From contig NZ_CP049867.1 in the NCBI RefSeq assembly GCF_011299595.1, positions 930,001-994,000 of the forward strand: a stretch of DNA of 64,000 nt, written 5' to 3'. This document shows, piece after piece, positions 1 to 64,000 of this stretch. The notes under the pieces are model-generated. The model made no database searches, was not told where the DNA came from, and worked only from the letters and a program-made list of their open reading frames with translations. How positions within the stretch are numbered: position 1 is the first letter of the stretch; each line of letters starts with the position of its first letter. The stretch is from Nocardioides sp. HDW12B. GTDB taxonomy: Bacteria; Actinomycetota; Actinomycetes; Propionibacteriales; Nocardioidaceae. A program made the translations under genes and the position numbers.

Positions 1-409
1 GCCCGGCAAGGGTCTGCTCCGCCGCCGCCGTCGTACGTCGCGCCGCTCCCGCCAGGTCGTCGAGGTCGCGCAGGGTGGTGGACAGGGTCCGCAGCCGAGC
101 GCCGGCGATCCGGGAGGCCCACTGGGATGCCGGTTCGATGCCGCCGGCGCCACCGGAGACGACGACCGTGAGTGCCAGGGGGTCGGAGGAGGCTCCGGAG
201 AGCAGGTCGGCGAGGGCCGGCAGCATCGGGTCGGGGACGACCAGGGACCCGACCAGCCCTCCCGGCGTGAGCCGCTGCCGGTGGCGTGCGACCGCGTCGG
301 CCAGCGAGGCCACGCCGGCGCCGGAGGGTGGCTCGAGCAGGGTCGCGTCGTCGACGAGTCCGGCGTGCTCGGGCGCCACCTCGGGCGCGTCGGGTCCGTT
401 CGTTGACAC
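1..409 (-). CDS. Hypothetical protein, 3' end outside window
   Basis: Only the first ~136 codons are visible. The GTG start at 409-407 gives an N-terminus beginning MSTNGPDAPEVAPEHAG. The visible part contains a hydrophobic strand (LVGSLVVPDPMLPALADLL) and a glycine-rich turn (VVVSGGAGGIEPASQW), then an Arg/Leu-rich helical stretch. I see no signal peptide, membrane segment or catalytic motif I recognise. It is divergent from hmgA with only about 29 bp between the start codons, so the two probably share a promoter region. That hints at, but does not prove, a link to tyrosine/homogentisate metabolism. Codon use looks native. Function unknown. Confidence 0.6.
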   Translation of the reverse strand, partial: MSTNGPDAPEVAPEHAGLVDDATLLEPPSGAGVASLADAVARHRQRLTPGGLVGSLVVPDPMLPALADLLSGASSDPLALTVVVSGGAGGIEPASQWASRIAGARLRTLSTTLRDLDDLAGAARRTTAAAEQTLAG

Positions 410-438
410 CCCTCGGACCCTAGTCCACGGTGGGGTCC

Positions 439-1764
439 GTGGCTTACTACCGGCAGGTCGGCGACGTCCCCCCCAAGCGGCACACCCAGTTCCGCGACGA
501 GCACGGCGCGCTGCGCTACGAGGAGCTGATGGGGGAGGAGGGGTTCTCCTCCGACTCCAGCCTGCTCTACCACCGCGGCGTGCCCTCGGCGATCGTCGAC
601 AGCCAGGTCTGGGAGCTGCCCGACCTCACCACCACCCCGAACCACCCGCTCAAGCCGCGTCACCTCAAGCTGCACGACCTGGGGGTCTCGACAGGCTCGA
701 CCACCGAGAACGGCTCGACCACCGGGGACGGCTCGACCACCGGGAACGGCTCGACCACCGACGCCGTCACCGGCCGCCGGCTGGTCCTGGGCAACGGTGA
801 CGTCCGGATCTCCTACGTCGTCGCGACCGAGCCGTCGCCGCTCTACCGCAACGCGGTCGGTGACGAGTGCGTCTTCGTCGAGACCGGATCCGGCACGGTC
901 GAGACGGTCTTCGGGGTGCTGTCGTACCGGGCCGGCGACTACGTCGTGGTCCCGCGCGCTACCACCCACCGCTGGGTGCCGGCCGAGGAGAGCCGGCTCT
1001 ACCCGATCGAGGCCAACAGCCACATCGCCCCGCCGAAGCGCTACCTCTCGAAGTACGGTCAGCTCCTCGAGCACGCGCCGTACTGCGAGCGCGACCTGCA
1101 CGGCCCGACCGAGCCTTTTCTTGTCGACTCGACAACCGACGGGGTCTCGACAGGCTCGACCACCGGAGACGGCTCGACCGACGTCTATGTCAAGCACCGC
1201 GGCTCCGGCCCGAGCGGGCTGGTCGGCACGCGGATGACCTACGCGACGCACCCCTTCGACGTGGTCGGCTGGGACGGCTGCCTCTACCCCTACACGTTCA
1301 ACGTCGAGGACTACATGCCGATCACCGGCAAGATCCACCAGCCGCCGCCGGTGCACCAGGTCTTCGAGGGCTGGAACTTCGTGATCTGCAACTTCCTGCC
1401 GCGCAAGGTCGACTACCACCCGCTGTCGATCCCGGTGCCGTACTACCACTCCAACGTCGACTCCGACGAGGTCATGTTCTACGTCGCTGGCGACTACGAG
1501 GCCCGCAAGGGAAGCGGCATCGGGCGCGGCTCGATCTCGCTGCACCCCGGTGGGTACGCCCACGGGCCGCTGCCGCAGGCGATCGAGGCGTCGCTGGGGG
1601 CGGAGTACTTCGACGAGACCGCGGTCATGGTCGACACCTTCCGGCCCCTCGAGCTCGGGGAGGGCGCGCTCGCGTGCGAGGACCCGGCGTACGCCTGGAC
1701 CTGGAGCGGGCGCGGCCCGGACTCCCGCCTCGCGGCCCCCGCCGACCCCACCCAGGAGAGCTGA
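439..1764 (+). CDS. hmgA: Homogentisate 1,2-dioxygenase with two repeat-derived insertions
   Basis: Fe(II) dioxygenase that opens the ring of homogentisate to maleylacetoacetate in tyrosine/phenylalanine breakdown; cytosolic. The N-terminus (AYYRQVGDVPPKRHTQFRD) and the C-terminal cupin segment fit the family. Metal-ligand candidates are the His of PYYHSNVDSDEVMF, the Glu of the same block and the His of SLHPGGYAHGP. The GTG at 439 matches the family N-terminus; an in-frame GTG at 430 would add three residues. Two low-complexity inserts, GSTTGDGSTTGNG-type around 682-780 and GVSTGSTTGDGST around 1123-1185, add about 50 residues. Both are encoded by the same repeat that occurs between genes at 18.46-18.94 kb. 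Reading frame and all core motifs stay intact, so the enzyme is probably functional with two surface loops. Stop is followed 4 bp later by the next gene. Confidence 0.93.
   Translation: MAYYRQVGDVPPKRHTQFRDEHGALRYEELMGEEGFSSDSSLLYHRGVPSAIVDSQVWELPDLTTTPNHPLKPRHLKLHDLGVSTGSTTENGSTTGDGSTTGNGSTTDAVTGRRLVLGNGDVRISYVVATEPSPLYRNAVGDECVFVETGSGTVETVFGVLSYRAGDYVVVPRATTHRWVPAEESRLYPIEANSHIAPPKRYLSKYGQLLEHAPYCERDLHGPTEPFLVDSTTDGVSTGSTTGDGSTDVYVKHRGSGPSGLVGTRMTYATHPFDVVGWDGCLYPYTFNVEDYMPITGKIHQPPPVHQVFEGWNFVICNFLPRKVDYHPLSIPVPYYHSNVDSDEVMFYVAGDYEARKGSGIGRGSISLHPGGYAHGPLPQAIEASLGAEYFDETAVMVDTFRPLELGEGALACEDPAYAWTWSGRGPDSRLAAPADPTQES
682..765 (+). repeat. Repeat element inserted in frame in hmgA (copy 1)
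   Basis: The DNA reads GGTCTCGAC, AGG, CTCGACCACCG, followed by an 18-bp unit (ACGGCTCGACCACCGGGG and variants) about three times. It codes for GVSTGST then NGSTTGDGSTTG-type residues. The ends GGTCTCGAC and CTCGACCACCG are the same ends that bound the intergenic elements at 18.46-18.94 kb. Insert length is a multiple of three and contains no stop in the hmgA frame. Confidence 0.85.
1138..1183 (+). repeat. Repeat element inserted in frame in hmgA (copy 2)
   Basis: A second copy with GGTCTCGAC, AGG, CTCGACCACCG, then one GACGGCTCGACC half unit, giving residues GVSTGSTTGDGST. It lies between the conserved HGPTEPFLV and DVYVKHRGSG blocks of the enzyme. These two blocks are normally almost adjacent, so this is an insertion rather than divergence. 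Confidence 0.85.
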
Positions 1765-1768
1765 GCCC

Positions 1769-2305
1769 GTGCCGACCTACGTCGCCTTCCTGCGCGCCAT
1801 CAACCTCGGCGCCACGCGCAAGCTCCCGATGGCGCTCGTAAAGGAGCACCTGCCTGCGGCGGGCTACACCGACGTCGACACCTACCTGGCCACCGGCAAC
1901 GTCCGCGTCACCACCGGCGCCCGGTCGGCGGCCAAGGTCCGCGCCGACCTGGAGAAGCGCTTCGCCGACGCGGGCGGCTTCGAGGTGCCGACCGCGGTGC
2001 TCACCCCGGCCGAGCTGAGCGCGACGTACGACGAGGCGGTGGCGCTCGACGTCGACGCCGTACGCCGCTACGTCGCCTTCCTGCCCGACCCGCCCTCCGA
2101 CGAGGCCCGCGCCGCGCTGGCGGACTGGGACACCGCGGGTGAGGGGGTGCACCTGGGGGCGCGGCACCTGCACTGGTGGACCGACGGCGGCACCACCACG
2201 GCGCGGATCTTCCAGCCCGCCCAGCTCAAGCGGCTCGGGCTCCAGCTCGCCACCACGCGCGACCTCAAGGTCGTCACGACCCTGGCAGAGAGGTGGGGCG
2301 TGTGA
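1769..2305 (+). CDS. DUF1697 family protein
   Basis: 178 residues starting PTYVAFLRAINLGATRKLPM, the hallmark N-terminus of DUF1697 (YVAFLRAINVGG-type). The middle has YLATGNVRVTT and the C-terminus has the LTTRDLKVV-like block (LATTRDLKVVTTLAERW). DUF1697 proteins are small cytosolic proteins of unknown biochemical role. The GTG start lies 4 bp after the hmgA stop. The stop overlaps the GTG of the next gene (GTGTGA), so hmgA, this gene and the next look like one transcript. No link between DUF1697 and tyrosine catabolism is established. Confidence 0.88.
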   Translation: MPTYVAFLRAINLGATRKLPMALVKEHLPAAGYTDVDTYLATGNVRVTTGARSAAKVRADLEKRFADAGGFEVPTAVLTPAELSATYDEAVALDVDAVRRYVAFLPDPPSDEARAALADWDTAGEGVHLGARHLHWWTDGGTTTARIFQPAQLKRLGLQLATTRDLKVVTTLAERWGV

Positions 2306-2718
2306 ACGCCGAGAACACCGCGGCCGAGTTCCGCCGCGCCGTCGAGGCCGGCGACCCCGACGCCCTGGAGCCGTTGCTGGCCGAGCACGTCGTCTTCCGC
2401 AGCCCCGCGGTGCACACGCCGTACGAGGGCCAGGTCGCGACCATGATCGTGCTGCGCGCGGTGACGCGGGTCTTCGAGGACTTCCGCTACACCCGGTCGT
2501 ACGCCGAGCAGGGGCATGCTCTGGGTGGCCACGCCCTGGTCTTCGAGGCGACCGTGGCCGGCAAGAGCGTCGAGGGCATCGACCTCATCCGTGTGGACGG
2601 CGACGGGCTCATCGACGACCTGCGCGTGCTGGTGCGACCGTTGTCGGGGATCAACGCGCTGGTGGCGCGGATGGGCGAGGAGATCCCGAAGGTGATGACC
2701 GACATGGGCCTCGGCTGA
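2302..2718 (+). CDS. SnoaL-like / NTF2-fold protein
   Basis: 138 residues with the nuclear-transport-factor-2 fold pattern: an N-terminal helix (TAAEFRRAVEAGDPDALEPLLAEHVVFRSP), then strands ending in VEGIDLIRVDGDGLIDDLRVLVRP. The fold serves as polyketide cyclase, isomerase or binding domain; which applies here cannot be told. The start overlaps the preceding stop by 4 bp, indicating translational coupling. The C-terminus ends 7 bp from the stop of a convergent gene, with no room for a separate terminator. Confidence 0.82.
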   Translation: MNAENTAAEFRRAVEAGDPDALEPLLAEHVVFRSPAVHTPYEGQVATMIVLRAVTRVFEDFRYTRSYAEQGHALGGHALVFEATVAGKSVEGIDLIRVDGDGLIDDLRVLVRPLSGINALVARMGEEIPKVMTDMGLG

Positions 2719-2725
2719 CGCCGTC

Positions 2726-3766
2726 TCAGCGGGCCCGCACGATCGTCGAGCTGCGCGACCAGGGGCTCGTGCCCTCCGCGTTGACCGCGGCGACCCGGAA
2801 CTTGTAGCGGCCCTTGCTCAGCCTCACCGTGAGGGATCGGGCGTCGGCCGCCGCCGTGCGGGTGACGCGGGCGACCACCTGGCCGGCGGCGTTGAGCTTC
2901 TGCGCCTGGACGGTGTAGCCGGTGATCGCCAGCCCGCCGGTGTCCCGGGGGGCGGACCAGCGCGCGGTGGCCGTCACAGCACCGCCCCTCGCGCCGCTGG
3001 CGGCCCTGCCGATCGCCGGCGCGGCGGCAGCGGTGAAGCCCTCGTCGACGCTGCCGTCGCAGTCGTCGTCGAGGTCGTCGTAGGCCTCGGTGGCGCCGGG
3101 GTTCACGGCGGCACTGGCGTCGTCGCAGTCGTTCTGGAACACGCCGTAGCCGTCGCTGTCGCTGTCGCTGCCCGGGTCGACGTACGTCGTGAAGGTCATG
3201 TCATCAGCGGGGTCGTTCACGTTCCAACCGGGCTCCCAGAGAGGGCCGATCATCTCGGTGAGTGCGGCGCCATCCGTGTACGGCGTGTCCCGGTCCATGC
3301 CCCAGGCGACGCTCTTCTCCCGTTCCGCGTCGCTGCTGAGCACCAGCGCGTAGCTGGTGCCTTGCTCGACCGGTGCAGGGACATCGAGCTCGATGTCCGT
3401 GACGACGTTTGCGAACTCGGTGAGGTCAGGGATGTCGGCAAGCGCGACGGTCGTGTCAGCGAGGACGTCATCCGAGGGGAGGCCGTCGGACAGGGTCCGG
3501 ACCTCGACGGTCAACGACGTGTCGTCGAGGGTGTGGCCTACCTGGCGCAACGAGACGTCGACCCGGTCCAGGGCACCGGTCCGACCTGCGGTGAAGGTCT
3601 GGGCGCGGCTCGCGATCTCCGAGACCTCGTAGTTGTAGACCTGCCGTGCCTGCGTCTGGTCCGCCGTGCTCGCTGCCCAGGCGGCTGGACCCGCCACGGC
3701 GACAGGAAGGGTGACCGCGAGGGCGGCCGCGGACGTGAGCAGGGCGCGTCGTCCCGAGCTGAACAT
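2726..3766 (-). CDS. Secreted protein with MopE-type metal-binding motif and fibronectin III domain
   Basis: 346 residues. A signal peptide (FSSGRRALLTSAAALAVTL... AAWA) is followed by a jelly-roll-like domain (about 35-205), then DPGSDSDSDGYGVFQNDCDD with VNPGATEAYDD and DDDCDGSVDEG. That is the putative metal-binding repeat found in MopE-like secreted proteins and probably binds Ca2+. The last ~95 residues form a fibronectin type III domain (GGLAITGYTVQAQ, KGRYKFRVAAVNAEGTSPWS). Start chosen at the ATG at 3766 because a GGGGAG ribosome site precedes it and the signal peptide begins there; the frame stays open further upstream into a remnant gene. Likely extracellular or wall-associated; substrate unknown. 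Confidence 0.82.
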   Translation of the reverse strand: MFSSGRRALLTSAAALAVTLPVAVAGPAAWAASTADQTQARQVYNYEVSEIASRAQTFTAGRTGALDRVDVSLRQVGHTLDDTSLTVEVRTLSDGLPSDDVLADTTVALADIPDLTEFANVVTDIELDVPAPVEQGTSYALVLSSDAEREKSVAWGMDRDTPYTDGAALTEMIGPLWEPGWNVNDPADDMTFTTYVDPGSDSDSDGYGVFQNDCDDASAAVNPGATEAYDDLDDDCDGSVDEGFTAAAAPAIGRAASGARGGAVTATARWSAPRDTGGLAITGYTVQAQKLNAAGQVVARVTRTAAADARSLTVRLSKGRYKFRVAAVNAEGTSPWSRSSTIVRAR

Positions 3767-3900
3767 GTGAACTCCCCGTGGTCCCGCTGCTGCCCCGAGC
3801 AGCCGCGGTGGTGCGTCGCGCCGCTCCAGCCATGAAACGCCTCGCTGACCCGTCCGCTGCGTGCGGAAGGTCCCGAGATCTGGCCGGTCGCCCTCGCGGC

Positions 3901-4390
3901 TCAGGCCCCGGCCGGGTCCTCCAGCGAGGCGAGGTACGCCGACAGCCGGGCGTCGATCTCCTCCTGGGGGATGTCGCGCTCGCGCAGCTCGGCGTACCAC
4001 TGCGACGCGACGGCGTTGGGCGCGCTGAGCTCGAGGGCGATGTGGTCGGGGTCGCGGAAGTTCAGGTGGTGGCAACTCCATGTCGCGGATCGGGGTGTGC
4101 TCGACCCCGAGCGCCTCCAGCCGCTCCTGCCAGGCGACGAGCTCCTCGCGGGTGGCGACGCCGAGACCGAGGTGGTCGAGGCCGGTCCGCAGCTCGGTGA
4201 AGGGCTTCTGGTCACCCCCGTCGTGGCGCGCCAGCGCCACGGTGAGGGACGTCGGCCGGTGGCAGAGGATCCGCACGTAGCCGAAGTTGGCCAGCCGGAC
4301 GAGGCCCAGCACCTTGCGGTAGAACGCCTCGCTGCGGTCGAGGTCGGTGACCGTCAGCGCGACGTGGTCGACGCCGTGGAAGACGGTCAT
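3901..4390 (-). pseudogene. VOC-family (glyoxalase-like) protein, frameshifted
   Basis: From the ATG at 4390 the protein reads VFHGVDHVALTVTDLDRS, a typical VOC metalloprotein/glyoxalase start with a His ligand, and continues to HTPIRDMELP near 4075. There the reading frame is lost. The expected second half (HHLNFRDPDHIALELSAP ... LASLEDPAGA) continues one frame over to the stop at 3901. One extra base near 4065-4075 would restore a ~162-residue protein of family length with the FRDPDHIALEL metal-ligand strand. It could be a real recent pseudogene or a sequence error in a short CCACCACC tract. Confidence 0.75.
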
Positions 4391-4511
4391 CCGCGCCGGC
4401 CGCCGTCGGCGCGGCGCGTCGTGCGGACCAGTCTCGGGTGGTGCCAGAGGTTCAGGCAGGCCCAGACCGGACGGGTGCTCTCACGGCCGAGCGTCTCTAG
4501 GATCGTGGTCG

Positions 4512-7304
4512 ATGTCCTCATCCGGGCTCTCCTCCGACGACGTGTCTCCGGTCGAACGTCGCACCGGCGGCGCTGCGGTCGCGTCCGGGAAATCCCTCAA
4601 CCCCGGGGGACTGGTGGGGCGGGAGGCCGAGCTCGTCCGGCTGACCGAGCTCGTCGCGGGCGCCGCCGGCGGCCGCTCCGGCGCCCTCCTCGTCACCGGC
4701 GAGCCGGGGGTGGGCAAGACCGCCCTCCTCGAGGCCACCCGCGACGTCGCCACCGGCTTCTCCTGCCTGGTCGTGCGCGGTGTCGAGTCGGAGATGCAGC
4801 TCGCGCACGCCGGTCTGCTCGGGCTCCTCAGCCCGCTGCGCGACCTCCTCGGTGAGCTGCCCCCACCGCAAGCGGCCGCGCTCGGCTCCGCGCTCGGCTG
4901 GTCGACCGCGAGCGCCGTGTCGGACCGCTTCCTCGTCGGCGCCGCCACCCTGTCCCTGCTCGCGGCGGCTGCCGAGCGCCGCCCGGTGCTCGTGCTCGTC
5001 GACGACCTCCAGTGGGTGGACCGCGAGTCCGTGTCGGCCCTCGCCTTCGCCGCGCGCCGACTGGGTCCCGATGCGGTGGCGTTCGTCCTGACCGAGCGCG
5101 ACGGCACCGGTCCCGTGGACCTCGTGCAGGACTTCCCGACCCTGCGCGTCGGAGGACTCTCCGCGACGGCGGCCGCGCCCCTGCTGGACGGCCTCGCCGG
5201 ACCGGTGCGGGAGCGGCTGGTCGCCGAGACCGGCGGCAACCCGCTCGCCCTGCTCGAGTCGTCGCGTGCGCTCGACCACGCCCAGATGGCCGGAGCGGCG
5301 CCGCTGCCGTCCCCGCTGCCGGCCGGTGACCGGCTCCGGGCGCTCCACCGAGGCACCGTCGACGCGTTGGGTGCGGACGCGTGGCGGGCGGTGCTGCGGC
5401 TCGCGCTCAGCGCCGACCCCGACGAGGGGGACCGCGAAGCAGCCGGCCTCGACGAGGCACGGACGCACGGGGTCGTCGTACGCGACGGGCTGCGTCACGA
5501 GTTCCGGCACCCGCTGCTGCGCAGCGCCGTCCTCGAGCGAGCCACGGCCGCCGAGCAGCGCGCGGTCCACGCGGACCTGGCGGCGTCGCTGCCCGCGGGC
5601 TCCCGCGCGCAGGTCTGGCACCGCGCCGCGTCGGCGCAGGAGCCGGACGCCGGTCTCGCCACCGAGCTGGCCCGGGTCGCGGAGGCGGACCGTGACCGGC
5701 TGGGCCACGCCGCCGCCTCGCTCGCTCTCGAGCGGGCCGGCGCGCTCACCCCGGACCCCGAGCTGGCGGCCCAGCGGCTGGCGGCCGCGACGCAGGAGGC
5801 CTTCCTGACCGGCGACGTCGTCCGGGTGCGGCGCCTCGCGGCCCGCGTGCTCGACAGCGGCGCCTCGGCCCGCACGCGGGGCGAGGTGCTGTGCATCGCG
5901 GGGATGCTCGAGCAGTACGCCGGCTCCGTGCCGGCCTCGGTCGAGCACCTCCGCGAGGCCGCGTCCCTCCTCGACGGCGTGATGCTGGTCCGCGCCCTCC
6001 ACGAGCTGGCCATGGCCTGCTTCCGGCTCAACGACGCGGCCGGGCTCACCGACTGCGCGAGGCGGACCGACGAGGTGGCCGACCCCGAGGACCCGGAGCA
6101 GCAGCTGCTCGGCCACTTCACCGGCGGGTTCGCGCTGGTGCTGGCCGGAGAGTTCGAGCAGGGCGCGGCCAGGCTCGCCGAGCTGCGGCGGCTGGCCGAC
6201 CACCCCGAGCTGCGCCACGACGCCCGCGTGCTGCTGTCGATGGCGCTGGCCGCGGGCATCACCGGGCAGGTGCGCGACGCCGTCACCGTGGGTGCGGTCC
6301 GGCTCGAGGAGGTACGCCGCCGGGGCGCGATCGGCGTCCTGGTCCCGTGCCTGGCGATCCTGGCGGCGGGCCGGGCCTGGCTGGGCGACCACACCGGGGC
6401 CTTCGCCGACGCCGGCGAGGCAGCCGACCTCGCCACCCACCTCGGCTACGCCGCGGACGCGTCCCTGGCCGTCGAGATGCTGGCGTGGCAACAGGCGGCG
6501 CGCGGCCTGCACGACGACGCGCGGGCGTCACTGGCGCGCGCCCGTGACCTCACCGACCGGGCGGGCACGAGCAGTGCTGCGGCCCACCAGGCGCTGACGG
6601 CGGCGTTCTGCGCCCTGTGTCGCAGCGACCCGGCGGACGTGGTGGCGACGCTGGAGCCGCGGCTGGCGGTCGACGGCGGGGTCGGTGCCGGCGGCGAGCC
6701 GCTCGGGGTCGCCCCGCTGCTGGTGGAGGCGTACGTCGCCCTCGGCCGGCTCGACGACGCCGTCGCGCTGACCGCCCGGTACGCCGACGTGGTCCCGTCC
6801 GCCGGTCCGCCGCTGTCCGTCGCGCTGCTCCAGCGCTGCCACGTCCTGACTGCCGCTTCGGAGAGCGTCGCCGCCGCCGCGTTCGACGCGGCGATGCTGG
6901 CGCACCAGCCCGCCGACGACCCCTTCGAGTCGGCGCGGACACAGCTGCTGTTCGGCAGCCGGCTCCGCCGTACGGGACAGCGGGTGGCGGCCCGCACCCA
7001 CCTCGAGGCCGCGCGCGCGGCCTTCGACGGCATGGACCTCACGCACTGGGTCGGCGTCGCCTCCGCCGAGTTGGCCGCGACCGGGGCCACCGCGCGGCGC
7101 GACGCCGGTGCTGGCGCGCAGCCACTGACCGCACAGGAGACCCGGGTGGCGCTGCTGGCTGCGCAGGGACTGTCGAACCGGGAGATCGGCGCCTCGCTCT
7201 TCCTCAGCCCGAAGACGATCGAGCGCCACCTGAGCAGCGTGTTCCGCAAGCGCGGCTTCCGCTCGCGCACCGAGCTCGCCGTCGCCTTCGCGCGGGACGC
7301 CTGA
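4512..7304 (+). CDS. LuxR-family regulator with N-terminal AAA ATPase (LAL/MalT-like)
   Basis: 930 residues. The N-terminal P-loop ATPase has Walker [13 protein letters not shown] and Walker [14 protein letters not shown] long TPR-like helical middle (about 350-850) follows. The C-terminal LuxR helix-turn-helix reads [20 protein letters not shown] then [15 protein letters not shown]. Large ATPases of this type bind a signal molecule through the repeat region and activate transcription. The ATG at 4512 is preferred; upstream codons in the same frame do not look like family sequence. It stands alone, divergent from the VOC remnant, so its targets cannot be read from context. Confidence 0.9.
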
Positions 7305-7339
7305 CCTCGATCGGGAGCCCGATGGGCCATGATCGGCGC

Positions 7340-7960
7340 ATGAGGAACCGGCTGGCCTGGGGTGCGGCGCTGTGGGCGGTGCGCCCGGTGTACGTCGCGA
7401 TCGAGCTGGCGGTGGCCGGGCTGACCACCGGCAGCTACTCGGTGGTCGACGACACGGTGAGCGACCTCGGGGCTTTGAGTTGCTCGGCCGACTTCTGCTC
7501 GCCCGCGCACGCGCTGATGAACGGCACGTTCATGGGCGTCGGGGCGCTGCTCGCCGGCGGGGCGCTGCTGCTCGCGCCGCGCACCGGCCGCTCCGTGACG
7601 ACGCTGCTCGTGGTGTCCGGCCTCAGCTCGGTCGCCACCGGGTTCGCCCCGGTCGACGTCGACGGCCGCCTGCACGCACTGGCGGCCACGCCGCTGTTCG
7701 TGTGCCAGCCCGTGGCCCTGGTGGTCCTGGGCCGGCGGCTGCGGGCGAGCCGTCCGCGCACGTCGAGGGCGCTGGTCGTCACCGGCGTGATCACGGCGGC
7801 GGGTGCGGTCGGGTTCATCGCCGGCGGCGACACCGGCGCCGGGGCGTGGGAGCGGTTGGCGCTCTGGCCGGTGATCGGAGCCCTCGCGGCCGCCGGTGTC
7901 GCGACCGGGGGCGGCGTACGTCGATCCGCTCCGGGCCAGGTGGCCGCCGACCTACAGTGA
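7340..7960 (+). CDS. DUF998-type membrane protein
   Basis: 206 residues with about six transmembrane helices, starting [20 protein letters not shown]. The pattern [14 protein letters not shown], then [19 protein letters not shown], is characteristic of DUF998 integral membrane proteins of unknown function. An in-frame ATG at 7322 would add six residues (MGHDRR); I take 7340 because the hydrophobic start fits better. It follows the LuxR-type regulator by 35 bp on the same strand and may be cotranscribed with it. Confidence 0.78.
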
Positions 7961-7964
7961 CCGC

Positions 7965-8594
7965 ATGTCCACCGGCACCGAGCCTGCGCGGGTCGACGTA
8001 GTGCCGTCGGCGTCGCCGCGCGGGCGGTGGAGCCGCCGCCGGGGGCTCACCACGCTCGGTGTGCTCGCGCTGCTCGTGGCCGTGGGGGTCCTGGCCTGGA
8101 TCTGGCGCCACCCCACGTCGCCCTTCGACACCAGCTACGGGCTGGGGGTCGAGCGCGCGAGGGGCGAGCCGGTGTGGACGACGCTGATCACTCCGGGCGA
8201 GCACGGAGACGACACGGTGACGCTGCGCGGCCTGACGCCGAGGACGCGGCTGATCCCCTCGGGTGGCGGACTCGCGCGACCGGGTCCACCGGTGGAGGTC
8301 GAGTACGTCCTCTGCGAGATCGATCCGGACGTCGCCGACCGACCGGGGCTGGAGCAGTCCCCGCTCGGCCAGGAAGGCTTCGACCTGGACTCCTACTGCG
8401 CCAGCACGCGCCCCGCTGAGGGGGCCACCCTGGAGCCGGGCTCCGTGCAGCAGGAGGTGATCGTGGGCATCACCCTCGACGTCCCGGGCCGTGTCGCCGT
8501 GCGAGGCCACGTCGTGGACTACCAGAAGGGCTGGCAGGTGGGGACGGACGTGATCCCCGTCCGCACGTGGGTGCAGGTGCGCCCGCGCCGCTGA
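7965..8594 (+). CDS. Hypothetical single-pass membrane protein
   Basis: 209 residues. A short basic cytoplasmic tail (RGRWSRRRG) precedes one membrane helix (LTTLGVLALLVAVGVLAWIW, about 27-46). The rest is an extracytoplasmic domain with two cysteines (YVLCEIDPDV, DSYCAST) that could form a disulfide. No family recognised. It begins 4 bp after the preceding membrane protein and is probably in the same transcript. It converges on the MFS gene with only 10 bp between stop codons. Confidence 0.7.
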   Translation: MSTGTEPARVDVVPSASPRGRWSRRRGLTTLGVLALLVAVGVLAWIWRHPTSPFDTSYGLGVERARGEPVWTTLITPGEHGDDTVTLRGLTPRTRLIPSGGGLARPGPPVEVEYVLCEIDPDVADRPGLEQSPLGQEGFDLDSYCASTRPAEGATLEPGSVQQEVIVGITLDVPGRVAVRGHVVDYQKGWQVGTDVIPVRTWVQVRPRR

Positions 8595-8604
8595 GCGCGC
8601 CGGC

Positions 8605-9864
8605 TCAGTCCGCCACGACGTACGTCGACCCCGTCGCCTGTGTCTCGGTCGCGCGCGGGAGTCGGCGGACCGCCGGGGACAGCAGCACCAGGCCGCACAC
8701 GACCATCCAGACGATGCCGGCCGTGACCAGCACCGGCCCGTAGCCGACGTGCTCGCCGAGCGGGCCGAACAGCAGCTGCCCGAGGGGCATGGCGGCGAAC
8801 GACCCCAGGGCGTCGTACGAGAAGGCGCGCGAGAGCTGGCGCTCGTCGATGTGCTCCTGCATGGCGAGGTTCCAGCCCATGTTGAACACCTCGAAGCCGG
8901 CGCCGGCGAGGACCGCGGCCGCCATCAGCACCGGGAGGTGCGCCGCACCGCCGAGCAGGACCAGCGGCACCCCGAACGCCGCGATCGCAGCCATGCCCCA
9001 CAGCAGCGGACGCTGCAGCGGCACCCGCAGCAGCACGGCCGTCATGAGCAGCAGCCCGACCGACTCCGCCGACAGCACGAGCCCCCAGCCGCGGGCGCCG
9101 ATGGTCTCGAGCGCCTGGGCGGGGCCGACCGTCAGCCAGGCGCCGCTGTGGATCGCGTTGAGGAGCGCGAAGCCGAGCACGACCTGCCACAGCCACGGGG
9201 TCGTGCGGAAGAGCGTCCAGCCCTCGCGCAGCTCGGCGACGTGGCTCGGGCGGCCGCCCTCGGGGGCCGGAGGCCGCGGCGGCAGCCGCACCGGCAGGAG
9301 CAGCGCGGCGGCGAGCGCCCAGGCCAGGCCATCGACGGCGAGCGCCCATCCAGGCCCGACGGTGACGACGAGCAGCGCCGCGACGGTGGGGCCGAGGATG
9401 GTGAGGCCGCCGCGGGCCATCGAGATCAGGGCGTTGGCCTGCTGCAGCGACGTGCGGTCGACCAGCTGCGGGGTCATCGCGGCCACGGCCGGGAAGGAGA
9501 TCGCCGACATCGTGCCGGTGATCGCGCTGAGGACCATCAGCCATCCGATCGTGGCGGTGTCGGTCAGGAAGAGAGTGGCCATGACGCCCTGACCGAGCGC
9601 CGAGCCGACGTACGCCGTCCGGATGACCAGCGTCCGCGGCAGCCGGTCGGCGACGACGCCGCCGACGAGGAGAAAGCCGATGAGCGGCACCGTGTGCGCC
9701 GCGAGGACCAGGCCGAGATCGGCGGCGGAGCCGGTCAGCTCGAGCACGCCGAAGGCCAGCGCGACCCCGGCCATGGTGATGCCGAGCAGGTTGACCACCC
9801 GCGAGGCGTAGAACCACGCGAAGCTGCGTTGCCGCAGCGGGGCGACCGCGTCGCGCCACGTCAT
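8605..9864 (-). CDS. MFS transporter
   Basis: 419 residues with about 12 hydrophobic segments. It starts TWRDAVAPLRQRSFAWFYAS, typical of the MFS_3/enterobactin-exporter-like drug efflux subfamily. The loop between helices 2 and 3 carries GGVVADRLPRTLVI, the MFS motif A. It exports an unknown small molecule across the cytoplasmic membrane. The ATG overlaps the stop of the ArsR-family gene upstream (ATGA), so the pair is a translationally coupled regulator-efflux operon, presumably repressed by that regulator until a ligand is present. Confidence 0.9.
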   Translation of the reverse strand: MTWRDAVAPLRQRSFAWFYASRVVNLLGITMAGVALAFGVLELTGSAADLGLVLAAHTVPLIGFLLVGGVVADRLPRTLVIRTAYVGSALGQGVMATLFLTDTATIGWLMVLSAITGTMSAISFPAVAAMTPQLVDRTSLQQANALISMARGGLTILGPTVAALLVVTVGPGWALAVDGLAWALAAALLLPVRLPPRPPAPEGGRPSHVAELREGWTLFRTTPWLWQVVLGFALLNAIHSGAWLTVGPAQALETIGARGWGLVLSAESVGLLLMTAVLLRVPLQRPLLWGMAAIAAFGVPLVLLGGAAHLPVLMAAAVLAGAGFEVFNMGWNLAMQEHIDERQLSRAFSYDALGSFAAMPLGQLLFGPLGEHVGYGPVLVTAGIVWMVVCGLVLLSPAVRRLPRATETQATGSTYVVAD

Positions 9865-10409
9865 GACGGGTCGTGGCGCATCGGGAAGGACGCGATCGTC
9901 AGGCTGACCGGTTCGGTGCCGGGAGAGCGGGGTGGCTGCGCCTGGTCGTGCAGCAGCGAGGTGGCCTGCATGAGCAGGTCGCGGACCTCGACGAAGACCT
10001 CGGGCGTGACCCAGAGCTCGGCGTCGGTCAGCGCGCCGCCCACGTCGGGACGCCGCAGCCGGTGGCGACGCCGCAGCTCCTCGGCGAGCGCGGCCACGGC
10101 GAGCTCGGTGGCCTCGCCGGTCGCGGGGTCGGTGTGGTCCGGGGGCGGCGGCTCCCCGCCCGGGCGGTCCGCGGCGCGCCACGGGTGCCGGTAGCGCTTG
10201 GCCACGCCGCCGCGGATCTTCTCCTCGCCGGCGACCACGATCTCGCCCGCGTCGAGCAGCAGGCGCAGGTGGTACGACGCGTTGGCGTGGGTCACCTCGA
10301 GCTCTCGGGCCACCTCGGCGGCACTCATCTCGGTCCCGGTCAGCAGCGACAGGATGCGGAGGCGCAGCGGATGGGCCAGCGCCCTCAAGGACGGCACGGA
10401 CTCGGACAC
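9861..10409 (-). CDS. ArsR-family helix-turn-helix repressor
   Basis: 182 residues starting SESVPSLRALAHPLRLRILS, the standard ArsR/HTH_20 N-terminus. The recognition part is MSAAEVARELEVTHANASYHLRLLLDAGEIVV. No CxC metal-binding pair is visible, so the inducer is probably organic. The ~90-residue C-terminal extension is unusual for plain ArsR and typical of the winged-helix subgroup paired with MFS exporters. GTG start at 10409 has a GGGAGG site 6-7 bp upstream. The dyad CCAAC-4-GTTGG just before it is a likely autoregulatory operator. Confidence 0.88.
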   Translation of the reverse strand: MSESVPSLRALAHPLRLRILSLLTGTEMSAAEVARELEVTHANASYHLRLLLDAGEIVVAGEEKIRGGVAKRYRHPWRAADRPGGEPPPPDHTDPATGEATELAVAALAEELRRRHRLRRPDVGGALTDAELWVTPEVFVEVRDLLMQATSLLHDQAQPPRSPGTEPVSLTIASFPMRHDPS

Positions 10410-10417
10410 AGGTGACC

Positions 10418-10434
10418 TCCCAACGACTGTTGGA
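10418..10434. promoter_or_regulatory. Candidate operator of the ArsR-MFS operon
   Basis: Inverted repeat CCAAC-GACT-GTTGG lies 10-25 bp upstream of the ArsR start codon, overlapping its ribosome-binding region; a further CTTGTTGGGG half-site lies about 40 bp upstream. Position and symmetry fit repressor autoregulation; binding is inferred only. Confidence 0.45.
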
Positions 10435-10574
10435 CAGTCTGGAGGGCTGTGCGGGCTGCTGTCAAACACTTGTTGGGGGGTGGTGCCGATGTCGGCGCTT
10501 GTCAGCGCTGATCACTGGGGAACATCGACGTCGCCTGGTGACCTCGATCGTCCCTGATCGCCCTCGCCCGCCCG

Positions 10575-10767
10575 GATCCGAGGCTCTCGTCATACGTCCG
10601 GACGGTCTGCGGGGCTCCCGGACCGTCCAGGCGTATGACGAACGCGTGCATGCCTGCTCCGAACCAGCTCGGGACTGGATCGAGGCTCCTCGTCATACGT
10701 CCGGACGGTCTGCGGGGCTCCCGGACCGTGCAAGCGTATGACGAACGCCGGCATACCTGCTCCGAAC
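10575..10767. repeat. Two tandem copies of a ~90-bp palindromic element
   Basis: Copies start at 10575 and 10678 (103 bp apart) and are nearly identical. Each holds a dyad, CGTCATACG ... GGACGGTC facing GACCGTCC ... CGTATGACG, with ~18 of 20 positions paired around an 11-nt loop (TGCGGGGCTCC). The dyads are at 10588-10640 and 10691-10743. Each copy ends in CCTGCTCCGAACC. Differences between copies (GTCCAG versus GTGCAA) fall in the stem. Confidence 0.85.
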
Positions 10768-10807
10768 CGGCCCCAGACCGGCCTCGGAGCGGCCCCAGAC
10801 GGACGAC

Positions 10808-10834
10808 GAGCCCGGACCGTGGCGGTCCGGGCTC
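10808..10834 (-). terminator. Strong hairpin after the secreted-protein gene
   Basis: Perfect 11-bp stem GAGCCCGGACC / GGTCCGGGCTC with a GTGGC loop, about 80 bp after the stop of the leftward gene ending at 10912. There is no U-run, as is common for actinobacterial terminators. Confidence 0.6.
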
Positions 10835-10911
10835 GACGTTCGGTGCTGTCGGCCGACCGGGACGGCTGGCCGCCCGATCGGATCGTGCAGGTGTGGCGCG
10901 GGTGCGCTGTG

Positions 10912-11817
10912 TCAGCCGGTGACCGGGGCGGTGCCGGCAACCGGCGCCGGGGCCGGGGCGGCCGGCGGGGCCGGGGTGTCCACGGCCGGCGCGGCGATCG
11001 CCTCGCCACACGTCGCGTTGGCCACGATGGCCTCCGCACCCGTTGCCTCACCGTCGCCGAGCGTGATCGCCAGGCCGTCGACACTGAAGCCGCCGTCGTC
11101 GGTCGTGGACTGGCGGTTCGCCGTGATGGTGACCAGCGGATTCTCCGGAACGATCGCCTGATTCTGCGCGACCGCTGGGACAGGGACCTGCTGGCCGAGG
11201 AAGCTCAGCCGGGCCAGTTCGACACCCCCCTGGTCGCCTTCGCAGTCGACGCTCAGTACACCGATGCTGACCAGCGGAGCCGTCGGGTCGAAGGAGTCGC
11301 AGAAGCCTTCCAGGTCATCCAGGCCGGCACCCTCGGGTAGAAGGTCGGCCAGGAGGTCGTTCACCTCCGGCGGCACGCCCGGAATGGGCGGCAGCCCCGT
11401 CGCCGGCGGGTCGGGGAGCCCCGCCGTCACCTGGGCGCATCCATCCTCCAGCTGGGTGAGGATCGCCTGCACCTCCGCGGGAAGCTGCTCGCTGCTCGGG
11501 GCAACTTCCAGGTTCGTCAGCTCGACCGAAGCGAAGTCGTCACCGGCCGTCAACTCGCCGATTGTGGCCGAGAGGCCCAACGGGTTCGCCGGGAGAGCGC
11601 CGCCCGTGACCTGCTTGGTCGACCCGTCGGTGCTCTCGACGTACGGCGTCGGAGGGACCGCCTCCTGCCCGCCCGCGGTGGCGGACAGGCCGTACGCCGA
11701 CGACTTGGTGGCGTCGGCGGAGGCGGCTCCCGGCGCGGTGACGAGCAGGCCGACGCCTGCGGTGGCGGCAGCGAGGGCGGTGGCGGTCGCCGTCGCCGCG
11801 AACGAGAGGGTTCTCAT
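10912..11817 (-). CDS. Secreted Ala/Pro-rich protein (choice-of-anchor-like)
   Basis: 301 residues. The signal peptide (RTLSFAATATATALAAATAGVGLLVTAPGAASA) is followed by a mature chain with SAYGLSATAGGQEAVPPTPYVESTD and a long loop rich in Pro and Glu. It ends in an Ala/Pro tail (TPAPPAAPAPAPVAGTAPVTG). Four cysteines (DGCAQ, EGFCD, VDCEG, NATCGE) suggest two disulfides. The overall pattern resembles actinobacterial choice-of-anchor secreted proteins; I cannot name a function. It starts 24 bp after the L,D-transpeptidase stop, so the two are probably cotranscribed and both act in the cell envelope. Confidence 0.72.
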   Translation of the reverse strand: MRTLSFAATATATALAAATAGVGLLVTAPGAASADATKSSAYGLSATAGGQEAVPPTPYVESTDGSTKQVTGGALPANPLGLSATIGELTAGDDFASVELTNLEVAPSSEQLPAEVQAILTQLEDGCAQVTAGLPDPPATGLPPIPGVPPEVNDLLADLLPEGAGLDDLEGFCDSFDPTAPLVSIGVLSVDCEGDQGGVELARLSFLGQQVPVPAVAQNQAIVPENPLVTITANRQSTTDDGGFSVDGLAITLGDGEATGAEAIVANATCGEAIAAPAVDTPAPPAAPAPAPVAGTAPVTG

Positions 11818-11841
11818 GGGTCGTGCCTTTCGTTGGGTTGA

Positions 11842-12693
11842 TCAGCGCTCGTCGACGATGACGAGCGTTCCGAGCGGAACCTGGGTGAGGAGGTCGAGCG
11901 CCTCCGCCGGGACACGGATGCACCCGTGGCTGGCGGCGGTGCCGAAGACGGATTCGTCCGGCCACCCGTGCAGGGCGACGGTCCCGGGGCCGCCGCCGTA
12001 CGAGTCGAGGGTGTCACTGTGCGAGCCCAGCGGCAGGATGATCGGCGAATAGGACTGGTTGTCGTCGATGACCGAGCCGAGCAGGAACGTCCGCCCCGGC
12101 GGTGTCGGGGTCGACGGCTCGCCGATCGCGACGGGCCACGTGCCGAGCGTCGAGCCGTCGTAGACGATGTCGATCGTGCGCGAGGTCAGGTGCACCCGGA
12201 CGACGTACGGGCTGCGGGCGGTCTCCACGCGGCTCTCGCGCAGCCAGCCGCTGGCGCCGTTCGGCCGCGAGGGCAGCAGCACCTTCACCCAGCCGTCCTC
12301 GCGACCCACGACCGGCAGCCAGGTGTCCTGGAACTGCTGCGGCGGCACCTTCGCGAACGGTCGCTTGCCGGGGGTGGCGTAGACCGCCAGCGTCGTCGTC
12401 GGGCGCACCACGTCGCCCTCGGTCTCGGCCAGGGAGCGGTCGAGGGGTGCGTCCGGCAGCGTGGTGTTCGTGGTCGCCGGGGTCAGGGACGCGAGGTCGA
12501 GCGGGGGAGGGGTGGCCTTCTGCATCGTGCGGCCGGGCTCCGAGCGCTGCGCCTTCGGCTTGTCCGCGCGCGCCTCGCGGCGCGGCTGCTCGGCGACCAG
12601 CTCGGAGTCGCCCCCGCGCATGACGCCCAGCGCGCCGGCGGCAGCGAGCACCACCAGCACGGCGACCAGCACCAGCACGCTCGTACGGCGCAC
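11842..12693 (-). CDS. L,D-transpeptidase (YkuD domain), membrane anchored
   Basis: 283 residues. An N-terminal membrane anchor (VLVLVAVLVVLAAAGALGVM) precedes a Pro/Thr-rich linker, an SH3-like stretch (LAVYATPGKRPFAKVP ... WVKVLLPSRPNGASGWL), and a C-terminal YkuD domain with HGWPDESVFGTAASHGCIRV. The catalytic cysteine is about residue 258 in SHGCIR. It forms 3-3 cross-links in peptidoglycan or attaches proteins to it, outside the membrane. GTG start at 12693 has a GGGAGGGAG site 7 bp upstream. A DosR-like box lies ~100 bp upstream. Confidence 0.9.
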   Translation of the reverse strand: MRRTSVLVLVAVLVVLAAAGALGVMRGGDSELVAEQPRREARADKPKAQRSEPGRTMQKATPPPLDLASLTPATTNTTLPDAPLDRSLAETEGDVVRPTTTLAVYATPGKRPFAKVPPQQFQDTWLPVVGREDGWVKVLLPSRPNGASGWLRESRVETARSPYVVRVHLTSRTIDIVYDGSTLGTWPVAIGEPSTPTPPGRTFLLGSVIDDNQSYSPIILPLGSHSDTLDSYGGGPGTVALHGWPDESVFGTAASHGCIRVPAEALDLLTQVPLGTLVIVDER

Positions 12694-12791
12694 CTGCGAC
12701 TCCCTCCCCGGACCTCGCCCCTCGCACGGCCCGGTGACCACCGTCACGGTAAGGCACGACGACCGAGCACGCACGTGGTCAAGGGCGATTC

Positions 12792-12805
12792 GGGACGTTG
12801 GTCCT
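12792..12805. promoter_or_regulatory. DosR-like box
   Basis: GGGAC-GTTG-GTCCT preceded by TTC matches the DevR/DosR consensus (GGGAC-4-GTCCC, flanked by TTS) at nine of ten core positions. It sits in the 195-bp gap between the divergent L,D-transpeptidase and enoyl-CoA hydratase genes. Target direction is not clear. Confidence 0.4.
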
Positions 12806-12888
12806 GCGCGGGCTTCCCGGGCGCCGACCGGCCGCGCCTCGCGCCGCGACCTGCCCCCGGAGCCGCTGACCGGCGCTAGCGTGCCCCC

Positions 12889-13659
12889 ATGAGCCACCTC
12901 GAGGTCCAGACCGCCGGCGGCGTCCGCCGGATCACCTTCACGCGTCCGGAGGCGTTCAACGCCATGAGCGAGGAGATGGCCGCCGGGCTGGTTGACGCTC
13001 TGGACTCGGCCGCCGACGACGAGGCGGTGCGCGTCGTGCTCGTGACCGGCACGGGGGCGGCCTTCAGCGCCGGCGTCGACCTGACCGGGGACGACCCGGT
13101 CACGAACTTCGACGACTCCACGCTCGTGGGCGCCAACACGATCATCCGCAGCGTCACCGGCCTGCCGAAGCCGGTCGTGGCCGGTGTGAACGGCATCGCG
13201 GCCGGGGTGGGGGCCTCGATCGTGTTCGCCTGCGACCTGCAGGTCACCACGTCCTCGGCTGGTTTCCTGCTGGCCTTCAGCCGCATCGGCCTCATGCCCG
13301 ACGGTGGGTCGTCGTTGACGGTGGCCGCCTCCGTCGGCCGCGCGCGGGCGATGCGGCTCGCGCTGCTCGGGGAGACGCTGGGCGCCCAGGAAGCCTTCGA
13401 CGCAGGGCTGGTGAGCCACGTGGTGGCCGACGACGACTACGACGAGCAGCTCGAGAAGGTGGTGTCACGGCTGGCCCGCGGCCCGGCGCTGGCGTTCGCC
13501 CGGACCAAGGACGCCGTCAACACCGCCACCCTCGGCGGCCTCGAGGACGCGCTCGAGCGCGAGCGCGCCGGTCAGGTCGCGCTCTTCGCGACCCACGACG
13601 CCTCGGAGGGCATGAAGGCGTTCGTCGGCAAGCGCCGCGCCGACTTTCAGGGCCGCTAA
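12889..13659 (+). CDS. Enoyl-CoA hydratase/isomerase family protein
   Basis: 256 residues of the crotonase fold: RRITFTRPEAFNAMSEEM, then the oxyanion-hole block GTGAAFSAGVDL and the central GVNGIAAGVGASIVFACDL. The usual catalytic Glu region reads FSRIGLMPDGGSSL, with Asp where hydratases often have the second Glu. This makes an isomerase or other crotonase activity possible. Cytosolic; acts on acyl-CoA thioesters. It stands alone, followed by a long palindrome. Confidence 0.88.
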   Translation: MSHLEVQTAGGVRRITFTRPEAFNAMSEEMAAGLVDALDSAADDEAVRVVLVTGTGAAFSAGVDLTGDDPVTNFDDSTLVGANTIIRSVTGLPKPVVAGVNGIAAGVGASIVFACDLQVTTSSAGFLLAFSRIGLMPDGGSSLTVAASVGRARAMRLALLGETLGAQEAFDAGLVSHVVADDDYDEQLEKVVSRLARGPALAFARTKDAVNTATLGGLEDALERERAGQVALFATHDASEGMKAFVGKRRADFQGR

Positions 13660-13682
13660 CCGCTAGCCCCGCCCCGAGCGTG

Positions 13683-13757
13683 CGGAATCGCGCACAAGTT
13701 CGTGCATGTGACCCCTGAGGCCCTCAGACGTCACATGAGCGGTCTTGTGCGCGGTTC
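13683..13757. terminator. Composite palindrome between convergent genes
   Basis: Nested dyad: CGCGCACAAG (13689-13698) pairs with CTTGTGCGCG (13744-13753) and ATGTGAC (13706-13712) pairs with GTCACAT (13730-13736). They are separated by equal 7-nt internal loops, with CTGAG/CTCAG near the centre. Outer bases GAA/TTC also pair. It lies between the stop codons of the enoyl-CoA hydratase and pncA, so a bidirectional terminator is likely. Confidence 0.6.
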
Positions 13758-13766
13758 TGGCGACCC

Positions 13767-14342
13767 TCAGGCGACGGCCGCGCCGGCGTTCCTGACCTCG
13801 TCGATGGCCGCGGCGGACGTGCCGGGCTGGACACCGGCGCAGAGGTCGGTGAGGACACGGGTCCCGAAGCCCTGCTTGAGCGCGTCGAGCGTGGTCGCCC
13901 GGACGCAGTAGTCGGTGGCGATCCCGCAGATGTCGACGTCGGTCACCTCCTGGCGGCGCAGCCAGTCCGCCAGCGCCACGCCCTCGGCGTCGCTGCCCTC
14001 GAAGCCGGAGTACGCCGCGGCGAACTCGCCCTTGCGGAACACGGCGTCGAACGGCTCGGGGTCGAGGTTGGGGTGGAAGGCCACCCCGTCGGAGCCGGAC
14101 ACGCAGTGCGGCGGCCAGGTGTCGACGAAGTCGGGCGCTGCACTGAAGTGGTGGCCCGGGTCGATGTGGTGGTCCTGGGTGGCGACCGCGACGGCGTACT
14201 CCGGGGCGTCGGGACCGCCGGCCGACCAGCGGTGGAGCAGCTCGGTGATGCGCCTCGCCACGTCCGCACCGCCGAAGACGGGCAGGCTGCCGCCCTCGCA
14301 GAAGTCGTTCTGGACATCGACGACGATGAGTGCGCGCTTCAT
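13767..14342 (-). CDS. pncA: Nicotinamidase / isochorismatase-family amidase
   Basis: 191 residues. Catalytic triad candidates are Asp9 (IVVDVQNDF), Lys104 (VFRKGEFAAAYSGFEG) and Cys146 (GIATDYCVRAT). Metal ligands come from QDHHIDPGHH (about 57-65). It converts nicotinamide to nicotinate for NAD salvage. The next gene upstream, only 33 bp away, is nicotinate phosphoribosyltransferase, which uses the product, so the pair is a salvage operon in the order pncB-pncA. PncA is also the enzyme that activates pyrazinamide in mycobacteria. Confidence 0.93.
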   Translation of the reverse strand: MKRALIVVDVQNDFCEGGSLPVFGGADVARRITELLHRWSAGGPDAPEYAVAVATQDHHIDPGHHFSAAPDFVDTWPPHCVSGSDGVAFHPNLDPEPFDAVFRKGEFAAAYSGFEGSDAEGVALADWLRRQEVTDVDICGIATDYCVRATTLDALKQGFGTRVLTDLCAGVQPGTSAAAIDEVRNAGAAVA

Positions 14343-14375
14343 GGGGTCAGCCTAGACAAGCCGCGCTCGGCGCCG

Positions 14376-15683
14376 TCACCGCGGCAGGAACACGGTGGGC
14401 AGGACCGGCTCGCCACGCGACATCTGCCGCGCCTGCATCGGCAGCTCCTCGCGGGAGGTCCGGTGCCGCTCGCGCCCGGCCTCGAGGCTCTCGCGCCCGA
14501 CCACCTCGCCGTCGCGCACCAGCTCCACCATCAGCGCCCGGTCGTCGCCGTCGTCCACCGGCGGCGTCCCGATGCCGACCATCTCGGCCTCCGCCACGCC
14601 GGCGGCGCTGCGCCGCCGGAGCGCGAACTTGCGGCCCCCCACCGAGATCTTGTCCTTGCTCTTCTTCGCCACGTCGACCATGGCGCCGTCGGCGCCCTCG
14701 CGCGCAACCAGCTTGTAGACGAACCCGCAGGTCGGGTGGCCGCTGCCGGTGACCAGCGAGGTGCCGACGCCGTAGCCGTCGACCGGAGCCGCTGCGAGCG
14801 AGGCGATCGCGTGCTCGTCGAGGTCGGAGGTGACCACGATGCGGGTCGCGTGCGCCCCCAGGGAGTCCAGCTGGGCGCGCACCTGCTGGGCCAGCAGCCC
14901 CAGGTCGCCGGAGTCGATGCGGACGGCGCCCAGCTCGGGCCCGGCGACCTCGACCGCGAGACGGACCGCCTCGGCGATGTCGTAGGTGTCGACCAGCAGC
15001 GTCGTGCCGCGCCCGAGCGAGTCGACCTGCGCGGTGAAGGCGTCACGCTCGGTGTCGTGCAGCAGCGTGAAGCTGTGCGCGCTGGTGCCGGTCGTCGGGA
15101 TGGCGAAGCGCTGCCCTGCGGCGAGGTTCGAGGTCGCGGTGAAACCCGTGAGGTACGCCGCTCGCGCGCACGCGACAGCCGCCTCCTCGTGGGTGCGGCG
15201 CGTCCCCATCTCGATGCAGGGACGCTCGCCGGCGGCCCACGTCATCCGGGAGCCGGCCGAGGCGATCGCCGAGTCGTGGTTGAGGATCGACAGCAGCAGC
15301 GTCTCCAGCACGACCGCCTCGGCGAAGCTCGCCTCGACCACCATCAGCGGCGAGTGCGGGAAGTAGACCTCGCCGTCGGGGTAGCCCCACACGTCGCCGG
15401 TGAAGCGGTAGTCGGCCAGCCAGGCCACCGTCGCCTCGTCGACCACGCCGTTGTCGCGCAGGAACGCCAGCGCCGGCTCGTCGAAGACGAAGCGCCCCAG
15501 GGCGTCGAGGGCGCGCCCGACACCGGCCACCACGCCGTACCGGCGGCCGTCGGGGAGCCGCCGCGGGAAGAGCTCGAAGACCGAGCGGCGCGACGCCGTA
15601 CCGGCCGCGAGGGCGGCCTGCAGCATCGTCAGCTCGTAGTGGTCGGTGAGCAGCGCCGTCGAGGCGCCAGCCGGGTCGCTCAT
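14376..15683 (-). CDS. pncB: Nicotinate phosphoribosyltransferase
   Basis: 435 residues. STALLTDHYELTMLQAAL is the conserved N-terminus; ELFPRRLPDGRRYGVVAG, TRRTHEEAA and the phosphoribosyl-binding block VRIDSGDLGLLAQQVR follow. The C-terminal KISVGGRKFALRR closes the enzyme. It makes nicotinate mononucleotide from nicotinate and PRPP with ATP hydrolysis, in the cytosol. It is upstream of pncA and divergent from clpS across a 56-bp gap that includes CACCCTAGGGTG. The pncB-clpS neighbourhood is conserved in M. tuberculosis. Confidence 0.95.
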   Translation of the reverse strand: MSDPAGASTALLTDHYELTMLQAALAAGTASRRSVFELFPRRLPDGRRYGVVAGVGRALDALGRFVFDEPALAFLRDNGVVDEATVAWLADYRFTGDVWGYPDGEVYFPHSPLMVVEASFAEAVVLETLLLSILNHDSAIASAGSRMTWAAGERPCIEMGTRRTHEEAAVACARAAYLTGFTATSNLAAGQRFAIPTTGTSAHSFTLLHDTERDAFTAQVDSLGRGTTLLVDTYDIAEAVRLAVEVAGPELGAVRIDSGDLGLLAQQVRAQLDSLGAHATRIVVTSDLDEHAIASLAAAPVDGYGVGTSLVTGSGHPTCGFVYKLVAREGADGAMVDVAKKSKDKISVGGRKFALRRRSAAGVAEAEMVGIGTPPVDDGDDRALMVELVRDGEVVGRESLEAGRERHRTSREELPMQARQMSRGEPVLPTVFLPR

Positions 15684-15739
15684 GGACAGCCACCCTAGGG
15701 TGCGGCATCCGGGCGCCGTCGGCCCCTTAGGGTGGACCG

Positions 15740-16036
15740 GTGTCCACGCCCGCTCCCCTGGAGGTCGAGGAGCCCGTCGCCGACGAGCTCACCGCGACCG
15801 ACCGTCCCTGGCAGACGGTGGTCTGGAACGACCCGGTGAACCTGATGTCCTACGTCACCTTCGTGTTCCGGCAGTACTTCGGGTTCACGGAGAAGAAGGC
15901 CGAGAAGCTGATGCTCCAGGTCCACCACGACGGACGCTGCACGGTGTCCTCGGGCAGCCGCGAGGAGATGGAGCGCGACGTCCAGGCCATGCACGAGTAC
16001 GGCCTGTGGGCCACGCTCGAGCGGGCCGAGGGGTGA
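15740..16036 (+). CDS. clpS: ATP-dependent Clp protease adaptor ClpS
   Basis: 98 residues. WQTVVWNDPVNLMSYVTFVF is the ClpS signature that binds ClpC/ClpA and N-degron substrates. The C-terminal AMHEYGLWATLE is also family-typical. It delivers proteins with destabilising N-terminal residues to the Clp protease. GTG start at 15740. The next gene, a DUF2017 protein, starts 4 bp after its stop, an arrangement shared across actinobacteria. Confidence 0.95.
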   Translation: MSTPAPLEVEEPVADELTATDRPWQTVVWNDPVNLMSYVTFVFRQYFGFTEKKAEKLMLQVHHDGRCTVSSGSREEMERDVQAMHEYGLWATLERAEG

Positions 16037-16040
16037 CGGC

Positions 16041-16625
16041 GTGACCGAGGGCTTCCACCCCAGGCGCGGCGGCGGCGTGGTCGCCACCTTCAGCGGCTTC
16101 GAGGCCGACCTGCTGCGCTCGCTGGCCTCCCAGCTCATCGAGCTGCTGCGCAACGAGGCGGCGGTGCCGCACGCCGAGGCCGACCCGCTCGAGGCGCTGC
16201 TCGACTTCACCGGGCCCACGACCGCCCCCGAGGACCCGGTGCTGGCCCGGCTGTTCCCCACCGCCTACCCGCAGGACGAGGAGGCGGCCGGGGAGTTCCG
16301 CCGCTTCACCGAGACCGAGCTGCGTGGCGGCAAGGCGGGCAACGCCGCGGCCGTCATCGACGTCCTCGAGGAGGCCGGGCTGCCCGGTGACCTCGAGGGT
16401 GAGGCGCTCGTCATCGACGTCGAGCTCGACCACGGCGGGGCGATGCAGTGGATGAAGTCGATGACCGACATGCGCCTGGCGCTCGCCAGCCGGCTCGACA
16501 TCACCGAGGGTGACGAGGACTACTGGGACTCGCTGCCCGACGACGACGCCCGCGTCCACGTCCACGACATCTACGACTGGCTCGGGTTCCTCCAGGAGAG
16601 CCTCGTCCGCGCTGTCGCACCCTGA
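16041..16625 (+). CDS. DUF2017 family protein
   Basis: 194 residues. It opens with VVATFSGFEADLLRSLASQLIELL, then has a helix-rich, acidic body ending HVHDIYDWLGFLQESLV. DUF2017 proteins follow clpS in most actinobacteria; their role is unknown but the constant pairing suggests a part in Clp-dependent proteolysis. No transmembrane segment. The gap to the next gene is 35 bp. Confidence 0.88.
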   Translation: MTEGFHPRRGGGVVATFSGFEADLLRSLASQLIELLRNEAAVPHAEADPLEALLDFTGPTTAPEDPVLARLFPTAYPQDEEAAGEFRRFTETELRGGKAGNAAAVIDVLEEAGLPGDLEGEALVIDVELDHGGAMQWMKSMTDMRLALASRLDITEGDEDYWDSLPDDDARVHVHDIYDWLGFLQESLVRAVAP

Positions 16626-16660
16626 TCGGCGTACGCCGCGGCTCCCACTACCCTGGAGCC

Positions 16661-17104
16661 GTGCTCGTCATCGACCAGAAGACCTACGACGCCATCGTCG
16701 CCCACGCCCGCCGTGACCACCCCGACGAGGCCTGCGGCATCGTCGCCGGGCCCGAGGGCTCGGACCGCGCGGAGCGGATGGTGGAGATGACCAACGCCGC
16801 CGGGTCGCCGACGTTCTACGAGTTCGACTCCACCGAGCTGCTCGAGCTCTACAAGCAGATGTGGGACAACGACGAGGAGCCGGTGGTCGTCTACCACTCC
16901 CACACGGCGACCGAGGCCTACCCCAGCCGCACCGACATCGGCCTCGCCAGCGAGCCCGGAGCGCACTACGTGCTGGTCTCCACCCGCGAGCACGGGAATA
17001 ACGAGGGCCCGGTGGAGTTCAGGTCCTACAGGATCGTGGACGGCCAGGTCACCGAGGAGGACGTCGACGTCGTCGACGCCCTGCCCGCGAGAAAGACCGC
17101 CTGA
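16661..17104 (+). CDS. mec: CysO-cysteine peptidase (JAMM/M67 metalloprotease)
   Basis: 147 residues with the JAMM zinc site: Glu23 in HPDEACGIVAG, then His80, His82, Ser90 and Asp93 in HSHTATEAYPSRTD. In M. tuberculosis Mec releases cysteine from the CysO-cysteine adduct in the cytosol. The next genes are cysO and cysM, completing that pathway. The start GTG at 16661 is preceded by CTACCCTGGAGCC. Confidence 0.93.
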   Translation: MLVIDQKTYDAIVAHARRDHPDEACGIVAGPEGSDRAERMVEMTNAAGSPTFYEFDSTELLELYKQMWDNDEEPVVVYHSHTATEAYPSRTDIGLASEPGAHYVLVSTREHGNNEGPVEFRSYRIVDGQVTEEDVDVVDALPARKTA

Positions 17105-17204
17105 AACCCGGTCCACGGGGCACGATCACCCGAGCGAGACCCGCACCACCCGGAACACACCCCAGCACCCACCTGCACCCCGCATCACGAGGAGCGAGCA
17201 CACC

Positions 17205-18450
<1,246 letters not shown>

Positions 18451-18939
18451 ACGCCGGTCGATCCGCGAGCGCTCCGGTGGTCGAGCAGCGAGCGCCAGCG
18501 AGCGTCGTCGAAACCTGGTGAGCTCGGCGGGGTCTCGACATCGGTGGTCGAGCAGCGAGCGCCAGCGAGCGTCGTCGAGACCTAGTGACCTGGGCAGGGT
18601 CTCGACATCGGTTGCTGCGCAACCTGCTCGACCACCGGTGGTCGAGCAGCGAGCGCCAGCGAGCGTCGTCGAGACCTGGTGACCTGGGCAGGGTCTCGAC
18701 GTCGGTTGCTGCGCAACCTGCTCGACCACCGGTGGTCGAGCAGCGAGCGCCAGCGAGCGTCGTCGAGACCTGGTGAGCTCGGCAGGGTCTCGACGTCGGT
18801 TGCTGCGCAACCTGCTCGGCCACCGGGGTGGGGTCTCGACGTCGGTTGCTGCGCAACCTGCTCGACCACCGGGGTGGGGTCTCGACGTCGGTTGCTGCGC
18901 AACCTGCTCGACCACCGGGGTGGGGTCTCGAGCGTCGTG
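18451..18939. repeat. Array of palindromic elements with shared ends and two centre types
   Basis: Gene-free 489-bp stretch between convergent cysM and a HAD gene. All units are bounded by GGTCTCGAC and CTCGACCACCG (or the reverse complement). Type I (starts near 18475, 18542, 18636, 18730) has the centre AGCGAGCGCCAGCGAGCGTC. Type II (near 18598, 18691, 18785, 18832, 18879) has the opposite orientation and the centre TCGGTTGCTGCGCAACCTG, itself a hairpin (GGTTGC/GCAACC). The last three type II units repeat every 47 bp. The open frames that cross it are repeat translations, not genes. Confidence 0.88.
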
Positions 18940-19728
18940 CTACTCCTCGACGAACTCGATGAGGTCGGCGACGGAGCCGAAGGTCTGGGTCGCCCGGTAG
19001 GGGAACGCGTCGACGTCCTCGGGCGACGTCGAGCCGCTGGTGACCAGCACGGTGCGCAGCCCGGCCTCCAGGCCGCTCTTGATGTCGGTGTCCATCCGGT
19101 CGCCGATCATGATCGTGGTCTCGGAGTGGGCCTCGAGGCGGTTGAGCGCGCTGCGCATCATGAGCGGGTTCGGCTTGCCGACGTAGTAGGGCTCGCGGCC
19201 GGTGGCGGAGCTGATCAGGGCCGCCACGGCGCCGGTCGCAGGCAGCTTGCCCTGCGGGCTGGGGCCGCTGACGTCGGGATTGGTGGCGATGAAGCGGGCG
19301 CCGGCGTCGATCAGCCGGATGGCGCGGGTGATCGCCTCGAACGAGTAGGTGCGGGTCTCGCCGAGCACGACGTAGTCGGGGTCCCGGTCGGTCATCACGT
19401 AGCCGATCTCGTGCAGCGCCGTGGTCAGGCCCGCCTCGCCGACGACGTACGCCTTGCCCTGGGGGCGCTGCTCGTCGAGGAACTGCGCCGTGGCCAGCGC
19501 CGAGGTCCAGATCGCGTGCTCGGGCACGTCGATCCCGCTCGAGCGGAGCCGGGCCCGCAGGTCGCGCGGGGTGAAGATCGAGTTGTTGGTGAGCACGAGG
19601 TACTTCTTGCCGGAGCGCTCGAGCGCGGCGATGAACTCGGGAGCCCCGGGGATGGCCTCCTCCTCGTGGACGAGGACGCCGTCCATGTCGGTCAGCCAGG
19701 TCTCGATGGGTCGCGTGGGACTCGTCAT
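18940..19728 (-). CDS. HAD-IIA family sugar/nucleotide phosphatase (NagD-like)
   Basis: 262 residues. Nucleophile pair Asp14/Asp16 in [13 protein letters not shown]; motif II in [11 protein letters not shown]; Lys in [11 protein letters not shown]; acidic motif IV in [18 protein letters not shown]. The order, with a large cap after motif II, is that of NagD/4-nitrophenylphosphatase enzymes, which dephosphorylate small cytosolic phosphometabolites. Substrate not predictable. Its 3' end abuts the repeat array; it is divergent from the acyltransferase gene. Confidence 0.9.
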
Positions 19729-19787
19729 GCGTCCAGTGTTCCAGCCTGTGCTCGTCGGAGCGTCATCGACGTGGCAGGCTTCCGGAC

Positions 19788-20459
19788 ATGATGTACCGGC
19801 TCGTCGACTCCGTGGTCAGCCCGCTGGCGCGCGCCGTGTGGCGCCCCACGGTCGAGGGCGTCGAGCACGTGCCCGCGACCGGGCCGGTGCTGCTGGCCAG
19901 CAACCACCTCTCCTTCTTCGACAGCGTCGTCATCCCGGTGGTCGCGCCGCGCAAGGTGGTCTTCCTGGCCAAGGACGACTACTTCAACAACCCCGGGCTG
20001 AAGGGTCGGGCCCAACGCGCCTGGTTCGAGGGGCTCGGCATGGTGCCGGTCGACCGCGACGACACCCGCGCCGCGATCGACTCCCTCCAGATCGCGCTCG
20101 AGGTGCTGGGTCGCGGCGAGGCGTTCGGGCTCTACCCGGAGGGCACCCGCTCGCGCGACGGCCGCCTCTACCGCGGCAAGGTCGGCGTCGCCCAGCTCGC
20201 GCTCCAGTCCGGCGCCCCGATCGTGCCGGTCGGCCTGATCGGCACCGACAGGCTCCAGCCGGTGGGCTCCTCCGTGCCCCGCCTGGCGAAGGTGACGGTC
20301 CGCTTCGGCGAGCCGATCCGGGTCGCGGGGGAGTACGACGGCGTCGCGCCCGGGCGCGCCCGTCGCGAGATCGCCGACCGGGTGATGACCGCCATCCAGG
20401 CCCTGACCGGCCAGGAGCAGGCCGGCGTCTACAACGAACGACCCGCCGACCCCCACTGA
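19788..20459 (+). CDS. 1-acyl-sn-glycerol-3-phosphate acyltransferase (PlsC family)
   Basis: 223 residues with the acyltransferase motifs NHLSFFD (His40, Asp45) and [10 protein letters not shown] (118-125), and the third block [14 protein letters not shown]. It esterifies lysophosphatidate (or a related lipid) at the membrane surface. The N-terminus [20 protein letters not shown] allows peripheral membrane contact. The 3' end forms half of a bidirectional terminator hairpin with the convergent peptidase gene. Confidence 0.9.
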
Positions 20460-20485
20460 CGAGCAGCGGGGGACCGGCGGGTCGT
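20438..20485. terminator. Bidirectional terminator hairpin
   Basis: Stem ACGACCCGCCG...CCCCC (20438-20454) faces GGGGG...CGGCGGGTCGT (20468-20485) between the stops of two convergent genes. The left arm lies inside the end of the acyltransferase gene. Confidence 0.6.
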
Positions 20486-20498
20486 CGGTCGGGCGGGA

Positions 20499-22862
20499 CT
20501 AGCGGCAGCGGGCTCCTGGGAAGCACCCGGGGATGCCGCCGCCCGGCTGCAGCGTGCCGTCGGCGACGAGCTGGTAGCCCGCCTGGTAGCGCGCCACCTC
20601 CCGCGGGTCGTCCTGCATCACGATCGCCGCGACGGTCGTCGCGTCGTCGCCGATCGCCTGGCGCAGAGCGTCACCGCTGAGCACCCCGGAGTGGGACGGG
20701 TCGAGCGCCATCCGGTGGTAGCGCACCGGGTCGCCAGCGGCGCCGTAGGCCACCAGCTGGACGGTCCAGTCGGCGACCGGGTCGGGGTCGATCTGCGTCT
20801 GCGTCCGCCAGCCGTCCAGCGTCGCCGGGATCGCGGTCCCGCCGACGTCGATGTTGCGGACCCACCAGCCGGCCTCGGCCTGGGCGCCGTCGGTCATGTA
20901 GCGGAACGCCAGCAGCACGTCCTCGCCGGCCCAGTCCGACAGGTCGGCCGTCTGGGTCCGGTAGCCGTCCGAGCTCCCCGTCAGGCCGGGCAGCTGCGCC
21001 ACGATCGCCGGGTCCGCGTCGGGGTCGTGCTCCGACGTCGAGTCCGTCGTGGGGACGGTGGTCCAGGTCTGGCCGTCGTCCTCGGAGACCTGCACGATGC
21101 CGAAGTCCCACGCCTCCTCGATGTCCGACAGGGAGTCGAAGGACAGCGTCGGGTCGCCCTCCGGCACCGAGACGGTGCGCGCGATGCTGCGGTCGAGGTT
21201 GTCGCCGCAGCCGGAGTAGAGCGCCGGCGCGCCCGACCCGTCGGCGGGCGGCGTGGCGCAGGTGTCGTCCTCGCCGTCGGCGGTCGCCGGCGGCGTGCTG
21301 TCGACGGCCCACTCGACCGGCTCCCCGAGCGCCGTGTCGGACCCGTTGAACCGCAGGGACGAGATCTCGTCGGCCGCGAGCCAGTCGCCGCCGTCGTTGC
21401 GCAGCCGCACGTAGTCGGCGCCGTTCGCCGGGGCGCCGGCGTCGCCGTACGACTCCGGGTTGGCCCACTTGACGTGGAAGCTCAGCGAGTCGGCGGTGAA
21501 CGCGTCGGGGTTGCCGCCGGTGAGTCGGCCGCCGTCGCGGTCGATCGGTCGGTCGATGGCCACCATCACGGCCCAGCGGTGCAGGTGCGTCATGGCGTCG
21601 CCCCTGGCGCCCACGGCGTCGAGCGCCCGCTGCAGGCCACGGAGGCCGTTGGCGTCGAGACGGTGGAGCTTGGTCATGATCGCGTTGCCGTAGAGGCTGT
21701 GCAGGTACTCCATGAAGGAGTAGGCCGCGCCGTAGTCGCAGAGGATCTCCGGGCCGCCCTGCTCGCCCCACAGCGTCATGCTGTTCTCCGGGCCGCCGAA
21801 GCGACGTCCGAGGTAGCCGGCGAAGCAGGCCATGTGGCGGTCGGCGCCGTCGGCGGAGACGTTGACGCGCGGGTCGGTGTAGCCGGTGAGGGTCTGCGCC
21901 CAGTCGGAGACGCCCTCGTTGACCCAGTTCACCTCGTCCTCGTCCTCGTAGTACTCGAGGAGGTGCTGGTACTCGTGGGCGAAGGTGCCCTCGTAGTCCT
22001 GCGGCCGGGAGATGCCGAAGTTCGTCGTCGGCTGGTCGAGCTCCTCGGCGCACGCCTCGTAGTCGGCCTCGGTGCTGTTGTCGGGCGGGTTGACGCCGGT
22101 GCGGTGGATCCAGTCGTAGGCGTCGATCGTCATGATGTTGCGGTCGGCCAGCTCGTTGAAGTAGCTCCAGAAGAAGCCGGCGATGAAGGTCTGGCCGTCG
22201 GGAGTGGCGGGGGCGTAGTAGTTGCCGTCACGGACGTTGTCGACCAGCACGACGATGTCGTCGGCCTGCTTGCGCGGCACCTTCCAGTAGTCCGCGTCGA
22301 GCCCGAGGGCGGCGGCGGAGCTGTCGGCGCCGTTGCGGTCCGGCGGGACCGAGAAGACCTTCGACTCGCGGGGGTACATCGTGGTGCTGAACTCGTCGAC
22401 GAAGGAGCTGACCTGCTTCTTCGTGATCTCGGTCAGGCCGAGGTCGTTGCGGCAGTCGTCGGTGGGGAACGCGCGGTCGTTGGCGACCCACACCTGCACG
22501 TTGTCACCCATGCCTCGCAGCACGTAGCGCTTGAGGTAGGGGCCGTAGATGTCGTCGTTGGCGAGCCACGAGCGGGTGTCGCCCACCTGCGGGGCACCCG
22601 TCGCGTCGGCACGCGCCTGGCGGCGCGCGGTGACGGACTCGCCCCGGTCGAGCCTCGGGGTCTTCGCCGAGGGGACGAACTCGCGGGTGTCGTCGGTGCC
22701 GCTGGGCGCGGCGGAGGCCGGGCCCGACGGGTCGGGGGCGGGAGCCGGGGCGGCGCCTGCCGGGAGGGTCGGAAGGCCGAGGGCGATGGCCACCGCGGAT
22801 CCGGTGAGGGCCGCGGTCCACAGGGTCGGCCGTCGCGAGGCCGTCCGTGAGGGTCTGCGCAT
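20499..22862 (-). CDS. Secreted M6-like (immune inhibitor A-type) metallopeptidase
   Basis: 787 residues. A signal peptide (TLWTAALTGSAVAIALGLPTLPAGAA) and a propeptide-like stretch precede the zinc site HEYQH (296-300). WVNEGVSDWAQTLTGY downstream provides a Glu ligand, as in gluzincin-like M6 relatives. The C-terminal half holds beta-sandwich modules (DRSIARTVSVPEGDPTLSFDSL, LLAFRYMTDGAQAEAGWWVRNIDVGG), like the immune-inhibitor-A tail. It is exported and probably degrades extracellular protein. It replaces the rhomboid protease gene found at this position between cysM and murI in M. tuberculosis. Start ATG at 22862. Confidence 0.85.
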   Translation of the reverse strand: MRRPSRTASRRPTLWTAALTGSAVAIALGLPTLPAGAAPAPAPDPSGPASAAPSGTDDTREFVPSAKTPRLDRGESVTARRQARADATGAPQVGDTRSWLANDDIYGPYLKRYVLRGMGDNVQVWVANDRAFPTDDCRNDLGLTEITKKQVSSFVDEFSTTMYPRESKVFSVPPDRNGADSSAAALGLDADYWKVPRKQADDIVVLVDNVRDGNYYAPATPDGQTFIAGFFWSYFNELADRNIMTIDAYDWIHRTGVNPPDNSTEADYEACAEELDQPTTNFGISRPQDYEGTFAHEYQHLLEYYEDEDEVNWVNEGVSDWAQTLTGYTDPRVNVSADGADRHMACFAGYLGRRFGGPENSMTLWGEQGGPEILCDYGAAYSFMEYLHSLYGNAIMTKLHRLDANGLRGLQRALDAVGARGDAMTHLHRWAVMVAIDRPIDRDGGRLTGGNPDAFTADSLSFHVKWANPESYGDAGAPANGADYVRLRNDGGDWLAADEISSLRFNGSDTALGEPVEWAVDSTPPATADGEDDTCATPPADGSGAPALYSGCGDNLDRSIARTVSVPEGDPTLSFDSLSDIEEAWDFGIVQVSEDDGQTWTTVPTTDSTSEHDPDADPAIVAQLPGLTGSSDGYRTQTADLSDWAGEDVLLAFRYMTDGAQAEAGWWVRNIDVGGTAIPATLDGWRTQTQIDPDPVADWTVQLVAYGAAGDPVRYHRMALDPSHSGVLSGDALRQAIGDDATTVAAIVMQDDPREVARYQAGYQLVADGTLQPGGGIPGCFPGARCR

Positions 22863-23120
22863 GGAGACTCCTAGGTCGAGAGTGGCGGGTGGTTCGGGGA
22901 AGGGTGCCGAGACGGAGCCCGCTGCGACGGGGGCCCGCAGGAGGAGAGGGTGTGCTCTACCTCACCCTCAAGTGTGGCCTCGCCCACCGGCGGAACGCTG
23001 GTCCTCGCGGTCCCCTGGCGTGTCGGGCGCGCCGCGCCGTGCTCCGGGCACGCGCCACGCGCGCGCCGGGGGCGCGGTTCGTCCTCCGCCGGGGATTGCG
23101 AGCACTAGCCTGGGGCGGTC

Positions 23121-23933
23121 ATGGCGGACGCTCCTATCGGCATCTTCGACTCAGGCTTCGGTGGTCTCACCGTGGCCCGCTCCGTCATCGACCAGCTGCC
23201 CCACGAGTCGGTGCTCTACCTCGGCGACACCGCTCGCCAGCCCTACGGGCCCAAGCCGATCGGCGCGGTCCGCGAGTACGCCCTCGACTGCCTCGACCAC
23301 CTGGTCGACCAGGGCGTCAAGCTGCTCGTCATCGCCTGCAACTCGGCCAGCGCCGCGGTGCTGCGCGACGCCCGCGAGCGCTACCCCGTCCCGGTCGTCG
23401 AGGTCATCTTCCCCGCCACCCGGCGCGCGGTCGCCGCCAGCCGCACGGGCCGGATCGGCGTGATCTGCACCCGCGCGACCGCGGAGTCCATGGCCTACGA
23501 CGACGCCTTCGCCGCCGCGCCCCACGTCGAGCTCACCACCCAGGCCTGTCCACGCTTCGTCGACTTCGTCGAGGCGGGCGTGACCTCGGGGCCCGACCTG
23601 ATCGGCGTCGCCCACGACTACCTCGACCCGCTGGTGTCGCAGGGCGTCGACACCCTGATCCTCGGCTGCACGCACTACCCGCTGCTGACCGCGGTCCTGG
23701 CCTACGTGATGGGTGACCAGGTGACGCTGGTCAGCAGCGCGGAGGAGACCGCCAAGGACGTCTACCGCACGCTCGTGCGGCGCGGGCTCGAGCGCGACCC
23801 CGACCTCGGCCCGCCGACGTACCGCTTCCTCACCACCGGCCAGCCCGAGGAGTTCGGGCGCATCGGCCGACGGTTCCTCGGTCCCGAGCTGGTCACCGCC
23901 GACCAGCTCGCCTGGGTGCGGGCCGGCGCATGA
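23121..23933 (+). CDS. murI: Glutamate racemase
   Basis: 270 residues. [14 protein letters not shown] is the substrate loop, with catalytic Cys73 in ACNSAS and Cys183 in LGCTHYPLL. It makes D-glutamate for peptidoglycan in the cytosol. ATG at 23121; a 258-bp gene-free gap with no clear feature separates it from the peptidase upstream. It is followed 40 bp later by the MBL-fold gene, as in mycobacteria. Confidence 0.96.
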
Positions 23934-23973
23934 GCACGGCAACGGGGCAGACGGGGCAGACGGGTGATCGGTC

Positions 23974-24741
23974 GTGAAGGTCACCGTGGTGGGCTGCTCG
24001 GGCTCGTACGCCGGCCCGGAGTCCTCGGCCAGCTGCTACCTCGTCGAGGCCGAGGACCCCCAGACCCCCGGGCGGACGTGGCGCCTGCTGCTCGACCTCG
24101 GCTCCGGCTCGCTCGGCCCCCTCCACCGGTACGTCGACCCGCTCACCATCGACGCGCTCGTCATCAGCCACCTCCACGCCGACCACTTCTTCGACATCAG
24201 CGGCTACTACGTGATGCGGAAGTACCACCCCACCGGCGCGCAGGCGCGGATCCCCGTCTGGGGGCCGCGCGGCACCAAGTCACGTGTGGCCCGCGCCTAC
24301 GGCCTGCCGCTCGACCCGGGGATGAACGAGGAGTTCCGCTTCCGCCGCATCAAGCGCGAGCCGATCACGCTCGGCCCCTTCACGATCACGCCGCGCCGTG
24401 TCGACCACCCCATCGAGGCTTACGCCTTCCGGGTGGAGGCGGGCGGTCGGACGCTGGTCTACAGCGGCGACACCGCCGCCTGCGAGGAGCTGACCGCGCT
24501 CGCCCGCGGCGCCGACCTGCTGCTGTGCGAGGCCGCCTTCCGCGACGACGCCGACAACCCGCCCCACGTCCACATGACGGGGTCGGAGGCCGCGGCGACG
24601 GCGCAGGCCGCCGGGGTCGCCGCGCTCGTGCTGACCCACGTGCCGCCGTGGCACGACCGCCAGGACGCCCTGCTCGAGGCCGAAGGCGTCTTCGACGGCT
24701 CGACGGTGCTGGCGGCCGAGGGCTCCACCTACCAGGTATGA
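23974..24741 (+). CDS. MBL-fold phosphodiesterase (Rv1339-like)
   Basis: 255 residues. The metallo-beta-lactamase metal site HLHADH (66-71) is followed by RVDHPIEAYAFRVE, YSGDTAACEEL and a final His in LTHVPPWHD. The location between murI and rph matches Rv1339 of M. tuberculosis, described as an atypical class II cAMP phosphodiesterase; the function here is inferred from that synteny and the fold. GTG start at 23974. The stop overlaps the next start (ATGA). Confidence 0.87.
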   Translation: MKVTVVGCSGSYAGPESSASCYLVEAEDPQTPGRTWRLLLDLGSGSLGPLHRYVDPLTIDALVISHLHADHFFDISGYYVMRKYHPTGAQARIPVWGPRGTKSRVARAYGLPLDPGMNEEFRFRRIKREPITLGPFTITPRRVDHPIEAYAFRVEAGGRTLVYSGDTAACEELTALARGADLLLCEAAFRDDADNPPHVHMTGSEAAATAQAAGVAALVLTHVPPWHDRQDALLEAEGVFDGSTVLAAEGSTYQV

Positions 24742-25451
24742 GGCCATCCATGACCACGACCACGAGGACGACGAGAAACCCCCCGACCAGGACGGTCGCG
24801 TGCGTCGCGGCACTGCTGCTCACGCTGGTGCTCGGCTCCGCCGCCCTGCCCGGGGCCCACGCGCGCGAGCAGGCCGCGCCGGAGGGGGAGCCGGCCGGGG
24901 CGCCCAGCGCGGCGCCCACCGTGCTGCCGCAGGTCACCCTCGAGGCGTCCCGACCGCGCGCGCCCGCGCGCCACGTGGTGCGCTACCGCGTGGAGACCCG
25001 CGGTCGCATCGTGGCGAGCACGGCCGTCTTCCGCCGGCAGGTGCAGGAGACCTTCGACGATCGGCGCGGGTGGCGTGCCTCGGGCATCGAGTTCCGTCGC
25101 GTGGCCACCGGCGGCACCCTGTCGGTGGTGCTCAGCGAGGCCTCGAAGGTGCCGACCTTCTCGTCGGGGTGCAGCGCGCAGTGGAGCTGCCGCGTCGGCC
25201 GCTACGTGGTCATCAACCAGATGCGGTGGAACGGCGCCAGCACGATGTGGCGCAACAAGGGCCGCACGCTGCGCTCGTACCGTCACATGGTCGTCAACCA
25301 CGAGACCGGTCACTGGCTGGGGCTGGGCCACCGCGGCTGCCCCCGCCCGGGCTCGCTCGCACCCGTGATGATGCAGCAGTCCGTCGACCTGCAGGGCTGC
25401 CGCCCCAACCCCTGGCCCCTGCCGGGCGAGCGGAACGTCCCCCGGTTCTGA
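24738..25451 (+). CDS. DUF3152 secreted protease-like protein
   Basis: 237 residues: a signal peptide (VACVAALLLTLVLGSAALPGAHA), a Pro/Ala linker, then a DUF3152 domain. VVRYRVETRGRI and FRRQVQETFDDRRGW lead to VVNHETGHWLGLGHRGC, a zincin site HETGHWLGLGH, and PVMMQQS, a Met-turn like that of metzincins. It is thus probably an exported metalloprotease. Two cysteine pairs are present. It starts within the stop of the MBL gene, and its own stop overlaps the next start (TGATG), indicating a coupled operon. Confidence 0.85.
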   Translation: MRPSMTTTTRTTRNPPTRTVACVAALLLTLVLGSAALPGAHAREQAAPEGEPAGAPSAAPTVLPQVTLEASRPRAPARHVVRYRVETRGRIVASTAVFRRQVQETFDDRRGWRASGIEFRRVATGGTLSVVLSEASKVPTFSSGCSAQWSCRVGRYVVINQMRWNGASTMWRNKGRTLRSYRHMVVNHETGHWLGLGHRGCPRPGSLAPVMMQQSVDLQGCRPNPWPLPGERNVPRF

Positions 25452-26656
25452 TGGCGGGCGTCTCCTCGTCGCGGCTCGTCGGCCTCGACCTCGCGCGTCT
25501 CGTGGCCCTGCTGGGGATGGTCGCCGCCCACCTGCTCACCGGCGTCGTGGACGGCCGGGTCACGCTGACCCACCAGGTGGTCGCCGGGCGCTCGTCGGGA
25601 CTGTTCGCCCTGCTGGCCGGCCTCGCGATCGTGCTGCTGGCGCGGACCCGGGAGCCCGTTCGGGGTCTCGCCTGGCGCGCGGAGCAGGCTGCCGCCCTCG
25701 CCCGGGCCGTGGGCCTCGGCGCTCTCGGCCTGCTCCTCGGCGGGCTCGTCGACACCGGGATGTCGGTGATCCTCGCCTACTACGCCGTGCTCTTCGCGCT
25801 CGCGACGCCCTTCCTGGCGCTGCGCACCCGGTGGATAGCGCTGGCGGCCGGGGTCCTGGTGCTGGTGGGTCCGCCGCTGAGCCAGGTGCTGCGCTCGGTG
25901 CTGCCGCGCGACCGCCCCTCGGACCCGACGCCCGCCTCGCTGCTCGACCCGCTCGACCTGCTGCAGGAGCTCCTGCTGACGGGCAGCTTCCCGGTCCTCA
26001 CGTGGCTGCCCTTCGTCCTCGCCGGCATGGTCGTGGGGCGCCTCGACCTCCGGTCGGTGGACGTGACCCGGCGGCTGACGGCCGTCGGCGCCGGGCTCGT
26101 CCTGCTCGCGTGGGTCGCGGCCGACCTGTTCCTCGCCGTCCCGGGGGTGCGCGAGCAGCTCGAGCGCAGCGTCGCGCGCCCCGGGGGACCGGCGGACCTC
26201 GAGCTGATCCTCAGCCGCGGCTTCAAGGCCGTGCTCCCGACCGACACCTGGGCCTGGCTCCTCGTGCGGGCCCCGCACTCCGGCGCGTGGCTCGACCAGG
26301 TCAACGTCATCGGCAGCTCCTGCCTGGTGATCGGCCTCTGCCTCGCCGTCGGTCGCCGCGTCCCCGAGCGCCTCGTCGTGCTGACCGGGGCCGGGTCGCT
26401 GACGCTGACGCTCTACACGCTCCACGTCGTCTCGCGCGACCGCGGGCTGGTGCCCGTCGACGGCCCGGACCAGCTCCTGCCGCAGGTGCTGGTCATGCTC
26501 GCGCTGGGTGCTCTCGCGCACCGGCTCGGGCGGCGCGGACCGCTGGAGGCGGTGCTGACGAGGATGTCGCGGGCCGCGCGCGCCGCCGTCGTCGTCGCGG
26601 TGCCGGAGGCCGAGCCCGACGTCCCAGGAGTGACGGTGCGCGGGGGACGCGGCTGA
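25451..26656 (+). CDS. DUF418/DUF1624-like integral membrane protein, paralogue 1
   Basis: 401 residues, about ten membrane helices. It starts SSRLVGLDLARLVALLGMVAAHLL, the motif of heparan-alpha-glucosaminide N-acetyltransferase-like and DUF418 proteins, and ends [12 protein letters not shown]. These proteins are thought to acylate envelope sugars or lipids; not shown here. The gene at 30551-31774 is a clear paralogue of the same length and order of motifs, including VLTWLPFVLAGMVVGRLDLR versus [20 protein letters not shown]. The start overlaps the DUF3152 stop. Confidence 0.82.
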   Translation: MAGVSSSRLVGLDLARLVALLGMVAAHLLTGVVDGRVTLTHQVVAGRSSGLFALLAGLAIVLLARTREPVRGLAWRAEQAAALARAVGLGALGLLLGGLVDTGMSVILAYYAVLFALATPFLALRTRWIALAAGVLVLVGPPLSQVLRSVLPRDRPSDPTPASLLDPLDLLQELLLTGSFPVLTWLPFVLAGMVVGRLDLRSVDVTRRLTAVGAGLVLLAWVAADLFLAVPGVREQLERSVARPGGPADLELILSRGFKAVLPTDTWAWLLVRAPHSGAWLDQVNVIGSSCLVIGLCLAVGRRVPERLVVLTGAGSLTLTLYTLHVVSRDRGLVPVDGPDQLLPQVLVMLALGALAHRLGRRGPLEAVLTRMSRAARAAVVVAVPEAEPDVPGVTVRGGRG

Positions 26657-26658
26657 GC

Positions 26659-26686
26659 GCTCGGCCGTCCCCTCAGGCAGCCGAGC
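26659..26686. terminator. Hairpin between convergent genes
   Basis: GCTCGGC (26659-26665) pairs with GCCGAGC (26680-26686) around a 14-nt loop in the 33-bp gap between the DUF418-like and response-regulator stops; likely used in both directions. Confidence 0.45.
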
Positions 26687-26689
26687 TGG

Positions 26690-27346
26690 TCACGCTCCTT
26701 CGGCGTCGTTGACGATGAGCGCGACCTGCACGCGGTTCTCGACGCCCAGCTTGGTGAACAACCGGCCCACGTGGGCCTTCACCGTGGCCACGCTGAGGTG
26801 CAGCTGGTCGGCGATCTCGGCGTTGCCGAGGCCGCGGCCGACCGCGACCGCCACCTCGCGCTCACGCTCGGTCAGTGCGCCCACGCGGTCACGGGCGCGC
26901 GCGCGGCGCACCGGGTCGGTGCCGGCGGTCACCCGCTCGATCAGCCGGCGGGTGGCGGTGGGCGAGAGCATCGGCTCACCGGCCGCGGCACGTCGTACGG
27001 CGTCGACGAGGTCCGGGGGAGGTGTGTCCTTGAGCAGGAAGCCGGAGGCGCCCGCCTCGAGCGCGCGGACCACGGCGTCGTCGACGTCGAAGGTCGTGAG
27101 CACGACGACCAGGGGCGGCTCGGGCAGGGCGGTCAGCGCGCGGGTCGCCTCGAGGCCGTCCACGCGGGGCATCCGCAGGTCCATGAGCACGACCGCGGGT
27201 CTCAGGGCGCGGGCGGCGACGAGCGCCTCGGCCCCGTCGGCCGCTTCGCCCACGACCTCGAGGTCGGGCGCCCCACCCAGGATGAGAGCGAGACCCGAGC
27301 GGACCAGGGGGTCGTCGTCGACGACCAGGATCCGGGTGGGGGTCAC
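26690..27346 (-). CDS. NarL/LuxR-type response regulator
   Basis: 218 residues: a receiver with acidic Asp10-12, phospho-acceptor Asp56 (AVVLMDLRMPRVDG) and Lys in FLLKDTPP, then a LuxR helix-turn-helix LTEREREVAVAVGRGLGNAE with SVATVKAHVGRLFTKL. GTG start at 27346 overlaps the kinase stop (GTGA). With the kinase it forms a two-component system that probably controls the divergent ABC exporter, a common arrangement. Confidence 0.93.
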   Translation of the reverse strand: MTPTRILVVDDDPLVRSGLALILGGAPDLEVVGEAADGAEALVAARALRPAVVLMDLRMPRVDGLEATRALTALPEPPLVVVLTTFDVDDAVVRALEAGASGFLLKDTPPPDLVDAVRRAAAGEPMLSPTATRRLIERVTAGTDPVRRARARDRVGALTEREREVAVAVGRGLGNAEIADQLHLSVATVKAHVGRLFTKLGVENRVQVALIVNDAEGA

Positions 27347-28641
27347 GGGACCACCCGGTCCCGCCCACCGCCACCGCCGCCACCGCCGCCGCTGGCGGTG
27401 GCGGTGGCGGGCACCGCTGCGTCGGGGCCCGGTCCGTCCTCGGCGAGCGACGGAGCGGTGTCGTGCACGGGCAGCCGTGCGCACAGGACGAAGCGATCGC
27501 CGCGCACACCGTGCTCGAGTGCTCCGCCCGCCAGGTCGACGCGCTCGCGCAGCCCCACCAGTCCGAGGCCGGCGCCCGGCACCCGCGGTCGTGCGGGTCC
27601 GGTGGAGTTCGCGACCGTCACGACCACCTCCTCCGGGCGCCGCCGGACCTCGACGTCGGCGTGCGCGTGGGGAGCGTGCTTGCGCGCGTTGGTGAGCCCT
27701 TCCTGGACGACGCGGTAGACCGCCCGCCCGAGCGCGTCGGGCAGGTCCGAGGCCTCGTCGACGTGCAGGGACACCTGCATGCCCGCCTGTCGCGCGTCGA
27801 GGACCAGCGCGGGGAGGTCCGCGTAGGTGGGCTGGGGCCGCAGCGCGACCGGGACGGCGTCGGGCGAGACCTCCTCGCGCAGGACGTTGAGCACCGCGCG
27901 CAGGTCGGTGAGCGCCTCGTGCGCCTGGTGCTGGATGAGGCCGGCCGACGAGCGCACCGCCTCGGCGCCCAGGTCGGTGCGGTAGGCCAGCGCCCCGGCG
28001 TGCATCGCCACCAGGGAGATCCGGTGGGCCAGGACGTCGTGCATCTCGCGGGCGATCTGCTCGCGCTCGCCGGCGCGGGCCTGCGCCACCCGAGCGGCCT
28101 GCTGCTCCTCGGCGCGACGGGCGCGGTCCTGCAGCGTCCACATCAGCTCGCGCTGGGAGCCGATGTACATGCCGAGGGCCATGAGCGCCACGGTCACCAC
28201 CAGCAGGAAGCCGACGCTGACCCAGGCCGGGGTCGGGGGGACCGGCTGGTAGCCGGTGAACACGAGGGCGACCACCACGCCGAGCGCGCCGACCCCCAGG
28301 ATCTCGGGCCAGCGGCGCCGGGTCGCCAGCGAGACCGTCACGAGGACGGCCGGGCCGGCCGAGGAGTACGACGCCGCCCCCGCCAGCGTCACCGCGACCG
28401 CCACGCCCAGGGGGTGGCGGCGGCGGAAGAACATCGCGACGAAGCTCGCCACGCCCAGGACCAGGTCGAGCACGAACAGCCACGGCGCCTGGTCCCACTG
28501 GAGGTGACCGGTCTCGAACCACCCCAGCGCGGACACGACGAGCACGATCGCGATGCGCCAGGCGTGCCCCCGCGCGCTGATGCGCGGCGGGTGGGCGAAG
28601 GGCGGCGGACCACTGGCTCCGGCTCGGGCGGGGAGGTGCAC
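27343..28641 (-). CDS. Sensor histidine kinase (HPK7, NarX-like)
   Basis: 432 residues. Five or six N-terminal membrane helices (about 28-160) precede a HisKA_3 dimerisation box with His201 (REQIAREMHDVLAHRISLVA) and an HATPase_c domain (VQEGLTNARKHAP, GAGLGLVGLRERV). The C-terminus is an odd low-complexity tail with about nine consecutive glycines, coded by a GCC/ACC trinucleotide run at 27361-27400. No extracellular sensor domain, so the signal is probably within or at the membrane. GTG start at 28641. Confidence 0.92.
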   Translation of the reverse strand: MHLPARAGASGPPPFAHPPRISARGHAWRIAIVLVVSALGWFETGHLQWDQAPWLFVLDLVLGVASFVAMFFRRRHPLGVAVAVTLAGAASYSSAGPAVLVTVSLATRRRWPEILGVGALGVVVALVFTGYQPVPPTPAWVSVGFLLVVTVALMALGMYIGSQRELMWTLQDRARRAEEQQAARVAQARAGEREQIAREMHDVLAHRISLVAMHAGALAYRTDLGAEAVRSSAGLIQHQAHEALTDLRAVLNVLREEVSPDAVPVALRPQPTYADLPALVLDARQAGMQVSLHVDEASDLPDALGRAVYRVVQEGLTNARKHAPHAHADVEVRRRPEEVVVTVANSTGPARPRVPGAGLGLVGLRERVDLAGGALEHGVRGDRFVLCARLPVHDTAPSLAEDGPGPDAAVPATATASGGGGGGGGGRDRVVP

Positions 28642-28769
28642 GCGTCCAGGCTAGGACCCCCGGGGCAGGGCGCCCACCGCCCTGGGTATCGCCCCACCCC
28701 TACCTGCGTCGGTGCGACCGAGGACCGCGGGCCGATGCCGCGGGCGCGCGTGCCGGGAAGGGTGGACCC

Positions 28770-29669
28770 ATGATCTCCGTGCAAGGACTGACCAAGACCT
28801 ACGGCGGCTTCCGGGCCGTCGACGACGTGTCGTTCGTCGCGGCGCCCGGCCGGGTGACCGGGTTCCTGGGGCCCAACGGCGCCGGCAAGTCGACGACCAT
28901 GCGCATGATGACAGGCCTCACCGTGCCGACCTCGGGACGCGCCACCATCGGCGGGCACGCCTACCGCGACATCCCGAACCCCGGTCGTCACGTCGGTGTC
29001 CTGCTCGACGCGTCGGCCCAGCACGCCGGCCGGACCGGCCGCGAGGTGCTGGCCCTGGGGGCCGGCGTGCTCGACCTGCCGCGCTCACGGGTCGACGAGA
29101 TGCTCGAGACCGTGTCGCTGACCCGGCAGGAGGCCCGCCGGCGGGTCAAGGACTACTCGCTCGGCATGCGGCAGCGTCTCGGCATCGCCCACGCCCTGCT
29201 CGGCGACCCCGAGGTGCTCGTGCTCGACGAGCCGGCCAACGGGCTCGACCCGGCAGGCATCCACTGGATGAGGACGCTGCTGACCGACTACGCCCGCCGC
29301 GGCGGCACGGTGCTCCTGTCCTCCCACCTGCTGCACGAGGTGGAGGTGATCGCCGACGACCTCGTCGTGATCGGCCAGGGCCGGATCGTCGCGCAGGGCA
29401 CCAAGACCGAGCTGCTGCAGTCCACCGGCACGGTGGTCCGGGCCGTCGACGACGCGGCCCTCGAGCGGGCCCTCGCCGAGGCCGGCATCAGCAGCGTGGC
29501 GTCGCCCGACGGCGCACGCCGTACAGAGGCCGAGGCCCGCCAGGTCGGCGAGGCCGCGGCACACCACGGCGTCGTGCTGCTCGAGCTGCGCGCCGCCGAC
29601 GGCGCCGGCCTCGAGGAGCTCTTCCTCACCCTCACCTCCCAGACCCAGCGCGAAGGAGCAGCCGCATGA
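28770..29669 (+). CDS. ABC transporter ATP-binding protein
   Basis: 299 residues. Walker A GPNGAGKST, signature YSLGMRQRLGIAHALL, Walker B VLVLDEPANGLDPAG and the H-loop LLSSHLLHEVEVIADD are all present. The C-terminal ~80 residues resemble the regulatory extension of lantibiotic/daunorubicin-type exporters. GGGAAGGGTGG ribosome site before the ATG at 28770. Coupled to the permease gene by an ATGA overlap, and divergent from the two-component system, which likely regulates it. Confidence 0.94.
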   Translation: MISVQGLTKTYGGFRAVDDVSFVAAPGRVTGFLGPNGAGKSTTMRMMTGLTVPTSGRATIGGHAYRDIPNPGRHVGVLLDASAQHAGRTGREVLALGAGVLDLPRSRVDEMLETVSLTRQEARRRVKDYSLGMRQRLGIAHALLGDPEVLVLDEPANGLDPAGIHWMRTLLTDYARRGGTVLLSSHLLHEVEVIADDLVVIGQGRIVAQGTKTELLQSTGTVVRAVDDAALERALAEAGISSVASPDGARRTEAEARQVGEAAAHHGVVLLELRAADGAGLEELFLTLTSQTQREGAAA

Positions 29670-30502
29670 GCCTGCCCACGGCACCCGCCGACGACCCCGC
29701 CCGAGCCACCACCTCCCGCCCCGACGGCCCCGTCGGCCCCGCGGGGCCGACGCTCGACGTCTCGGGCACGGCACCCGTCACGCTGGCGCGCCTGGTCCGC
29801 GTCGAGCTGCGCAAGATGTCCGACACCCGGGCCGGGCTCTGGTTGCTGTCCATCATCGGCGTCATCACGGTGCTGGTCATCGTGGCGTTCTTCGCGGTCG
29901 GTGAGAGCGACGACCGCACCTTCCTGGCCCTGCTGGGGTTCGCGAGCATCCCGCAGGGCGTGCTCCTGCCGGTGCTCGGCATCCTGCTGGTGACCCAGGA
30001 GTGGGGCCAGCGCACGGCGATGGTCACCTTCACGCTCGTGCCCGACCGGGGACGGGTCCTGCTGGCCAAGTGCCTGGCGGCCGTGGTGCTGGTGCTGGCC
30101 GGACTGGCGCTGGCCGCCCTCGTAGCGTTGCCGCTGTCGTTGCTGGGCGGCTCCGACGCGCCGTTCGACGGCGTCACCGCCAACGTGGCCGCCTCGCTGC
30201 TGATCGGCTTCCTGCTCGGGATCGTGTGGGGCCTCGCCTTCGGCATGGTGTTCCTCAGCTCGGCGGTCGCCATCGTCCTGTACTTCCTCGTCCCCACGAT
30301 CACGAGCGTGGTGTCCGGCGTGTGGTCCTCGGCCCGGGACTGGCTGGCCTGGGTGGACCTGGGGACGAGCCAGGGCGCCCTGTTCACCGAGGGTGGCCCC
30401 TCGGGCGAGCAGTGGGCCCAGATCGCGACCGGGTCGCTGGTGTGGATCGTGCTGCCCGGTGCCGTCGGGATCTGGCGGATCCTGCGCTCCGAGGTGAAGT
30501 GA
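29666..30502 (+). CDS. ABC-2 type permease
   Basis: 278 residues. A ~45-residue Pro/Thr-rich cytoplasmic start precedes six membrane helices (LWLLSIIGVITVLVIVAFF, LLPVLGILLVTQEWGQRTAM, LAAVVLVLAGLALAALVALP and others). TQEWGQRTAMVTFTLVPDRGRVLLAK is the conserved first cytoplasmic helix-loop of ABC-2 exporters. It pairs with the ATPase upstream. Substrate unknown. Confidence 0.88.
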   Translation: MSLPTAPADDPARATTSRPDGPVGPAGPTLDVSGTAPVTLARLVRVELRKMSDTRAGLWLLSIIGVITVLVIVAFFAVGESDDRTFLALLGFASIPQGVLLPVLGILLVTQEWGQRTAMVTFTLVPDRGRVLLAKCLAAVVLVLAGLALAALVALPLSLLGGSDAPFDGVTANVAASLLIGFLLGIVWGLAFGMVFLSSAVAIVLYFLVPTITSVVSGVWSSARDWLAWVDLGTSQGALFTEGGPSGEQWAQIATGSLVWIVLPGAVGIWRILRSEVK

Positions 30503-30550
30503 GCGCGCGCCCGACCCCGGTCGGCGACGGCGCGCTGGCAGGATCGGTGC

Positions 30551-31774
30551 ATGGCAGCGGTCCGGTCGTCCCCGCGACTCGTGGGCATCGACGTCGCCCG
30601 GTGCCTGGCACTCGTCGGGATGATGGCGACCCACATCCTGCCCGGCGACGTCGGCGGCGAGGTCACGGTCGTCCAGCAGCTCGCCGGAGGTCGCGCGTCG
30701 GCCCTCTTCGCGGTGCTGGCCGGCCTCAGCCTCGTGCTGGTCGCCGGGCGGCCGGTGCTCCGGGGGAGGGACTGGTGGGCGTTCCAGGCCGGCACGGCCG
30801 TCCGGGCGCTCCTGGTCGGCGCCGTCGGGCTCTGGCTGGGCGGCCTCGGCACCAACATCGCCGTGATCCTGGCCTGCTACGCGGTCCTGTTCGTGGTCGC
30901 GGCGCCGTTCGTCGCGCTGCCGACACGCTGGCTGGCGCTCGCGGCCGGCGTCAGCGCGCTCGCCGGACCACCGCTGAGCCTGCTGCTGCGGCGCGAGCTG
31001 CCCCCGACGTCGTACGCCGTGCCGTCCTTCGACTCGCTGTCGGAGCCGGCGGCGCTGCTGCGTGAGCTGACGCTGACCGGCTACTACCCGGTGGCCACCT
31101 GGCTCCCGTACCTGCTGGTCGGGATGGTCCTGGGGCGCCTCGACCTGCGCTCGGCCGCGACCGCGCTGCGGGTGGCGGCGGCCGGCCTGGTGGCCGTGGT
31201 CGTGGCCTGGGTCGTGGCCGACGCCCACCTCGAGCGCGACGGGGTGCGTCGCGCGCTGGTCGAGACCTTCGACGTGGCCGGGTGGTCGGGCAACCTCGAC
31301 GACAGCCTGACCCACGGCCTGTACGGCGTCGTGCCGACCGGCTCCTGGTCGTGGCTGATGGTGCGCGCGCCGCACAGCGGGGCGTGGCTCGACCTGGTCA
31401 TGACCACCGGCAGCGCCTGCTTGGTCCTCGGGCTGTGCCTGCTGCTGGGGCGGCTCGCGCCCCCGCTGGTGGGCCGCGCGCTCGGGGTGCTGTTCGGGGC
31501 GGGGGCCCTGACGCTGACGCTCTACACGCTCCACGTCGTGCTGCGCCAGGAGGGCTGGTGGGACGGCGACGCTCCGACCGACTTCGTGGGCCAGGTCGGG
31601 CTGGTGCTCGTCATCGGCGCGGTGGTGCGGGTCTTCGAGGTCCGGGGCCCGCTGGAGGCGCTGGTGGGCCGGGCCGCGTCGGGCACTCGGCGGGCGGTCG
31701 GCAGACGTGGCGGCGGGAGCGGCCCCGGGAGCGGCCCCGGGAGCGGCCCCGGGAGCGTCGGTGGGCCTCGGTAG
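30551..31774 (+). CDS. DUF418/DUF1624-like integral membrane protein, paralogue 2
   Basis: 407 residues, about ten membrane helices; [24 protein letters not shown] and [12 protein letters not shown] mirror the gene at 25451-26656. The C-terminus carries a (GSGP)n tail from a 12-bp tandem repeat (GGGAGCGGCCCC, 31715-31756), absent from paralogue 1. It lies 10 bp before rph. The pair probably arose by duplication, with the two-component/ABC module now between them. Confidence 0.82.
31715..31756 (+). repeat. 12-bp tandem repeat coding (GSGP)n
   Basis: About 3.5 copies of GGGAGCGGCCCC at the very end of the membrane-protein gene; codes for Gly-Ser-Gly-Pro units in a disordered tail. Confidence 0.85.
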
Positions 31775-31784
31775 GGTCCGCTCC

Positions 31785-32561
31785 ATGACCTCCCCCTCCA
31801 CCGGACCGACCAGCCCGACCCGCGCCGACGGCCGCTCCGACGACGAGCTGCGCACCGTGCGCTTCACCCGCGACTGGCTCGACCACCCGGCCGGCTCGGT
31901 GCTGGTGGAGTTCGGCCGCACCAAGGTGCTGTGCGCTGCCTCGGCGACCGAGGGCGTGCCGCGCTGGCGCAAGGGCAGCGGCCTGGGCTGGGTCACCGCG
32001 GAGTACGCCATGCTCCCCGCCGCCACCAACACCCGCTCCGACCGGGAGTCCGTCAAGGGCCGCATCGGCGGCCGCACCCACGAGATCTCCCGGCTCATCG
32101 GCCGGTCGCTGCGCGCGGTCGTCGACGTCAAGGCGCTGGGCGAGAACACCATCGTCATCGACTGCGACGTGCTGCAGGCCGACGGCGGCACCCGCACGGC
32201 CGCGATCACCGGCGCCTACGTGGCGCTGGCCGACGCCTGTGCCCACCTGCGTGGCCGCGGCGCGCTGCGCGGCGAGCCGCTGTCCGGGTCGGTGGCGGCG
32301 GTGTCGGTCGGCATCATCGACGGCGTGCCGCGCCTCGACCTGCCCTACGAGGAGGACGTGCGCGCCGAGACCGACATGAACGTCGTGATGACCGGCGACG
32401 GTCGCTTCGTCGAGGTGCAGGGCACCGCCGAGGGTGCGCCCTTCGACAAGGCCGAGCTCGACGCGCTGCTGGAGCTGGCCACCGGCGGCTGCGCCGACCT
32501 GACGCGCCTGCAGCAGCAGGCCCTCGCCGCGAGCAGGCCGGGGACGGGGGGTCCGGTGTGA
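31785..32561 (+). CDS. rph: Ribonuclease PH
   Basis: 258 residues. [41 protein letters not shown], and [28 protein letters not shown] are diagnostic. A phosphorolytic 3'-exoribonuclease that trims tRNA precursors. ATG at 31785. The stop overlaps the rdgB start (GTGTGA), and rph-rdgB is a conserved pair; a tRNA gene follows on the other strand. Confidence 0.96.
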
Positions 32562-33184
32562 GGCAGGTCTTCCTCGCCTCCCGCAACGCCAAGAAGCTCG
32601 AGGAGATGCAGCGCATCCTCGCCGAGCACCTGCCCGACGTCGAGGTCCTCGGGCTCGACGACGTGGCGCCGTACGACGAGCCGGCCGAGACCGAGCCGAC
32701 CTTCGAGGGCAACGCCGCGCTGAAGGCCCGCGCCGGTGTGCTCGCCACCGGGCTGCCGTCGTTGGCCGACGACAGCGGCCTGTGCGTCGACGCCCTCAAC
32801 GGCATGCCGGGCGTGATGTCGGCGCGCTGGGCCGGCCTCGCCGACGCGCCGCGCCAGGAGAAGGACGACGCCAACAACGCGCTGCTGCTGGCCCAGCTGG
32901 CCGACGTGCCGGACGAGCGGCGCGGTGCGGCGTTCGTCTGCGCGGTCGCCTTCGCGGTGCCGGGGGAGCAGCACACGCACCTCGTCCTGGGCCGGATGCC
33001 GGGGCGCGTGATCCGGGAGACCCGCGGTGACGGCGGCTTCGGCTACGACGTGCTGTTCTGCGCCGAGGGCCACGACGTCACGAGCGCGGAGCTGCCGGCC
33101 GCGGACAAGGACGCCATCTCCCACCGGGGACAGGCCCTGCGCGAGATCGCGCCGCTGGTCGCGCGCGTGGTGTCGACCCACTGA
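32558..33184 (+). CDS. rdgB: XTP/dITP pyrophosphatase (RdgB/HAM1)
   Basis: 208 residues. [13 protein letters not shown] (nucleotide binding), [41 protein letters not shown] and [11 protein letters not shown] all match the family. It removes non-canonical purine nucleotides such as dITP and XTP. GTG start at 32558 coupled to rph. A run of four CTGACGGCGC decamers begins at the stop codon. Confidence 0.95.
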
Positions 33185-33220
33185 CGGCGCCTGACGGCGC
33201 CTGACGGCGCCTGACGGCGA
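33181..33220. repeat. Decamer tandem repeat with TGA stops in all frames
   Basis: CTGACGGCGC occurs four times in a row (last copy CTGACGGCGA), starting at the rdgB stop. The 10-bp period puts a TGA in each reading frame after rdgB. Confidence 0.85.
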
Positions 33221-33246
33221 CTGGCGGCGGCGGGCGTCGGTCCCGG

Positions 33247-33321
33247 TGCGCCCGGCGAGACTCGAACTCGCACTGCACAGGACCTAAACCTGTTGCCTCC
33301 TGCCAATTGGGCTACGGGCGC
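33247..33321 (-). tRNA. tRNA with anticodon UAG (Leu), short variable arm
   Basis: 75 nt. Acceptor GCGCCCG/CGGGCGC, discriminator A, 3-bp D stem (GCC/GGC) with a long D loop as in leucine tRNAs, anticodon stem ACAGG/CCTGT with loop TTTAGGT giving anticodon TAG, and T arm GCGAG/CTCGC with loop TTCGAGT. Only five nucleotides (GCAGT) lie between the anticodon and T stems, so the long variable arm expected of tRNA-Leu is missing. CCA is not encoded. It is convergent with rdgB. Confidence 0.85.
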
Positions 33322-33342
33322 GCCCGAGCAGTCTAGGCAGGG

Positions 33343-33819
33343 TCAGGCGGTGGCCAACCCCAGGTCGCGGCGGAGGTTGGCGACGTGGCCGGTGGCCTTG
33401 ACGTTGTACTGCGCCAGCTCGACGCGGCCCTCGGCGTCCACCACGAGGGTCGAGCGGATCACGCCCTGGACGACCTTGCCGTAGAGCTTCTTCTCGCCGA
33501 ACGCGCCCCACGCCTGCATCACGGCCTTGTCCTCGTCGGAGAGCAGGGTGATGCCCAGGGAGTCGCGCTCGCGAAACTTCGCCAGCTTGGCCGGCTTGTC
33601 GGGGGAGACGCCGAGCACCTCGAACCCCTCGGCGCGCAGCGCCTCCAGAGAGTCGCTGAAGTCGCACGCCTGCTTGGTGCAGCCCGGGGTCATCGCCGCC
33701 GGGTAGAAGTAGACGATCACCCGGCGACCGCGCAGGGCGCTCAGCGTGACCTCGCCGCCGTCGTCGGTGGGCAGGGTGAAGTCCGGGGCGGTGTCGCCGG
33801 GCTGCAGTCGTTCGCTCAC
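33343..33819 (-). CDS. bcp: Thioredoxin-dependent peroxiredoxin (Bcp/PrxQ)
   Basis: 158 residues. The peroxidatic Cys47 in PAAMTPGCTKQACDF has resolving Cys52 five residues on, the classic Bcp arrangement. GDTAPDFTLPTDDG opens the fold. It reduces organic hydroperoxides with thioredoxin in the cytosol. The start is 28 bp from the perfect dyad at 33847-33869, so the gene may share nickel-responsive control with the importer on the other strand. Confidence 0.94.
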   Translation of the reverse strand: MSERLQPGDTAPDFTLPTDDGGEVTLSALRGRRVIVYFYPAAMTPGCTKQACDFSDSLEALRAEGFEVLGVSPDKPAKLAKFRERDSLGITLLSDEDKAVMQAWGAFGEKKLYGKVVQGVIRSTLVVDAEGRVELAQYNVKATGHVANLRRDLGLATA

Positions 33820-33846
33820 GGGGTCCTCCGGGGTCGGGACGGGGGC

Positions 33847-33869
33847 TTATTGCACATCATGTGCAATAA
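33847..33869. promoter_or_regulatory. Nur-like operator between bcp and the Ni/Co importer
   Basis: Perfect 11-bp inverted repeat TTATTGCACAT, C, ATGTGCAATAA. The core TTGCAC-5-GTGCAA matches the Nur (nickel-responsive Fur family) box TTGCAA-5-TTGCAA. A TAAGAT -10-like hexamer (33872-33877) begins three bases downstream, so a bound repressor would cover the -35 region of the importer promoter. Confidence 0.75.
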
Positions 33870-33937
33870 CGTAAGATGGTCAACAACCCGGCAGCAGGCC
33901 GGGCCGACGGGCTGGCTCACGGTAGCGGAGGACGACG

Positions 33938-34660
33938 ATGCACGTTCCCGACGGGTTTCTCGACGCACCCACCTCGATCGCGACGGGCGTCGTCGCGGCC
34001 GCTGCCGTCGGTGTCGCGCTGCGCGGGGCCCGCCGCGAGCTCGACGAGCGCACCGCGCCCCTCGCGGGGCTGGCGGCCGCCTTCGTCTTCGCGGCGCAGA
34101 TGTTCAACTTCCCGGTCGGGGCGGGCACGAGCGGACATCTCCTGGGGGGAGCGCTCGCGGCCGTCCTGGTCGGGCCCTTCACCGCGGTCCTGTGCCTGAG
34201 CGTCGTGCTGCTCGTGCAGGCCCTGATGTTCGCCGACGGCGGGATCACCGCCCTCGGCACCAACGTCGTGCTGCTCGGCGTCGTCGGCGTCCTCGCCGCC
34301 TGGCTCGTCTTCCGCGGCCTGCAGTCCGTGCTGCCGCAGCGCGTCGGGCTGGTGGCCCCGCTGGCGGCCGTCTCCGCCTTCGTCGCCGTCCCGACGGCGG
34401 CGCTCGCCTTCGTCGGCCTGTACGCCGTGGGCGGCACCGCGCCGATCCCGCTGGACTCCCTCGTCACCGCGATGCTGGGCTGGCACACGCTCATCGGCGT
34501 GGGGGAGGCCGTCATCACCGGTCTCGTGGTCGGCAGCGTGGTGGCCGCCCGGCCCGACCTGGTCCACGGCGCGCGACGGGTGATGGGCCGGCAGGAGCTG
34601 GAGATCCGCACCAGCCCGGCCCCCACCACGTCCACGCCGGCGGCGGAGGCCCGGCCGTGA
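33938..34660 (+). CDS. cbiM: Ni/Co ECF importer substrate-binding component CbiM/NikM
   Basis: 240 residues. It starts HVPDGFLDAPTSIATGVVAA; the N-terminal Met-His of HVPDG is the metal ligand in this family. About six to seven membrane helices follow, with FNFPVGAGTSGHLLGGALA as the second signature. It binds Ni2+ or Co2+ at the outer face. The Nur-like operator suggests nickel. GGAGGA ribosome site before ATG 33938; the stop overlaps the next start (GTGA). Confidence 0.93.
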   Translation: MHVPDGFLDAPTSIATGVVAAAAVGVALRGARRELDERTAPLAGLAAAFVFAAQMFNFPVGAGTSGHLLGGALAAVLVGPFTAVLCLSVVLLVQALMFADGGITALGTNVVLLGVVGVLAAWLVFRGLQSVLPQRVGLVAPLAAVSAFVAVPTAALAFVGLYAVGGTAPIPLDSLVTAMLGWHTLIGVGEAVITGLVVGSVVAARPDLVHGARRVMGRQELEIRTSPAPTTSTPAAEARP

Positions 34661-35025
34661 GCCGCCTCCGGGGCCGGGTGCCGACCCGTCTGGTGCTGGC
34701 CGGCCTGCTGGTCGCCACCCTGCTCATGGCCGGCGTCGTCAGCTTCTACGCCTCCTCGGCCCCCGACGGCCTCGACCGGGTGTCGCAGGACGAGGGGTTC
34801 GCGGCGACCGAGAAGGAGCACGGGTCGGCCGGCAGCCCGCTGTCGGACTACACCGTCGACGGCGTCGAGGACGAGCGCGTCTCGGGTGGCCTGGCCGGGG
34901 TGCTCGGCGTGGGGGTGGTCCTGACGCTCACCGCCGGGATCGCCTACGCCGTGCGCCGGCGACCGGGCGACGCGTCCGAGGCCCGCACCGACAGCCCGGA
35001 CGCGGTCGAGACCGGAGCCCGCTGA
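34657..35025 (+). CDS. cbiN: PDGLE-domain CbiN-like component
   Basis: 122 residues with two membrane helices (LVLAGLLVATLLMAGVVSFYAS and GLAGVLGVGVVLTLTAGIAYAV). The extracytoplasmic loop has SSAPDGLDRVSQDEGF, the PDGLE signature of CbiN/NikN small subunits that help load metal into CbiM. GTG start coupled to cbiM; 1 bp before cbiQ. Confidence 0.9.
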   Translation: MSRLRGRVPTRLVLAGLLVATLLMAGVVSFYASSAPDGLDRVSQDEGFAATEKEHGSAGSPLSDYTVDGVEDERVSGGLAGVLGVGVVLTLTAGIAYAVRRRPGDASEARTDSPDAVETGAR

Positions 35026-35026
35026 C

Positions 35027-35701
35027 GTGGGGGCCGGGCACGGGCACCGGCTCCACTTCCACGGCCACTCGGTGGTCCACCGGGCCGCGCCGCACCACAA
35101 GATCCTCGCCCTGCTGGCCTTCGTGCTCGCCGTGGTCGCCACCCCTGCCGGCTGGTGGCCGTTGTTCGTCGTCGCCCTCGGCGTGCTGCTGGGGGTGGTG
35201 CTGACCGCCCGGGTGCCGCTGCGCTTCCTGCTGCCCCGGATGGTCGTCGAGGTGCCGTTCCTGGTCTTCGCCCTCGTCATCCCGTTCGTCGCCACCGGCC
35301 CGCGCGTCGACCTCGGCCCCGTGTCGCTCAGCGAGCCCGGACTCGTCGCGGCGGCCCTGCTGGCCGTCAAGGGCACCCTCGGCGTGCTGGCCAGCCTCAC
35401 CCTGGCCGCCACCACGGAGCCGGTCGACGTGCTGCGCGGCCTGGAGCGGCTCCGGCTGCCGGCGACGCTCGTGCAGATCCTCGGCTTCATGATCCGCTAC
35501 CTCGACGTCGTCACGGCCGACCTCGGGCGGATGCGTCGCGGCCTGGTCGCGCGGGGCTTCGACGCCCGCAACCCCCGGCACTGGCCGGTCCTGGCCCGCA
35601 CCGTCGGGGCGCTGTTCGTCCGCTCCTACGAGCGCGGCGAGCGGGTGCACCTCGCGATGGTCGCCCGCGGCCTCCCGCCGGGTGGGAGCATGACGCGGTG
35701 A
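35027..35701 (+). CDS. cbiQ: ECF transporter transmembrane subunit CbiQ
   Basis: 224 residues. The His-rich N-terminus (AGHGHRLHFHGHSVVH) may help metal handling. About five membrane helices lead to the coupling motifs GLERLRLPATLVQILGFMIR and RRGLVARGF, the Ala-Arg-Gly elements that contact the ATPase. GTG at 35027; the stop overlaps the cbiO start (GTGA). Confidence 0.93.
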   Translation: MGAGHGHRLHFHGHSVVHRAAPHHKILALLAFVLAVVATPAGWWPLFVVALGVLLGVVLTARVPLRFLLPRMVVEVPFLVFALVIPFVATGPRVDLGPVSLSEPGLVAAALLAVKGTLGVLASLTLAATTEPVDVLRGLERLRLPATLVQILGFMIRYLDVVTADLGRMRRGLVARGFDARNPRHWPVLARTVGALFVRSYERGERVHLAMVARGLPPGGSMTR

Positions 35702-36456
35702 GCGTCCCCGTCCTCGACGTCCGCGGCCTGGCCTACGCCTACCCCGACGGCCACCAGGCGCTGTACGGCGTCGACCTGCACGTCCACGCCGGGGAGCGGG
35801 TGGCGCTGCTGGGGCCGAACGGTGCCGGCAAGACCACCCTGGTCCTCCACCTCAACGGGCTGCTGCGCGCCGGCGCCGGCTCGGTCGCCGTCTCGGGGCT
35901 GCCCGTCGAGGACCGGCACCTGGGCGAGATCCGGCGCCGGGTCGGGCTGGTGTTCCAGGACCCCGACGACCAGCTCTTCATGCCGCGGGTGCGCGAGGAC
36001 GTCGCCTTCGGGCCGCGCAACCTGGGGCTCCGGGGGGCCGAGCTCGACGCGCGGGTGGCCGAGGCCCTCGAGCAGGTCGGGATGCTCGAGCACGTCGACC
36101 GGGCGCCCCACCACCTGTCCTTCGGGCAGCGGCGCCGGGTGGCGGTGGCCACCGTGCTGGCGATGCGGCCCGAGATCCTCGTGCTCGACGAGCCGTCGTC
36201 GAACCTCGACCCGGCCTCGCGCCGCGAGCTGGCCGACATCCTGCGCGGCCTCGACGTCACCGTCCTGATGGTGACCCACGACCTGCCCTACGCCCTCGAG
36301 CTCTGCCCGCGCTCGGTGGTGCTGTCCGAGGGCCACGTGGTGGCCGACGGCCCCACCGGCGAGGTGCTGGTCGACGAGGCGCTGATGGCGCGGCACCGGC
36401 TGGAGCTGCCCTTCGGTTTCGATCCCCGGACCATGGGCACCCGTAGACCCGGGTAA
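35698..36456 (+). CDS. cbiO: ECF transporter ATP-binding subunit CbiO
   Basis: 252 residues. Walker A GPNGAGKTT, Q-loop VFQDPDDQLF, signature LSFGQRRRVAVA, Walker B ILVLDEPSSNLD and H-loop MVTHDLPY. It drives metal import by CbiMNQ. Last gene of the four-gene operon; the full set cbiM-N-Q-O is present with no gap larger than 1 bp inside it. Confidence 0.95.
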   Translation: MSVPVLDVRGLAYAYPDGHQALYGVDLHVHAGERVALLGPNGAGKTTLVLHLNGLLRAGAGSVAVSGLPVEDRHLGEIRRRVGLVFQDPDDQLFMPRVREDVAFGPRNLGLRGAELDARVAEALEQVGMLEHVDRAPHHLSFGQRRRVAVATVLAMRPEILVLDEPSSNLDPASRRELADILRGLDVTVLMVTHDLPYALELCPRSVVLSEGHVVADGPTGEVLVDEALMARHRLELPFGFDPRTMGTRRPG

Positions 36457-36524
36457 CCTACGGACCCAGCGGTCAGGCCGGCCGGCCCAACCCCCCGACG
36501 AACCGCGACCGAGGAGTGCTTCTC

Positions 36525-36815
36525 GTGGCACCTGCTGAATCTTCTGGCTCCGCCGACAAGCGGGACGGGTCCGCACCGAGCCCCGACACGCTCGAGCGCG
36601 AGATGGAGCAGACCCGGCTCCGGCTGGCCGCCACCATCGACGAGCTCGTCGACCGCACCAGCCCCAAGCGCGTCGTACGCCGTGAGGTCGCCTCCCTGCG
36701 CGCCGCCTTCATCGACGAGCAGGGCAACCCCCGCACCGACACGCTCGCCAAGGTCGCCGGCGGTGTGGCCGGGGTCGTGGTGCTGCTGGTGGTCATCCGC
36801 CGCGTGACGCGCTGA
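36525..36815 (+). CDS. DUF3618 membrane protein
   Basis: 96 residues. TLEREMEQTRLRLAATIDELVDRTSPKRVVRREV is the DUF3618 signature; a single C-terminal membrane helix (VAGGVAGVVVLLVVIRRV) anchors it. GTG at 36525 chosen because GAGGAG lies about 9 bp upstream; an in-frame GTG at 36516 sits on top of that site. Unknown function. 14 bp from the GroES-like gene. Confidence 0.85.
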   Translation: MAPAESSGSADKRDGSAPSPDTLEREMEQTRLRLAATIDELVDRTSPKRVVRREVASLRAAFIDEQGNPRTDTLAKVAGGVAGVVVLLVVIRRVTR

Positions 36816-36829
36816 CGACGGACCCCGCC

Positions 36830-37153
36830 GTGGCGGACAAGACCCCCATCCGGATGCTGCACGACCGGGTGCTGGTCCAGCTGGACCGGGAGGCCGGCGA
36901 GCGTCGCTCGACCGGTGGCATCGTCATCCCCGCGACCGCGGTGGTCGGCAACCGCCGCCTCGCCTGGGCCAAGGTCGCCGCGGTCGGCCCGCACGTGCGG
37001 GCCGTCGAGCCCGGCGACCGGGTGCTGTTCGACCCCGAGGACAAGGGCGAGGTCGAGGTCAACGGGGAGGCCTACGTGCTCATGCGGGAGCGTGACGTCC
37101 ACGCCGTGGCGGCGGAGCGGCTCGAGGACAGCGAGACCGGCCTCTACCTCTGA
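36830..37153 (+). CDS. GroES-like chaperonin-10 family protein
   Basis: 107 residues of the Cpn10 fold: RMLHDRVLVQLDREAGERRSTGGIVIPATA contains the mobile-loop region and VEPGDRVLFDPEDKGEVEVNGEAYVLMRERDVHAV closes the beta barrel. No groEL is nearby, and the mobile loop (ERRSTGG) differs from the canonical one, so it is probably a second, specialised GroES paralogue. GTG start at 36830; likely cotranscribed with the DUF3618 gene. Confidence 0.85.
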   Translation: MADKTPIRMLHDRVLVQLDREAGERRSTGGIVIPATAVVGNRRLAWAKVAAVGPHVRAVEPGDRVLFDPEDKGEVEVNGEAYVLMRERDVHAVAAERLEDSETGLYL

Positions 37154-37187
37154 GGCCCTCCGAGCCAGGTGGGCGTGCCGTCCGAGT

Positions 37188-37703
37188 TCACTGCACCAGC
37201 AGCTTGAGCACGAGCGCGCCCGTCTCGTGCTCCTCGACGTCGATCGCGCCGGGGTTCTCGATGACGATCTGCGCCGTGGTGCTGCCGGGGCCGAACTCGA
37301 CGTACTGCTCGGGGCTCGCGTGGACGTGCATCTCCCCGGCCCGGTCGGACTGGATCTGCAGCGTGATGGGGGAGTCGATGTCGGCCTCGACCACCTCGGC
37401 CTGCGGGCTGACCTCGTCGCCTCGGACCGTGACGTCGACGACGAGGCCGGTGGGGGTCGGTGCCGGCGTCGCGGAGGGCGGGGTCCGCGTCGGCTTCGTC
37501 GCGGACGGCGACGCGGACAGGGTCTCCTCGGGAGCCTCGCTCGCGGTCTCGGAGGGGGTCTCGCTCGCCGACTCGGTCGGAGAGGCCGCGGCCTCGGTCG
37601 CGGGTTCGTCCTGACCGCAGCCGGACAGCCCGGCGAGGGCGAGGACGCCCGCTGCGGTCAGGGCGGCGGTGCGGAGGGTCAGGGCACGTCGGGCAGGGCG
37701 CAT
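37188..37703 (-). CDS. Lipoprotein with cupredoxin-like domain
   Basis: 171 residues. Lipobox ALAGLSGC near residue 29 after a basic signal sequence (RPARRALTLRTAAL). A Ser/Thr/Glu/Pro-rich linker follows, then a C-terminal ~80-residue beta domain with MHVHASPEQYVEFGPG, reminiscent of EfeO-type cupredoxin-like domains; the HVH pair could bind metal. Anchored to the outer face of the membrane. ATG at 37703 preferred; an in-frame ATG at 37712 is also possible. Confidence 0.75.
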   Translation of the reverse strand: MRPARRALTLRTAALTAAGVLALAGLSGCGQDEPATEAAASPTESASETPSETASEAPEETLSASPSATKPTRTPPSATPAPTPTGLVVDVTVRGDEVSPQAEVVEADIDSPITLQIQSDRAGEMHVHASPEQYVEFGPGSTTAQIVIENPGAIDVEEHETGALVLKLLVQ

Positions 37704-37777
37704 GAGGAGCATTCTCGCTGGTGCCGTCCCCGGCGCGGGCAGCGGCACCCCGGCGGCGCGGCGGAAAGCGGAGCCGG

Positions 37778-37942
37778 TCAGGCGGGGTGGCTCTCAGCGC
37801 GGATCGCGAAGATCTCGGCGTAGAGGTCGTAGGCGTCGGGACGACGCTTCTGCTGGGCCGGGACGACGGTCTCCGACGCGGCGGGGTCCGGCTCGGCCGG
37901 TGTCGCGGCCGCGGTCTCGCGTCGCTGCTGGGCGTGGATCAT
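37778..37942 (-). CDS. Small protein with LYAEIFAIR core (LYAEI family, copy 1)
   Basis: 54 residues; the last 20 contain RPDAYDLYAEIFAIRAESHP. The gene at 40192-40374 shares the core (DVFRLYAEIYALRLVEPE): about half of 18 positions are identical. GAGGA site about 8 bp before the ATG at 37942 supports translation. No signal peptide or cysteines. I do not recognise the family. It is divergent from the glycerophosphodiesterase gene. Confidence 0.6.
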   Translation of the reverse strand: MIHAQQRRETAAATPAEPDPAASETVVPAQQKRRPDAYDLYAEIFAIRAESHPA

Positions 37943-38099
37943 GGTGTCGGTCCTCTTCCCGGTGCGGCGGGGGTGCACGAGCAGCCCCGCCTGTGGTGGA
38001 TGCCTACCCCCGCCCCCTCGGCGGAAACGTCCGCGGAGCGTCGCTGGCTAGACATGTCAGGGACAACTGCGCGACACCCCCTGAGGTCACGCTCGGGTC

Positions 38100-38960
38100 A
38101 TGAGCCTGTCGGAACCACGTCCCGTCACTCACCTCGGTCCCGGTGCCCTCTCAGGTGAGGGGGACCGACGACCGTGGTCGTCCGAGGGACGTCCAGCGGC
38201 CACCGTCGAGCAGGTGCTCGCCGTGGCCCACCGAGGAGCGAGCGCTCGCGCCCCGGAGAACACGCTGGCCGCCGTGCGGCTGGCCGCCGACCTGGGAGCC
38301 GACGCGGTCGAGGTCGACCTGCAGCGCACCCGCGACGGCGCGCTGGTGCTCCTGCACGACGCCGGGCTCGGGCGCACCACCGACGCCGCGACGCGGCTGC
38401 GGGGGCGCGGGCCCTGGTCGGTCGGCAGCCTGACCCTGGCCGAGGTGCGCCGCCTCGACGCGGGGAGCTGGAAGAGCCCGGAGTTCGCCGGCGAGGCGGT
38501 GCCGACGCTGGCCGAGACGCTGGCCGTGGTCGGCGCCCGAGCCGGGTTGCGGCTGCTCGTGGAGCTCAAGCTGCCCGAGCGGCACCCCGGCATCGTCGCC
38601 GACCTCGCCGCGGAGCTGACCCGGGCGCACGCCACCGGCGTCGTCGACCTCTCCCGCGTGGTGGTGCAGTCGTTCGACGTCGCCGCGGTCAAGGAGCTCA
38701 AGGCGCGCTGCCCCCGGCTCGTCGTCGGCGTCCTCGGGCTGCCGCCCCGCGAGCACCTGCCGGCGCTCGGCACCTGGGCGGGACAGGTCAACCCGCACCA
38801 CGCGGCCCTCGACGCCGGCTACGTCGAGGCGGTCCACGCCAACGGCATGCGGTGCCTGACCTGGACCGTCGACCACCGCTTCGCGATGCGCCGGGCGCTG
38901 CGGGCCGGGGTCGACGGGGTCATCACGAACCGACCGGACGTGTTCCTCCGACAGCGCTGA
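38100..38960 (+). CDS. Glycerophosphodiester phosphodiesterase
   Basis: 286 residues. HRG motif at His44 (AVAHRGASARAPENTL), metal ligands Glu71 and Asp73 (AVEVDLQRTRDG), and His86 (LVLLHD). The C-terminal HHAALDAGYVEAVHANGMRCLTWTVD and GVDGVITNRPD complete the TIM barrel. It cleaves glycerophosphodiesters to glycerol-3-phosphate. No signal peptide; the first ~38 residues are extra relative to the family and a later start is possible. Its end overlaps the convergent methylase gene by 38 bp. Confidence 0.92.
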   Translation: MSLSEPRPVTHLGPGALSGEGDRRPWSSEGRPAATVEQVLAVAHRGASARAPENTLAAVRLAADLGADAVEVDLQRTRDGALVLLHDAGLGRTTDAATRLRGRGPWSVGSLTLAEVRRLDAGSWKSPEFAGEAVPTLAETLAVVGARAGLRLLVELKLPERHPGIVADLAAELTRAHATGVVDLSRVVVQSFDVAAVKELKARCPRLVVGVLGLPPREHLPALGTWAGQVNPHHAALDAGYVEAVHANGMRCLTWTVDHRFAMRRALRAGVDGVITNRPDVFLRQR

Positions 38961-40056
38961 GCGGGCGCGGGCCGGGCTGCTGCGGCGGAGCCTCGAGGGG
39001 CCGGGCCGCCGCGCCCGCGGCCAGGGCCGCCTCGACCCGCGCGGCGTCACCGGCGACGAAGACCAGCTCGGTGTTCCGCAGGTGCGAGACCCGGCCGACC
39101 TTGGAGCCGTCGGGCCCGTGGATGCCGATCTGCGCCCCGACGTACCGCTTGCTGTCGAAGGCCAGCACGCCGACGCGCTCGTGCCCGGCGTCGCGCAGCG
39201 AGCGGGTCATCTGCTCCGGGGTGATCCAGGACTCGTCGTTGTAGGAGACCACCACGACGTCCGCGCGCGCGGACCGGATCAGCGCGTCGAGGGCGGCGGG
39301 CATGTCGGCCTTGCGGTTGAAGACGCTGCGGGTGGACTCCTCGCGGGCGTCGACGCGCTTGCAGGCCACGCCGTAGTGCTCGGGGGCGTCCCAGCGCACC
39401 AGCGTCTCCCACACGTGGTAGTTGGTGAAGTAGCGGTGGTGGTTGTACGGCGGGTCGAGGTACATGAGGTCGACCGGGCCCAGCGTGGCCACCGCCGAGA
39501 CGGCGTCGTCCTGCACCGTGCGGCCCACCCCCGGCAGCAGCACGGGCGCACGCAGGGTCAGCGTGCGCTGCGCCCGCGGCGCCCAGCTCTTCAGGTAGGC
39601 CATCTGCACCCCGGTGGTGGAGTCGACGCGGTCGGCGGCCATCAACAGGCTCGTGAGGAGCAGGGGGCGCAGCGGGGAGTCGCCCCAGCGGTCCTCGACG
39701 GCCTCGCGGATGGCGTCCACCCGTGCGCCGTTCTCCGGCCGCAGGAACCGCGACTGCTCGCAGAAGGTGGCGGTGAAGTAGCCGCGACGTCCCGGCAGCG
39801 CGTCCAGCTCGGCGAGCGCGTCGGCGAGCTCGTCGGTGTCGACCGTCGCGGCGTCGGTGGCCACGAAGCAGTCGCTGAGCACGGCGCTGTAGCTGGCCAG
39901 GTCGACGGCCGTGGTGTGCAGCCCGCGCCGCTTGAGCTCCTGGGCGACCCGGGTGGTGCCGGTGAAGAGGTCCACCGCGGTGCGGGCGCCGGTCGCCTCC
40001 GCCAGCGCCCCCAGCACCGGGACCAGCTTGCGCTTCGATCCCAGGTACTTGATCAC
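38923..40056 (-). CDS. Solitary DNA adenine methyltransferase (D12 class)
   Basis: 377 residues. IKYLGSKRKLVPVL and DLFTGTTRVAQELKRRG are the AdoMet-binding and G-loop motifs; catalytic DPPY at 201-204 in VDLMYLDPPYNHHRYFTNY. N6-adenine methylation in DNA is expected. No restriction gene or specificity subunit is next to it, so it is an orphan methylase or part of a system elsewhere. Convergent overlap of 38 bp with the phosphodiesterase gene. Confidence 0.92.
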   Translation of the reverse strand: MIKYLGSKRKLVPVLGALAEATGARTAVDLFTGTTRVAQELKRRGLHTTAVDLASYSAVLSDCFVATDAATVDTDELADALAELDALPGRRGYFTATFCEQSRFLRPENGARVDAIREAVEDRWGDSPLRPLLLTSLLMAADRVDSTTGVQMAYLKSWAPRAQRTLTLRAPVLLPGVGRTVQDDAVSAVATLGPVDLMYLDPPYNHHRYFTNYHVWETLVRWDAPEHYGVACKRVDAREESTRSVFNRKADMPAALDALIRSARADVVVVSYNDESWITPEQMTRSLRDAGHERVGVLAFDSKRYVGAQIGIHGPDGSKVGRVSHLRNTELVFVAGDAARVEAALAAGAAARPLEAPPQQPGPRPLSAVGGTRPVGS

Positions 40057-40148
40057 TCGGTGACCCTAGACCAGCCGAACGGTCAGACCTTCGCGCCACT
40101 TCGGTCCGCGACACGCACGGGGGACCGGACTACGGCAGCATGGGCAGT

Positions 40149-40166
40149 GCGGGACCAAAGTCCCGC
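40149..40166. promoter_or_regulatory. Near-perfect DosR-type box
   Basis: GCGGGAC-CAAA-GTCCCGC, a perfect 7-bp dyad whose core GGGAC-4-GTCCC equals the DevR/DosR half-sites. It ends 25 bp before the ATG of the second LYAEI gene. A weaker GGGACCGGACTACG lies 20-30 bp further upstream, as in tandem DosR sites. A DevR-like regulator is encoded at 50219-50917. The same dyad could also form an RNA hairpin. Confidence 0.6.
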
Positions 40167-40191
40167 CTCGGGCGGGAGAGAAGAGGGGTCG

Positions 40192-40374
40192 ATGGTCGAG
40201 GACGTGACCGGCGCGGTGCAGGGGCGCTGCGGGGACGTGTTCCGGTTGTACGCCGAGATCTACGCGCTGCGACTGGTCGAGCCGGAGCTCGACACGGTCG
40301 TCCTGGCGCCCGACGAGCCGCTGGTCGAGCTGCTCCCGGCGGCGACGCCGGTGGTGCCGGAGGCGCCGCGCTAG
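40192..40374 (+). CDS. Small protein with LYAEIYALR core (LYAEI family, copy 2)
   Basis: 60 residues: VEDVTGAVQGRCGDVFRLYAEIYALRLVEPE then a Pro/Val-rich tail (DEPLVELLPAATPVVPEAPR). AGAAGAGG about 5 bp before the ATG. Paralogous to 37778-37942; here the core is central rather than C-terminal. Directly downstream of a DosR-like box and 10 bp upstream of an aldo/keto reductase, so probably the first gene of that transcript. Function unknown. Confidence 0.62.
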   Translation: MVEDVTGAVQGRCGDVFRLYAEIYALRLVEPELDTVVLAPDEPLVELLPAATPVVPEAPR

Positions 40375-40383
40375 GTTCGGCCC

Positions 40384-41418
40384 ATGCGCTACCGACCACT
40401 GGGCCGCAGCGGCTGTGCCGTGTCCTCCCTCGCCCTGGGGACCATGACCTTCGGCGCCGAGAGCGACGAGGCGGAGTCCCACGCCGTGCTCGACGCCTTC
40501 GTCGAGGCGGGGGGCACGCTCGTCGACACCGCCGACGTCTACTCGGCGGGGGTGTCGGAGGAGATCATCGGGCGATGGCGCCAGGCCCGGCCCGCCGACG
40601 TCACGGACGCGGTGGTGCTCGCGACCAAGGGTCGCTTTCCGATGGGCAGCGCGCCGAACACCAGCGGGCTCTCGCGCCGCCACCTCACCCGCGCCCTGGA
40701 CTCCTCGCTCGGACGGCTCGGCGTCGACGTCGTCGACCTCTACCAGGTGCACGCGTTCGACGCCTGGACCCCGTTGGAGGAGACGCTCCGCACCCTCGAC
40801 GACTTCGTCCGCGCCGGCAAGATCCACTACTACGGCTTGTCCAACTTCACCGGGTGGCAGCTCACCAAGGCCGTCCACGTCGCCCGGTCCCTCGGCCTGG
40901 CCGAGCCGGTCACGCTGCAGCCGCAGTACTCGCTGCTCGTGCGCGAGGTCGAGTGGGAGGTCGTGCCCGCCGTCCTCGACGCCGGGATGGGCATGCTGCC
41001 GTGGGGCCCGCTCGGCGGCGGCTGGCTGAGCGGGAAGTACCGCCGCGACCAGCGCCCGACCGGTGCCACCCGGCTGGGCGAGGACCCCGGCCGCGGCATG
41101 GAGGCGTGGGACCGGCGGGGCACCGAGCAGACCTGGGACGTGGTGGCCACGGTGGAGGCCGTGGCCGAGGAGCGCGGCGTCTCCATGGCCGAGGTCGCCC
41201 TGTCCTGGCTCACGGACCGCCCGGGTGTCACGTCGACGATCCTGGGCGCCCGCACCGTCGAGCAGGTCGCCGCGAACCTGCGCGCGGTCGACCTGCGGCT
41301 GGACGAGGCCGAGCGGTCCCGGCTGGACCGCGCGAGCCGGCCGCGGGTGGGCGACTACCCCTACGGGTCGCTGGGGGTGTCGCAGCGCGAGCGCCGCCTG
41401 GACGGCGGGCGCGACTGA
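40384..41418 (+). CDS. Aldo/keto reductase
   Basis: 344 residues. RYRPLGRSGCAVSSLALGTMTFG is the standard start. Catalytic tetrad candidates: Asp and Tyr in DTADVYSAG, Lys in LATKGRFPMG, His in YQVHAFDAW. The NADPH-binding C-terminus is TSTILGARTVEQVAANLRAVD. Broad carbonyl reductase family, cytosolic. Likely cotranscribed with the LYAEI small gene under a DosR-type box. Confidence 0.92.
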   Translation: MRYRPLGRSGCAVSSLALGTMTFGAESDEAESHAVLDAFVEAGGTLVDTADVYSAGVSEEIIGRWRQARPADVTDAVVLATKGRFPMGSAPNTSGLSRRHLTRALDSSLGRLGVDVVDLYQVHAFDAWTPLEETLRTLDDFVRAGKIHYYGLSNFTGWQLTKAVHVARSLGLAEPVTLQPQYSLLVREVEWEVVPAVLDAGMGMLPWGPLGGGWLSGKYRRDQRPTGATRLGEDPGRGMEAWDRRGTEQTWDVVATVEAVAEERGVSMAEVALSWLTDRPGVTSTILGARTVEQVAANLRAVDLRLDEAERSRLDRASRPRVGDYPYGSLGVSQRERRLDGGRD

Positions 41419-41431
41419 GTCGCCGCTCGTC

Positions 41432-42544
41432 TCAGCCGTCGGTGCCGGCCTCCGGGCCGACCTCCGGGTCGGCCTCGGGGACCTCCGGGTCGACCTCCAG
41501 GTCGGCGTGCCACGACTCGGTCCGCTCGGTGACCGCCCACCCCAGCGAGGTGTAGAGGCCGTCGGCGCCGGTGGGGGAGTCGGCGTCGACCTCCAGGTTG
41601 ACGCGGTTGCGGCCGCGCTCCGCGGCGTCGCGCAGCACGGTGCCGAGCAGGGCCTTGGCGACGCCCCGGCCGCGGGCCCGGCGGTGCACGCCGATGTAGT
41701 CGACGTAGCTGCCGGCCCGGCCGTGCTCGTCGGGGGTGAGCACCGAGCTCACGAGAGCGCCGCCCGGCTCGCCGTCCACCTCGGCGACCCACCAGTGGTC
41801 CCACCGGTGCCCGGGGTCCTCGCGCAGGCGCTGGAGGAACTCCGGGAAGCTCTCGCGGTAGGAGTTGAAGTGGTCGGCGAACGACTCCTCCAGCATCTGG
41901 TGCACCACCTGGATGTCGGCGGCGACCGGCAGGTCGTTCTCGTGGGTCGCCACGCGGCGTACGACGACGCCGTCGCGGACCTCGCCGAAGGCGTCGAGGT
42001 CCTCGGTGCCGCGCGTCATGTTCATCCACGTCCGCACGTGCCGGTAGCCGGCGGACCCGAGCCGACGGCGCTGGTCGGCGTCCGCCTCGTCGGCGTAGGC
42101 GTCGAGCTGGGTGGCGGTCAGCCCGCGGAGCCGTGCGGTGCCGGCGGCCGCCTCCCGGGCCCACGCGAGCAGGTGGGCCGCCGCGGCGTCGACGGCCTCC
42201 TGGGCCTGCTCGGCCTGCTCGGCACGGTGCGCCTGCTCGCTCGTCTCTCCGGTGCGGACCGGGGCGCAGGTGAGCTCGATGCCGGTGCGGCCGGCGGCGC
42301 GGTCGTGCACCGCGACCCAGCCCAGCAGCCGTCCGTCGGCGTCCTCGACGAGCAGCTGGCGCCGCGTCCACGACCCGGTGCCGGTGACCGTTGCCGCGAC
42401 GGCGCGCTGGTCGACCTTCGCCTGGCCGCGCACCGCGTCGCGGTGGGCCGCGACCAGCGTGGCCAGCGCGGCGACGTCGTCCTCGGCGGGCTCGCGGGCC
42501 AGCAGCCCGGTCGGCAGGGGAGGCAGGTCGCGAGGCGTGGTCAC
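41432..42544 (-). CDS. Double-domain GNAT acetyltransferase
   Basis: 370 residues with an N-terminal degenerate GNAT half (LLVEDADGRLLGWVAV) and a C-terminal complete one: YVDYIGVHRRARGRGVAKALLGTVL carries the acetyl-CoA loop RARGRG and GLYTSLGWAVTERTESW the final strand. This resembles mycothiol synthase/MshD-like tandem GNAT proteins, but I cannot assign a substrate. The last 25 residues form an acidic Pro-Glu repeat (DPEVPEADPEVGPEAG). Translation start ATG at 42544. Confidence 0.85.
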   Translation of the reverse strand: MTTPRDLPPLPTGLLAREPAEDDVAALATLVAAHRDAVRGQAKVDQRAVAATVTGTGSWTRRQLLVEDADGRLLGWVAVHDRAAGRTGIELTCAPVRTGETSEQAHRAEQAEQAQEAVDAAAAHLLAWAREAAAGTARLRGLTATQLDAYADEADADQRRRLGSAGYRHVRTWMNMTRGTEDLDAFGEVRDGVVVRRVATHENDLPVAADIQVVHQMLEESFADHFNSYRESFPEFLQRLREDPGHRWDHWWVAEVDGEPGGALVSSVLTPDEHGRAGSYVDYIGVHRRARGRGVAKALLGTVLRDAAERGRNRVNLEVDADSPTGADGLYTSLGWAVTERTESWHADLEVDPEVPEADPEVGPEAGTDG

Positions 42545-42577
42545 GCGGTCATTGTCGCCGACGCGTCACCGCCGGGG

Positions 42578-42715
42578 CCGCCGGGTGCGACCCGACGGGG
42601 CCCGAGGGACCCGGCGGGGTGGCCGGGTGGCCGCCGGGTGCGACCCGACGGGGCCCGAGGGACCCGGCGGGGTGGCCGGGTGGCCGGGTGGCCGGGTGGC
42701 CGGGTGGCCGGGTGG
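42578..42715. repeat. Two 53-bp direct repeats followed by five GGTGGCCG octamers
   Basis: Copies at 42578-42630 and 42631-42683 are identical. Each holds a dyad CCGCCGGGT ... ACCCGGCGG and ends in GGTGGCCGGGTGG. Five head-to-tail CCGGGTGG octamers occupy 42676-42715. The stretch lies 3' of the STAS gene and 5' of the GNAT gene, both leftward, so the dyads may serve as a doubled terminator. Confidence 0.88.
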
Positions 42716-42731
42716 AGCGCCAGGTGTGCGG

Positions 42732-43082
42732 TCAGGCGGCCGGGGCGGCGTCGAGCAGCGAGATGAGGCGGGCCAGCTGGGGGCGGGCGTCGGTGAGCGT
42801 GACGGTGCACCCGGCGCTGCGCGCGTCCTGGGCGAAGGCGAGCAGCTGACGCACGCCGTGGGAGTCGCAGAAGTCGAGCTCGTCCAGGCGCAGGTCGACG
42901 GCGGTGACGCCGCTCAGGTCGACGGCGGCGAGGTGCTCGGCGAGTCGTTCGTGGGTGGCGATGTCGACCTCGCCCCGGACGTGCAGGAGGAGGTGGGACG
43001 GACGCTTCTCGACGGCGACCTCGACAGGTCGCGCGGACGGGACGGTGCTGGTGCTGGTGGAGCGGGTGGTGGGTCCGGTCAT
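42732..43082 (-). CDS. STAS-domain anti-sigma factor antagonist
   Basis: 116 residues. After a Ser/Thr-rich ~25-residue start comes a STAS fold (RPSHLLLHVRGEVDIATHERLAEHL ... AVDLRLDELDFCDSHGVRQLL). The Ser of DSHG is the expected phosphorylation site. Such proteins bind RsbW-type kinases to release sigma factors; an RsbW-like ATPase gene is 6.6 kb away (49719-50105). GGAGG about 9 bp before the ATG at 43082. Confidence 0.88.
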   Translation of the reverse strand: MTGPTTRSTSTSTVPSARPVEVAVEKRPSHLLLHVRGEVDIATHERLAEHLAAVDLSGVTAVDLRLDELDFCDSHGVRQLLAFAQDARSAGCTVTLTDARPQLARLISLLDAAPAA

Positions 43083-43301
43083 AGAGGGTGCCTCCGAGGC
43101 GTGGGTGGCCTCGCTTGATGTTCTCCGGGATCGACGCTCGCCTTGCTGGCCGCGCACGAGAAACCCCGACTCTGGTGACGGTACGCCCTGAGGTGGGGAA
43201 ATCACAGTCACCAGGTTTGACCCGCGCCGAGGCTGGGCAGAACTTCACCCTTTGGGGTGGGATCGGTCCCGGAGGCGGCCGAGGCTCGTCCGGACGCACG
43301 A

Positions 43302-43329
43302 AAGGCCCCGTCCCGGGGGACGGAGCCTT
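43302..43329 (-). terminator. Terminator after tRNA-Lys
   Basis: AAGGC...CGTCC / GGACG...GCCTT hairpin with a 4-nt loop, 26 bp beyond the 3' end of the leftward tRNA gene, in a 272-bp gap that otherwise shows nothing. Confidence 0.55.
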
Positions 43330-43354
43330 GTCGCGAGAGGCCCGGGGGCCGCGG

Positions 43355-43427
<73 letters not shown>

Positions 43428-43498
43428 GTGAAGCGGTCCAACCGTACCAGCGGACGCGGCGGCAGATGAAATCGAGGTGGCGCAGGTGCGGAGACCGA

Positions 43499-43528
43499 CC
43501 AATCCGCACGCGACCGTCCGGCGAACTA
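43499..43528 (+). promoter_or_regulatory. Candidate SigK autoregulatory promoter
   Basis: CCAATCC (43499-43505), a 16-bp spacer, then CGAACTA (43522-43528), resembling the mycobacterial SigK promoter (CCATCC and CCGAATA types). It lies about 48 bp before the sigK ATG. Confidence 0.5.
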
Positions 43529-43575
43529 CCCTCGACACAGGACAGACTGCTGCCGGTTGCGAGAGAGGGGTGCCC

Positions 43576-44157
43576 ATGGCGTCCGAGCCGACCCTGCGCC
43601 TGGTGCACGCCCGTGAGCCCAACGACGTGGATCTCCTCGTCGGCAAGGTCGCGCGCGGTGACACCGGTGCCTTCGAGCGTCTCTACGACGCCCTCGGCGC
43701 CTCCGTGTACGGCGTCGCCCGCCGGGTCGTGCGCGACCCGAACCGGGCCGAGGACGTCGCTCAGGAGGTCTTCCTCGACGTCTGGCGCAAGGCCCCCAGC
43801 TTCGACCGGGCCCGGGGGTCGGCCAAGACCTGGATCATGACGATCGCCCACCGCCGCGCCGTCGACGCCGTCCGGCGCAACGAGACCCAGAAGCGGTACG
43901 ACGGCCACGCGGTCGTCGAGGAGGTCGGTCACGACGAGCCCGCGGACACGGTCCTGCGCACCGAGGAGCACCAGGAGGTACGGGGCTGCCTGGAGTCCCT
44001 GACCGAGCTCCAGCTGGAGTCGGTGCAGCTGGCCTACTTCAACGGCTACACCTACAACGAGGTCGCCACGATCCTCGAGAAGCCCCTTCCGACCATCAAG
44101 ACCCGCATGCGGGACGGTCTGATCCGCCTGCGTGACTGTCTGGAGGCCACCCGATGA
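43576..44157 (+). CDS. sigK: ECF RNA polymerase sigma factor SigK
   Basis: 193 residues. Region 2 (AFERLYDALGASVYGVARRVVRDPNRAEDVAQEVFLDVWRKAPSFD) and region 4 (LTELQLESVQLAYFNGYTYNE, ATILEKPLPTIKTRMRDGLI) are both complete. AYFNGYTYNEVA is typical of the SigK/ECF19 group. It redirects RNA polymerase when freed from the membrane anti-sigma encoded next, with which it overlaps by 4 bp (ATGA). GAGAGGGG precedes the ATG at 43576. Confidence 0.94.
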   Translation: MASEPTLRLVHAREPNDVDLLVGKVARGDTGAFERLYDALGASVYGVARRVVRDPNRAEDVAQEVFLDVWRKAPSFDRARGSAKTWIMTIAHRRAVDAVRRNETQKRYDGHAVVEEVGHDEPADTVLRTEEHQEVRGCLESLTELQLESVQLAYFNGYTYNEVATILEKPLPTIKTRMRDGLIRLRDCLEATR

Positions 44158-44939
44158 ACGTCGACGTCCACACCCTCTCGGGTGCCTATGCCCTCGACGC
44201 CCTCAGCCGCGAGGAGCGCGACACGTTCCGCGCCCACCTCGCCGCCTGCCCGGCCTGCCGGGAGGAGGTCGAGGAGCTGCGCGACGCCGCCGCCCGGATG
44301 GGCGCGGCCCAGTGGTCCTCGCCCTCGCCGGGCCTGCGCTCCCGCGTCCTGGACGCCGCGGCCCGCACCCCGCAGCAGCCGCCGGCCCGTCCGGTGACAC
44401 CGGCGACGCCGACGACTCAGCCGACTCAGCCGACGCAGACGACGGGGCGTCCCGGCGACGGCGACCGGACGTCGTCCGTCGTGCCCCTCACGCGTCGCCG
44501 CTGGCCGGCGATGCTGGCGTCCGCGGCCGCCGTCGTGGCGCTGGCACTCGGCGGCGTGGCCGTCGTGCAGTCGCTCGACGACGGCGCCGAGGACCTGACG
44601 GCCGGTCCGGCGCGGGTCTTCGACGCCGACGACGTGCGGCGCGACACGTTCGCGACCGAGAACGGCGGCGCCCTCACCGTGGGCATCTCCGAGAGCCGCA
44701 ACCAGATGGCCGTCGATGCCCGGGAGCTCCCGCCCCTGGACCGGCAGCACGTCTACCAGCTCTGGACCGTCCACGACGGCGCGATGGTCAGCGCGGCCGT
44801 CCTCACCGAAGGCACCACCGGTGCCGCGATGGGGCTGCCCGCCGCGGACACCCGGGTCGCGGTGACGGTCGAGCCGGCCGGTGGCTCGGAGCAGCCGACG
44901 AGCGAGCCGATCGTGGAGGTCGACCCGACGCAGGTCTGA
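44154..44939 (+). CDS. rskA: Anti-sigma-K factor RskA
   Basis: 261 residues. N-terminal zinc-binding anti-sigma domain (VHTLSGAYALDALSREERDTFRAHLAACPACREEVEEL; HxxxC-C type), a Pro/Thr-rich linker, one membrane helix (PAMLASAAAVVALALGGVAVV, ~122-142) and an extracytoplasmic RskA domain with the PPLDRQHVYQLWTVHDG block. It holds SigK at the membrane until proteolysis releases it. Coupled to sigK. Confidence 0.94.
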   Translation: MNVDVHTLSGAYALDALSREERDTFRAHLAACPACREEVEELRDAAARMGAAQWSSPSPGLRSRVLDAAARTPQQPPARPVTPATPTTQPTQPTQTTGRPGDGDRTSSVVPLTRRRWPAMLASAAAVVALALGGVAVVQSLDDGAEDLTAGPARVFDADDVRRDTFATENGGALTVGISESRNQMAVDARELPPLDRQHVYQLWTVHDGAMVSAAVLTEGTTGAAMGLPAADTRVAVTVEPAGGSEQPTSEPIVEVDPTQV

Positions 44940-44947
44940 CCCTCCGG

Positions 44948-46558
44948 TCAGTCGTCGTCGGTCGGCAGCGCCGTACCGGTGAGCTCGAGCACGGCCATCG
45001 CGGCGTTGTGCCCGCCGACGCCGGTGACCGCGCCGCCACGGCGCGACCCGGCGCCGCACACGAGGACGTTGTCGGCCGCCCCGGCCACGCCCCACCGGTG
45101 CGCGGCTCCCGTCGGGCCGTCCGCCTCGGACGCCTCGTCGTCCCACGGCCACGACAGCGGGCCGTGGAACGCGTGGCCGCCGGGCATGGCCAGGGCCGCC
45201 TCGACGTCCTGCGGTGCGAGCGCCTGCAGGCACGGGTTGCCGTGCCGGTCCAGCGAGATCAGGGTCTCCAGCGGCTCCTCGAGGTGGACGTTGACGGCGT
45301 CGAGCATCCGCAGCACGAGCTCGTCGCGCTGGGGCTCGACGTGGCCTGAGAACAGCCGGGCCGGGGTCTGGAGACCGAAGTAGGTGAAGGCGTGCTTGCC
45401 GTGGACCGCCATCGTCCCGAGGATCGAGGGGTCGGTGAGGGTGTGGCAGAACAGGTTGCCCGGCGGGATCTCCGGGATCAGGCCCTCCTGCGCCTCGAGG
45501 TAGGCCTCCTGCAGCTGCTCGTAGCCCTCGGCGACGTGGAACGAGCCGGAGAAGGCCATCGGCGGTGACATCTGGTTGCGCAGGCGGGGGAGCTTCTCCA
45601 GCAGCATGTTGATCTGCACCTGGGCGCCCTCCGGGCGCGGGCCGGGGTTGTCGCCGAGCAGCAGCCGCATCACCCAGGGCGCCACGTTGCCGAGCACGTA
45701 GGAGCAGTCGGCCGTGTGCTCGGCGCCGCCGTGGCGGAAGGTCACGCGCGCCTCGCGCCCGTCGGTGCGCACGGCCGTGACGAAGGCCCGGGTCACGATC
45801 TCGCCCCGGTGCCGGCGTACGGCGCCCTCGAGCAGGTCGGTGAGTGCCCCCATGCCGCCCAGCGGCACCGACCAGGCGCCGGCACTGCCGATGACGGCGT
45901 GCTGCAGGAAGGTGCGGTTGGGGGTCAGCTCGGGGTCGTTGAGGTCGGCGAAGGTGCCGATGAGGGCGTCGGTCGCGACCAGGCCGCGCACCAGGTCGTC
46001 GGCGAAGCGCGACTCGAGGGTCTCGCCGAGCGGTCGCTCCGCGAGCAGCTCCCACACGTCGGGGGCCAGCAGCTCGCGCACCTCGGCGGCCGGGCGCAGC
46101 GGCTCCAGCAGGGTGGGGCGCAGGGCCTCGCCCGCGGCCGCCAGCTGCGAGCGGAAGGCCGTCCAGCTCTCGTACTCCCGGCCCGAGCCGGTCAGCTGGG
46201 CGAAGGAGTCGGCCGTCATGCCGGTGGGGTTGCTCTCGATGACGAGACCGGTGTGGCGACCGCCGCGGATCGTCGGCACGTAGGCCGCCATCCGGCGGGC
46301 CCGCAACGGGGCCTCGACGCCGAGGTCCTCCAGGATCCGGGGCGGCATGGGCCCGACCCGGTGGGCGTAGGTCGACATCCGCACCGGCAGGCCGGCGAAG
46401 CTCTGGTGGCTGGTGGCCGCGCCACCGACCTGGCCGAGCCGCTCGAGGACCAGCACGGAGAGGCCGCTGAGGGCGAGGTAGCCCGCAGCGACGAGACCGT
46501 TGTGGCCGCCTCCGACCACGACGACGTCGTAGCGTGACTGCTGCGTGGGGACCGTCAT
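44948..46558 (-). CDS. FAD-dependent oxidoreductase (phytoene desaturase/PYROXD2-like)
   Basis: 536 residues. Rossmann dinucleotide site VVVVGGGHNGLVAAGYLALSG, then LERLGQVGGAATSHQ. The C-terminal flavin block NVLVCGAGSRRGGAVTGVGGHNAA is shared by CrtI/carotenoid isomerase-type and PYROXD2 proteins. No carotenoid genes are near, so the substrate is open. It is 8 bp convergent with rskA and divergent from pirin. Confidence 0.88.
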   Translation of the reverse strand: MTVPTQQSRYDVVVVGGGHNGLVAAGYLALSGLSVLVLERLGQVGGAATSHQSFAGLPVRMSTYAHRVGPMPPRILEDLGVEAPLRARRMAAYVPTIRGGRHTGLVIESNPTGMTADSFAQLTGSGREYESWTAFRSQLAAAGEALRPTLLEPLRPAAEVRELLAPDVWELLAERPLGETLESRFADDLVRGLVATDALIGTFADLNDPELTPNRTFLQHAVIGSAGAWSVPLGGMGALTDLLEGAVRRHRGEIVTRAFVTAVRTDGREARVTFRHGGAEHTADCSYVLGNVAPWVMRLLLGDNPGPRPEGAQVQINMLLEKLPRLRNQMSPPMAFSGSFHVAEGYEQLQEAYLEAQEGLIPEIPPGNLFCHTLTDPSILGTMAVHGKHAFTYFGLQTPARLFSGHVEPQRDELVLRMLDAVNVHLEEPLETLISLDRHGNPCLQALAPQDVEAALAMPGGHAFHGPLSWPWDDEASEADGPTGAAHRWGVAGAADNVLVCGAGSRRGGAVTGVGGHNAAMAVLELTGTALPTDDD

Positions 46559-46645
46559 CGAGCCACAAGGTACTAGGTCCGAGGGGCCCGTCCGGGTGGT
46601 CTGGGCGAAGACGCGCGGTGCGGGAACAACCCGTGGTGCATACTG

Positions 46646-46659
46646 GTTGAAGCGTCAAC
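46646..46659. promoter_or_regulatory. Candidate operator before pirin
   Basis: GTTGA-AGCG-TCAAC, a perfect 5-bp dyad, 22 bp before the pirin start and overlapping a TACTGG/-10-like region. Symmetry and spacing resemble MarR/HxlR-type operators. No regulator is adjacent. Confidence 0.45.
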
Positions 46660-46681
46660 TGATCGATCCGAGGAGGACGTC

Positions 46682-47662
46682 GTGCCCGCTGTCACCGTCG
46701 AGGACCTGACCACCCTGCCGCGCCTGCAGGCGCCCACGCTGGGCGACACCGCCCGCCCGGTGCTCCAGGTGACCACCGCGCCGCGCGGCTACGAGGGGGA
46801 GGGTTTCCCCGTACGTCGGGCCTTCGCCGGCGTCGACCTGCGCCTGCTCGACCCCTTCATCCACCTCGACCAGATGGGCGAGGTGGAGTACGCCCCCGGC
46901 GAGCCCAAGGGCACGCCCTGGCACCCGCACCGCGGCTTCGAGACCGTCACCTACATGATCGACGGCGTCATGGACCACCACGACTCCGAGGGCGGTGGCG
47001 GGTCCATCACCGACGGCGACACCCAGTGGATGACCGCCGGCTCCGGCCTGCTGCACATCGAGACCCCGCCGGAGTGGCTCGTCGCGAAGGGCGGGATGTT
47101 CCACGGCCTGCAGCTGTGGGTCAACCTGCCGCGGGCGCAGAAGTGGGCGCAGCCGCGCTACCAGGACCTGCGGTCCTCCCAGCTCGGCCTCACCACGAGC
47201 GCCGACGCCGGCGCGCTGGTGCGGGTCATCGCCGGTGAGGTGGGCGGCGTGGCCGGCCCCGGGTCGACGTACACCCCGATGGCGATGGTGCACGCGACCC
47301 TCGCCCCCGGCTCGCACCTGGACCTGCCGTGGTCGGTCGACTTCAACGCCCTGGTCTACGTGCTCGGCGGCAGCGGACTGGTCGGTCCCGATCGCCGGCC
47401 GCTGGAGACCGGGCAGCTCGCGGTGCTCGGGCGCGGCGACTTCCTCCAGGTCGCGGCGGCGGAGCGCCAGGACGCCCACCACCCGAACGTCGAGCTCGTC
47501 GTCATCGGCGGGCTGCCGATCCGCGAGCCCGTCGCGTGGGGCGGTCCTTTCGTGATGAACACCAAGGCCGAGGTCATGCAGGCCTTCGAGGACCACCAGA
47601 AGGGTCGCCTCGGCGTGATCCCGCCGGTGCACGGGGCGCCGACGCGCGTGGTCGAGGGCTGA
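46682..47662 (+). CDS. Pirin family protein
   Basis: 326 residues, two cupin domains. The metal-binding block WHPHRGFETVTYMIDGVMDHHDSEG, followed by GDTQWMTAGSGLLHIE, supplies the His/His/His/Glu set. Bacterial pirins act as quercetinases or redox-responsive modulators. GAGGAGG lies before the GTG at 46682. It is divergent from the FAD oxidoreductase. Confidence 0.93.
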   Translation: MPAVTVEDLTTLPRLQAPTLGDTARPVLQVTTAPRGYEGEGFPVRRAFAGVDLRLLDPFIHLDQMGEVEYAPGEPKGTPWHPHRGFETVTYMIDGVMDHHDSEGGGGSITDGDTQWMTAGSGLLHIETPPEWLVAKGGMFHGLQLWVNLPRAQKWAQPRYQDLRSSQLGLTTSADAGALVRVIAGEVGGVAGPGSTYTPMAMVHATLAPGSHLDLPWSVDFNALVYVLGGSGLVGPDRRPLETGQLAVLGRGDFLQVAAAERQDAHHPNVELVVIGGLPIREPVAWGGPFVMNTKAEVMQAFEDHQKGRLGVIPPVHGAPTRVVEG

Positions 47663-47704
47663 GCCTCCGCGGCTGAGGGACCCGGCTCGGGCATCCTTGG
47701 CCCG

Positions 47705-48451
47705 GTGAGCGACGAGCGACGTACCGCCTGGGAGGACGTGACCGCCTGGCCCCTGGTGGCGTCCGCGGTGGTGTTCCTGGGGGCCTACGCCTGGCCCATC
47801 CTCGACCCCTCGCTGTCGTCGGGGTGGGTGGCCGTCTGCGCCACCGTCGCGGGACTGGTCTGGCTGCTCTTCGCGGTCGACTTCCTGGTGCGCCTCGCCC
47901 TGGCGGAGCAGCGGGGCCGCTTCGTGCGTGACAACCTCGTCGACCTCGCCAGCGTGATCCTGCCGCTGCTGCGACCGCTGCAGCTGCTGCGGCTGGTGCG
48001 GGCACTGCGGATCCTCGACCGCAAGCTGGGGGAGAGCCTGCACGGCAGGGTCGGCTACTACCTCGTCGCCGCGTCGTCGCTGGCCGTGGTCATCGCCTCC
48101 CTCGCCGTGCTCGACGCCGAGCGTGAGGCACCGGGGGCGAACATCACCTCGATCGGCGACGCGGTCTGGTGGGCGTTCACGACGATGACCACCGTCGGGT
48201 ACGGCGACCAGTACCCGGTCACCACCGTGGGCCGTTGCATCGCCGTGGGTCTGATGCTCTTCGGCGTGGGCCTGCTCGGGAGCGTCACCGCTTCGCTGGC
48301 CTCGTTGCTGCTCGAGCGGGTGGCCGAGGAGGACGAGGCGGACCGGACCGCGACCCGGCGCGACCTCGAGGAGCTGACCCGCGAGACCGCGACCCTGACC
48401 GCCGAGATCCAGCGCCTGCACCGGCGCCTCGACGAGCGGGGACCCGGGTGA
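47705..48451 (+). CDS. Voltage-gated-type potassium channel
   Basis: 248 residues. Helices S1-S4-like (WPLVASAVVFLGAYAWPIL; VWLLFAVDFLVRLAL; LLRPLQLLRLVRALRILDRKL with regularly spaced Arg) lead to pore helix and selectivity filter WWAFTTMTTVGYGDQYPVTT, then an inner helix and a C-terminal coiled coil (RDLEELTRETATLTAEIQRLHRRL) that may tetramerise it. K+ selective by the TVGYGD filter. GTG start at 47705; the stop overlaps the next gene. Confidence 0.93.
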   Translation: MSDERRTAWEDVTAWPLVASAVVFLGAYAWPILDPSLSSGWVAVCATVAGLVWLLFAVDFLVRLALAEQRGRFVRDNLVDLASVILPLLRPLQLLRLVRALRILDRKLGESLHGRVGYYLVAASSLAVVIASLAVLDAEREAPGANITSIGDAVWWAFTTMTTVGYGDQYPVTTVGRCIAVGLMLFGVGLLGSVTASLASLLLERVAEEDEADRTATRRDLEELTRETATLTAEIQRLHRRLDERGPG

Positions 48452-48762
48452 GCCGCCGCCCCTCGACCGCCTGGCGGATCCACCTGGGCGTGGTGGTGGT
48501 GGCCACCGTCGGTCTGCTGGTGGCCGGCATCGCGCACGGTGACTCACCCGAGGCCGACCCGCTGACGGCCGGCTTCTACCTCGTCCTGCTGCTGCTCGGG
48601 ATGCCGTGGTCGATCGTGCTCATCGCGGCCGGGACGGCGGTGGGCGGCGCGGTGGACGACCTGCCGGTGTGGAGCGGGGACGTGCTCGTGGTGGCGGCGG
48701 CCGGGATCAACCTCGCCCTCCACCACTGGATCCGCCGACGCCGGGCCCCTGCGGAGGACTGA
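48448..48762 (+). CDS. Small membrane protein
   Basis: 104 residues with three hydrophobic segments (LGVVVVATVGLLVAGIAH, GFYLVLLLLGMPWSIVLIAAG, VLVVAAAGINLALHHW). Start GTG overlaps the potassium-channel stop (GTGA), so it is likely coexpressed and could be an accessory subunit; that is speculation. Its last 56 bp overlap a convergent small gene. Family unknown. Confidence 0.72.
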   Translation: MSRRPSTAWRIHLGVVVVATVGLLVAGIAHGDSPEADPLTAGFYLVLLLLGMPWSIVLIAAGTAVGGAVDDLPVWSGDVLVVAAAGINLALHHWIRRRRAPAED

Positions 48763-48964
48763 GCGCGTCAGTGCGCACGGGGCGGAGGCGTTCCTCCGGG
48801 TGCCAGCCGAGGTGGGTGAGCCCCGGGCCCACCGACCAGCGGACGAAGCCGCTCCAGCCGTTGCCGTCGTGGCGGTAGGCCTCGAGGTCCCCGACGAGCC
48901 AGGTGTCCCCGACGAGGACCTGGACCTCGCGGACACGGTCGGGGCGGAGGTCGACGTACGTCAT
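48707..48964 (-). CDS. Conserved small hypothetical protein
   Basis: 85 residues: TYVDLRPDRVREVQVLVGDTWLVGDLEAYRHDGNGWSGFVRWSVGPG then THLGWHPEERLRPV. The beta-rich ~65-residue core (VxVxxxWxxGxLEAYR...WxGxVRxS) recurs in actinobacteria as a hypothetical family. The C-terminal ~20 Gly/Ser-rich residues overlap the 3' end of the preceding convergent gene and may be read-through sequence. Start ATG at 48964. Confidence 0.68.
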   Translation of the reverse strand: MTYVDLRPDRVREVQVLVGDTWLVGDLEAYRHDGNGWSGFVRWSVGPGLTHLGWHPEERLRPVRTDALSPPQGPGVGGSSGGGRG

Positions 48965-49137
48965 GGGGTCTCCCCGGCTCGGTCGACCCCGAGCCACGAA
49001 GACTAGCGATCTCCAGGGCGATCTATCGGGCGGGGGAGACGCATGTCCGCGCTGGTCGTGGGTACCCGGCGCGAGGCCGCCCGCTCCGGCCGCCGGGCGG
49101 AGCCGGGCGGGCGGTCGTCGATACTCCTCCACGCACC

Positions 49138-49536
49138 TCACGGTGCGTGGTCGGGGCCTCCGTGGTCGGCGCGCGCCTGCTTCGACTCCGCCGCCGCGAC
49201 GCGCTGGCTCAGGCTGCCGGTGCGCAGCCGGCGCTGGTCGCTCAGCTCGTTGCCCCCGGAGCCCGTCCGGCCGGCCAGGTCCGAGGCCTCGCTCTGGCCG
49301 CCGGGCGGCAGGTCGCGGGTGTCGTAGCCCGGCTCGGCGCCGGTCCAGTACTGCAGCAGCGCCAGCGGCAGCCGGGTGGCCTCGGAGACCGCCTCCAGGC
49401 TGTGCCCGGCGTCGACGGCGTCGAGGACGGCGACGCGGACGCGTCGTTCGTGGTCGAGGAAGGTGACGGCCAGGTGTGCGAGGCGTTCCAGCTCGTCAGG
49501 CAGGGTCCCGTCGCGACCGTCCGAGGAGTCGTTCAT
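49138..49536 (-). CDS. Hypothetical cytosolic protein with a helix-turn-helix-like segment
   Basis: 132 residues. An acidic N-terminus, then LERLAHLAVTFLDHERRVRVAVLDAVDAGHSLEAVSEATRLPLALLQYWTG, where SLEAVSEATRLPLALLQYW could be a weak helix-turn-helix; a polar tail rich in Gln/Ser follows. GC-rich third positions support it as a real gene. Divergent from the RsbW-like gene. Confidence 0.6.
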   Translation of the reverse strand: MNDSSDGRDGTLPDELERLAHLAVTFLDHERRVRVAVLDAVDAGHSLEAVSEATRLPLALLQYWTGAEPGYDTRDLPPGGQSEASDLAGRTGSGGNELSDQRRLRTGSLSQRVAAAESKQARADHGGPDHAP

Positions 49537-49718
49537 GACCCTTCATCGTAGTGGCGCTCGACGCCGTCGTCATCACCCTGCAGGCGGGGCCGGCGACGAC
49601 GCGAGCGCAGGATCGACGGGGCTGGCGACGCATCGATCGGCCGCCACGGGGAACGGGAGGCAGGTACCAGTCCCGGTGCCCCACACCGCTCCACGAGGAG
49701 GACCTCCTGTGCGTCCGC

Positions 49719-50105
49719 GTGCTCGACATCGCCCTGCCGACCGGCCTGGCCAGCGTGTCGACCGCGCGCCGTCTCGTGCGCGAGATCGTGGCGACCTCGG
49801 CGAACCCCGAGCTCGCGGACGACGCGGCGCTGCTCACCAGCGAGGTGGTCACCAACGCGCTGCTGCACGGGCGGTCGCCGGTGCGGATCGCGGTCAGCGT
49901 GGGGATGGGGGTGCGGATCGAGGTCTCGGACTGCGGGCCGCGCGACCTTGTGGTGCGGGAGCACGGCGCGCTGGCGACCTCCGGTCGCGGGCTCACGCTG
50001 CTCGACCTGCTCGCGCGATGGGGGGTGGTCCAGACGGACACCGGCAAGGCGGTCTGGTTCGAGCTCGGCGAGACCCGCGCACGGCCCGGGGGAGCAGCGA
50101 CGTGA
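49719..50105 (+). CDS. RsbW-like ATP-binding protein (anti-sigma kinase fold)
   Basis: 128 residues. Bergerat-fold boxes: SEVVTNALLHGRSPVRIAV (N-box), IEVSDCGPRDLVV (G1) and TSGRGLTLLDLLARWGV (G2). No obvious DNA-binding or membrane part. Such stand-alone HATPase proteins are serine kinases or anti-sigma factors of partner-switch systems. The start is uncertain: GTG 49719 gives a family-length protein, while GAGGAGG at 49695-49701 would better serve a start a few codons upstream. It is 113 bp before the DevR-like gene. Confidence 0.75.
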   Translation: MLDIALPTGLASVSTARRLVREIVATSANPELADDAALLTSEVVTNALLHGRSPVRIAVSVGMGVRIEVSDCGPRDLVVREHGALATSGRGLTLLDLLARWGVVQTDTGKAVWFELGETRARPGGAAT

Positions 50106-50189
50106 GGCAGCGCCGACCGGTCCGCGAGGGCCCGGCCCAACGGTCCACACCGACGTGCAGTTGACGTGATGGGGTGGACGGACCACTCT

Positions 50190-50203
50190 GAGACGATCGT
50201 CCC
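50190..50203. promoter_or_regulatory. DosR-like box upstream of the DevR-like gene
   Basis: GAGAC-GATC-GTCCC matches GGGAC-4-GTCCC at nine of ten positions, 15 bp before the GTG at 50219. It suggests autoregulation. If it covers a -35 region, the transcript would begin inside the annotated start, which favours the downstream GTG at 50264. Confidence 0.5.
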
Positions 50204-50218
50204 ACTTGCCCAGAAGGG

Positions 50219-50917
50219 GTGCTTATCAGTATCGAACCAGCCGACACACCGCTCACGCCTCCCGTGGAGTCACGCCGCACCCGCGTCTTCATCCTCGACG
50301 ACCACGAGCTCGTCCGACGCGGCCTGAAGGACCTCTTCGAGGCCGAGGACGACTTCGAGGTCGTGGGGGAGTCCGGCTCGGCCAAGGACGCACAGGCGCG
50401 GATCCCGGCTCTGCGGCCCGACGTCGCGATCCTCGACGGGCGGCTGCCGGACGGCACGGGCGTCGAGGTGTGCCGTGCGGTCCGCTCGGTCGACCCCTCG
50501 ATCCGAGCCATCATCCTGACGTCGTACGACGACGACGAGGCGCTCTTCGCGGCGATCATGGCCGGTGCCGCGGGCTACCTGCTCAAGCAGATCATCGGCG
50601 TCGACTTCCTCGAGGCCATCCGTCAGGTCGCCGACGGGCAGTCGCTGCTCGACCCGGCCGTCACCCAGCGAGTCCTGGACCGGCTGCGCAACGGTGGCGC
50701 GCACGAGCCCGAGGAGCTGCGCCAGCTCACGCCGCAGGAGCGGCACGTCCTCGACCTCATCGCCGAGGGCCTCACCAACCGTCAGATCGGCGAGAAGCTC
50801 TTCCTGGCCGAGAAGACGGTCAAGAACTACGTCACGAGCGTGCTGGCCAAGCTCGGCATGCAGCGCCGCACCCAGGCCGCGGTCTTCGTCTCCAAGCTGC
50901 TCGAGCAGCCCCGCTGA
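50219..50917 (+). CDS. DevR/DosR-like response regulator
   Basis: 232 residues. Receiver with FILDDHELVRRGL (acidic pocket), phospho-Asp73 in AILDGRLPDG and Lys123 in YLLKQI; LuxR output LTPQERHVLDLIAEGLTNRQ, LFLAEKTVKNYVTSVLAKLG, MQRRTQAAVF. The LFLAEKTVKNYV and RRTQAAVF blocks closely match M. tuberculosis DosR, the hypoxia/NO regulator. No sensor kinase is adjacent. GTG 50219 or GTG 50264 may be the true start (RRTRVFILDD follows soon after the latter). A terminator and tRNA-His follow. Confidence 0.88.
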   Translation: MLISIEPADTPLTPPVESRRTRVFILDDHELVRRGLKDLFEAEDDFEVVGESGSAKDAQARIPALRPDVAILDGRLPDGTGVEVCRAVRSVDPSIRAIILTSYDDDEALFAAIMAGAAGYLLKQIIGVDFLEAIRQVADGQSLLDPAVTQRVLDRLRNGGAHEPEELRQLTPQERHVLDLIAEGLTNRQIGEKLFLAEKTVKNYVTSVLAKLGMQRRTQAAVFVSKLLEQPR

Positions 50918-50942
50918 GACGGCCCCCGACGAGAGAAAGAAC

Positions 50943-50982
50943 GAGCCCCAGGCCGTCCGGCGTGCCGGATGACCTGGGGCTC
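50943..50982 (+). terminator. Terminator after the DevR-like gene
   Basis: GAGCCCCAGG / CCTGGGGCTC, 10-bp perfect stem with an inner CCGG/CCGG helix, followed by TCTTCTC. It is also downstream of the leftward tRNA-His and may stop both. Confidence 0.7.
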
Positions 50983-50989
50983 TTCTCGG

Positions 50990-51063
50990 GGTGAATGACG
51001 GGACTTGAACCCGCGACATCCGCGACCACAACGCGGCGCTCTACCAGCTGAGCTACATCCACC
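50990..51063 (-). tRNA. tRNA-His (GUG)
   Basis: Acceptor GTGGATG/CATTCAC with an encoded G at -1 (position 51063) opposite C73 (50990), the histidine identity feature. Anticodon stem CCGCG/CGCGG, loop TTGTGGT, anticodon GTG. Follows orn on the same strand, a common actinobacterial arrangement. Confidence 0.95.
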
Positions 51064-51122
51064 ATGTCGGCTCGGTCGCGGGGAGGCCCCACGAGCGGCA
51101 ACGGCGAGAAGTGTACCTGCTC

Positions 51123-51836
51123 TCAGGCAGGCCCCGGACCGGGGCCGTCCTGCGGCTCCGGTGCCGGCCGGTGGTCCTCCGGTTGGAGGGCGTCCGGCTC
51201 GGCGGGCGCCGGGGGCGCCTCGTCGCCGGTCAGCCCGGTGAGGGTGCCGCCGTGGCGGGCGGCCAGCTCGCGGGCCTCGACCGAGGACGGGCCGGGCGGC
51301 GGCACGAAGACCGCCTCGCGGTAGTAACGCAGCTCCTCGATGCTCTCCTGGATGTCGGCCAGGGCGCGGTGGTTGCCGCGCTTGGTCGGGGAGTTGAAGT
51401 AGGTGCGCGGGTACCACCGCCGTGACAGCTCCTTGATGGAGGAGACGTCGACGATGCGGTAGTGCAGGAACGCGTCGAGCTCGGCCATGTCCCGGGCGAT
51501 GAAGAGCCGGTCGGTGCCGACCGTGTTGCCGGCCAGGGGCGGGCGCGAGCCGTCGGGACAGTGCTCGCGGACGTAGGCGAGCACCTGCTCCTCCGCCTCG
51601 GCGAGGGTGATGCCGGCCTCGAGCTCCTCCAGCAGGCCCGACGAGGTGTGCATGTCGCGCACGAACGGCACCATCTGCTCCAGGGCCGCGGCGGGCGGCT
51701 TGATGACGAGGTCGACCCCCTCGCCGAGCACGTTGAGCTCGAAGTCGGTGACGAGCGCCGCCACCTCGACGAGGGCGTCGGACTCCACCAGGAGCCCCGT
51801 CATCTCACAGTCGATCCACACCAGCCGGTCAGTCAC
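51123..51836 (-). CDS. orn: Oligoribonuclease
   Basis: 237 residues. DEDDh exonuclease: LVWIDCEMTGL (Asp9, Glu11), later YFNSPTKRGNHRALADIQESIEELRYYRE with the catalytic His and Asp. It degrades 2-5 nt RNAs and pGpG. About 45 Pro/Glu-rich C-terminal residues are extra to the core family. tRNA-His lies 59 bp downstream. Confidence 0.95.
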   Translation of the reverse strand: MTDRLVWIDCEMTGLLVESDALVEVAALVTDFELNVLGEGVDLVIKPPAAALEQMVPFVRDMHTSSGLLEELEAGITLAEAEEQVLAYVREHCPDGSRPPLAGNTVGTDRLFIARDMAELDAFLHYRIVDVSSIKELSRRWYPRTYFNSPTKRGNHRALADIQESIEELRYYREAVFVPPPGPSSVEARELAARHGGTLTGLTGDEAPPAPAEPDALQPEDHRPAPEPQDGPGPGPA

Positions 51837-51919
51837 GCTGCGACCCTACTCACCGGGTGCGCGGTCGGGGCCCATACGGGTGCGACGCCCGGCCCGGCCC
51901 CGGTGAGAGACTCGGCCGC

Positions 51920-52954
51920 ATGAGCGAGCACCCGTCCCGTCACGCCGCCTTCGTCGCCGGTCTGCCCAAGGCCGAGCTGCACGTCCACCACGTCGGGTCG
52001 GCCTCGCCCCGCATCGTGGCCGAGCTGGCCGAGCGCCACCCCGGCACGGTGCCGTCGGACCTCGACGCCCTGCGGGAGTTCTACACCTTCCGCGACTTCG
52101 CCCACTTCGTCGAGGTCTACCTCGCCGTGGTCGACCTGGTCCGGACGCCCGAGGACGTGCGGATGCTGACCTACGAGATCGCCGCGGACATGGCCGGGCA
52201 GAACATCCGCTACGCCGAGCTCACCTGCACGCCGTACACCAACGTGAAGGCGGGGGTGCCGATCCAGGCGTTCGTCGAGGCGATCGAGGACGCGCGCACG
52301 GCCGCCGAGCGCGACCACGGCGTCGTCCTGCGCTGGGTGTACGACGTGCCGGGCGAGTTCGGCGTGGAGGCGGCCGCGGAGACCGTGACCTACCTCGACA
52401 AGAGCCCTTCGACGCTCGTCGGCTTCGGGCTCGGCGGGCCGGAGATCGGCGTACCGCGCCCGCAGTTCCAGCCCTTCTTCGACGCCGCCCGCGCTGCGGG
52501 GCTGCACTCCGTCCCGCACGCGGGGGAGACCACCGGCCCGCAGACGGTCTGGGACGCGATCCGGCTGCTCGGGGCCGAGCGGATCGGGCACGGCACCTCG
52601 TCGGTGCAGGACCCGGACCTGCTGGCCCACCTGGCCGCGACCGGCATCCCGCTGGAGGTGTGCCCGACCTCGAACCTCGCCACCCGGGCGGTGGCGTCGT
52701 ACGAGGAGCACCCGGTCCGGGCCATGGTCGAGGCCGGGGTCACGATCACGATCGGCAGCGACGACCCGCCGATGTTCGGCACGTGGCTGACCAAGGAGTA
52801 CGAGATCGCGGCGGAGCTGCTCGACCTCGACGAGGCGGGCGTGGCCGACCTGGCCCGCTCCGGGGTGCGCTGCTCCTTCGCCGACGACGCCACGAAGGCC
52901 CGTCTGCTGGCCGAGATCGACGCCTACGCCGACGCGCCCCGCTCGTCCCGCTAG
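51920..52954 (+). CDS. add: Adenosine deaminase family protein
   Basis: 344 residues. Metal site His21/His23 in KAELHVHHVGSASP; SVPHAGETTGPQTVWDAI (catalytic Glu), ERIGHGTSSVQDPDLL, LEVCPTSNLAT and TIGSDDPPMFGT are all present. The HHVGSAS start differs from the HLHLEGA of classical Add and marks a separate actinobacterial subgroup, so a related purine (for example an aminofutalosine-type substrate) is possible. ATG at 51920. CGCTAGCCC is repeated at its end. Confidence 0.9.
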   Translation: MSEHPSRHAAFVAGLPKAELHVHHVGSASPRIVAELAERHPGTVPSDLDALREFYTFRDFAHFVEVYLAVVDLVRTPEDVRMLTYEIAADMAGQNIRYAELTCTPYTNVKAGVPIQAFVEAIEDARTAAERDHGVVLRWVYDVPGEFGVEAAAETVTYLDKSPSTLVGFGLGGPEIGVPRPQFQPFFDAARAAGLHSVPHAGETTGPQTVWDAIRLLGAERIGHGTSSVQDPDLLAHLAATGIPLEVCPTSNLATRAVASYEEHPVRAMVEAGVTITIGSDDPPMFGTWLTKEYEIAAELLDLDEAGVADLARSGVRCSFADDATKARLLAEIDAYADAPRSSR

Positions 52955-52959
52955 CCCCG

Positions 52960-53436
52960 CTAGCCCCGCTCGTCGTCGCGTCGCGCCGCCACGGCGGCCA
53001 GCAGGCCGGCGCGCAGGGCGTCCCAGGTCTCCGGCCCGACCCGCTCGCGCCACTCCTGCTCGACCTCGTCGATCAGCCGCTCGCTGGCCGCGACCGCGGC
53101 ACGTCCGTCCGGAGTGAGACGCAGGATGCGGACCCGGCGGTCGGTCGGGTCGCGCAGGGACTCGAGCAGGCCGCGCTCCTCCAGGGCGTTGGCGAACTCG
53201 CCCAGCGCCTGCTTGGTCATGCCCACCCGCTCGGCGAGGTCGGTGACACGCATCCCGTCGGGCGGGGTGAGGCTCAGCAGACGGATCTGCGAGGACCGCA
53301 GCCCCCGTCCGGAGGCCGGCATGCCCGGGGTCCCGGGCTGGCTCGTCCGGGCGTGCATGTCGCGGCGCAGCCCGTCCATGACCTGCCCGAGGAGGCTCAG
53401 GGCGTGGTCGGGGAAGTCGTCCTTGACCCCACTCAT
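52960..53436 (-). CDS. MarR-family transcriptional regulator
   Basis: 158 residues. Winged helix LRSSQIRLLSLTPPDGMRVTDLAERVGMTKQALGEFANALEERGLLE with the beta wing DPTDRRVRILRLTPDGRA. It probably controls itself and the divergent phosphotransferase gene through the dyad at 53439-53473. It stops 5 bp from the deaminase stop (convergent). Confidence 0.92.
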   Translation of the reverse strand: MSGVKDDFPDHALSLLGQVMDGLRRDMHARTSQPGTPGMPASGRGLRSSQIRLLSLTPPDGMRVTDLAERVGMTKQALGEFANALEERGLLESLRDPTDRRVRILRLTPDGRAAVAASERLIDEVEQEWRERVGPETWDALRAGLLAAVAARRDDERG

Positions 53437-53438
53437 AA

Positions 53439-53473
53439 GGCAACCTTACTATCGCCGAGGTAGGAAGGTTACC
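53439..53473. promoter_or_regulatory. MarR operator between divergent genes
   Basis: GGCAACCTTACTA and TAGGAAGGTTACC form an inverted repeat (11 of 13 paired) with a 9-bp spacer, in the 57-bp gap between the MarR and phosphotransferase start codons. Confidence 0.65.
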
Positions 53474-53493
53474 TGACTGACGGAGGTGACGGG

Positions 53494-54708
53494 GTGACGG
53501 AGACGACGCACGCGGGCGGGCGGGCCCGCTCCTCGCTGCCGCCGGTGCCCGAGATGACCGTCGAGGCGCTGCTCGGCCTCGCGGGCGTGGAGGACCCCGG
53601 CGCGGTGGACGGGCGGCTCGACGCGTTGGTGCGCCGGGCGGGAGGCGGCGTCCACCGCTCCGGCTCGGCGGAGGTCTCCGTGGTCTCGCACTCGCTCGGG
53701 GCGCCGGCGACGCACGGCGTCTACCGCGTGACCGGGCGGACCGAGGGTGGTGGGGCCTGGTCGATGTTCTGCAAGGTGATCCAGCACCCGCGCCACTGGG
53801 AGGGGCTGGCCCAGATGCCCCCGGACCTGGCCCGGGAGTTCGCCGACACCTTCCCCTGGCGCACTGAGCTCGAGCTGTGGGACCCCCGCGTGCAGGCGTC
53901 GTTGCCCGACAGCCTGCGCAGCCCGGCGCTGCACGAGCTGATCGAGCTCGAGGAGGACCGCATCGCGGTGTGGCAGGAGGACGTCGCGCTGGTGCCGGGG
54001 GACATCGGCGCGGTGTTCGACCTCGACCGCTACGACCGGGCGGCGTACCTGCTCGGCCGCTGGAACGCTCGCTCGACCACGCCGGAGGTGCTCGGTGTCA
54101 CGGACCTGCCCGTCGGCATGGCGCTGCGGATGTACGCCGAGAAGGCCGTCCCCATGCGCGGACTCGCGCCGCTCACCGACGACGCGCTGTGGGCACACCC
54201 GTGGCTGGCCGACCACGGGTACCTGCGCGCCACCCTGGGGCGGCTGGGGGAGCGGATCGCCGACGACCTCGTCCGGCTCGACGCAATGGTGCAGTGCCTG
54301 CCGCACGGCGACGCCAGCCCGCAGAACCTGCTGCTGCCGGCGGCCGGGGACCCGGCCGAGCTGGTGGTCATCGACCTGTCCTTCCGCACGCCGCACGCCC
54401 TGGGATTCGACCTGTCCCAGCTGCTCGTCGGGCTGACGCAGGCGGGGGAGGTGCCTGCCGCCCAGCTGCCCGAGATCGCCCGACGCATCCTGGCGGCGTA
54501 CCTCCGGGGGCTGCACGACGAGGGCGTCGCCGACCAGGACGCGGCCGTCCACGACTCCTTCGTGACCGTCTCGCTGCTGCGCAGCGGCTTCGACTCGCTG
54601 CTCTACGAGCTGCTGGGCTCCGAGGACCCCGGCGCGCGGCACGCCTTCGACGAGCGGATCGCGCTCACCCGCTTCCTCGTGGAGCAGTACGTCGCGCTCC
54701 ACGGCTGA
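53494..54708 (+). CDS. Aminoglycoside-phosphotransferase-like kinase
   Basis: 404 residues. Brenner-type motif LPHGDASPQNLLLPA (catalytic Asp) and VVIDLSFRTPHALGFDLSQLL (metal-binding Asp) are typical of the APH/choline kinase fold; the N-terminal lobe has MFCKVIQHPRHW with the ATP Lys. Small-molecule kinase of unknown substrate. GTG at 53494, under probable control of the divergent MarR protein. Followed by palindrome A. Confidence 0.85.
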   Translation: MTETTHAGGRARSSLPPVPEMTVEALLGLAGVEDPGAVDGRLDALVRRAGGGVHRSGSAEVSVVSHSLGAPATHGVYRVTGRTEGGGAWSMFCKVIQHPRHWEGLAQMPPDLAREFADTFPWRTELELWDPRVQASLPDSLRSPALHELIELEEDRIAVWQEDVALVPGDIGAVFDLDRYDRAAYLLGRWNARSTTPEVLGVTDLPVGMALRMYAEKAVPMRGLAPLTDDALWAHPWLADHGYLRATLGRLGERIADDLVRLDAMVQCLPHGDASPQNLLLPAAGDPAELVVIDLSFRTPHALGFDLSQLLVGLTQAGEVPAAQLPEIARRILAAYLRGLHDEGVADQDAAVHDSFVTVSLLRSGFDSLLYELLGSEDPGARHAFDERIALTRFLVEQYVALHG

Positions 54709-54714
54709 GGCGTG

Positions 54715-54775
54715 ACAGAACCGAGGGACAAGCACCGCCGGACCCCTCGCGAGGGTGCTCTTGCCTCGGTTCTGT
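54715..54775. terminator. Long palindrome A, 3' of the phosphotransferase gene
   Basis: ACAGAACCGAGG...AGCACC (54715-54736) pairs with GGTGCT...CCTCGGTTCTGT (54754-54775) with a 4x4 internal loop (GACA/CTTG). Downstream flank TGAGGCGGGG. Same design as palindrome B. Confidence 0.65.
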
Positions 54776-54804
54776 GAGGCGGGGCCGGCGCGCATGATGG
54801 GGCG

Positions 54805-55140
54805 ATGGACGTGCTGCGCTCGATCTCGCTGTTCCTGCTCGCCGCCGTCGCGGAGATCGGGGGTGCCTGGCTGGTCTGGCAGGGCGTGCGCGAGAACCGC
54901 GGCTGGCTCTGGATCGGGCTCGGGGTGGTCGCACTCGGGCTCTACGGCTTCGTGGCCACGCTGCAGCCGGACGCCAACTTCGGACGCATCCTCGCCGCGT
55001 ACGGCGGGGTGTTCGTCGCCGGCTCACTGGCGTGGGGGATGGTGCTCGACGGCTTCCGCCCCGACCGGTACGACGTCGTCGGCGCGGTGCTCTGCCTCGT
55101 CGGCGTGGCCGTGATCATGTACTCCCCGCGGACGTCGTGA
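54805..55140 (+). CDS. YnfA-family small membrane protein
   Basis: 111 residues, four membrane helices: [81 protein letters not shown]. The [11 protein letters not shown] start is the UPF0060/YnfA signature, a relative of SMR exporters. Flanked by palindromes A and B, so probably transcribed alone. Confidence 0.93.
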
Positions 55141-55176
55141 GGGCTCGTCACAGCCTCCCCCGCCCTGCCGGCGCGG

Positions 55177-55235
55177 CAGAACCGAGAGACAAGCACCCTG
55201 GGACCGGCCGGGAGGGTGCTTTTCTCTCGGTTCTG
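55177..55235. terminator. Long palindrome B, 3' of the YnfA gene
   Basis: CAGAACCGAGAG...AGCACCCT (55177-55199) pairs with AGGGTGCT...CTCTCGGTTCTG (55213-55235), 22 of 23 positions, loop GGGACCGGCCGGG. Right flank TGTGAGGCGGGG is identical to that of palindrome A. Confidence 0.7.
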
Positions 55236-55254
55236 TGAGGCGGGGAAGGTGGGG

Positions 55255-55839
55255 TCAGTGCAGGGACGCGTCGGGCGCCCCGGTGCGCCAGGCGAGGAAC
55301 CGGACCTGCAGCCCCGCCCGGGTCGGCGCCGCGCAGAACGGACCGGCCGTGGCCGCGGCCTCGGGATCGAGCGGCAGCACCCGCACGAGGCGGAACGCCT
55401 CCCCCTCGGCACGGGCCCGGACCGTCACGGCGTCACCGGCCCGGCTGAGGCGGACCGTGACCGTGCGCCCGCGCCAGTCGGGCACCGGCGCCACCGACCA
55501 GTCGGAGCGCCCCCGGGTCACGACCGCGCCGAGCTGGGCCACGCCGTCGGAGACCTCCACCCCGGCCTTGACCCAGTGGTCCTCGGCGGCGTGCAGGAAC
55601 ACGCCTGCCTGGTCGAACTGCTCGGCGTAGTCGAGGACGACGTCGACCTCTACGGCCGCGTCGTTCGGCAGCGGTGCCAGCAGCGCGTGCTCGCTGTCGT
55701 GCACGAAGCCGTAGCTGGTGTGGCGCCAGGCGTCGCTGCCCTCCCGGGCCGTGACGAGCAGCGACGTACCGTCCTCGACCACCTGCACGGGCGGGTGGGA
55801 CCAGTGTCCCTCGGACCACGGCACGTCACGGCTGCTCAT
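55255..55839 (-). CDS. DUF1349 family protein
   Basis: 194 residues. WRHTSYGFVHDSEHALLAPLP and YAEQFDQAGVFLHAAEDHWVKAGVEVSDG are the hallmarks of DUF1349, a beta-sandwich related to concanavalin-like lectins/glucanases. No signal peptide, so it is cytosolic as drawn. Start ATG at 55839 begins SSRDVPWSEGHW. The gene ends 19 bp from palindrome B. Confidence 0.88.
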   Translation of the reverse strand: MSSRDVPWSEGHWSHPPVQVVEDGTSLLVTAREGSDAWRHTSYGFVHDSEHALLAPLPNDAAVEVDVVLDYAEQFDQAGVFLHAAEDHWVKAGVEVSDGVAQLGAVVTRGRSDWSVAPVPDWRGRTVTVRLSRAGDAVTVRARAEGEAFRLVRVLPLDPEAAATAGPFCAAPTRAGLQVRFLAWRTGAPDASLH

Positions 55840-55903
55840 CGCAGCATCCTGGCTGCTCGTGCGTGCCGTGACCAGACGTCGGGCCCCGGCCGGCCGGCTC
55901 CCG

Positions 55904-55963
55904 CAGATGCGTGGGAAAAGCACCTGGTCGGGGGCCCAGGTGGGTGCTTTTCCCACGCATCTG
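55904..55963. terminator. Long palindrome C, 3' of tRNA-Arg
   Basis: CAGATGCGTGGGAAAAGCACC (55904-55924) is perfectly complementary to 55943-55963 over 21 bp. The core AAGCACC / GGTGCTT is the same as in palindromes A and B. It begins 15 bp beyond the 3' end of the leftward tRNA-Arg, so it may be its terminator. Confidence 0.7.
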
Positions 55964-55977
55964 GGTGAGGTGGAGGG

Positions 55978-56051
55978 CGCCCCCGACAGGATTCGAACCT
56001 GTGACCGGCGGATTAGAAGGCCGCTGCTCTATCCAGCTGAGCTACGAGGGC
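55978..56051 (-). tRNA. tRNA-Arg (UCU)
   Basis: 74 nt. Acceptor GCCCTCG/CGGGGGC, discriminator G, anticodon loop CTTCTAA giving TCT, with one mismatch next to the loop (C31-T39); T loop TTCGAAT. CCA not encoded. Confidence 0.93.
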
Positions 56052-56206
56052 AGGTGGCGGGATCGCGGACGTCGCCGCGGACCCGCGCGTCAGGATAGCC
56101 GCCCGGCCGGGCGCCCGATTGCCCGCTTCGGGACCTGCCCCCTTAGGGTCGATGGTCGGACCGGACGCCGTGGGGCGCCGGCCAACGAGAGCAGGGAGTG
56201 GTGGAG

Positions 56207-56908
56207 ATGCGTCGCACCCCAGGAGCGATCGCGCTGACGGCGCTGGTCCTCGTCCTGGCCGGGTGCTCGGACTCGGGCGAGCCGGAGACCGAGGAGACGC
56301 CCGCCGCGAGCGCGTCGGAGACCGCGTCCGACAGCGCATCGAGCAGCCCCTCCGACGACGCGAGCGAGGAGCTGCCCGAGACCTCCGGCTCGGGCGTCCC
56401 GTCAGACGTCGAGGAGGGCGTGCTGGCCCGGCTGGCCGCCGCGGACGACCTGTTCGGCACCGCCCCGGAGACGGACCCGCAGGTGCTCGGCCTGGAGGAG
56501 TTCAACGCCGGGGCGCCCCCGGAGCAGCTCGCCGCCCTCGAGGAGCGCGGCTTCGTCGCCGGTGCCTTCGAGCAGCTGAAGGCGCCGAGGACCGCCGACG
56601 CGGTCCGCGTCGTGATCGGCTTCGAGACCCCCGCGGGGGCCAAGGCCGACGTGCAGTCCGGCATCGAGGACCAGCCCGGTGAGGGCGAGGTCGAGAAGTT
56701 CCCGGTGCCCGGCGTGCCCGGCGCGGAGGGCTTCGACGTCTTCGGCCAGCAGGGCCTCATCGGGCGCAACGTCGCCTTCAACGTGGGGGAGTACCAGTAC
56801 ATCCTCGGCGTCGCCACCCAGCAGCCGGCCAGCAAGCCGCAGGTCAGCCAGGGCGAGCTCGCCGGTGTGGCCCAGGAGTGGTACGCCGCGGTCCGCGGGC
56901 TCGACTGA
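56207..56908 (+). CDS. Secreted lipoprotein, unknown function
   Basis: 233 residues. Lipobox LVLAGCSDS after a short signal sequence, then a Ser/Glu-rich linker and a folded domain (ARLAAADDLFGTAPETDPQ ... VVIGFETPAGAKADVQSG ... YILGVATQQPAS) that may bind a ligand. ATG 56207 with GGGAG upstream; an in-frame GTG is at 56198. Stands between tRNA-Arg and the convergent LLM gene. Confidence 0.75.
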   Translation: MRRTPGAIALTALVLVLAGCSDSGEPETEETPAASASETASDSASSSPSDDASEELPETSGSGVPSDVEEGVLARLAAADDLFGTAPETDPQVLGLEEFNAGAPPEQLAALEERGFVAGAFEQLKAPRTADAVRVVIGFETPAGAKADVQSGIEDQPGEGEVEKFPVPGVPGAEGFDVFGQQGLIGRNVAFNVGEYQYILGVATQQPASKPQVSQGELAGVAQEWYAAVRGLD

Positions 56909-56920
56909 CGGTCAGGCCCG

Positions 56921-57809
56921 TCAGGCGCGCAGCCGCGCCACACCCTCGCGGAGGACCTCCGGGTCGGCGTGCAGCGAGCTGGACGGGTCCGCGTCTGGCC
57001 AGTAGACGGCCAGCTCGGTGAAGCCGATCTGCGTGGCCCGGCCGACTGCGTCGACGTACGCCTCGACCGAGGCGAGCGGGCGGAGATGGCCGAAGCCGAC
57101 CAGCAGCGACATCCGGACGGTCGCGGGGTCGCGGTCGTGGGTCTCGCACGCCGCGACGAGCCGGTCCCGCTGCCGGGTCACCTCGGCCCAGTAGTCGTCG
57201 CCGGTCAGGTCGCGCGACTGCGGCCCGCCGTACGTCGACCAGCCGTCGGCCTTGCGCGCCACGAGGTCGAGGCCGCGGGGACCGTGGGCGGCCAGCATGA
57301 GGTGGGGCGGACGGCGTCCGGGAGGGAGCGGCAACGTCTCGATCCCGGTGAACGACAGCTCGCGGCCCTGCCACTCCGTGTCGCCGCGCCACACCGCCTC
57401 GAGGCCGTCGACGGTGTCGTGGAAGAGCCGGCTCAGCTCGCCGAACTCCGGCACCCGGCCGGTGTCGGCACCGCCCTCGGTCGGCACGCCGGCCCCGAAG
57501 CCCAGCACCATCCGGCCGTCGCTGACGTCGTCGACGGTCGCGGCCAGCCGGGCCAGCGCCACCGGGCGCCGCAGCGCGGCCGAGGCCACGAGCACCCCGA
57601 CGTCCACCCGCGAGGTCGAGGCCGCGGCGGCGGCCACGGTCGCCCAGCCCTCGGCGAGCCAGCGGCCCGGCACCGTGCGGTGGGTCAGGTGGTCCCAGGT
57701 GTAGCCGACGTCGAGGCCCCAGTCGTCGAGCGAGCGCCACGCCTCCCGGGACTCGGACCAGGGGCGTGACGGCGGGATCACGACGCCCAGCCGCGGCGCA
57801 GGCGACGGC

Positions 57810-57817
<8 letters not shown>
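56921..57817 (-). CDS. LLM-class F420-dependent oxidoreductase
   Basis: 298 residues, TIM barrel: RLGVVIPPSRPWSE, LARLAATVDDVSDGRMVLGFGAG (flavin/F420 phosphate region), LMLAAHGPRGLDLVARKADGWSTYG. It probably uses deazaflavin F420 as cofactor; substrate unknown. The start overlaps the end of the aminopeptidase gene by 8 bp, so the two are coupled. Confidence 0.9.
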
Positions 57818-59273
<1,456 letters not shown>

Positions 59274-59338
59274 CCGGCCAGCCTACGACGACGACCGTTC
59301 GATGGTTCGGGTCGTCGCTCACTGGATACGCTCCGGAG

Positions 59339-60667
59339 GTGACCTGGGGCGTCGGTGAACAGCGTCCGCCGCAGCTCTGGGCTCCGGCGGCACACCCACC
59401 TGCCCACGGCCAGGGCCACGGCTGGAGCCAGGGGTGGGCACCGCCCCCGCTGCCGCCCGTCCCGCCGTCGCTCTCGAGCCGGCGCAACGCCCGCAGCATC
59501 GTCTTCGCGGTGCTCGTCGCAGTGGGGCTGCTCATCGGCGCCGGGGTCATCGGCTTCGTCTTCGTCGCCAGTGGCCAGCCCGAGGCGATCGCCGTCGGGT
59601 TCGTGCTCGCGCTGCTGCCGGTGGGGCCGCTCGTCGGCTGCTACCTGTGGCTCGACCGCTACGAGCCCGAGCCGGGGCGGCTGCTGCTCATGGCGTTCGG
59701 CTGGGGCGCCCTCGTGGCCACCGCGACCGCGCTCGTGCTGCAGGTCGTCGACGACAGCCTGAGCGGACGCGGCATGGTCTGGTCCGGCGTCGTCGTGGCG
59801 CCGATCTCGGAGGAGGCCGCCAAGGGCGCCTTCGTGCTGCTGCTGCTCTGGCTGCGCCGCCACGTCATCCACGGCGTGCTCGACGGGCTCGTCTACGCGG
59901 GGCTGGTCGGCATCGGCTTCGCCTTCACCGAGAACATCCTCTACTTCGCCGGGGCGTACGCCGGCGAGATGGGCCTGGGGCCGGGCGGCTTCGGAGCGGC
60001 GACCACGATCTTCGTCGTGCGCGGTGTCTTCAGCCCCTTCGCCCACCCGCTGTTCACCTCGGCGATCGGCATCGGGGCGGGGATCATGGTCGGCACGCGC
60101 CGCCGGTGGCTGCGCTGGCTGGCGCCGCTGGTGGGCTACCTCGTCGCGGTCGGTCTGCACGCGGCCTGGAACGGCTCGGCCTTCCTCGCCGACGGACGCT
60201 TCTTCCCGTTGACCTACTTCTTCGCCATGGTGCCGGGGTTCTTCGTGCTCGTCGGGCTGGCGATCTGGTTCCGGGTGCGGGAGGGTCGGATGCTGACCCG
60301 GTCGCTGACCGACCTGGCGCACCGCGGCTACCTGGGGCTCGACGAGGTCCTCTGGCTGGTGCGGCCCCCGGCTCGGCGTACCGCTCGCCGCAACGCGCGA
60401 CGCCGCGGCGGCCCGGGGGCGGAGAAGCTGCTCAAGGACTACCAGCGGCAGGCCATCGAGCTGGCGGTGCTGCACGACCACGTCATGCGCGGTCACCGTG
60501 GTCGGCGCGGCCGCGACGCCGAGGACACGCACCGCCGCGGCGCCCACATGGCCCACCGGCTCGGGGTGCTCCGCGCCCACGTCACCGCGCCGCCGCAGCC
60601 GGCCTGGTCGGCCTGGTCGGCGTGGCCGCACCCCCACTCGTCCGGCTGGCCGCAGGGGTGGTCGTGA
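59339..60667 (+). CDS. PrsW-family intramembrane metalloprotease
   Basis: 442 residues. A Pro/Trp-rich start (VGEQRPPQLWAPAAHPPAHG) precedes about eight membrane helices with the active-site motifs VAPISEEAAKGAFVLLL (EExxK), SPFAHPLFTSAIGIG and GLHAAWNGSAF. PrsW cleaves anti-sigma factors inside the membrane; RskA (44154-44939) is one possible kind of target, not shown. A ~90-residue basic C-terminal tail follows. The stop overlaps the next start (GTGA). Confidence 0.9.
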   Translation: MTWGVGEQRPPQLWAPAAHPPAHGQGHGWSQGWAPPPLPPVPPSLSSRRNARSIVFAVLVAVGLLIGAGVIGFVFVASGQPEAIAVGFVLALLPVGPLVGCYLWLDRYEPEPGRLLLMAFGWGALVATATALVLQVVDDSLSGRGMVWSGVVVAPISEEAAKGAFVLLLLWLRRHVIHGVLDGLVYAGLVGIGFAFTENILYFAGAYAGEMGLGPGGFGAATTIFVVRGVFSPFAHPLFTSAIGIGAGIMVGTRRRWLRWLAPLVGYLVAVGLHAAWNGSAFLADGRFFPLTYFFAMVPGFFVLVGLAIWFRVREGRMLTRSLTDLAHRGYLGLDEVLWLVRPPARRTARRNARRRGGPGAEKLLKDYQRQAIELAVLHDHVMRGHRGRRGRDAEDTHRRGAHMAHRLGVLRAHVTAPPQPAWSAWSAWPHPHSSGWPQGWS

Positions 60668-62373
60668 CCGGTCTCGAGAGCACCCTGACCGACCTGCGCG
60701 ACGCCCTCACCCGGGTCCGGCTGCCGCTGGAGACCCCCGAGGCCGCCCGCCACCGCGCCGCCCGCGACGAGGTCGTCGGCCAGCTCGACGACTACGTGCT
60801 GCCGCGGCTGCGCCAGATCGACGCCCCGCTGCTGGCGGTCGTCGGCGGCTCCACCGGGGCGGGCAAGTCGACCATGGTCAACTCGCTCGTGGGGCGCCGC
60901 GTCAGCGAGCCCGGGGTGCTGCGGCCGACCACCCGCGCCCCCGTCCTGGTCTGCCACCCGGACGACGTGGCGTGGTTCGACGACGACCGGGTGCTGCCCG
61001 ACCTCGCCCGCAGCCACGGGCCGAGCCAGGACCCCGGTGCCGTGCAGGTCGTCACGGCCGACACCGTGCCCCGGGGCCTCGCCGTCATGGACGCGCCCGA
61101 CATCGACTCCGTCGAGGTCCGCAACCGGGCGCTGGCGAGCCAGCTGCTGGCCGCCGCCGACCTGTGGCTGTTCGTCACCTCGGCCGCGCGCTACGCCGAC
61201 CAGGTGCCGTGGGACTTCCTGCGCGCCGCGGCCGAGCGCAGTGCCGCCGTCGCGATCGTGCTGGACCGCACCCCACCGGCGGCCGTCGACGAGGTCGGCG
61301 CGCACCTGCGCGAGATGATGGACGCCCGCGACCTGGCCGCCTCGCCGCTCTTCACCGTCGCCGAGGTCGGCCTCGACGGCGAGGGCCTGCTGCCGGCCCA
61401 GCAGACCGCGCCGATCGCCGGCTGGCTGCACGACCTCGCCGCCGACTCCGACGCGCGGGCGAGCGTCGTGCGGCAGACCCTCGAGGGCGCGGTGGAGTCC
61501 GTCGTACGTCGCGCGCGCGGCATCGCGGAGGCCCACGGCGACCAGCGCGCCGCCGTGCAGCAGCTGCACCAGGACGTCGCACGCTCCTACGACCGCGCCC
61601 GTCGTGAGGTCGGCGAGGCGTCGGCCGACGGCAGCCTGCTGCGCGGCGAGCTGCTGGCGCGCTGGCAGGAGTTCGTCGGCGCCGGCGACCTGATGCGCTC
61701 GGTCGAGTCCAAGGTCGGCTGGCTCCGCGACCGCGTCACCGGCTTCTTCCGCGGCCAGCCCGCGCAGGTCGACCGCGTGACCTCGGCGGTGGAGACCGGC
61801 CTCGAGGCGTTGCTGGTCGAGCACGCCGAGGCGGCCGCGGAGCGCGCCCGTGACGCCTGGGACGGCTCGACCACCGGCCGCCAGGTGCTGTCCGAGCCCG
61901 GTGCGCGCGACCTGGGCCGGGCCTCGCGGGAGTTCCGTGGCGCGGCCGAGCGGGTCGTGCGCGACTGGCAGCGGGCCGTCGTGGAGCTGGTGCGCGAGGA
62001 GGGCCAGTCGCGCCGCACCACCGCACGCTTCCTGGCCTTCGGCGTCAACGGCCTCGCCGTAGCGCTCATGATCGTGGTCTTCGTCAGCACCGCCGGCATG
62101 ACGGGCGCCGAGGTCGGCATCGCCGGCGGCAGCGCCGTGCTGGGGCAGAAGCTGCTCGAGGCGGTCTTCGGCGACCAGGCCGTGCGGCGGCTCACCGAGC
62201 TCTCGCGCCGTGACCTGGAGGAGCGGGTGGCGGCGGCGTACGACGGGGAGCGCGCCCGGTGGGACGAGGTGCTCGCCGCGCTGGGCGTGCGCACCGAGGA
62301 CGGCGAGCGGCTGGACGCCGCGGTGGGCGCGGTCGAGCGGTCGCGGGTCGCCGAACCTGAGGCGCGGGCGTGA
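60664..62373 (+). CDS. Dynamin-like/YfjP GTPase, first of a tandem pair
   Basis: 569 residues. P-loop GGSTGAGKSTMVN (about 61-73), switch II VMDAPDIDSVE, a G4-like LDRT, then helical middle segments and a C-terminal hydrophobic pair (GVNGLAVALMIVVFVSTAGM, GIAGGSAVLGQKLLEAVFG). Architecture fits a membrane-remodelling bacterial dynamin-like protein. GTG start coupled to prsW; its stop is coupled to the second GTPase gene. Confidence 0.85.
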   Translation: MTGLESTLTDLRDALTRVRLPLETPEAARHRAARDEVVGQLDDYVLPRLRQIDAPLLAVVGGSTGAGKSTMVNSLVGRRVSEPGVLRPTTRAPVLVCHPDDVAWFDDDRVLPDLARSHGPSQDPGAVQVVTADTVPRGLAVMDAPDIDSVEVRNRALASQLLAAADLWLFVTSAARYADQVPWDFLRAAAERSAAVAIVLDRTPPAAVDEVGAHLREMMDARDLAASPLFTVAEVGLDGEGLLPAQQTAPIAGWLHDLAADSDARASVVRQTLEGAVESVVRRARGIAEAHGDQRAAVQQLHQDVARSYDRARREVGEASADGSLLRGELLARWQEFVGAGDLMRSVESKVGWLRDRVTGFFRGQPAQVDRVTSAVETGLEALLVEHAEAAAERARDAWDGSTTGRQVLSEPGARDLGRASREFRGAAERVVRDWQRAVVELVREEGQSRRTTARFLAFGVNGLAVALMIVVFVSTAGMTGAEVGIAGGSAVLGQKLLEAVFGDQAVRRLTELSRRDLEERVAAAYDGERARWDEVLAALGVRTEDGERLDAAVGAVERSRVAEPEARA

Positions 62374-64000
62374 GCATCGCCGCGGGTGTGCGTCGGCTGA
62401 CGGGACGCGGACCCGAGCTCCCGGCCCGGCTGGATGCGCTGCGCGAGGCCGTCGAGGCCACCGAGGGCCGGCTCGACCCCGACCTCCTGGCGCGGGCCGG
62501 GTCGCTGCTGGAGCGTGCCGAGGGACGTCTCGCCCTGGCCGGCGACCACACCGTGGTGGCGCTCGCCGGGGCCACCGGCTCGGGGAAGTCCTCGCTGTTC
62601 AACGCTCTCGCGGGCTCGACGTTGAGCCAGGTCGGCGTACGACGCCCGACGACGTCGTCGACCACCGCCGCGGCCTGGGGCGAGGCCGACGAGGTGCTCG
62701 CCTGGCTGGAGGTCCCGCAGCGCCACCAGGTCGGGGGCGACCCCGGGAGGCTCGGGGGACTGGTGCTGCTCGACCTGCCCGACCACGACTCCACCGAGGT
62801 CGCCCACCACGTCGAGGTCGACCGACTGGTGGAGGTGGTCGACCTGCTGGTCTTCGTGCTGGACCCGCAGAAGTACGCCGACGCCGCGATCCACCACCGC
62901 TACCTCGCCCCGCTGAGCACCCACCGCGACGTGATGATGGTGGTGCTCAACCACGTCGACGAGGTGCCGCCCGAGCGACGCCGTGACCTCGACCGCGACC
63001 TGGCCCGGCTCCTCGACGCCGACGGACTCACCGGCGTGCCCCGGCTGCAGACCTCCGCGCTGACCGGCGAGGGCGTCGACCACCTGCGAGACGTGCTTGC
63101 CGAGCGGGTCGCGGCGACCCGCGCCGCCGCGGCCAGACTGTCCGCCGACGTCTCGGCGGTCGCCGCCCGGATGGCCGAGGCGAACGGCTCCGCCGACGCA
63201 CGCTCCGCCGAGATCGGCAAGGCCCACCGCACCGAGCTGGTCGGGGCGCTGGCCGAGTCGGCGGGCGTGCCCACCGTGGTGCGCGCCGTCGAGCGGTCGA
63301 TGGTGCGCCGGGGCTCGATGCGCACGGGGTGGCCGGTGCTGGCCTGGCGGGCGCGGCTGCGGCCCGACCCGCTGCGTCGCCTGCACCTCGACCGTCTCCC
63401 GGGACGCGGGTCCGGCTCCGGCTCTGATGTCGACCGGGCCCCGGACCGCACCTCGCTGCCGGCCGCCGGTCGGGTCGAGCGGGCCCGGGCCGAGACCGCC
63501 GTACGTCGGGTGGCCGACGTCGTGGGGGAGCCGCTGGCCCCGGCCTGGCAGCGCTCCGTGCGCCGTGCGTCGCTGTCGCGCGCCGACGACCTCGAGGACG
63601 CCCTGGACCGCGCCGTCGCCGGCACCGACCTCGGCGTCGACCGGGTCCCGCTGTGGTGGCGGCTGGCCCGGCTGCTGCAGCTCGTGCTGGTCGTCGCGCT
63701 GCTGGCCGGTGCGGTCTGGCTGGGGCTCCTCGCCCTGGTCGACTTCGTCGCGATCCCGATCCCGGACCCGCCCGAGACCGAGGGCATCCCGGTCCCGACC
63801 CTGCTGCTGGTGGTGGGCCTCGCCGGCGGCTGGGCGCTGGCCGTGCTCTCGCGGGTGGTCAACGGCTGGGTGGCCCGGGCCCGGGGCCGCAAGGCGCGCC
63901 GGCGGCTGGAGGAGTCCGTCGCCGAGGTCGCCGACCGTCTCGTGCTGGCCCCGATCGGCGCCGAGGTCGAGGCCTACGCCCGCGCCCGTCGGGCGCTCGA
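62370..64000 (+). CDS. Dynamin-like/YfjP GTPase, second of the pair, cut by window end
   Basis: At least 543 codons; the 3' end is outside. P-loop VALAGATGSGKSSLFNALAG (62-81), switch II LVLLDLPDHDSTE, G4 NHVDE. Two membrane helices near the visible end (LVLVVALLAGAVWLGLLALV and LLVVGLAGGWALAVLSRVV). Start GTG 62370 overlaps the previous stop. Together with its neighbour it resembles the paired dynamins of actinobacteria (DynA/DynB-like), which work as hetero-oligomers. Confidence 0.85.
   Translation, partial: MSIAAGVRRLTGRGPELPARLDALREAVEATEGRLDPDLLARAGSLLERAEGRLALAGDHTVVALAGATGSGKSSLFNALAGSTLSQVGVRRPTTSSTTAAAWGEADEVLAWLEVPQRHQVGGDPGRLGGLVLLDLPDHDSTEVAHHVEVDRLVEVVDLLVFVLDPQKYADAAIHHRYLAPLSTHRDVMMVVLNHVDEVPPERRRDLDRDLARLLDADGLTGVPRLQTSALTGEGVDHLRDVLAERVAATRAAAARLSADVSAVAARMAEANGSADARSAEIGKAHRTELVGALAESAGVPTVVRAVERSMVRRGSMRTGWPVLAWRARLRPDPLRRLHLDRLPGRGSGSGSDVDRAPDRTSLPAAGRVERARAETAVRRVADVVGEPLAPAWQRSVRRASLSRADDLEDALDRAVAGTDLGVDRVPLWWRLARLLQLVLVVALLAGAVWLGLLALVDFVAIPIPDPPETEGIPVPTLLLVVGLAGGWALAVLSRVVNGWVARARGRKARRRLEESVAEVADRLVLAPIGAEVEAYARARRAL

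Follow-up and report, generated by a model that had tools for sequence, protein, structure and literature searches.

Palindromic repeats that are written into proteins have been described in Rickettsia, Wolbachia, various Proteobacteria and O. terrae (PMC2229807, PMC3733652). The Rickettsia palindromic elements (RPE) are reported both from spacers and as in-frame parts of conserved protein-coding genes, and translation of the product was reported for one RPE-bearing gene (PMC2229807, PMC6649704). They measure 105-146 bp and have 12-bp terminal repeats (PMC2229807). The GTAG and CGTC REPs are palindromes of 20-40 bp that are patchy among species and come in pairs and clusters; most are intergenic, some lie inside genes, tRNA synthetases among them, and no dedicated transposase seems to go with the CGTC type (PMC3733652). 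The CGTC-REP group, which includes RPE-4 and RPE-6, has a stem of 8-9 bp and a loop of 4-5 bp (PMC3733652, Table 1 of that paper). The Correia/NEMIS element of Neisseria occurs in forms of 107 and 155 bp, the open form in genes and the other in spacers; stop codons close every frame of the long form, which hardly ever lies in a gene (PMC2229807).

Here, palindromes of this kind are described in a high-GC actinobacterial family, the Nocardioidaceae, in core genes such as those of tRNA synthetases. Two inserts in a gene resembling that of homogentisate dioxygenase are probably copies of a REP-like palindrome that is dispersed in this family, kept in tolerant loops and expanded in multiples of 3 bp. 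A literature search that included literal strings of the element, and left subscription journals mostly outside its coverage, found no description of it.

The window, that is, the whole 64,000-nt stretch analysed, spans 930001-994000 of a 4,192,138-bp single-contig genome (the own genome, G000). The host gene belongs to the homogentisate 1,2-dioxygenase superfamily (Table 1); its likely start is the GTG at 439, and a start at 430 is also possible. The protein scores 29.2 bits against Pfam HgmA_C PF04209 (cut-off 21) and 49.8 bits against NCBIfam TIGR01015 hmgA, far under the equivalog cut-off of 510.75, so that 'hmgA' is used below as a family label, the function being unproven. The gene was matched in 50 of the 58 genomes searched, the own genome counted.

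Table 1. Features of the host gene and of the related intergenic array in the window.
Feature	Position	Strand	Reading or basis
hmgA-like gene, homogentisate 1,2-dioxygenase superfamily	439..1764	+	one open frame; hosts both inserts
Site 1, exact short-loop element GGTCTCGACAGGCTCGACCACC	684..705	+	read VSTGSTT
Site 1, three 18-bp units, GAGAAC/GGGGAC/GGGAAC + GGCTCGACCACC	706..759	+	Tandem Repeats Finder 694-761, period 18; codons
Site 2, 51-bp stretch STTDGVSTGSTTGDGST	1129..1179	+	alignment with relatives, codons
Site 2, exact short-loop element GGTCTCGACAGGCTCGACCACC within the 51-bp stretch	1143..1164	+	read VSTGSTT
Intergenic array, long-loop form of the element family	18475..18937	.	both strands; two pairs directly abut as inverted copies

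The initial annotation had proposed that an intergenic repeat is inserted twice, in frame, inside hmgA. This turned out to be correct: both copies are exact and lie within the single open frame. The 22-bp GGTCTCGACAGGCTCGACCACC has 2 exact matches in the window, no further ones at up to 3 mismatches, and 0 in 100 shuffles. At both sites it is read (G)GTC TCG ACA GGC TCG ACC ACC, and the Thr codon ACA makes up 11 of the 477 Thr codons in 15 training ORFs. The identity between the ends of the inserts and those of the array near 18.5 kb was likewise recovered, since the pattern GGTCTCGAC-N{0,30}-CTCGACCACC occurs 9 times in the window, twice in hmgA and seven times in the array, with 0 expected. 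The proposed link to the array stands as regards these shared ends but not as regards the form: the array copies are of a long-loop form of 39-40 bp, whereas those in hmgA are of the short-loop form, whose remaining exact copies lie elsewhere in the genome. A direct derivation of the hmgA inserts from the array is therefore disfavoured.

The element appeared to be a palindrome, some 22-26 bp long, composed of a 4-bp GGTY/RACC stem, a 2-nt TC bulge, an apex that varies between a short CNRGC and a long hairpin, a possible extra 2-bp GA/TC stem and an unpaired 3' tail, ACCG(G). The stem covaries, being either GGTC..GACC or GGTT..AACC. Positions 4 and 16 of 150 listed copies are C-G in 85, T-A in 57, T-G in 6 and C-A in 2, hence Watson-Crick in 142/150, the search pattern being restricted to Y at position 4 and to R at position 16, and the copies coming from related genomes. 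These pairing counts support the stem with its TC bulge and the ACC tail. In the predicted fold, the long-loop forms share the 4-bp base and the tail of the short form; the opposite strand of the short form would fold into GGT/ACC plus TCGA/TCGA, which does not predict the covariation of positions 4 and 16. According to the flank profiles of 35 intragenic short, 70 other short and 48 long copies, the conserved end is ACCACC-G(G), and a G follows the tail in 32/35, 63/70 and 47/48 of them, respectively. The own genome holds 45 copies of GGTCTCGACAGGCTCGACCACC at up to 2 mismatches (reversed control, 0). The long-spaced pattern is matched there 56 times; 48 of these matches read as the long-loop form, and the other 8 are short elements with a repeat unit behind.

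Relatives of hmgA were collected by a protein scan, and the best 80 loci of the larger set were aligned. As the initial annotation had stated, the inserts sit between conserved blocks: the stretch at site 1 has 4-14 residues in the 80 relatives vs. 25 here, and that at site 2 has 4 residues in 70/80 and 6-10 in the others vs. 17 here. Both positions thus vary in length among relatives. The site-1 element was not recognisable in any of the best 80 relatives, the best matches near the site having 5-6 mismatches, as at unrelated places; at site 2, no element was recognisable in 77/80, and the relatives with 4 residues typically have (E/D)-G-T before D-V-E-V-L-V-K-H-R. Sixteen further rows of relatives, six of them identical to rows of the 80, contain neither insert. 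The assignment of the own genome to the Nocardioidaceae follows from hmgA rows of some of its family genomes that equal those of named members, e.g., L067 of G008 and L120 of Nocardioides aequoreus. Possible eroded site-1 copies in loci L124 and L127 (6 mismatches) were put down to noise, since 5-6 mismatches are also reached at unrelated positions of other relatives. The expectation of precise empty sites was nearly borne out at site 2, close to a clean insertion, and not at site 1, where the insert stands in place of a variable loop instead of interrupting a fixed loop. Nor did the inserts prove to be general in the family, and the residues at site 2 in the element-bearing relatives come from element DNA rather than from unrelated codons. 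In general, entry of a dispersed repeat into hmgA in frame is supported. That the element adds length to the protein also holds, with the reservations that much of the extra length at site 1 is made of tandem units and that the surface position of the loops is putative. Each 18-bp unit repeats the 3' part of the element and codes for 6 residues, and we infer that these units are a later expansion. An AlphaFold2 model built on alignment A1 had a mean pLDDT of 37.3, unusable for loop structure, and the homology with PDB entries 1ey2 and 3zds covers regions other than the loops.

Three relatives do carry the element at site 2. In Nocardioides marmorisolisilvae (L116) it is reversed and read VELVET: the 19 bases GGTTGAGCTTGTCGAAACC are an exact T/A-type element on the other strand, with 4 mismatches to the 22-bp C/G form. 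A Marmoricola MAG (L188) has it in the sense orientation with 1 mismatch, and Nocardioides marmoriginsengisoli (L131), a weaker case, in the sense orientation with 3. The L116 genome has 11 resident copies, all of which start with GGTT (T at position 4), and the 78 resident copies of the L188 genome are mostly GGTCTCGACAAGCTCGACC with an AAG apex, like its hmgA copy. Because the copies of L116 and L188 match the type of their own genome, the site-2 loop has probably been hit repeatedly. In the L131 genome no exact copy was found, which speaks against a recent arrival; the copy at site 2 would there be either a relic of some age or simply the weaker case. On a quick tree computed without the insert columns, no fewer than 3 changes are required to explain the site-2 trait; L116 and L131 come out as sisters and have the element in opposite orientations, a difference that suggests four site-2 events. 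The element is thus present in one loop of one enzyme in several species, some with it in the sense orientation and one with it reversed. In some relatives the site-2 or IleRS loops are longer and yet free of element DNA; these loops therefore lengthen by other routes too. The L188 gene also has a second insert, EPSSEPSSEPSN, which comes from a 12-bp repeat after HRWVPSH and is dissimilar to the element.

In-frame copies were also sought inside other genes of the genome and were found, so that the observation made on hmgA is confirmed and extends beyond it. The frame on each side of a copy was called with a codon model from 15 ORFs of the window, the element itself being ignored; the same window-trained model was applied to G002, a genome of the same genus, and to G262, all three genomes carrying the C/G form. 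The own genome has 34 short-form zones: 15 intragenic, 10 at gene edges, 5 called as shift, 3 opposite and 1 noncoding. Fourteen of the intragenic zones are in frame s1 (VSTGSTT-like) and 1 is in s0 (GLDRLDH). G002 has 39 zones, 11 of them intragenic (7 s1, 3 a1, i.e., antisense VVEPVET, and 1 s0), and G262 has 36, 9 of them intragenic (7 s1, 2 s0). When the three genomes are pooled, s1, which reads V-S-T-G/S-S-T-T, accounts for 28/35, s0 for 4, a1 for 3 and the other three frames for 0 (P ~3e-16 vs. 1/6). Three of the 35 zones are sites common to G000 and G002, and two calls are doubtful: L262, with a stop just beyond the zone, and L102, which lies six codons past a stop and is hence N-terminal. 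Without the three shared sites and L262, s1 accounts for 24/31 (P ~2e-13); without L102 as well, for 23/30 (P ~8e-13). Stop codons do not explain this bias, since the C/G short form, like both long forms, is open in all six frames when translated. In the own genome, 15/34 short-form zones were called intragenic, as against 2/40 long-form zones (Fisher 7e-5), the latter being not fully independent because many long copies are clustered; with three array zones added and L102 dropped, the short form is intragenic in 14/37 (Fisher 5e-4). As both forms are open in all frames, this split needs a reason other than stops.

According to Pfam, the host genes encode an acyl-CoA dehydrogenase, a prolyl oligopeptidase, GCV_T, biotin carboxylases, a carboxyl transferase, a response regulator with the element between its receiver and LuxR domains, a molybdopterin oxidoreductase, which we take to be NarG, and class I tRNA synthetases, for which the PDB matches name IleRS and LeuRS. 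One host, that of L020, has no Pfam match. Five short-form zones of the own genome (L101, L102, L025, L103 and L100) fall in four biotin carboxylase/carboxyl transferase genes.

It could be assumed that no mobile element is involved and that Gly/Ser/Thr linkers arose by local slippage in each gene, converging on a favoured peptide. The tandem 18- and 15-bp units, whose number differs between G000 and G002, and the natively variable length of the loops would agree with this. However, the same nucleotides, including the rare codon ACA, recur in unrelated genes and in copies called noncoding (e.g., L238 and L252), the same hmgA loop of L116 contains element-type DNA in reverse, read VELVET, and the stem positions covary. 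We therefore regard local slippage alone as a very improbable origin.

The IleRS and LeuRS pieces were each matched in 56/58 genomes. The element was found in none of the 29 displayed IleRS relatives (best match, 5 mismatches) and in none of the 29 displayed LeuRS relatives (best, 6); the IleRS of G002, which is outside the 29 displayed, carries it. The host IleRS reads FACP-VSTGSTT-CG, as compared to CP-x-CG in many displayed relatives, a net gain of 18-21 bp. At the inserts, the alignments with PDB entries have a gap of 7 (1ile), a gap of 7 (2v0c) and a break of 26 residues (6wy9). The IleRS insert (L017, ~1475-1530, and L200) lies between two cysteines of the CPxCG motif, possibly a zinc knuckle. 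No target-site duplication was readable in IleRS or LeuRS against their relatives; it could not be defined because these are diverged and their loops natively different.

In IleRS, the molybdopterin oxidoreductase and the acyl-CoA dehydrogenase, G000 and G002 have the element at corresponding positions, with different tandem lengths, in proteins that are 66-84% identical. These copies seem to have persisted over the divergence of the species while their length drifted; independent hits to the same places are the alternative. Such common sites, together with the several hits to the hmgA loop, might be taken to mean that the linkers were selected for a change in the host protein, e.g., in stability or partner binding. 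Yet the targets are many and unrelated, the inserts are of unequal length in the two genomes, and the majority of the relatives examined lack them, so that adaptive insertion appears very improbable to us. Spread in core genes would rather point to neutrality of the inserts.

The distribution of the element in the family is patchy. GGTYTCGACNRGCTCRACCACC is present in 106/293 family genomes, with 1 to 133 copies in each (control, zero), and reaches at least 20 copies in 25/293, as counted from the listing; zero copies were found in 187/293, including the same-genus G001. In a sample of the phylum it occurs in 4/396 genomes, two of them outside the family. A search for the Y1/RAYT transposase (PF01797), positive in 5/14 control genomes with E. 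coli among them, gave no match in the own genome and matches in 2/293 family genomes, both with zero copies of the element; a RAYT-driven REP in Nocardioidaceae was therefore rejected.

This rarity of PF01797 speaks for a spread with no transposase at all, in which existing copies recombine or convert one another, or in which short homologies allow template switching. The composite unit GGCTCGACCACCGGGGACGGCTCGACCACC, which recurs at unrelated places, and the failure to see a target duplication in IleRS and LeuRS against diverged relatives fit such a route. On the other hand, entry into element-free loops of unrelated genes exceeds what conversion between copies would achieve, and the presence of up to 133 copies vs. 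none in genomes of the same genus suggests an active agent; we find transposase-free spread rather unlikely. Another view, that the element works as a DNA signal, e.g., for uptake or replication, kept at many places whether coding or not, would be in line with its occurrence on both strands and in genes and spacers alike. The zero counts in most family genomes, G001 among them, the low copy number and the nested long and short forms argue against it, and we give this view hardly any credence.

Under the preferred reading, that of a dispersed REP-like element, copies would spread by copying through some enzyme or process. Those that enter genes would persist where the protein tolerates them, i.e., in length-variable loops, near N-termini and between domains, most of them in the one frame that codes for V-S-T-(G/S)-S-T-T; the frame bias suggests a frame-specific filter by protein function. 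Slippage in multiples of 3 bp, often as 15- and 18-bp units, would then make the genic copies grow or shrink and yield long Gly/Ser/Thr/Asp linkers. In the hmgA-like gene, a hairpin-forming repeat appears, from the reading of the frame, to serve as a soft linker that leaves the protein uninterrupted. Stem positions 4 and 16 each coincide with the third, synonymous base of a sense-frame codon, so that the hairpin can change without a change of the peptide. A bolder and doubtful idea is that the short form may have been selected to be readable, as a gene-compatible mobile palindrome that encodes a soft V-S-T-(G/S)-S-T-T linker, depends for its movement on an enzyme from outside the RAYT family and carries out a natural linker scanning of Nocardioidaceae genes. 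The copies could serve as natural replicates for studying which places in a protein accept an insertion, what part the choice of frame has in the filtering, and what enzyme mobilises such small palindromes when no RAYT is found.

Like the RPE and the protein-coding palindromes of Wolbachia, as these are reported, the element is found in spacers and in frame in protein genes; here the genes are unrelated and have relatives that lack the copy. It differs from the RPE in its size, its 4-bp stem and its high-GC actinobacterial host, as well as in having one strongly preferred frame and expanding in, e.g., 15- or 18-bp units. With the GTAG/CGTC REPs described in PMC3733652 it shares small size, patchiness, occurrence in pairs or clusters and some intragenic copies, including those in tRNA synthetases; those REPs are mostly intergenic, in contrast to the short-form zones of the own genome, 15/34 of which were called intragenic. 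A short unpaired tail (ACC in the predicted fold) and intragenic units recall the CGTC-REP, whereas the covarying stem is of 4 bp with a 2-nt bulge, not of 8-9 bp. Neither the GTAG nor the CGTC tag was found at either end of the element in the flank profiles of the 35, 70 and 48 copies, and 'actinobacteria', 'Nocardioides' and 'Streptomyces' have 0 occurrences in the main text of the intragenic-REP paper (PMC3733652). We therefore consider the element a novel variety among the already known in-gene palindromes, i.e., the RPE and intragenic REPs. As in Correia/NEMIS, two forms of one element have different locations, but here neither the C/G short form nor the long forms are closed by stops. 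As for the marks of a MITE, terminal inverted repeats with a target-site duplication, the element has a short inverted stem, and no duplication could be read in IleRS or LeuRS against their diverged relatives.

Two other tandem arrays of the window, at 10574-10768 (103-bp units) and 42576-42715 (53-bp/8-bp units), have consensus sequences that by eye are unlike the element. At L007, L028, L024 and G002 L204 (locus base ~1500), the first G of the element completes an ATG (TGATGGTCTCGAC), and the frame from that ATG begins M-VSTGST or M-VSTSST; in L024 it soon closes. At L008 (~2638475-2638664 of the own genome), the end of a gene seems to consist of poly-glutamine and, after it, eight 24-bp element units, which read as (GLDRLDHR)n-like octapeptides, a repeat-built C-terminal tail that the frame caller assigned to 'shift'.
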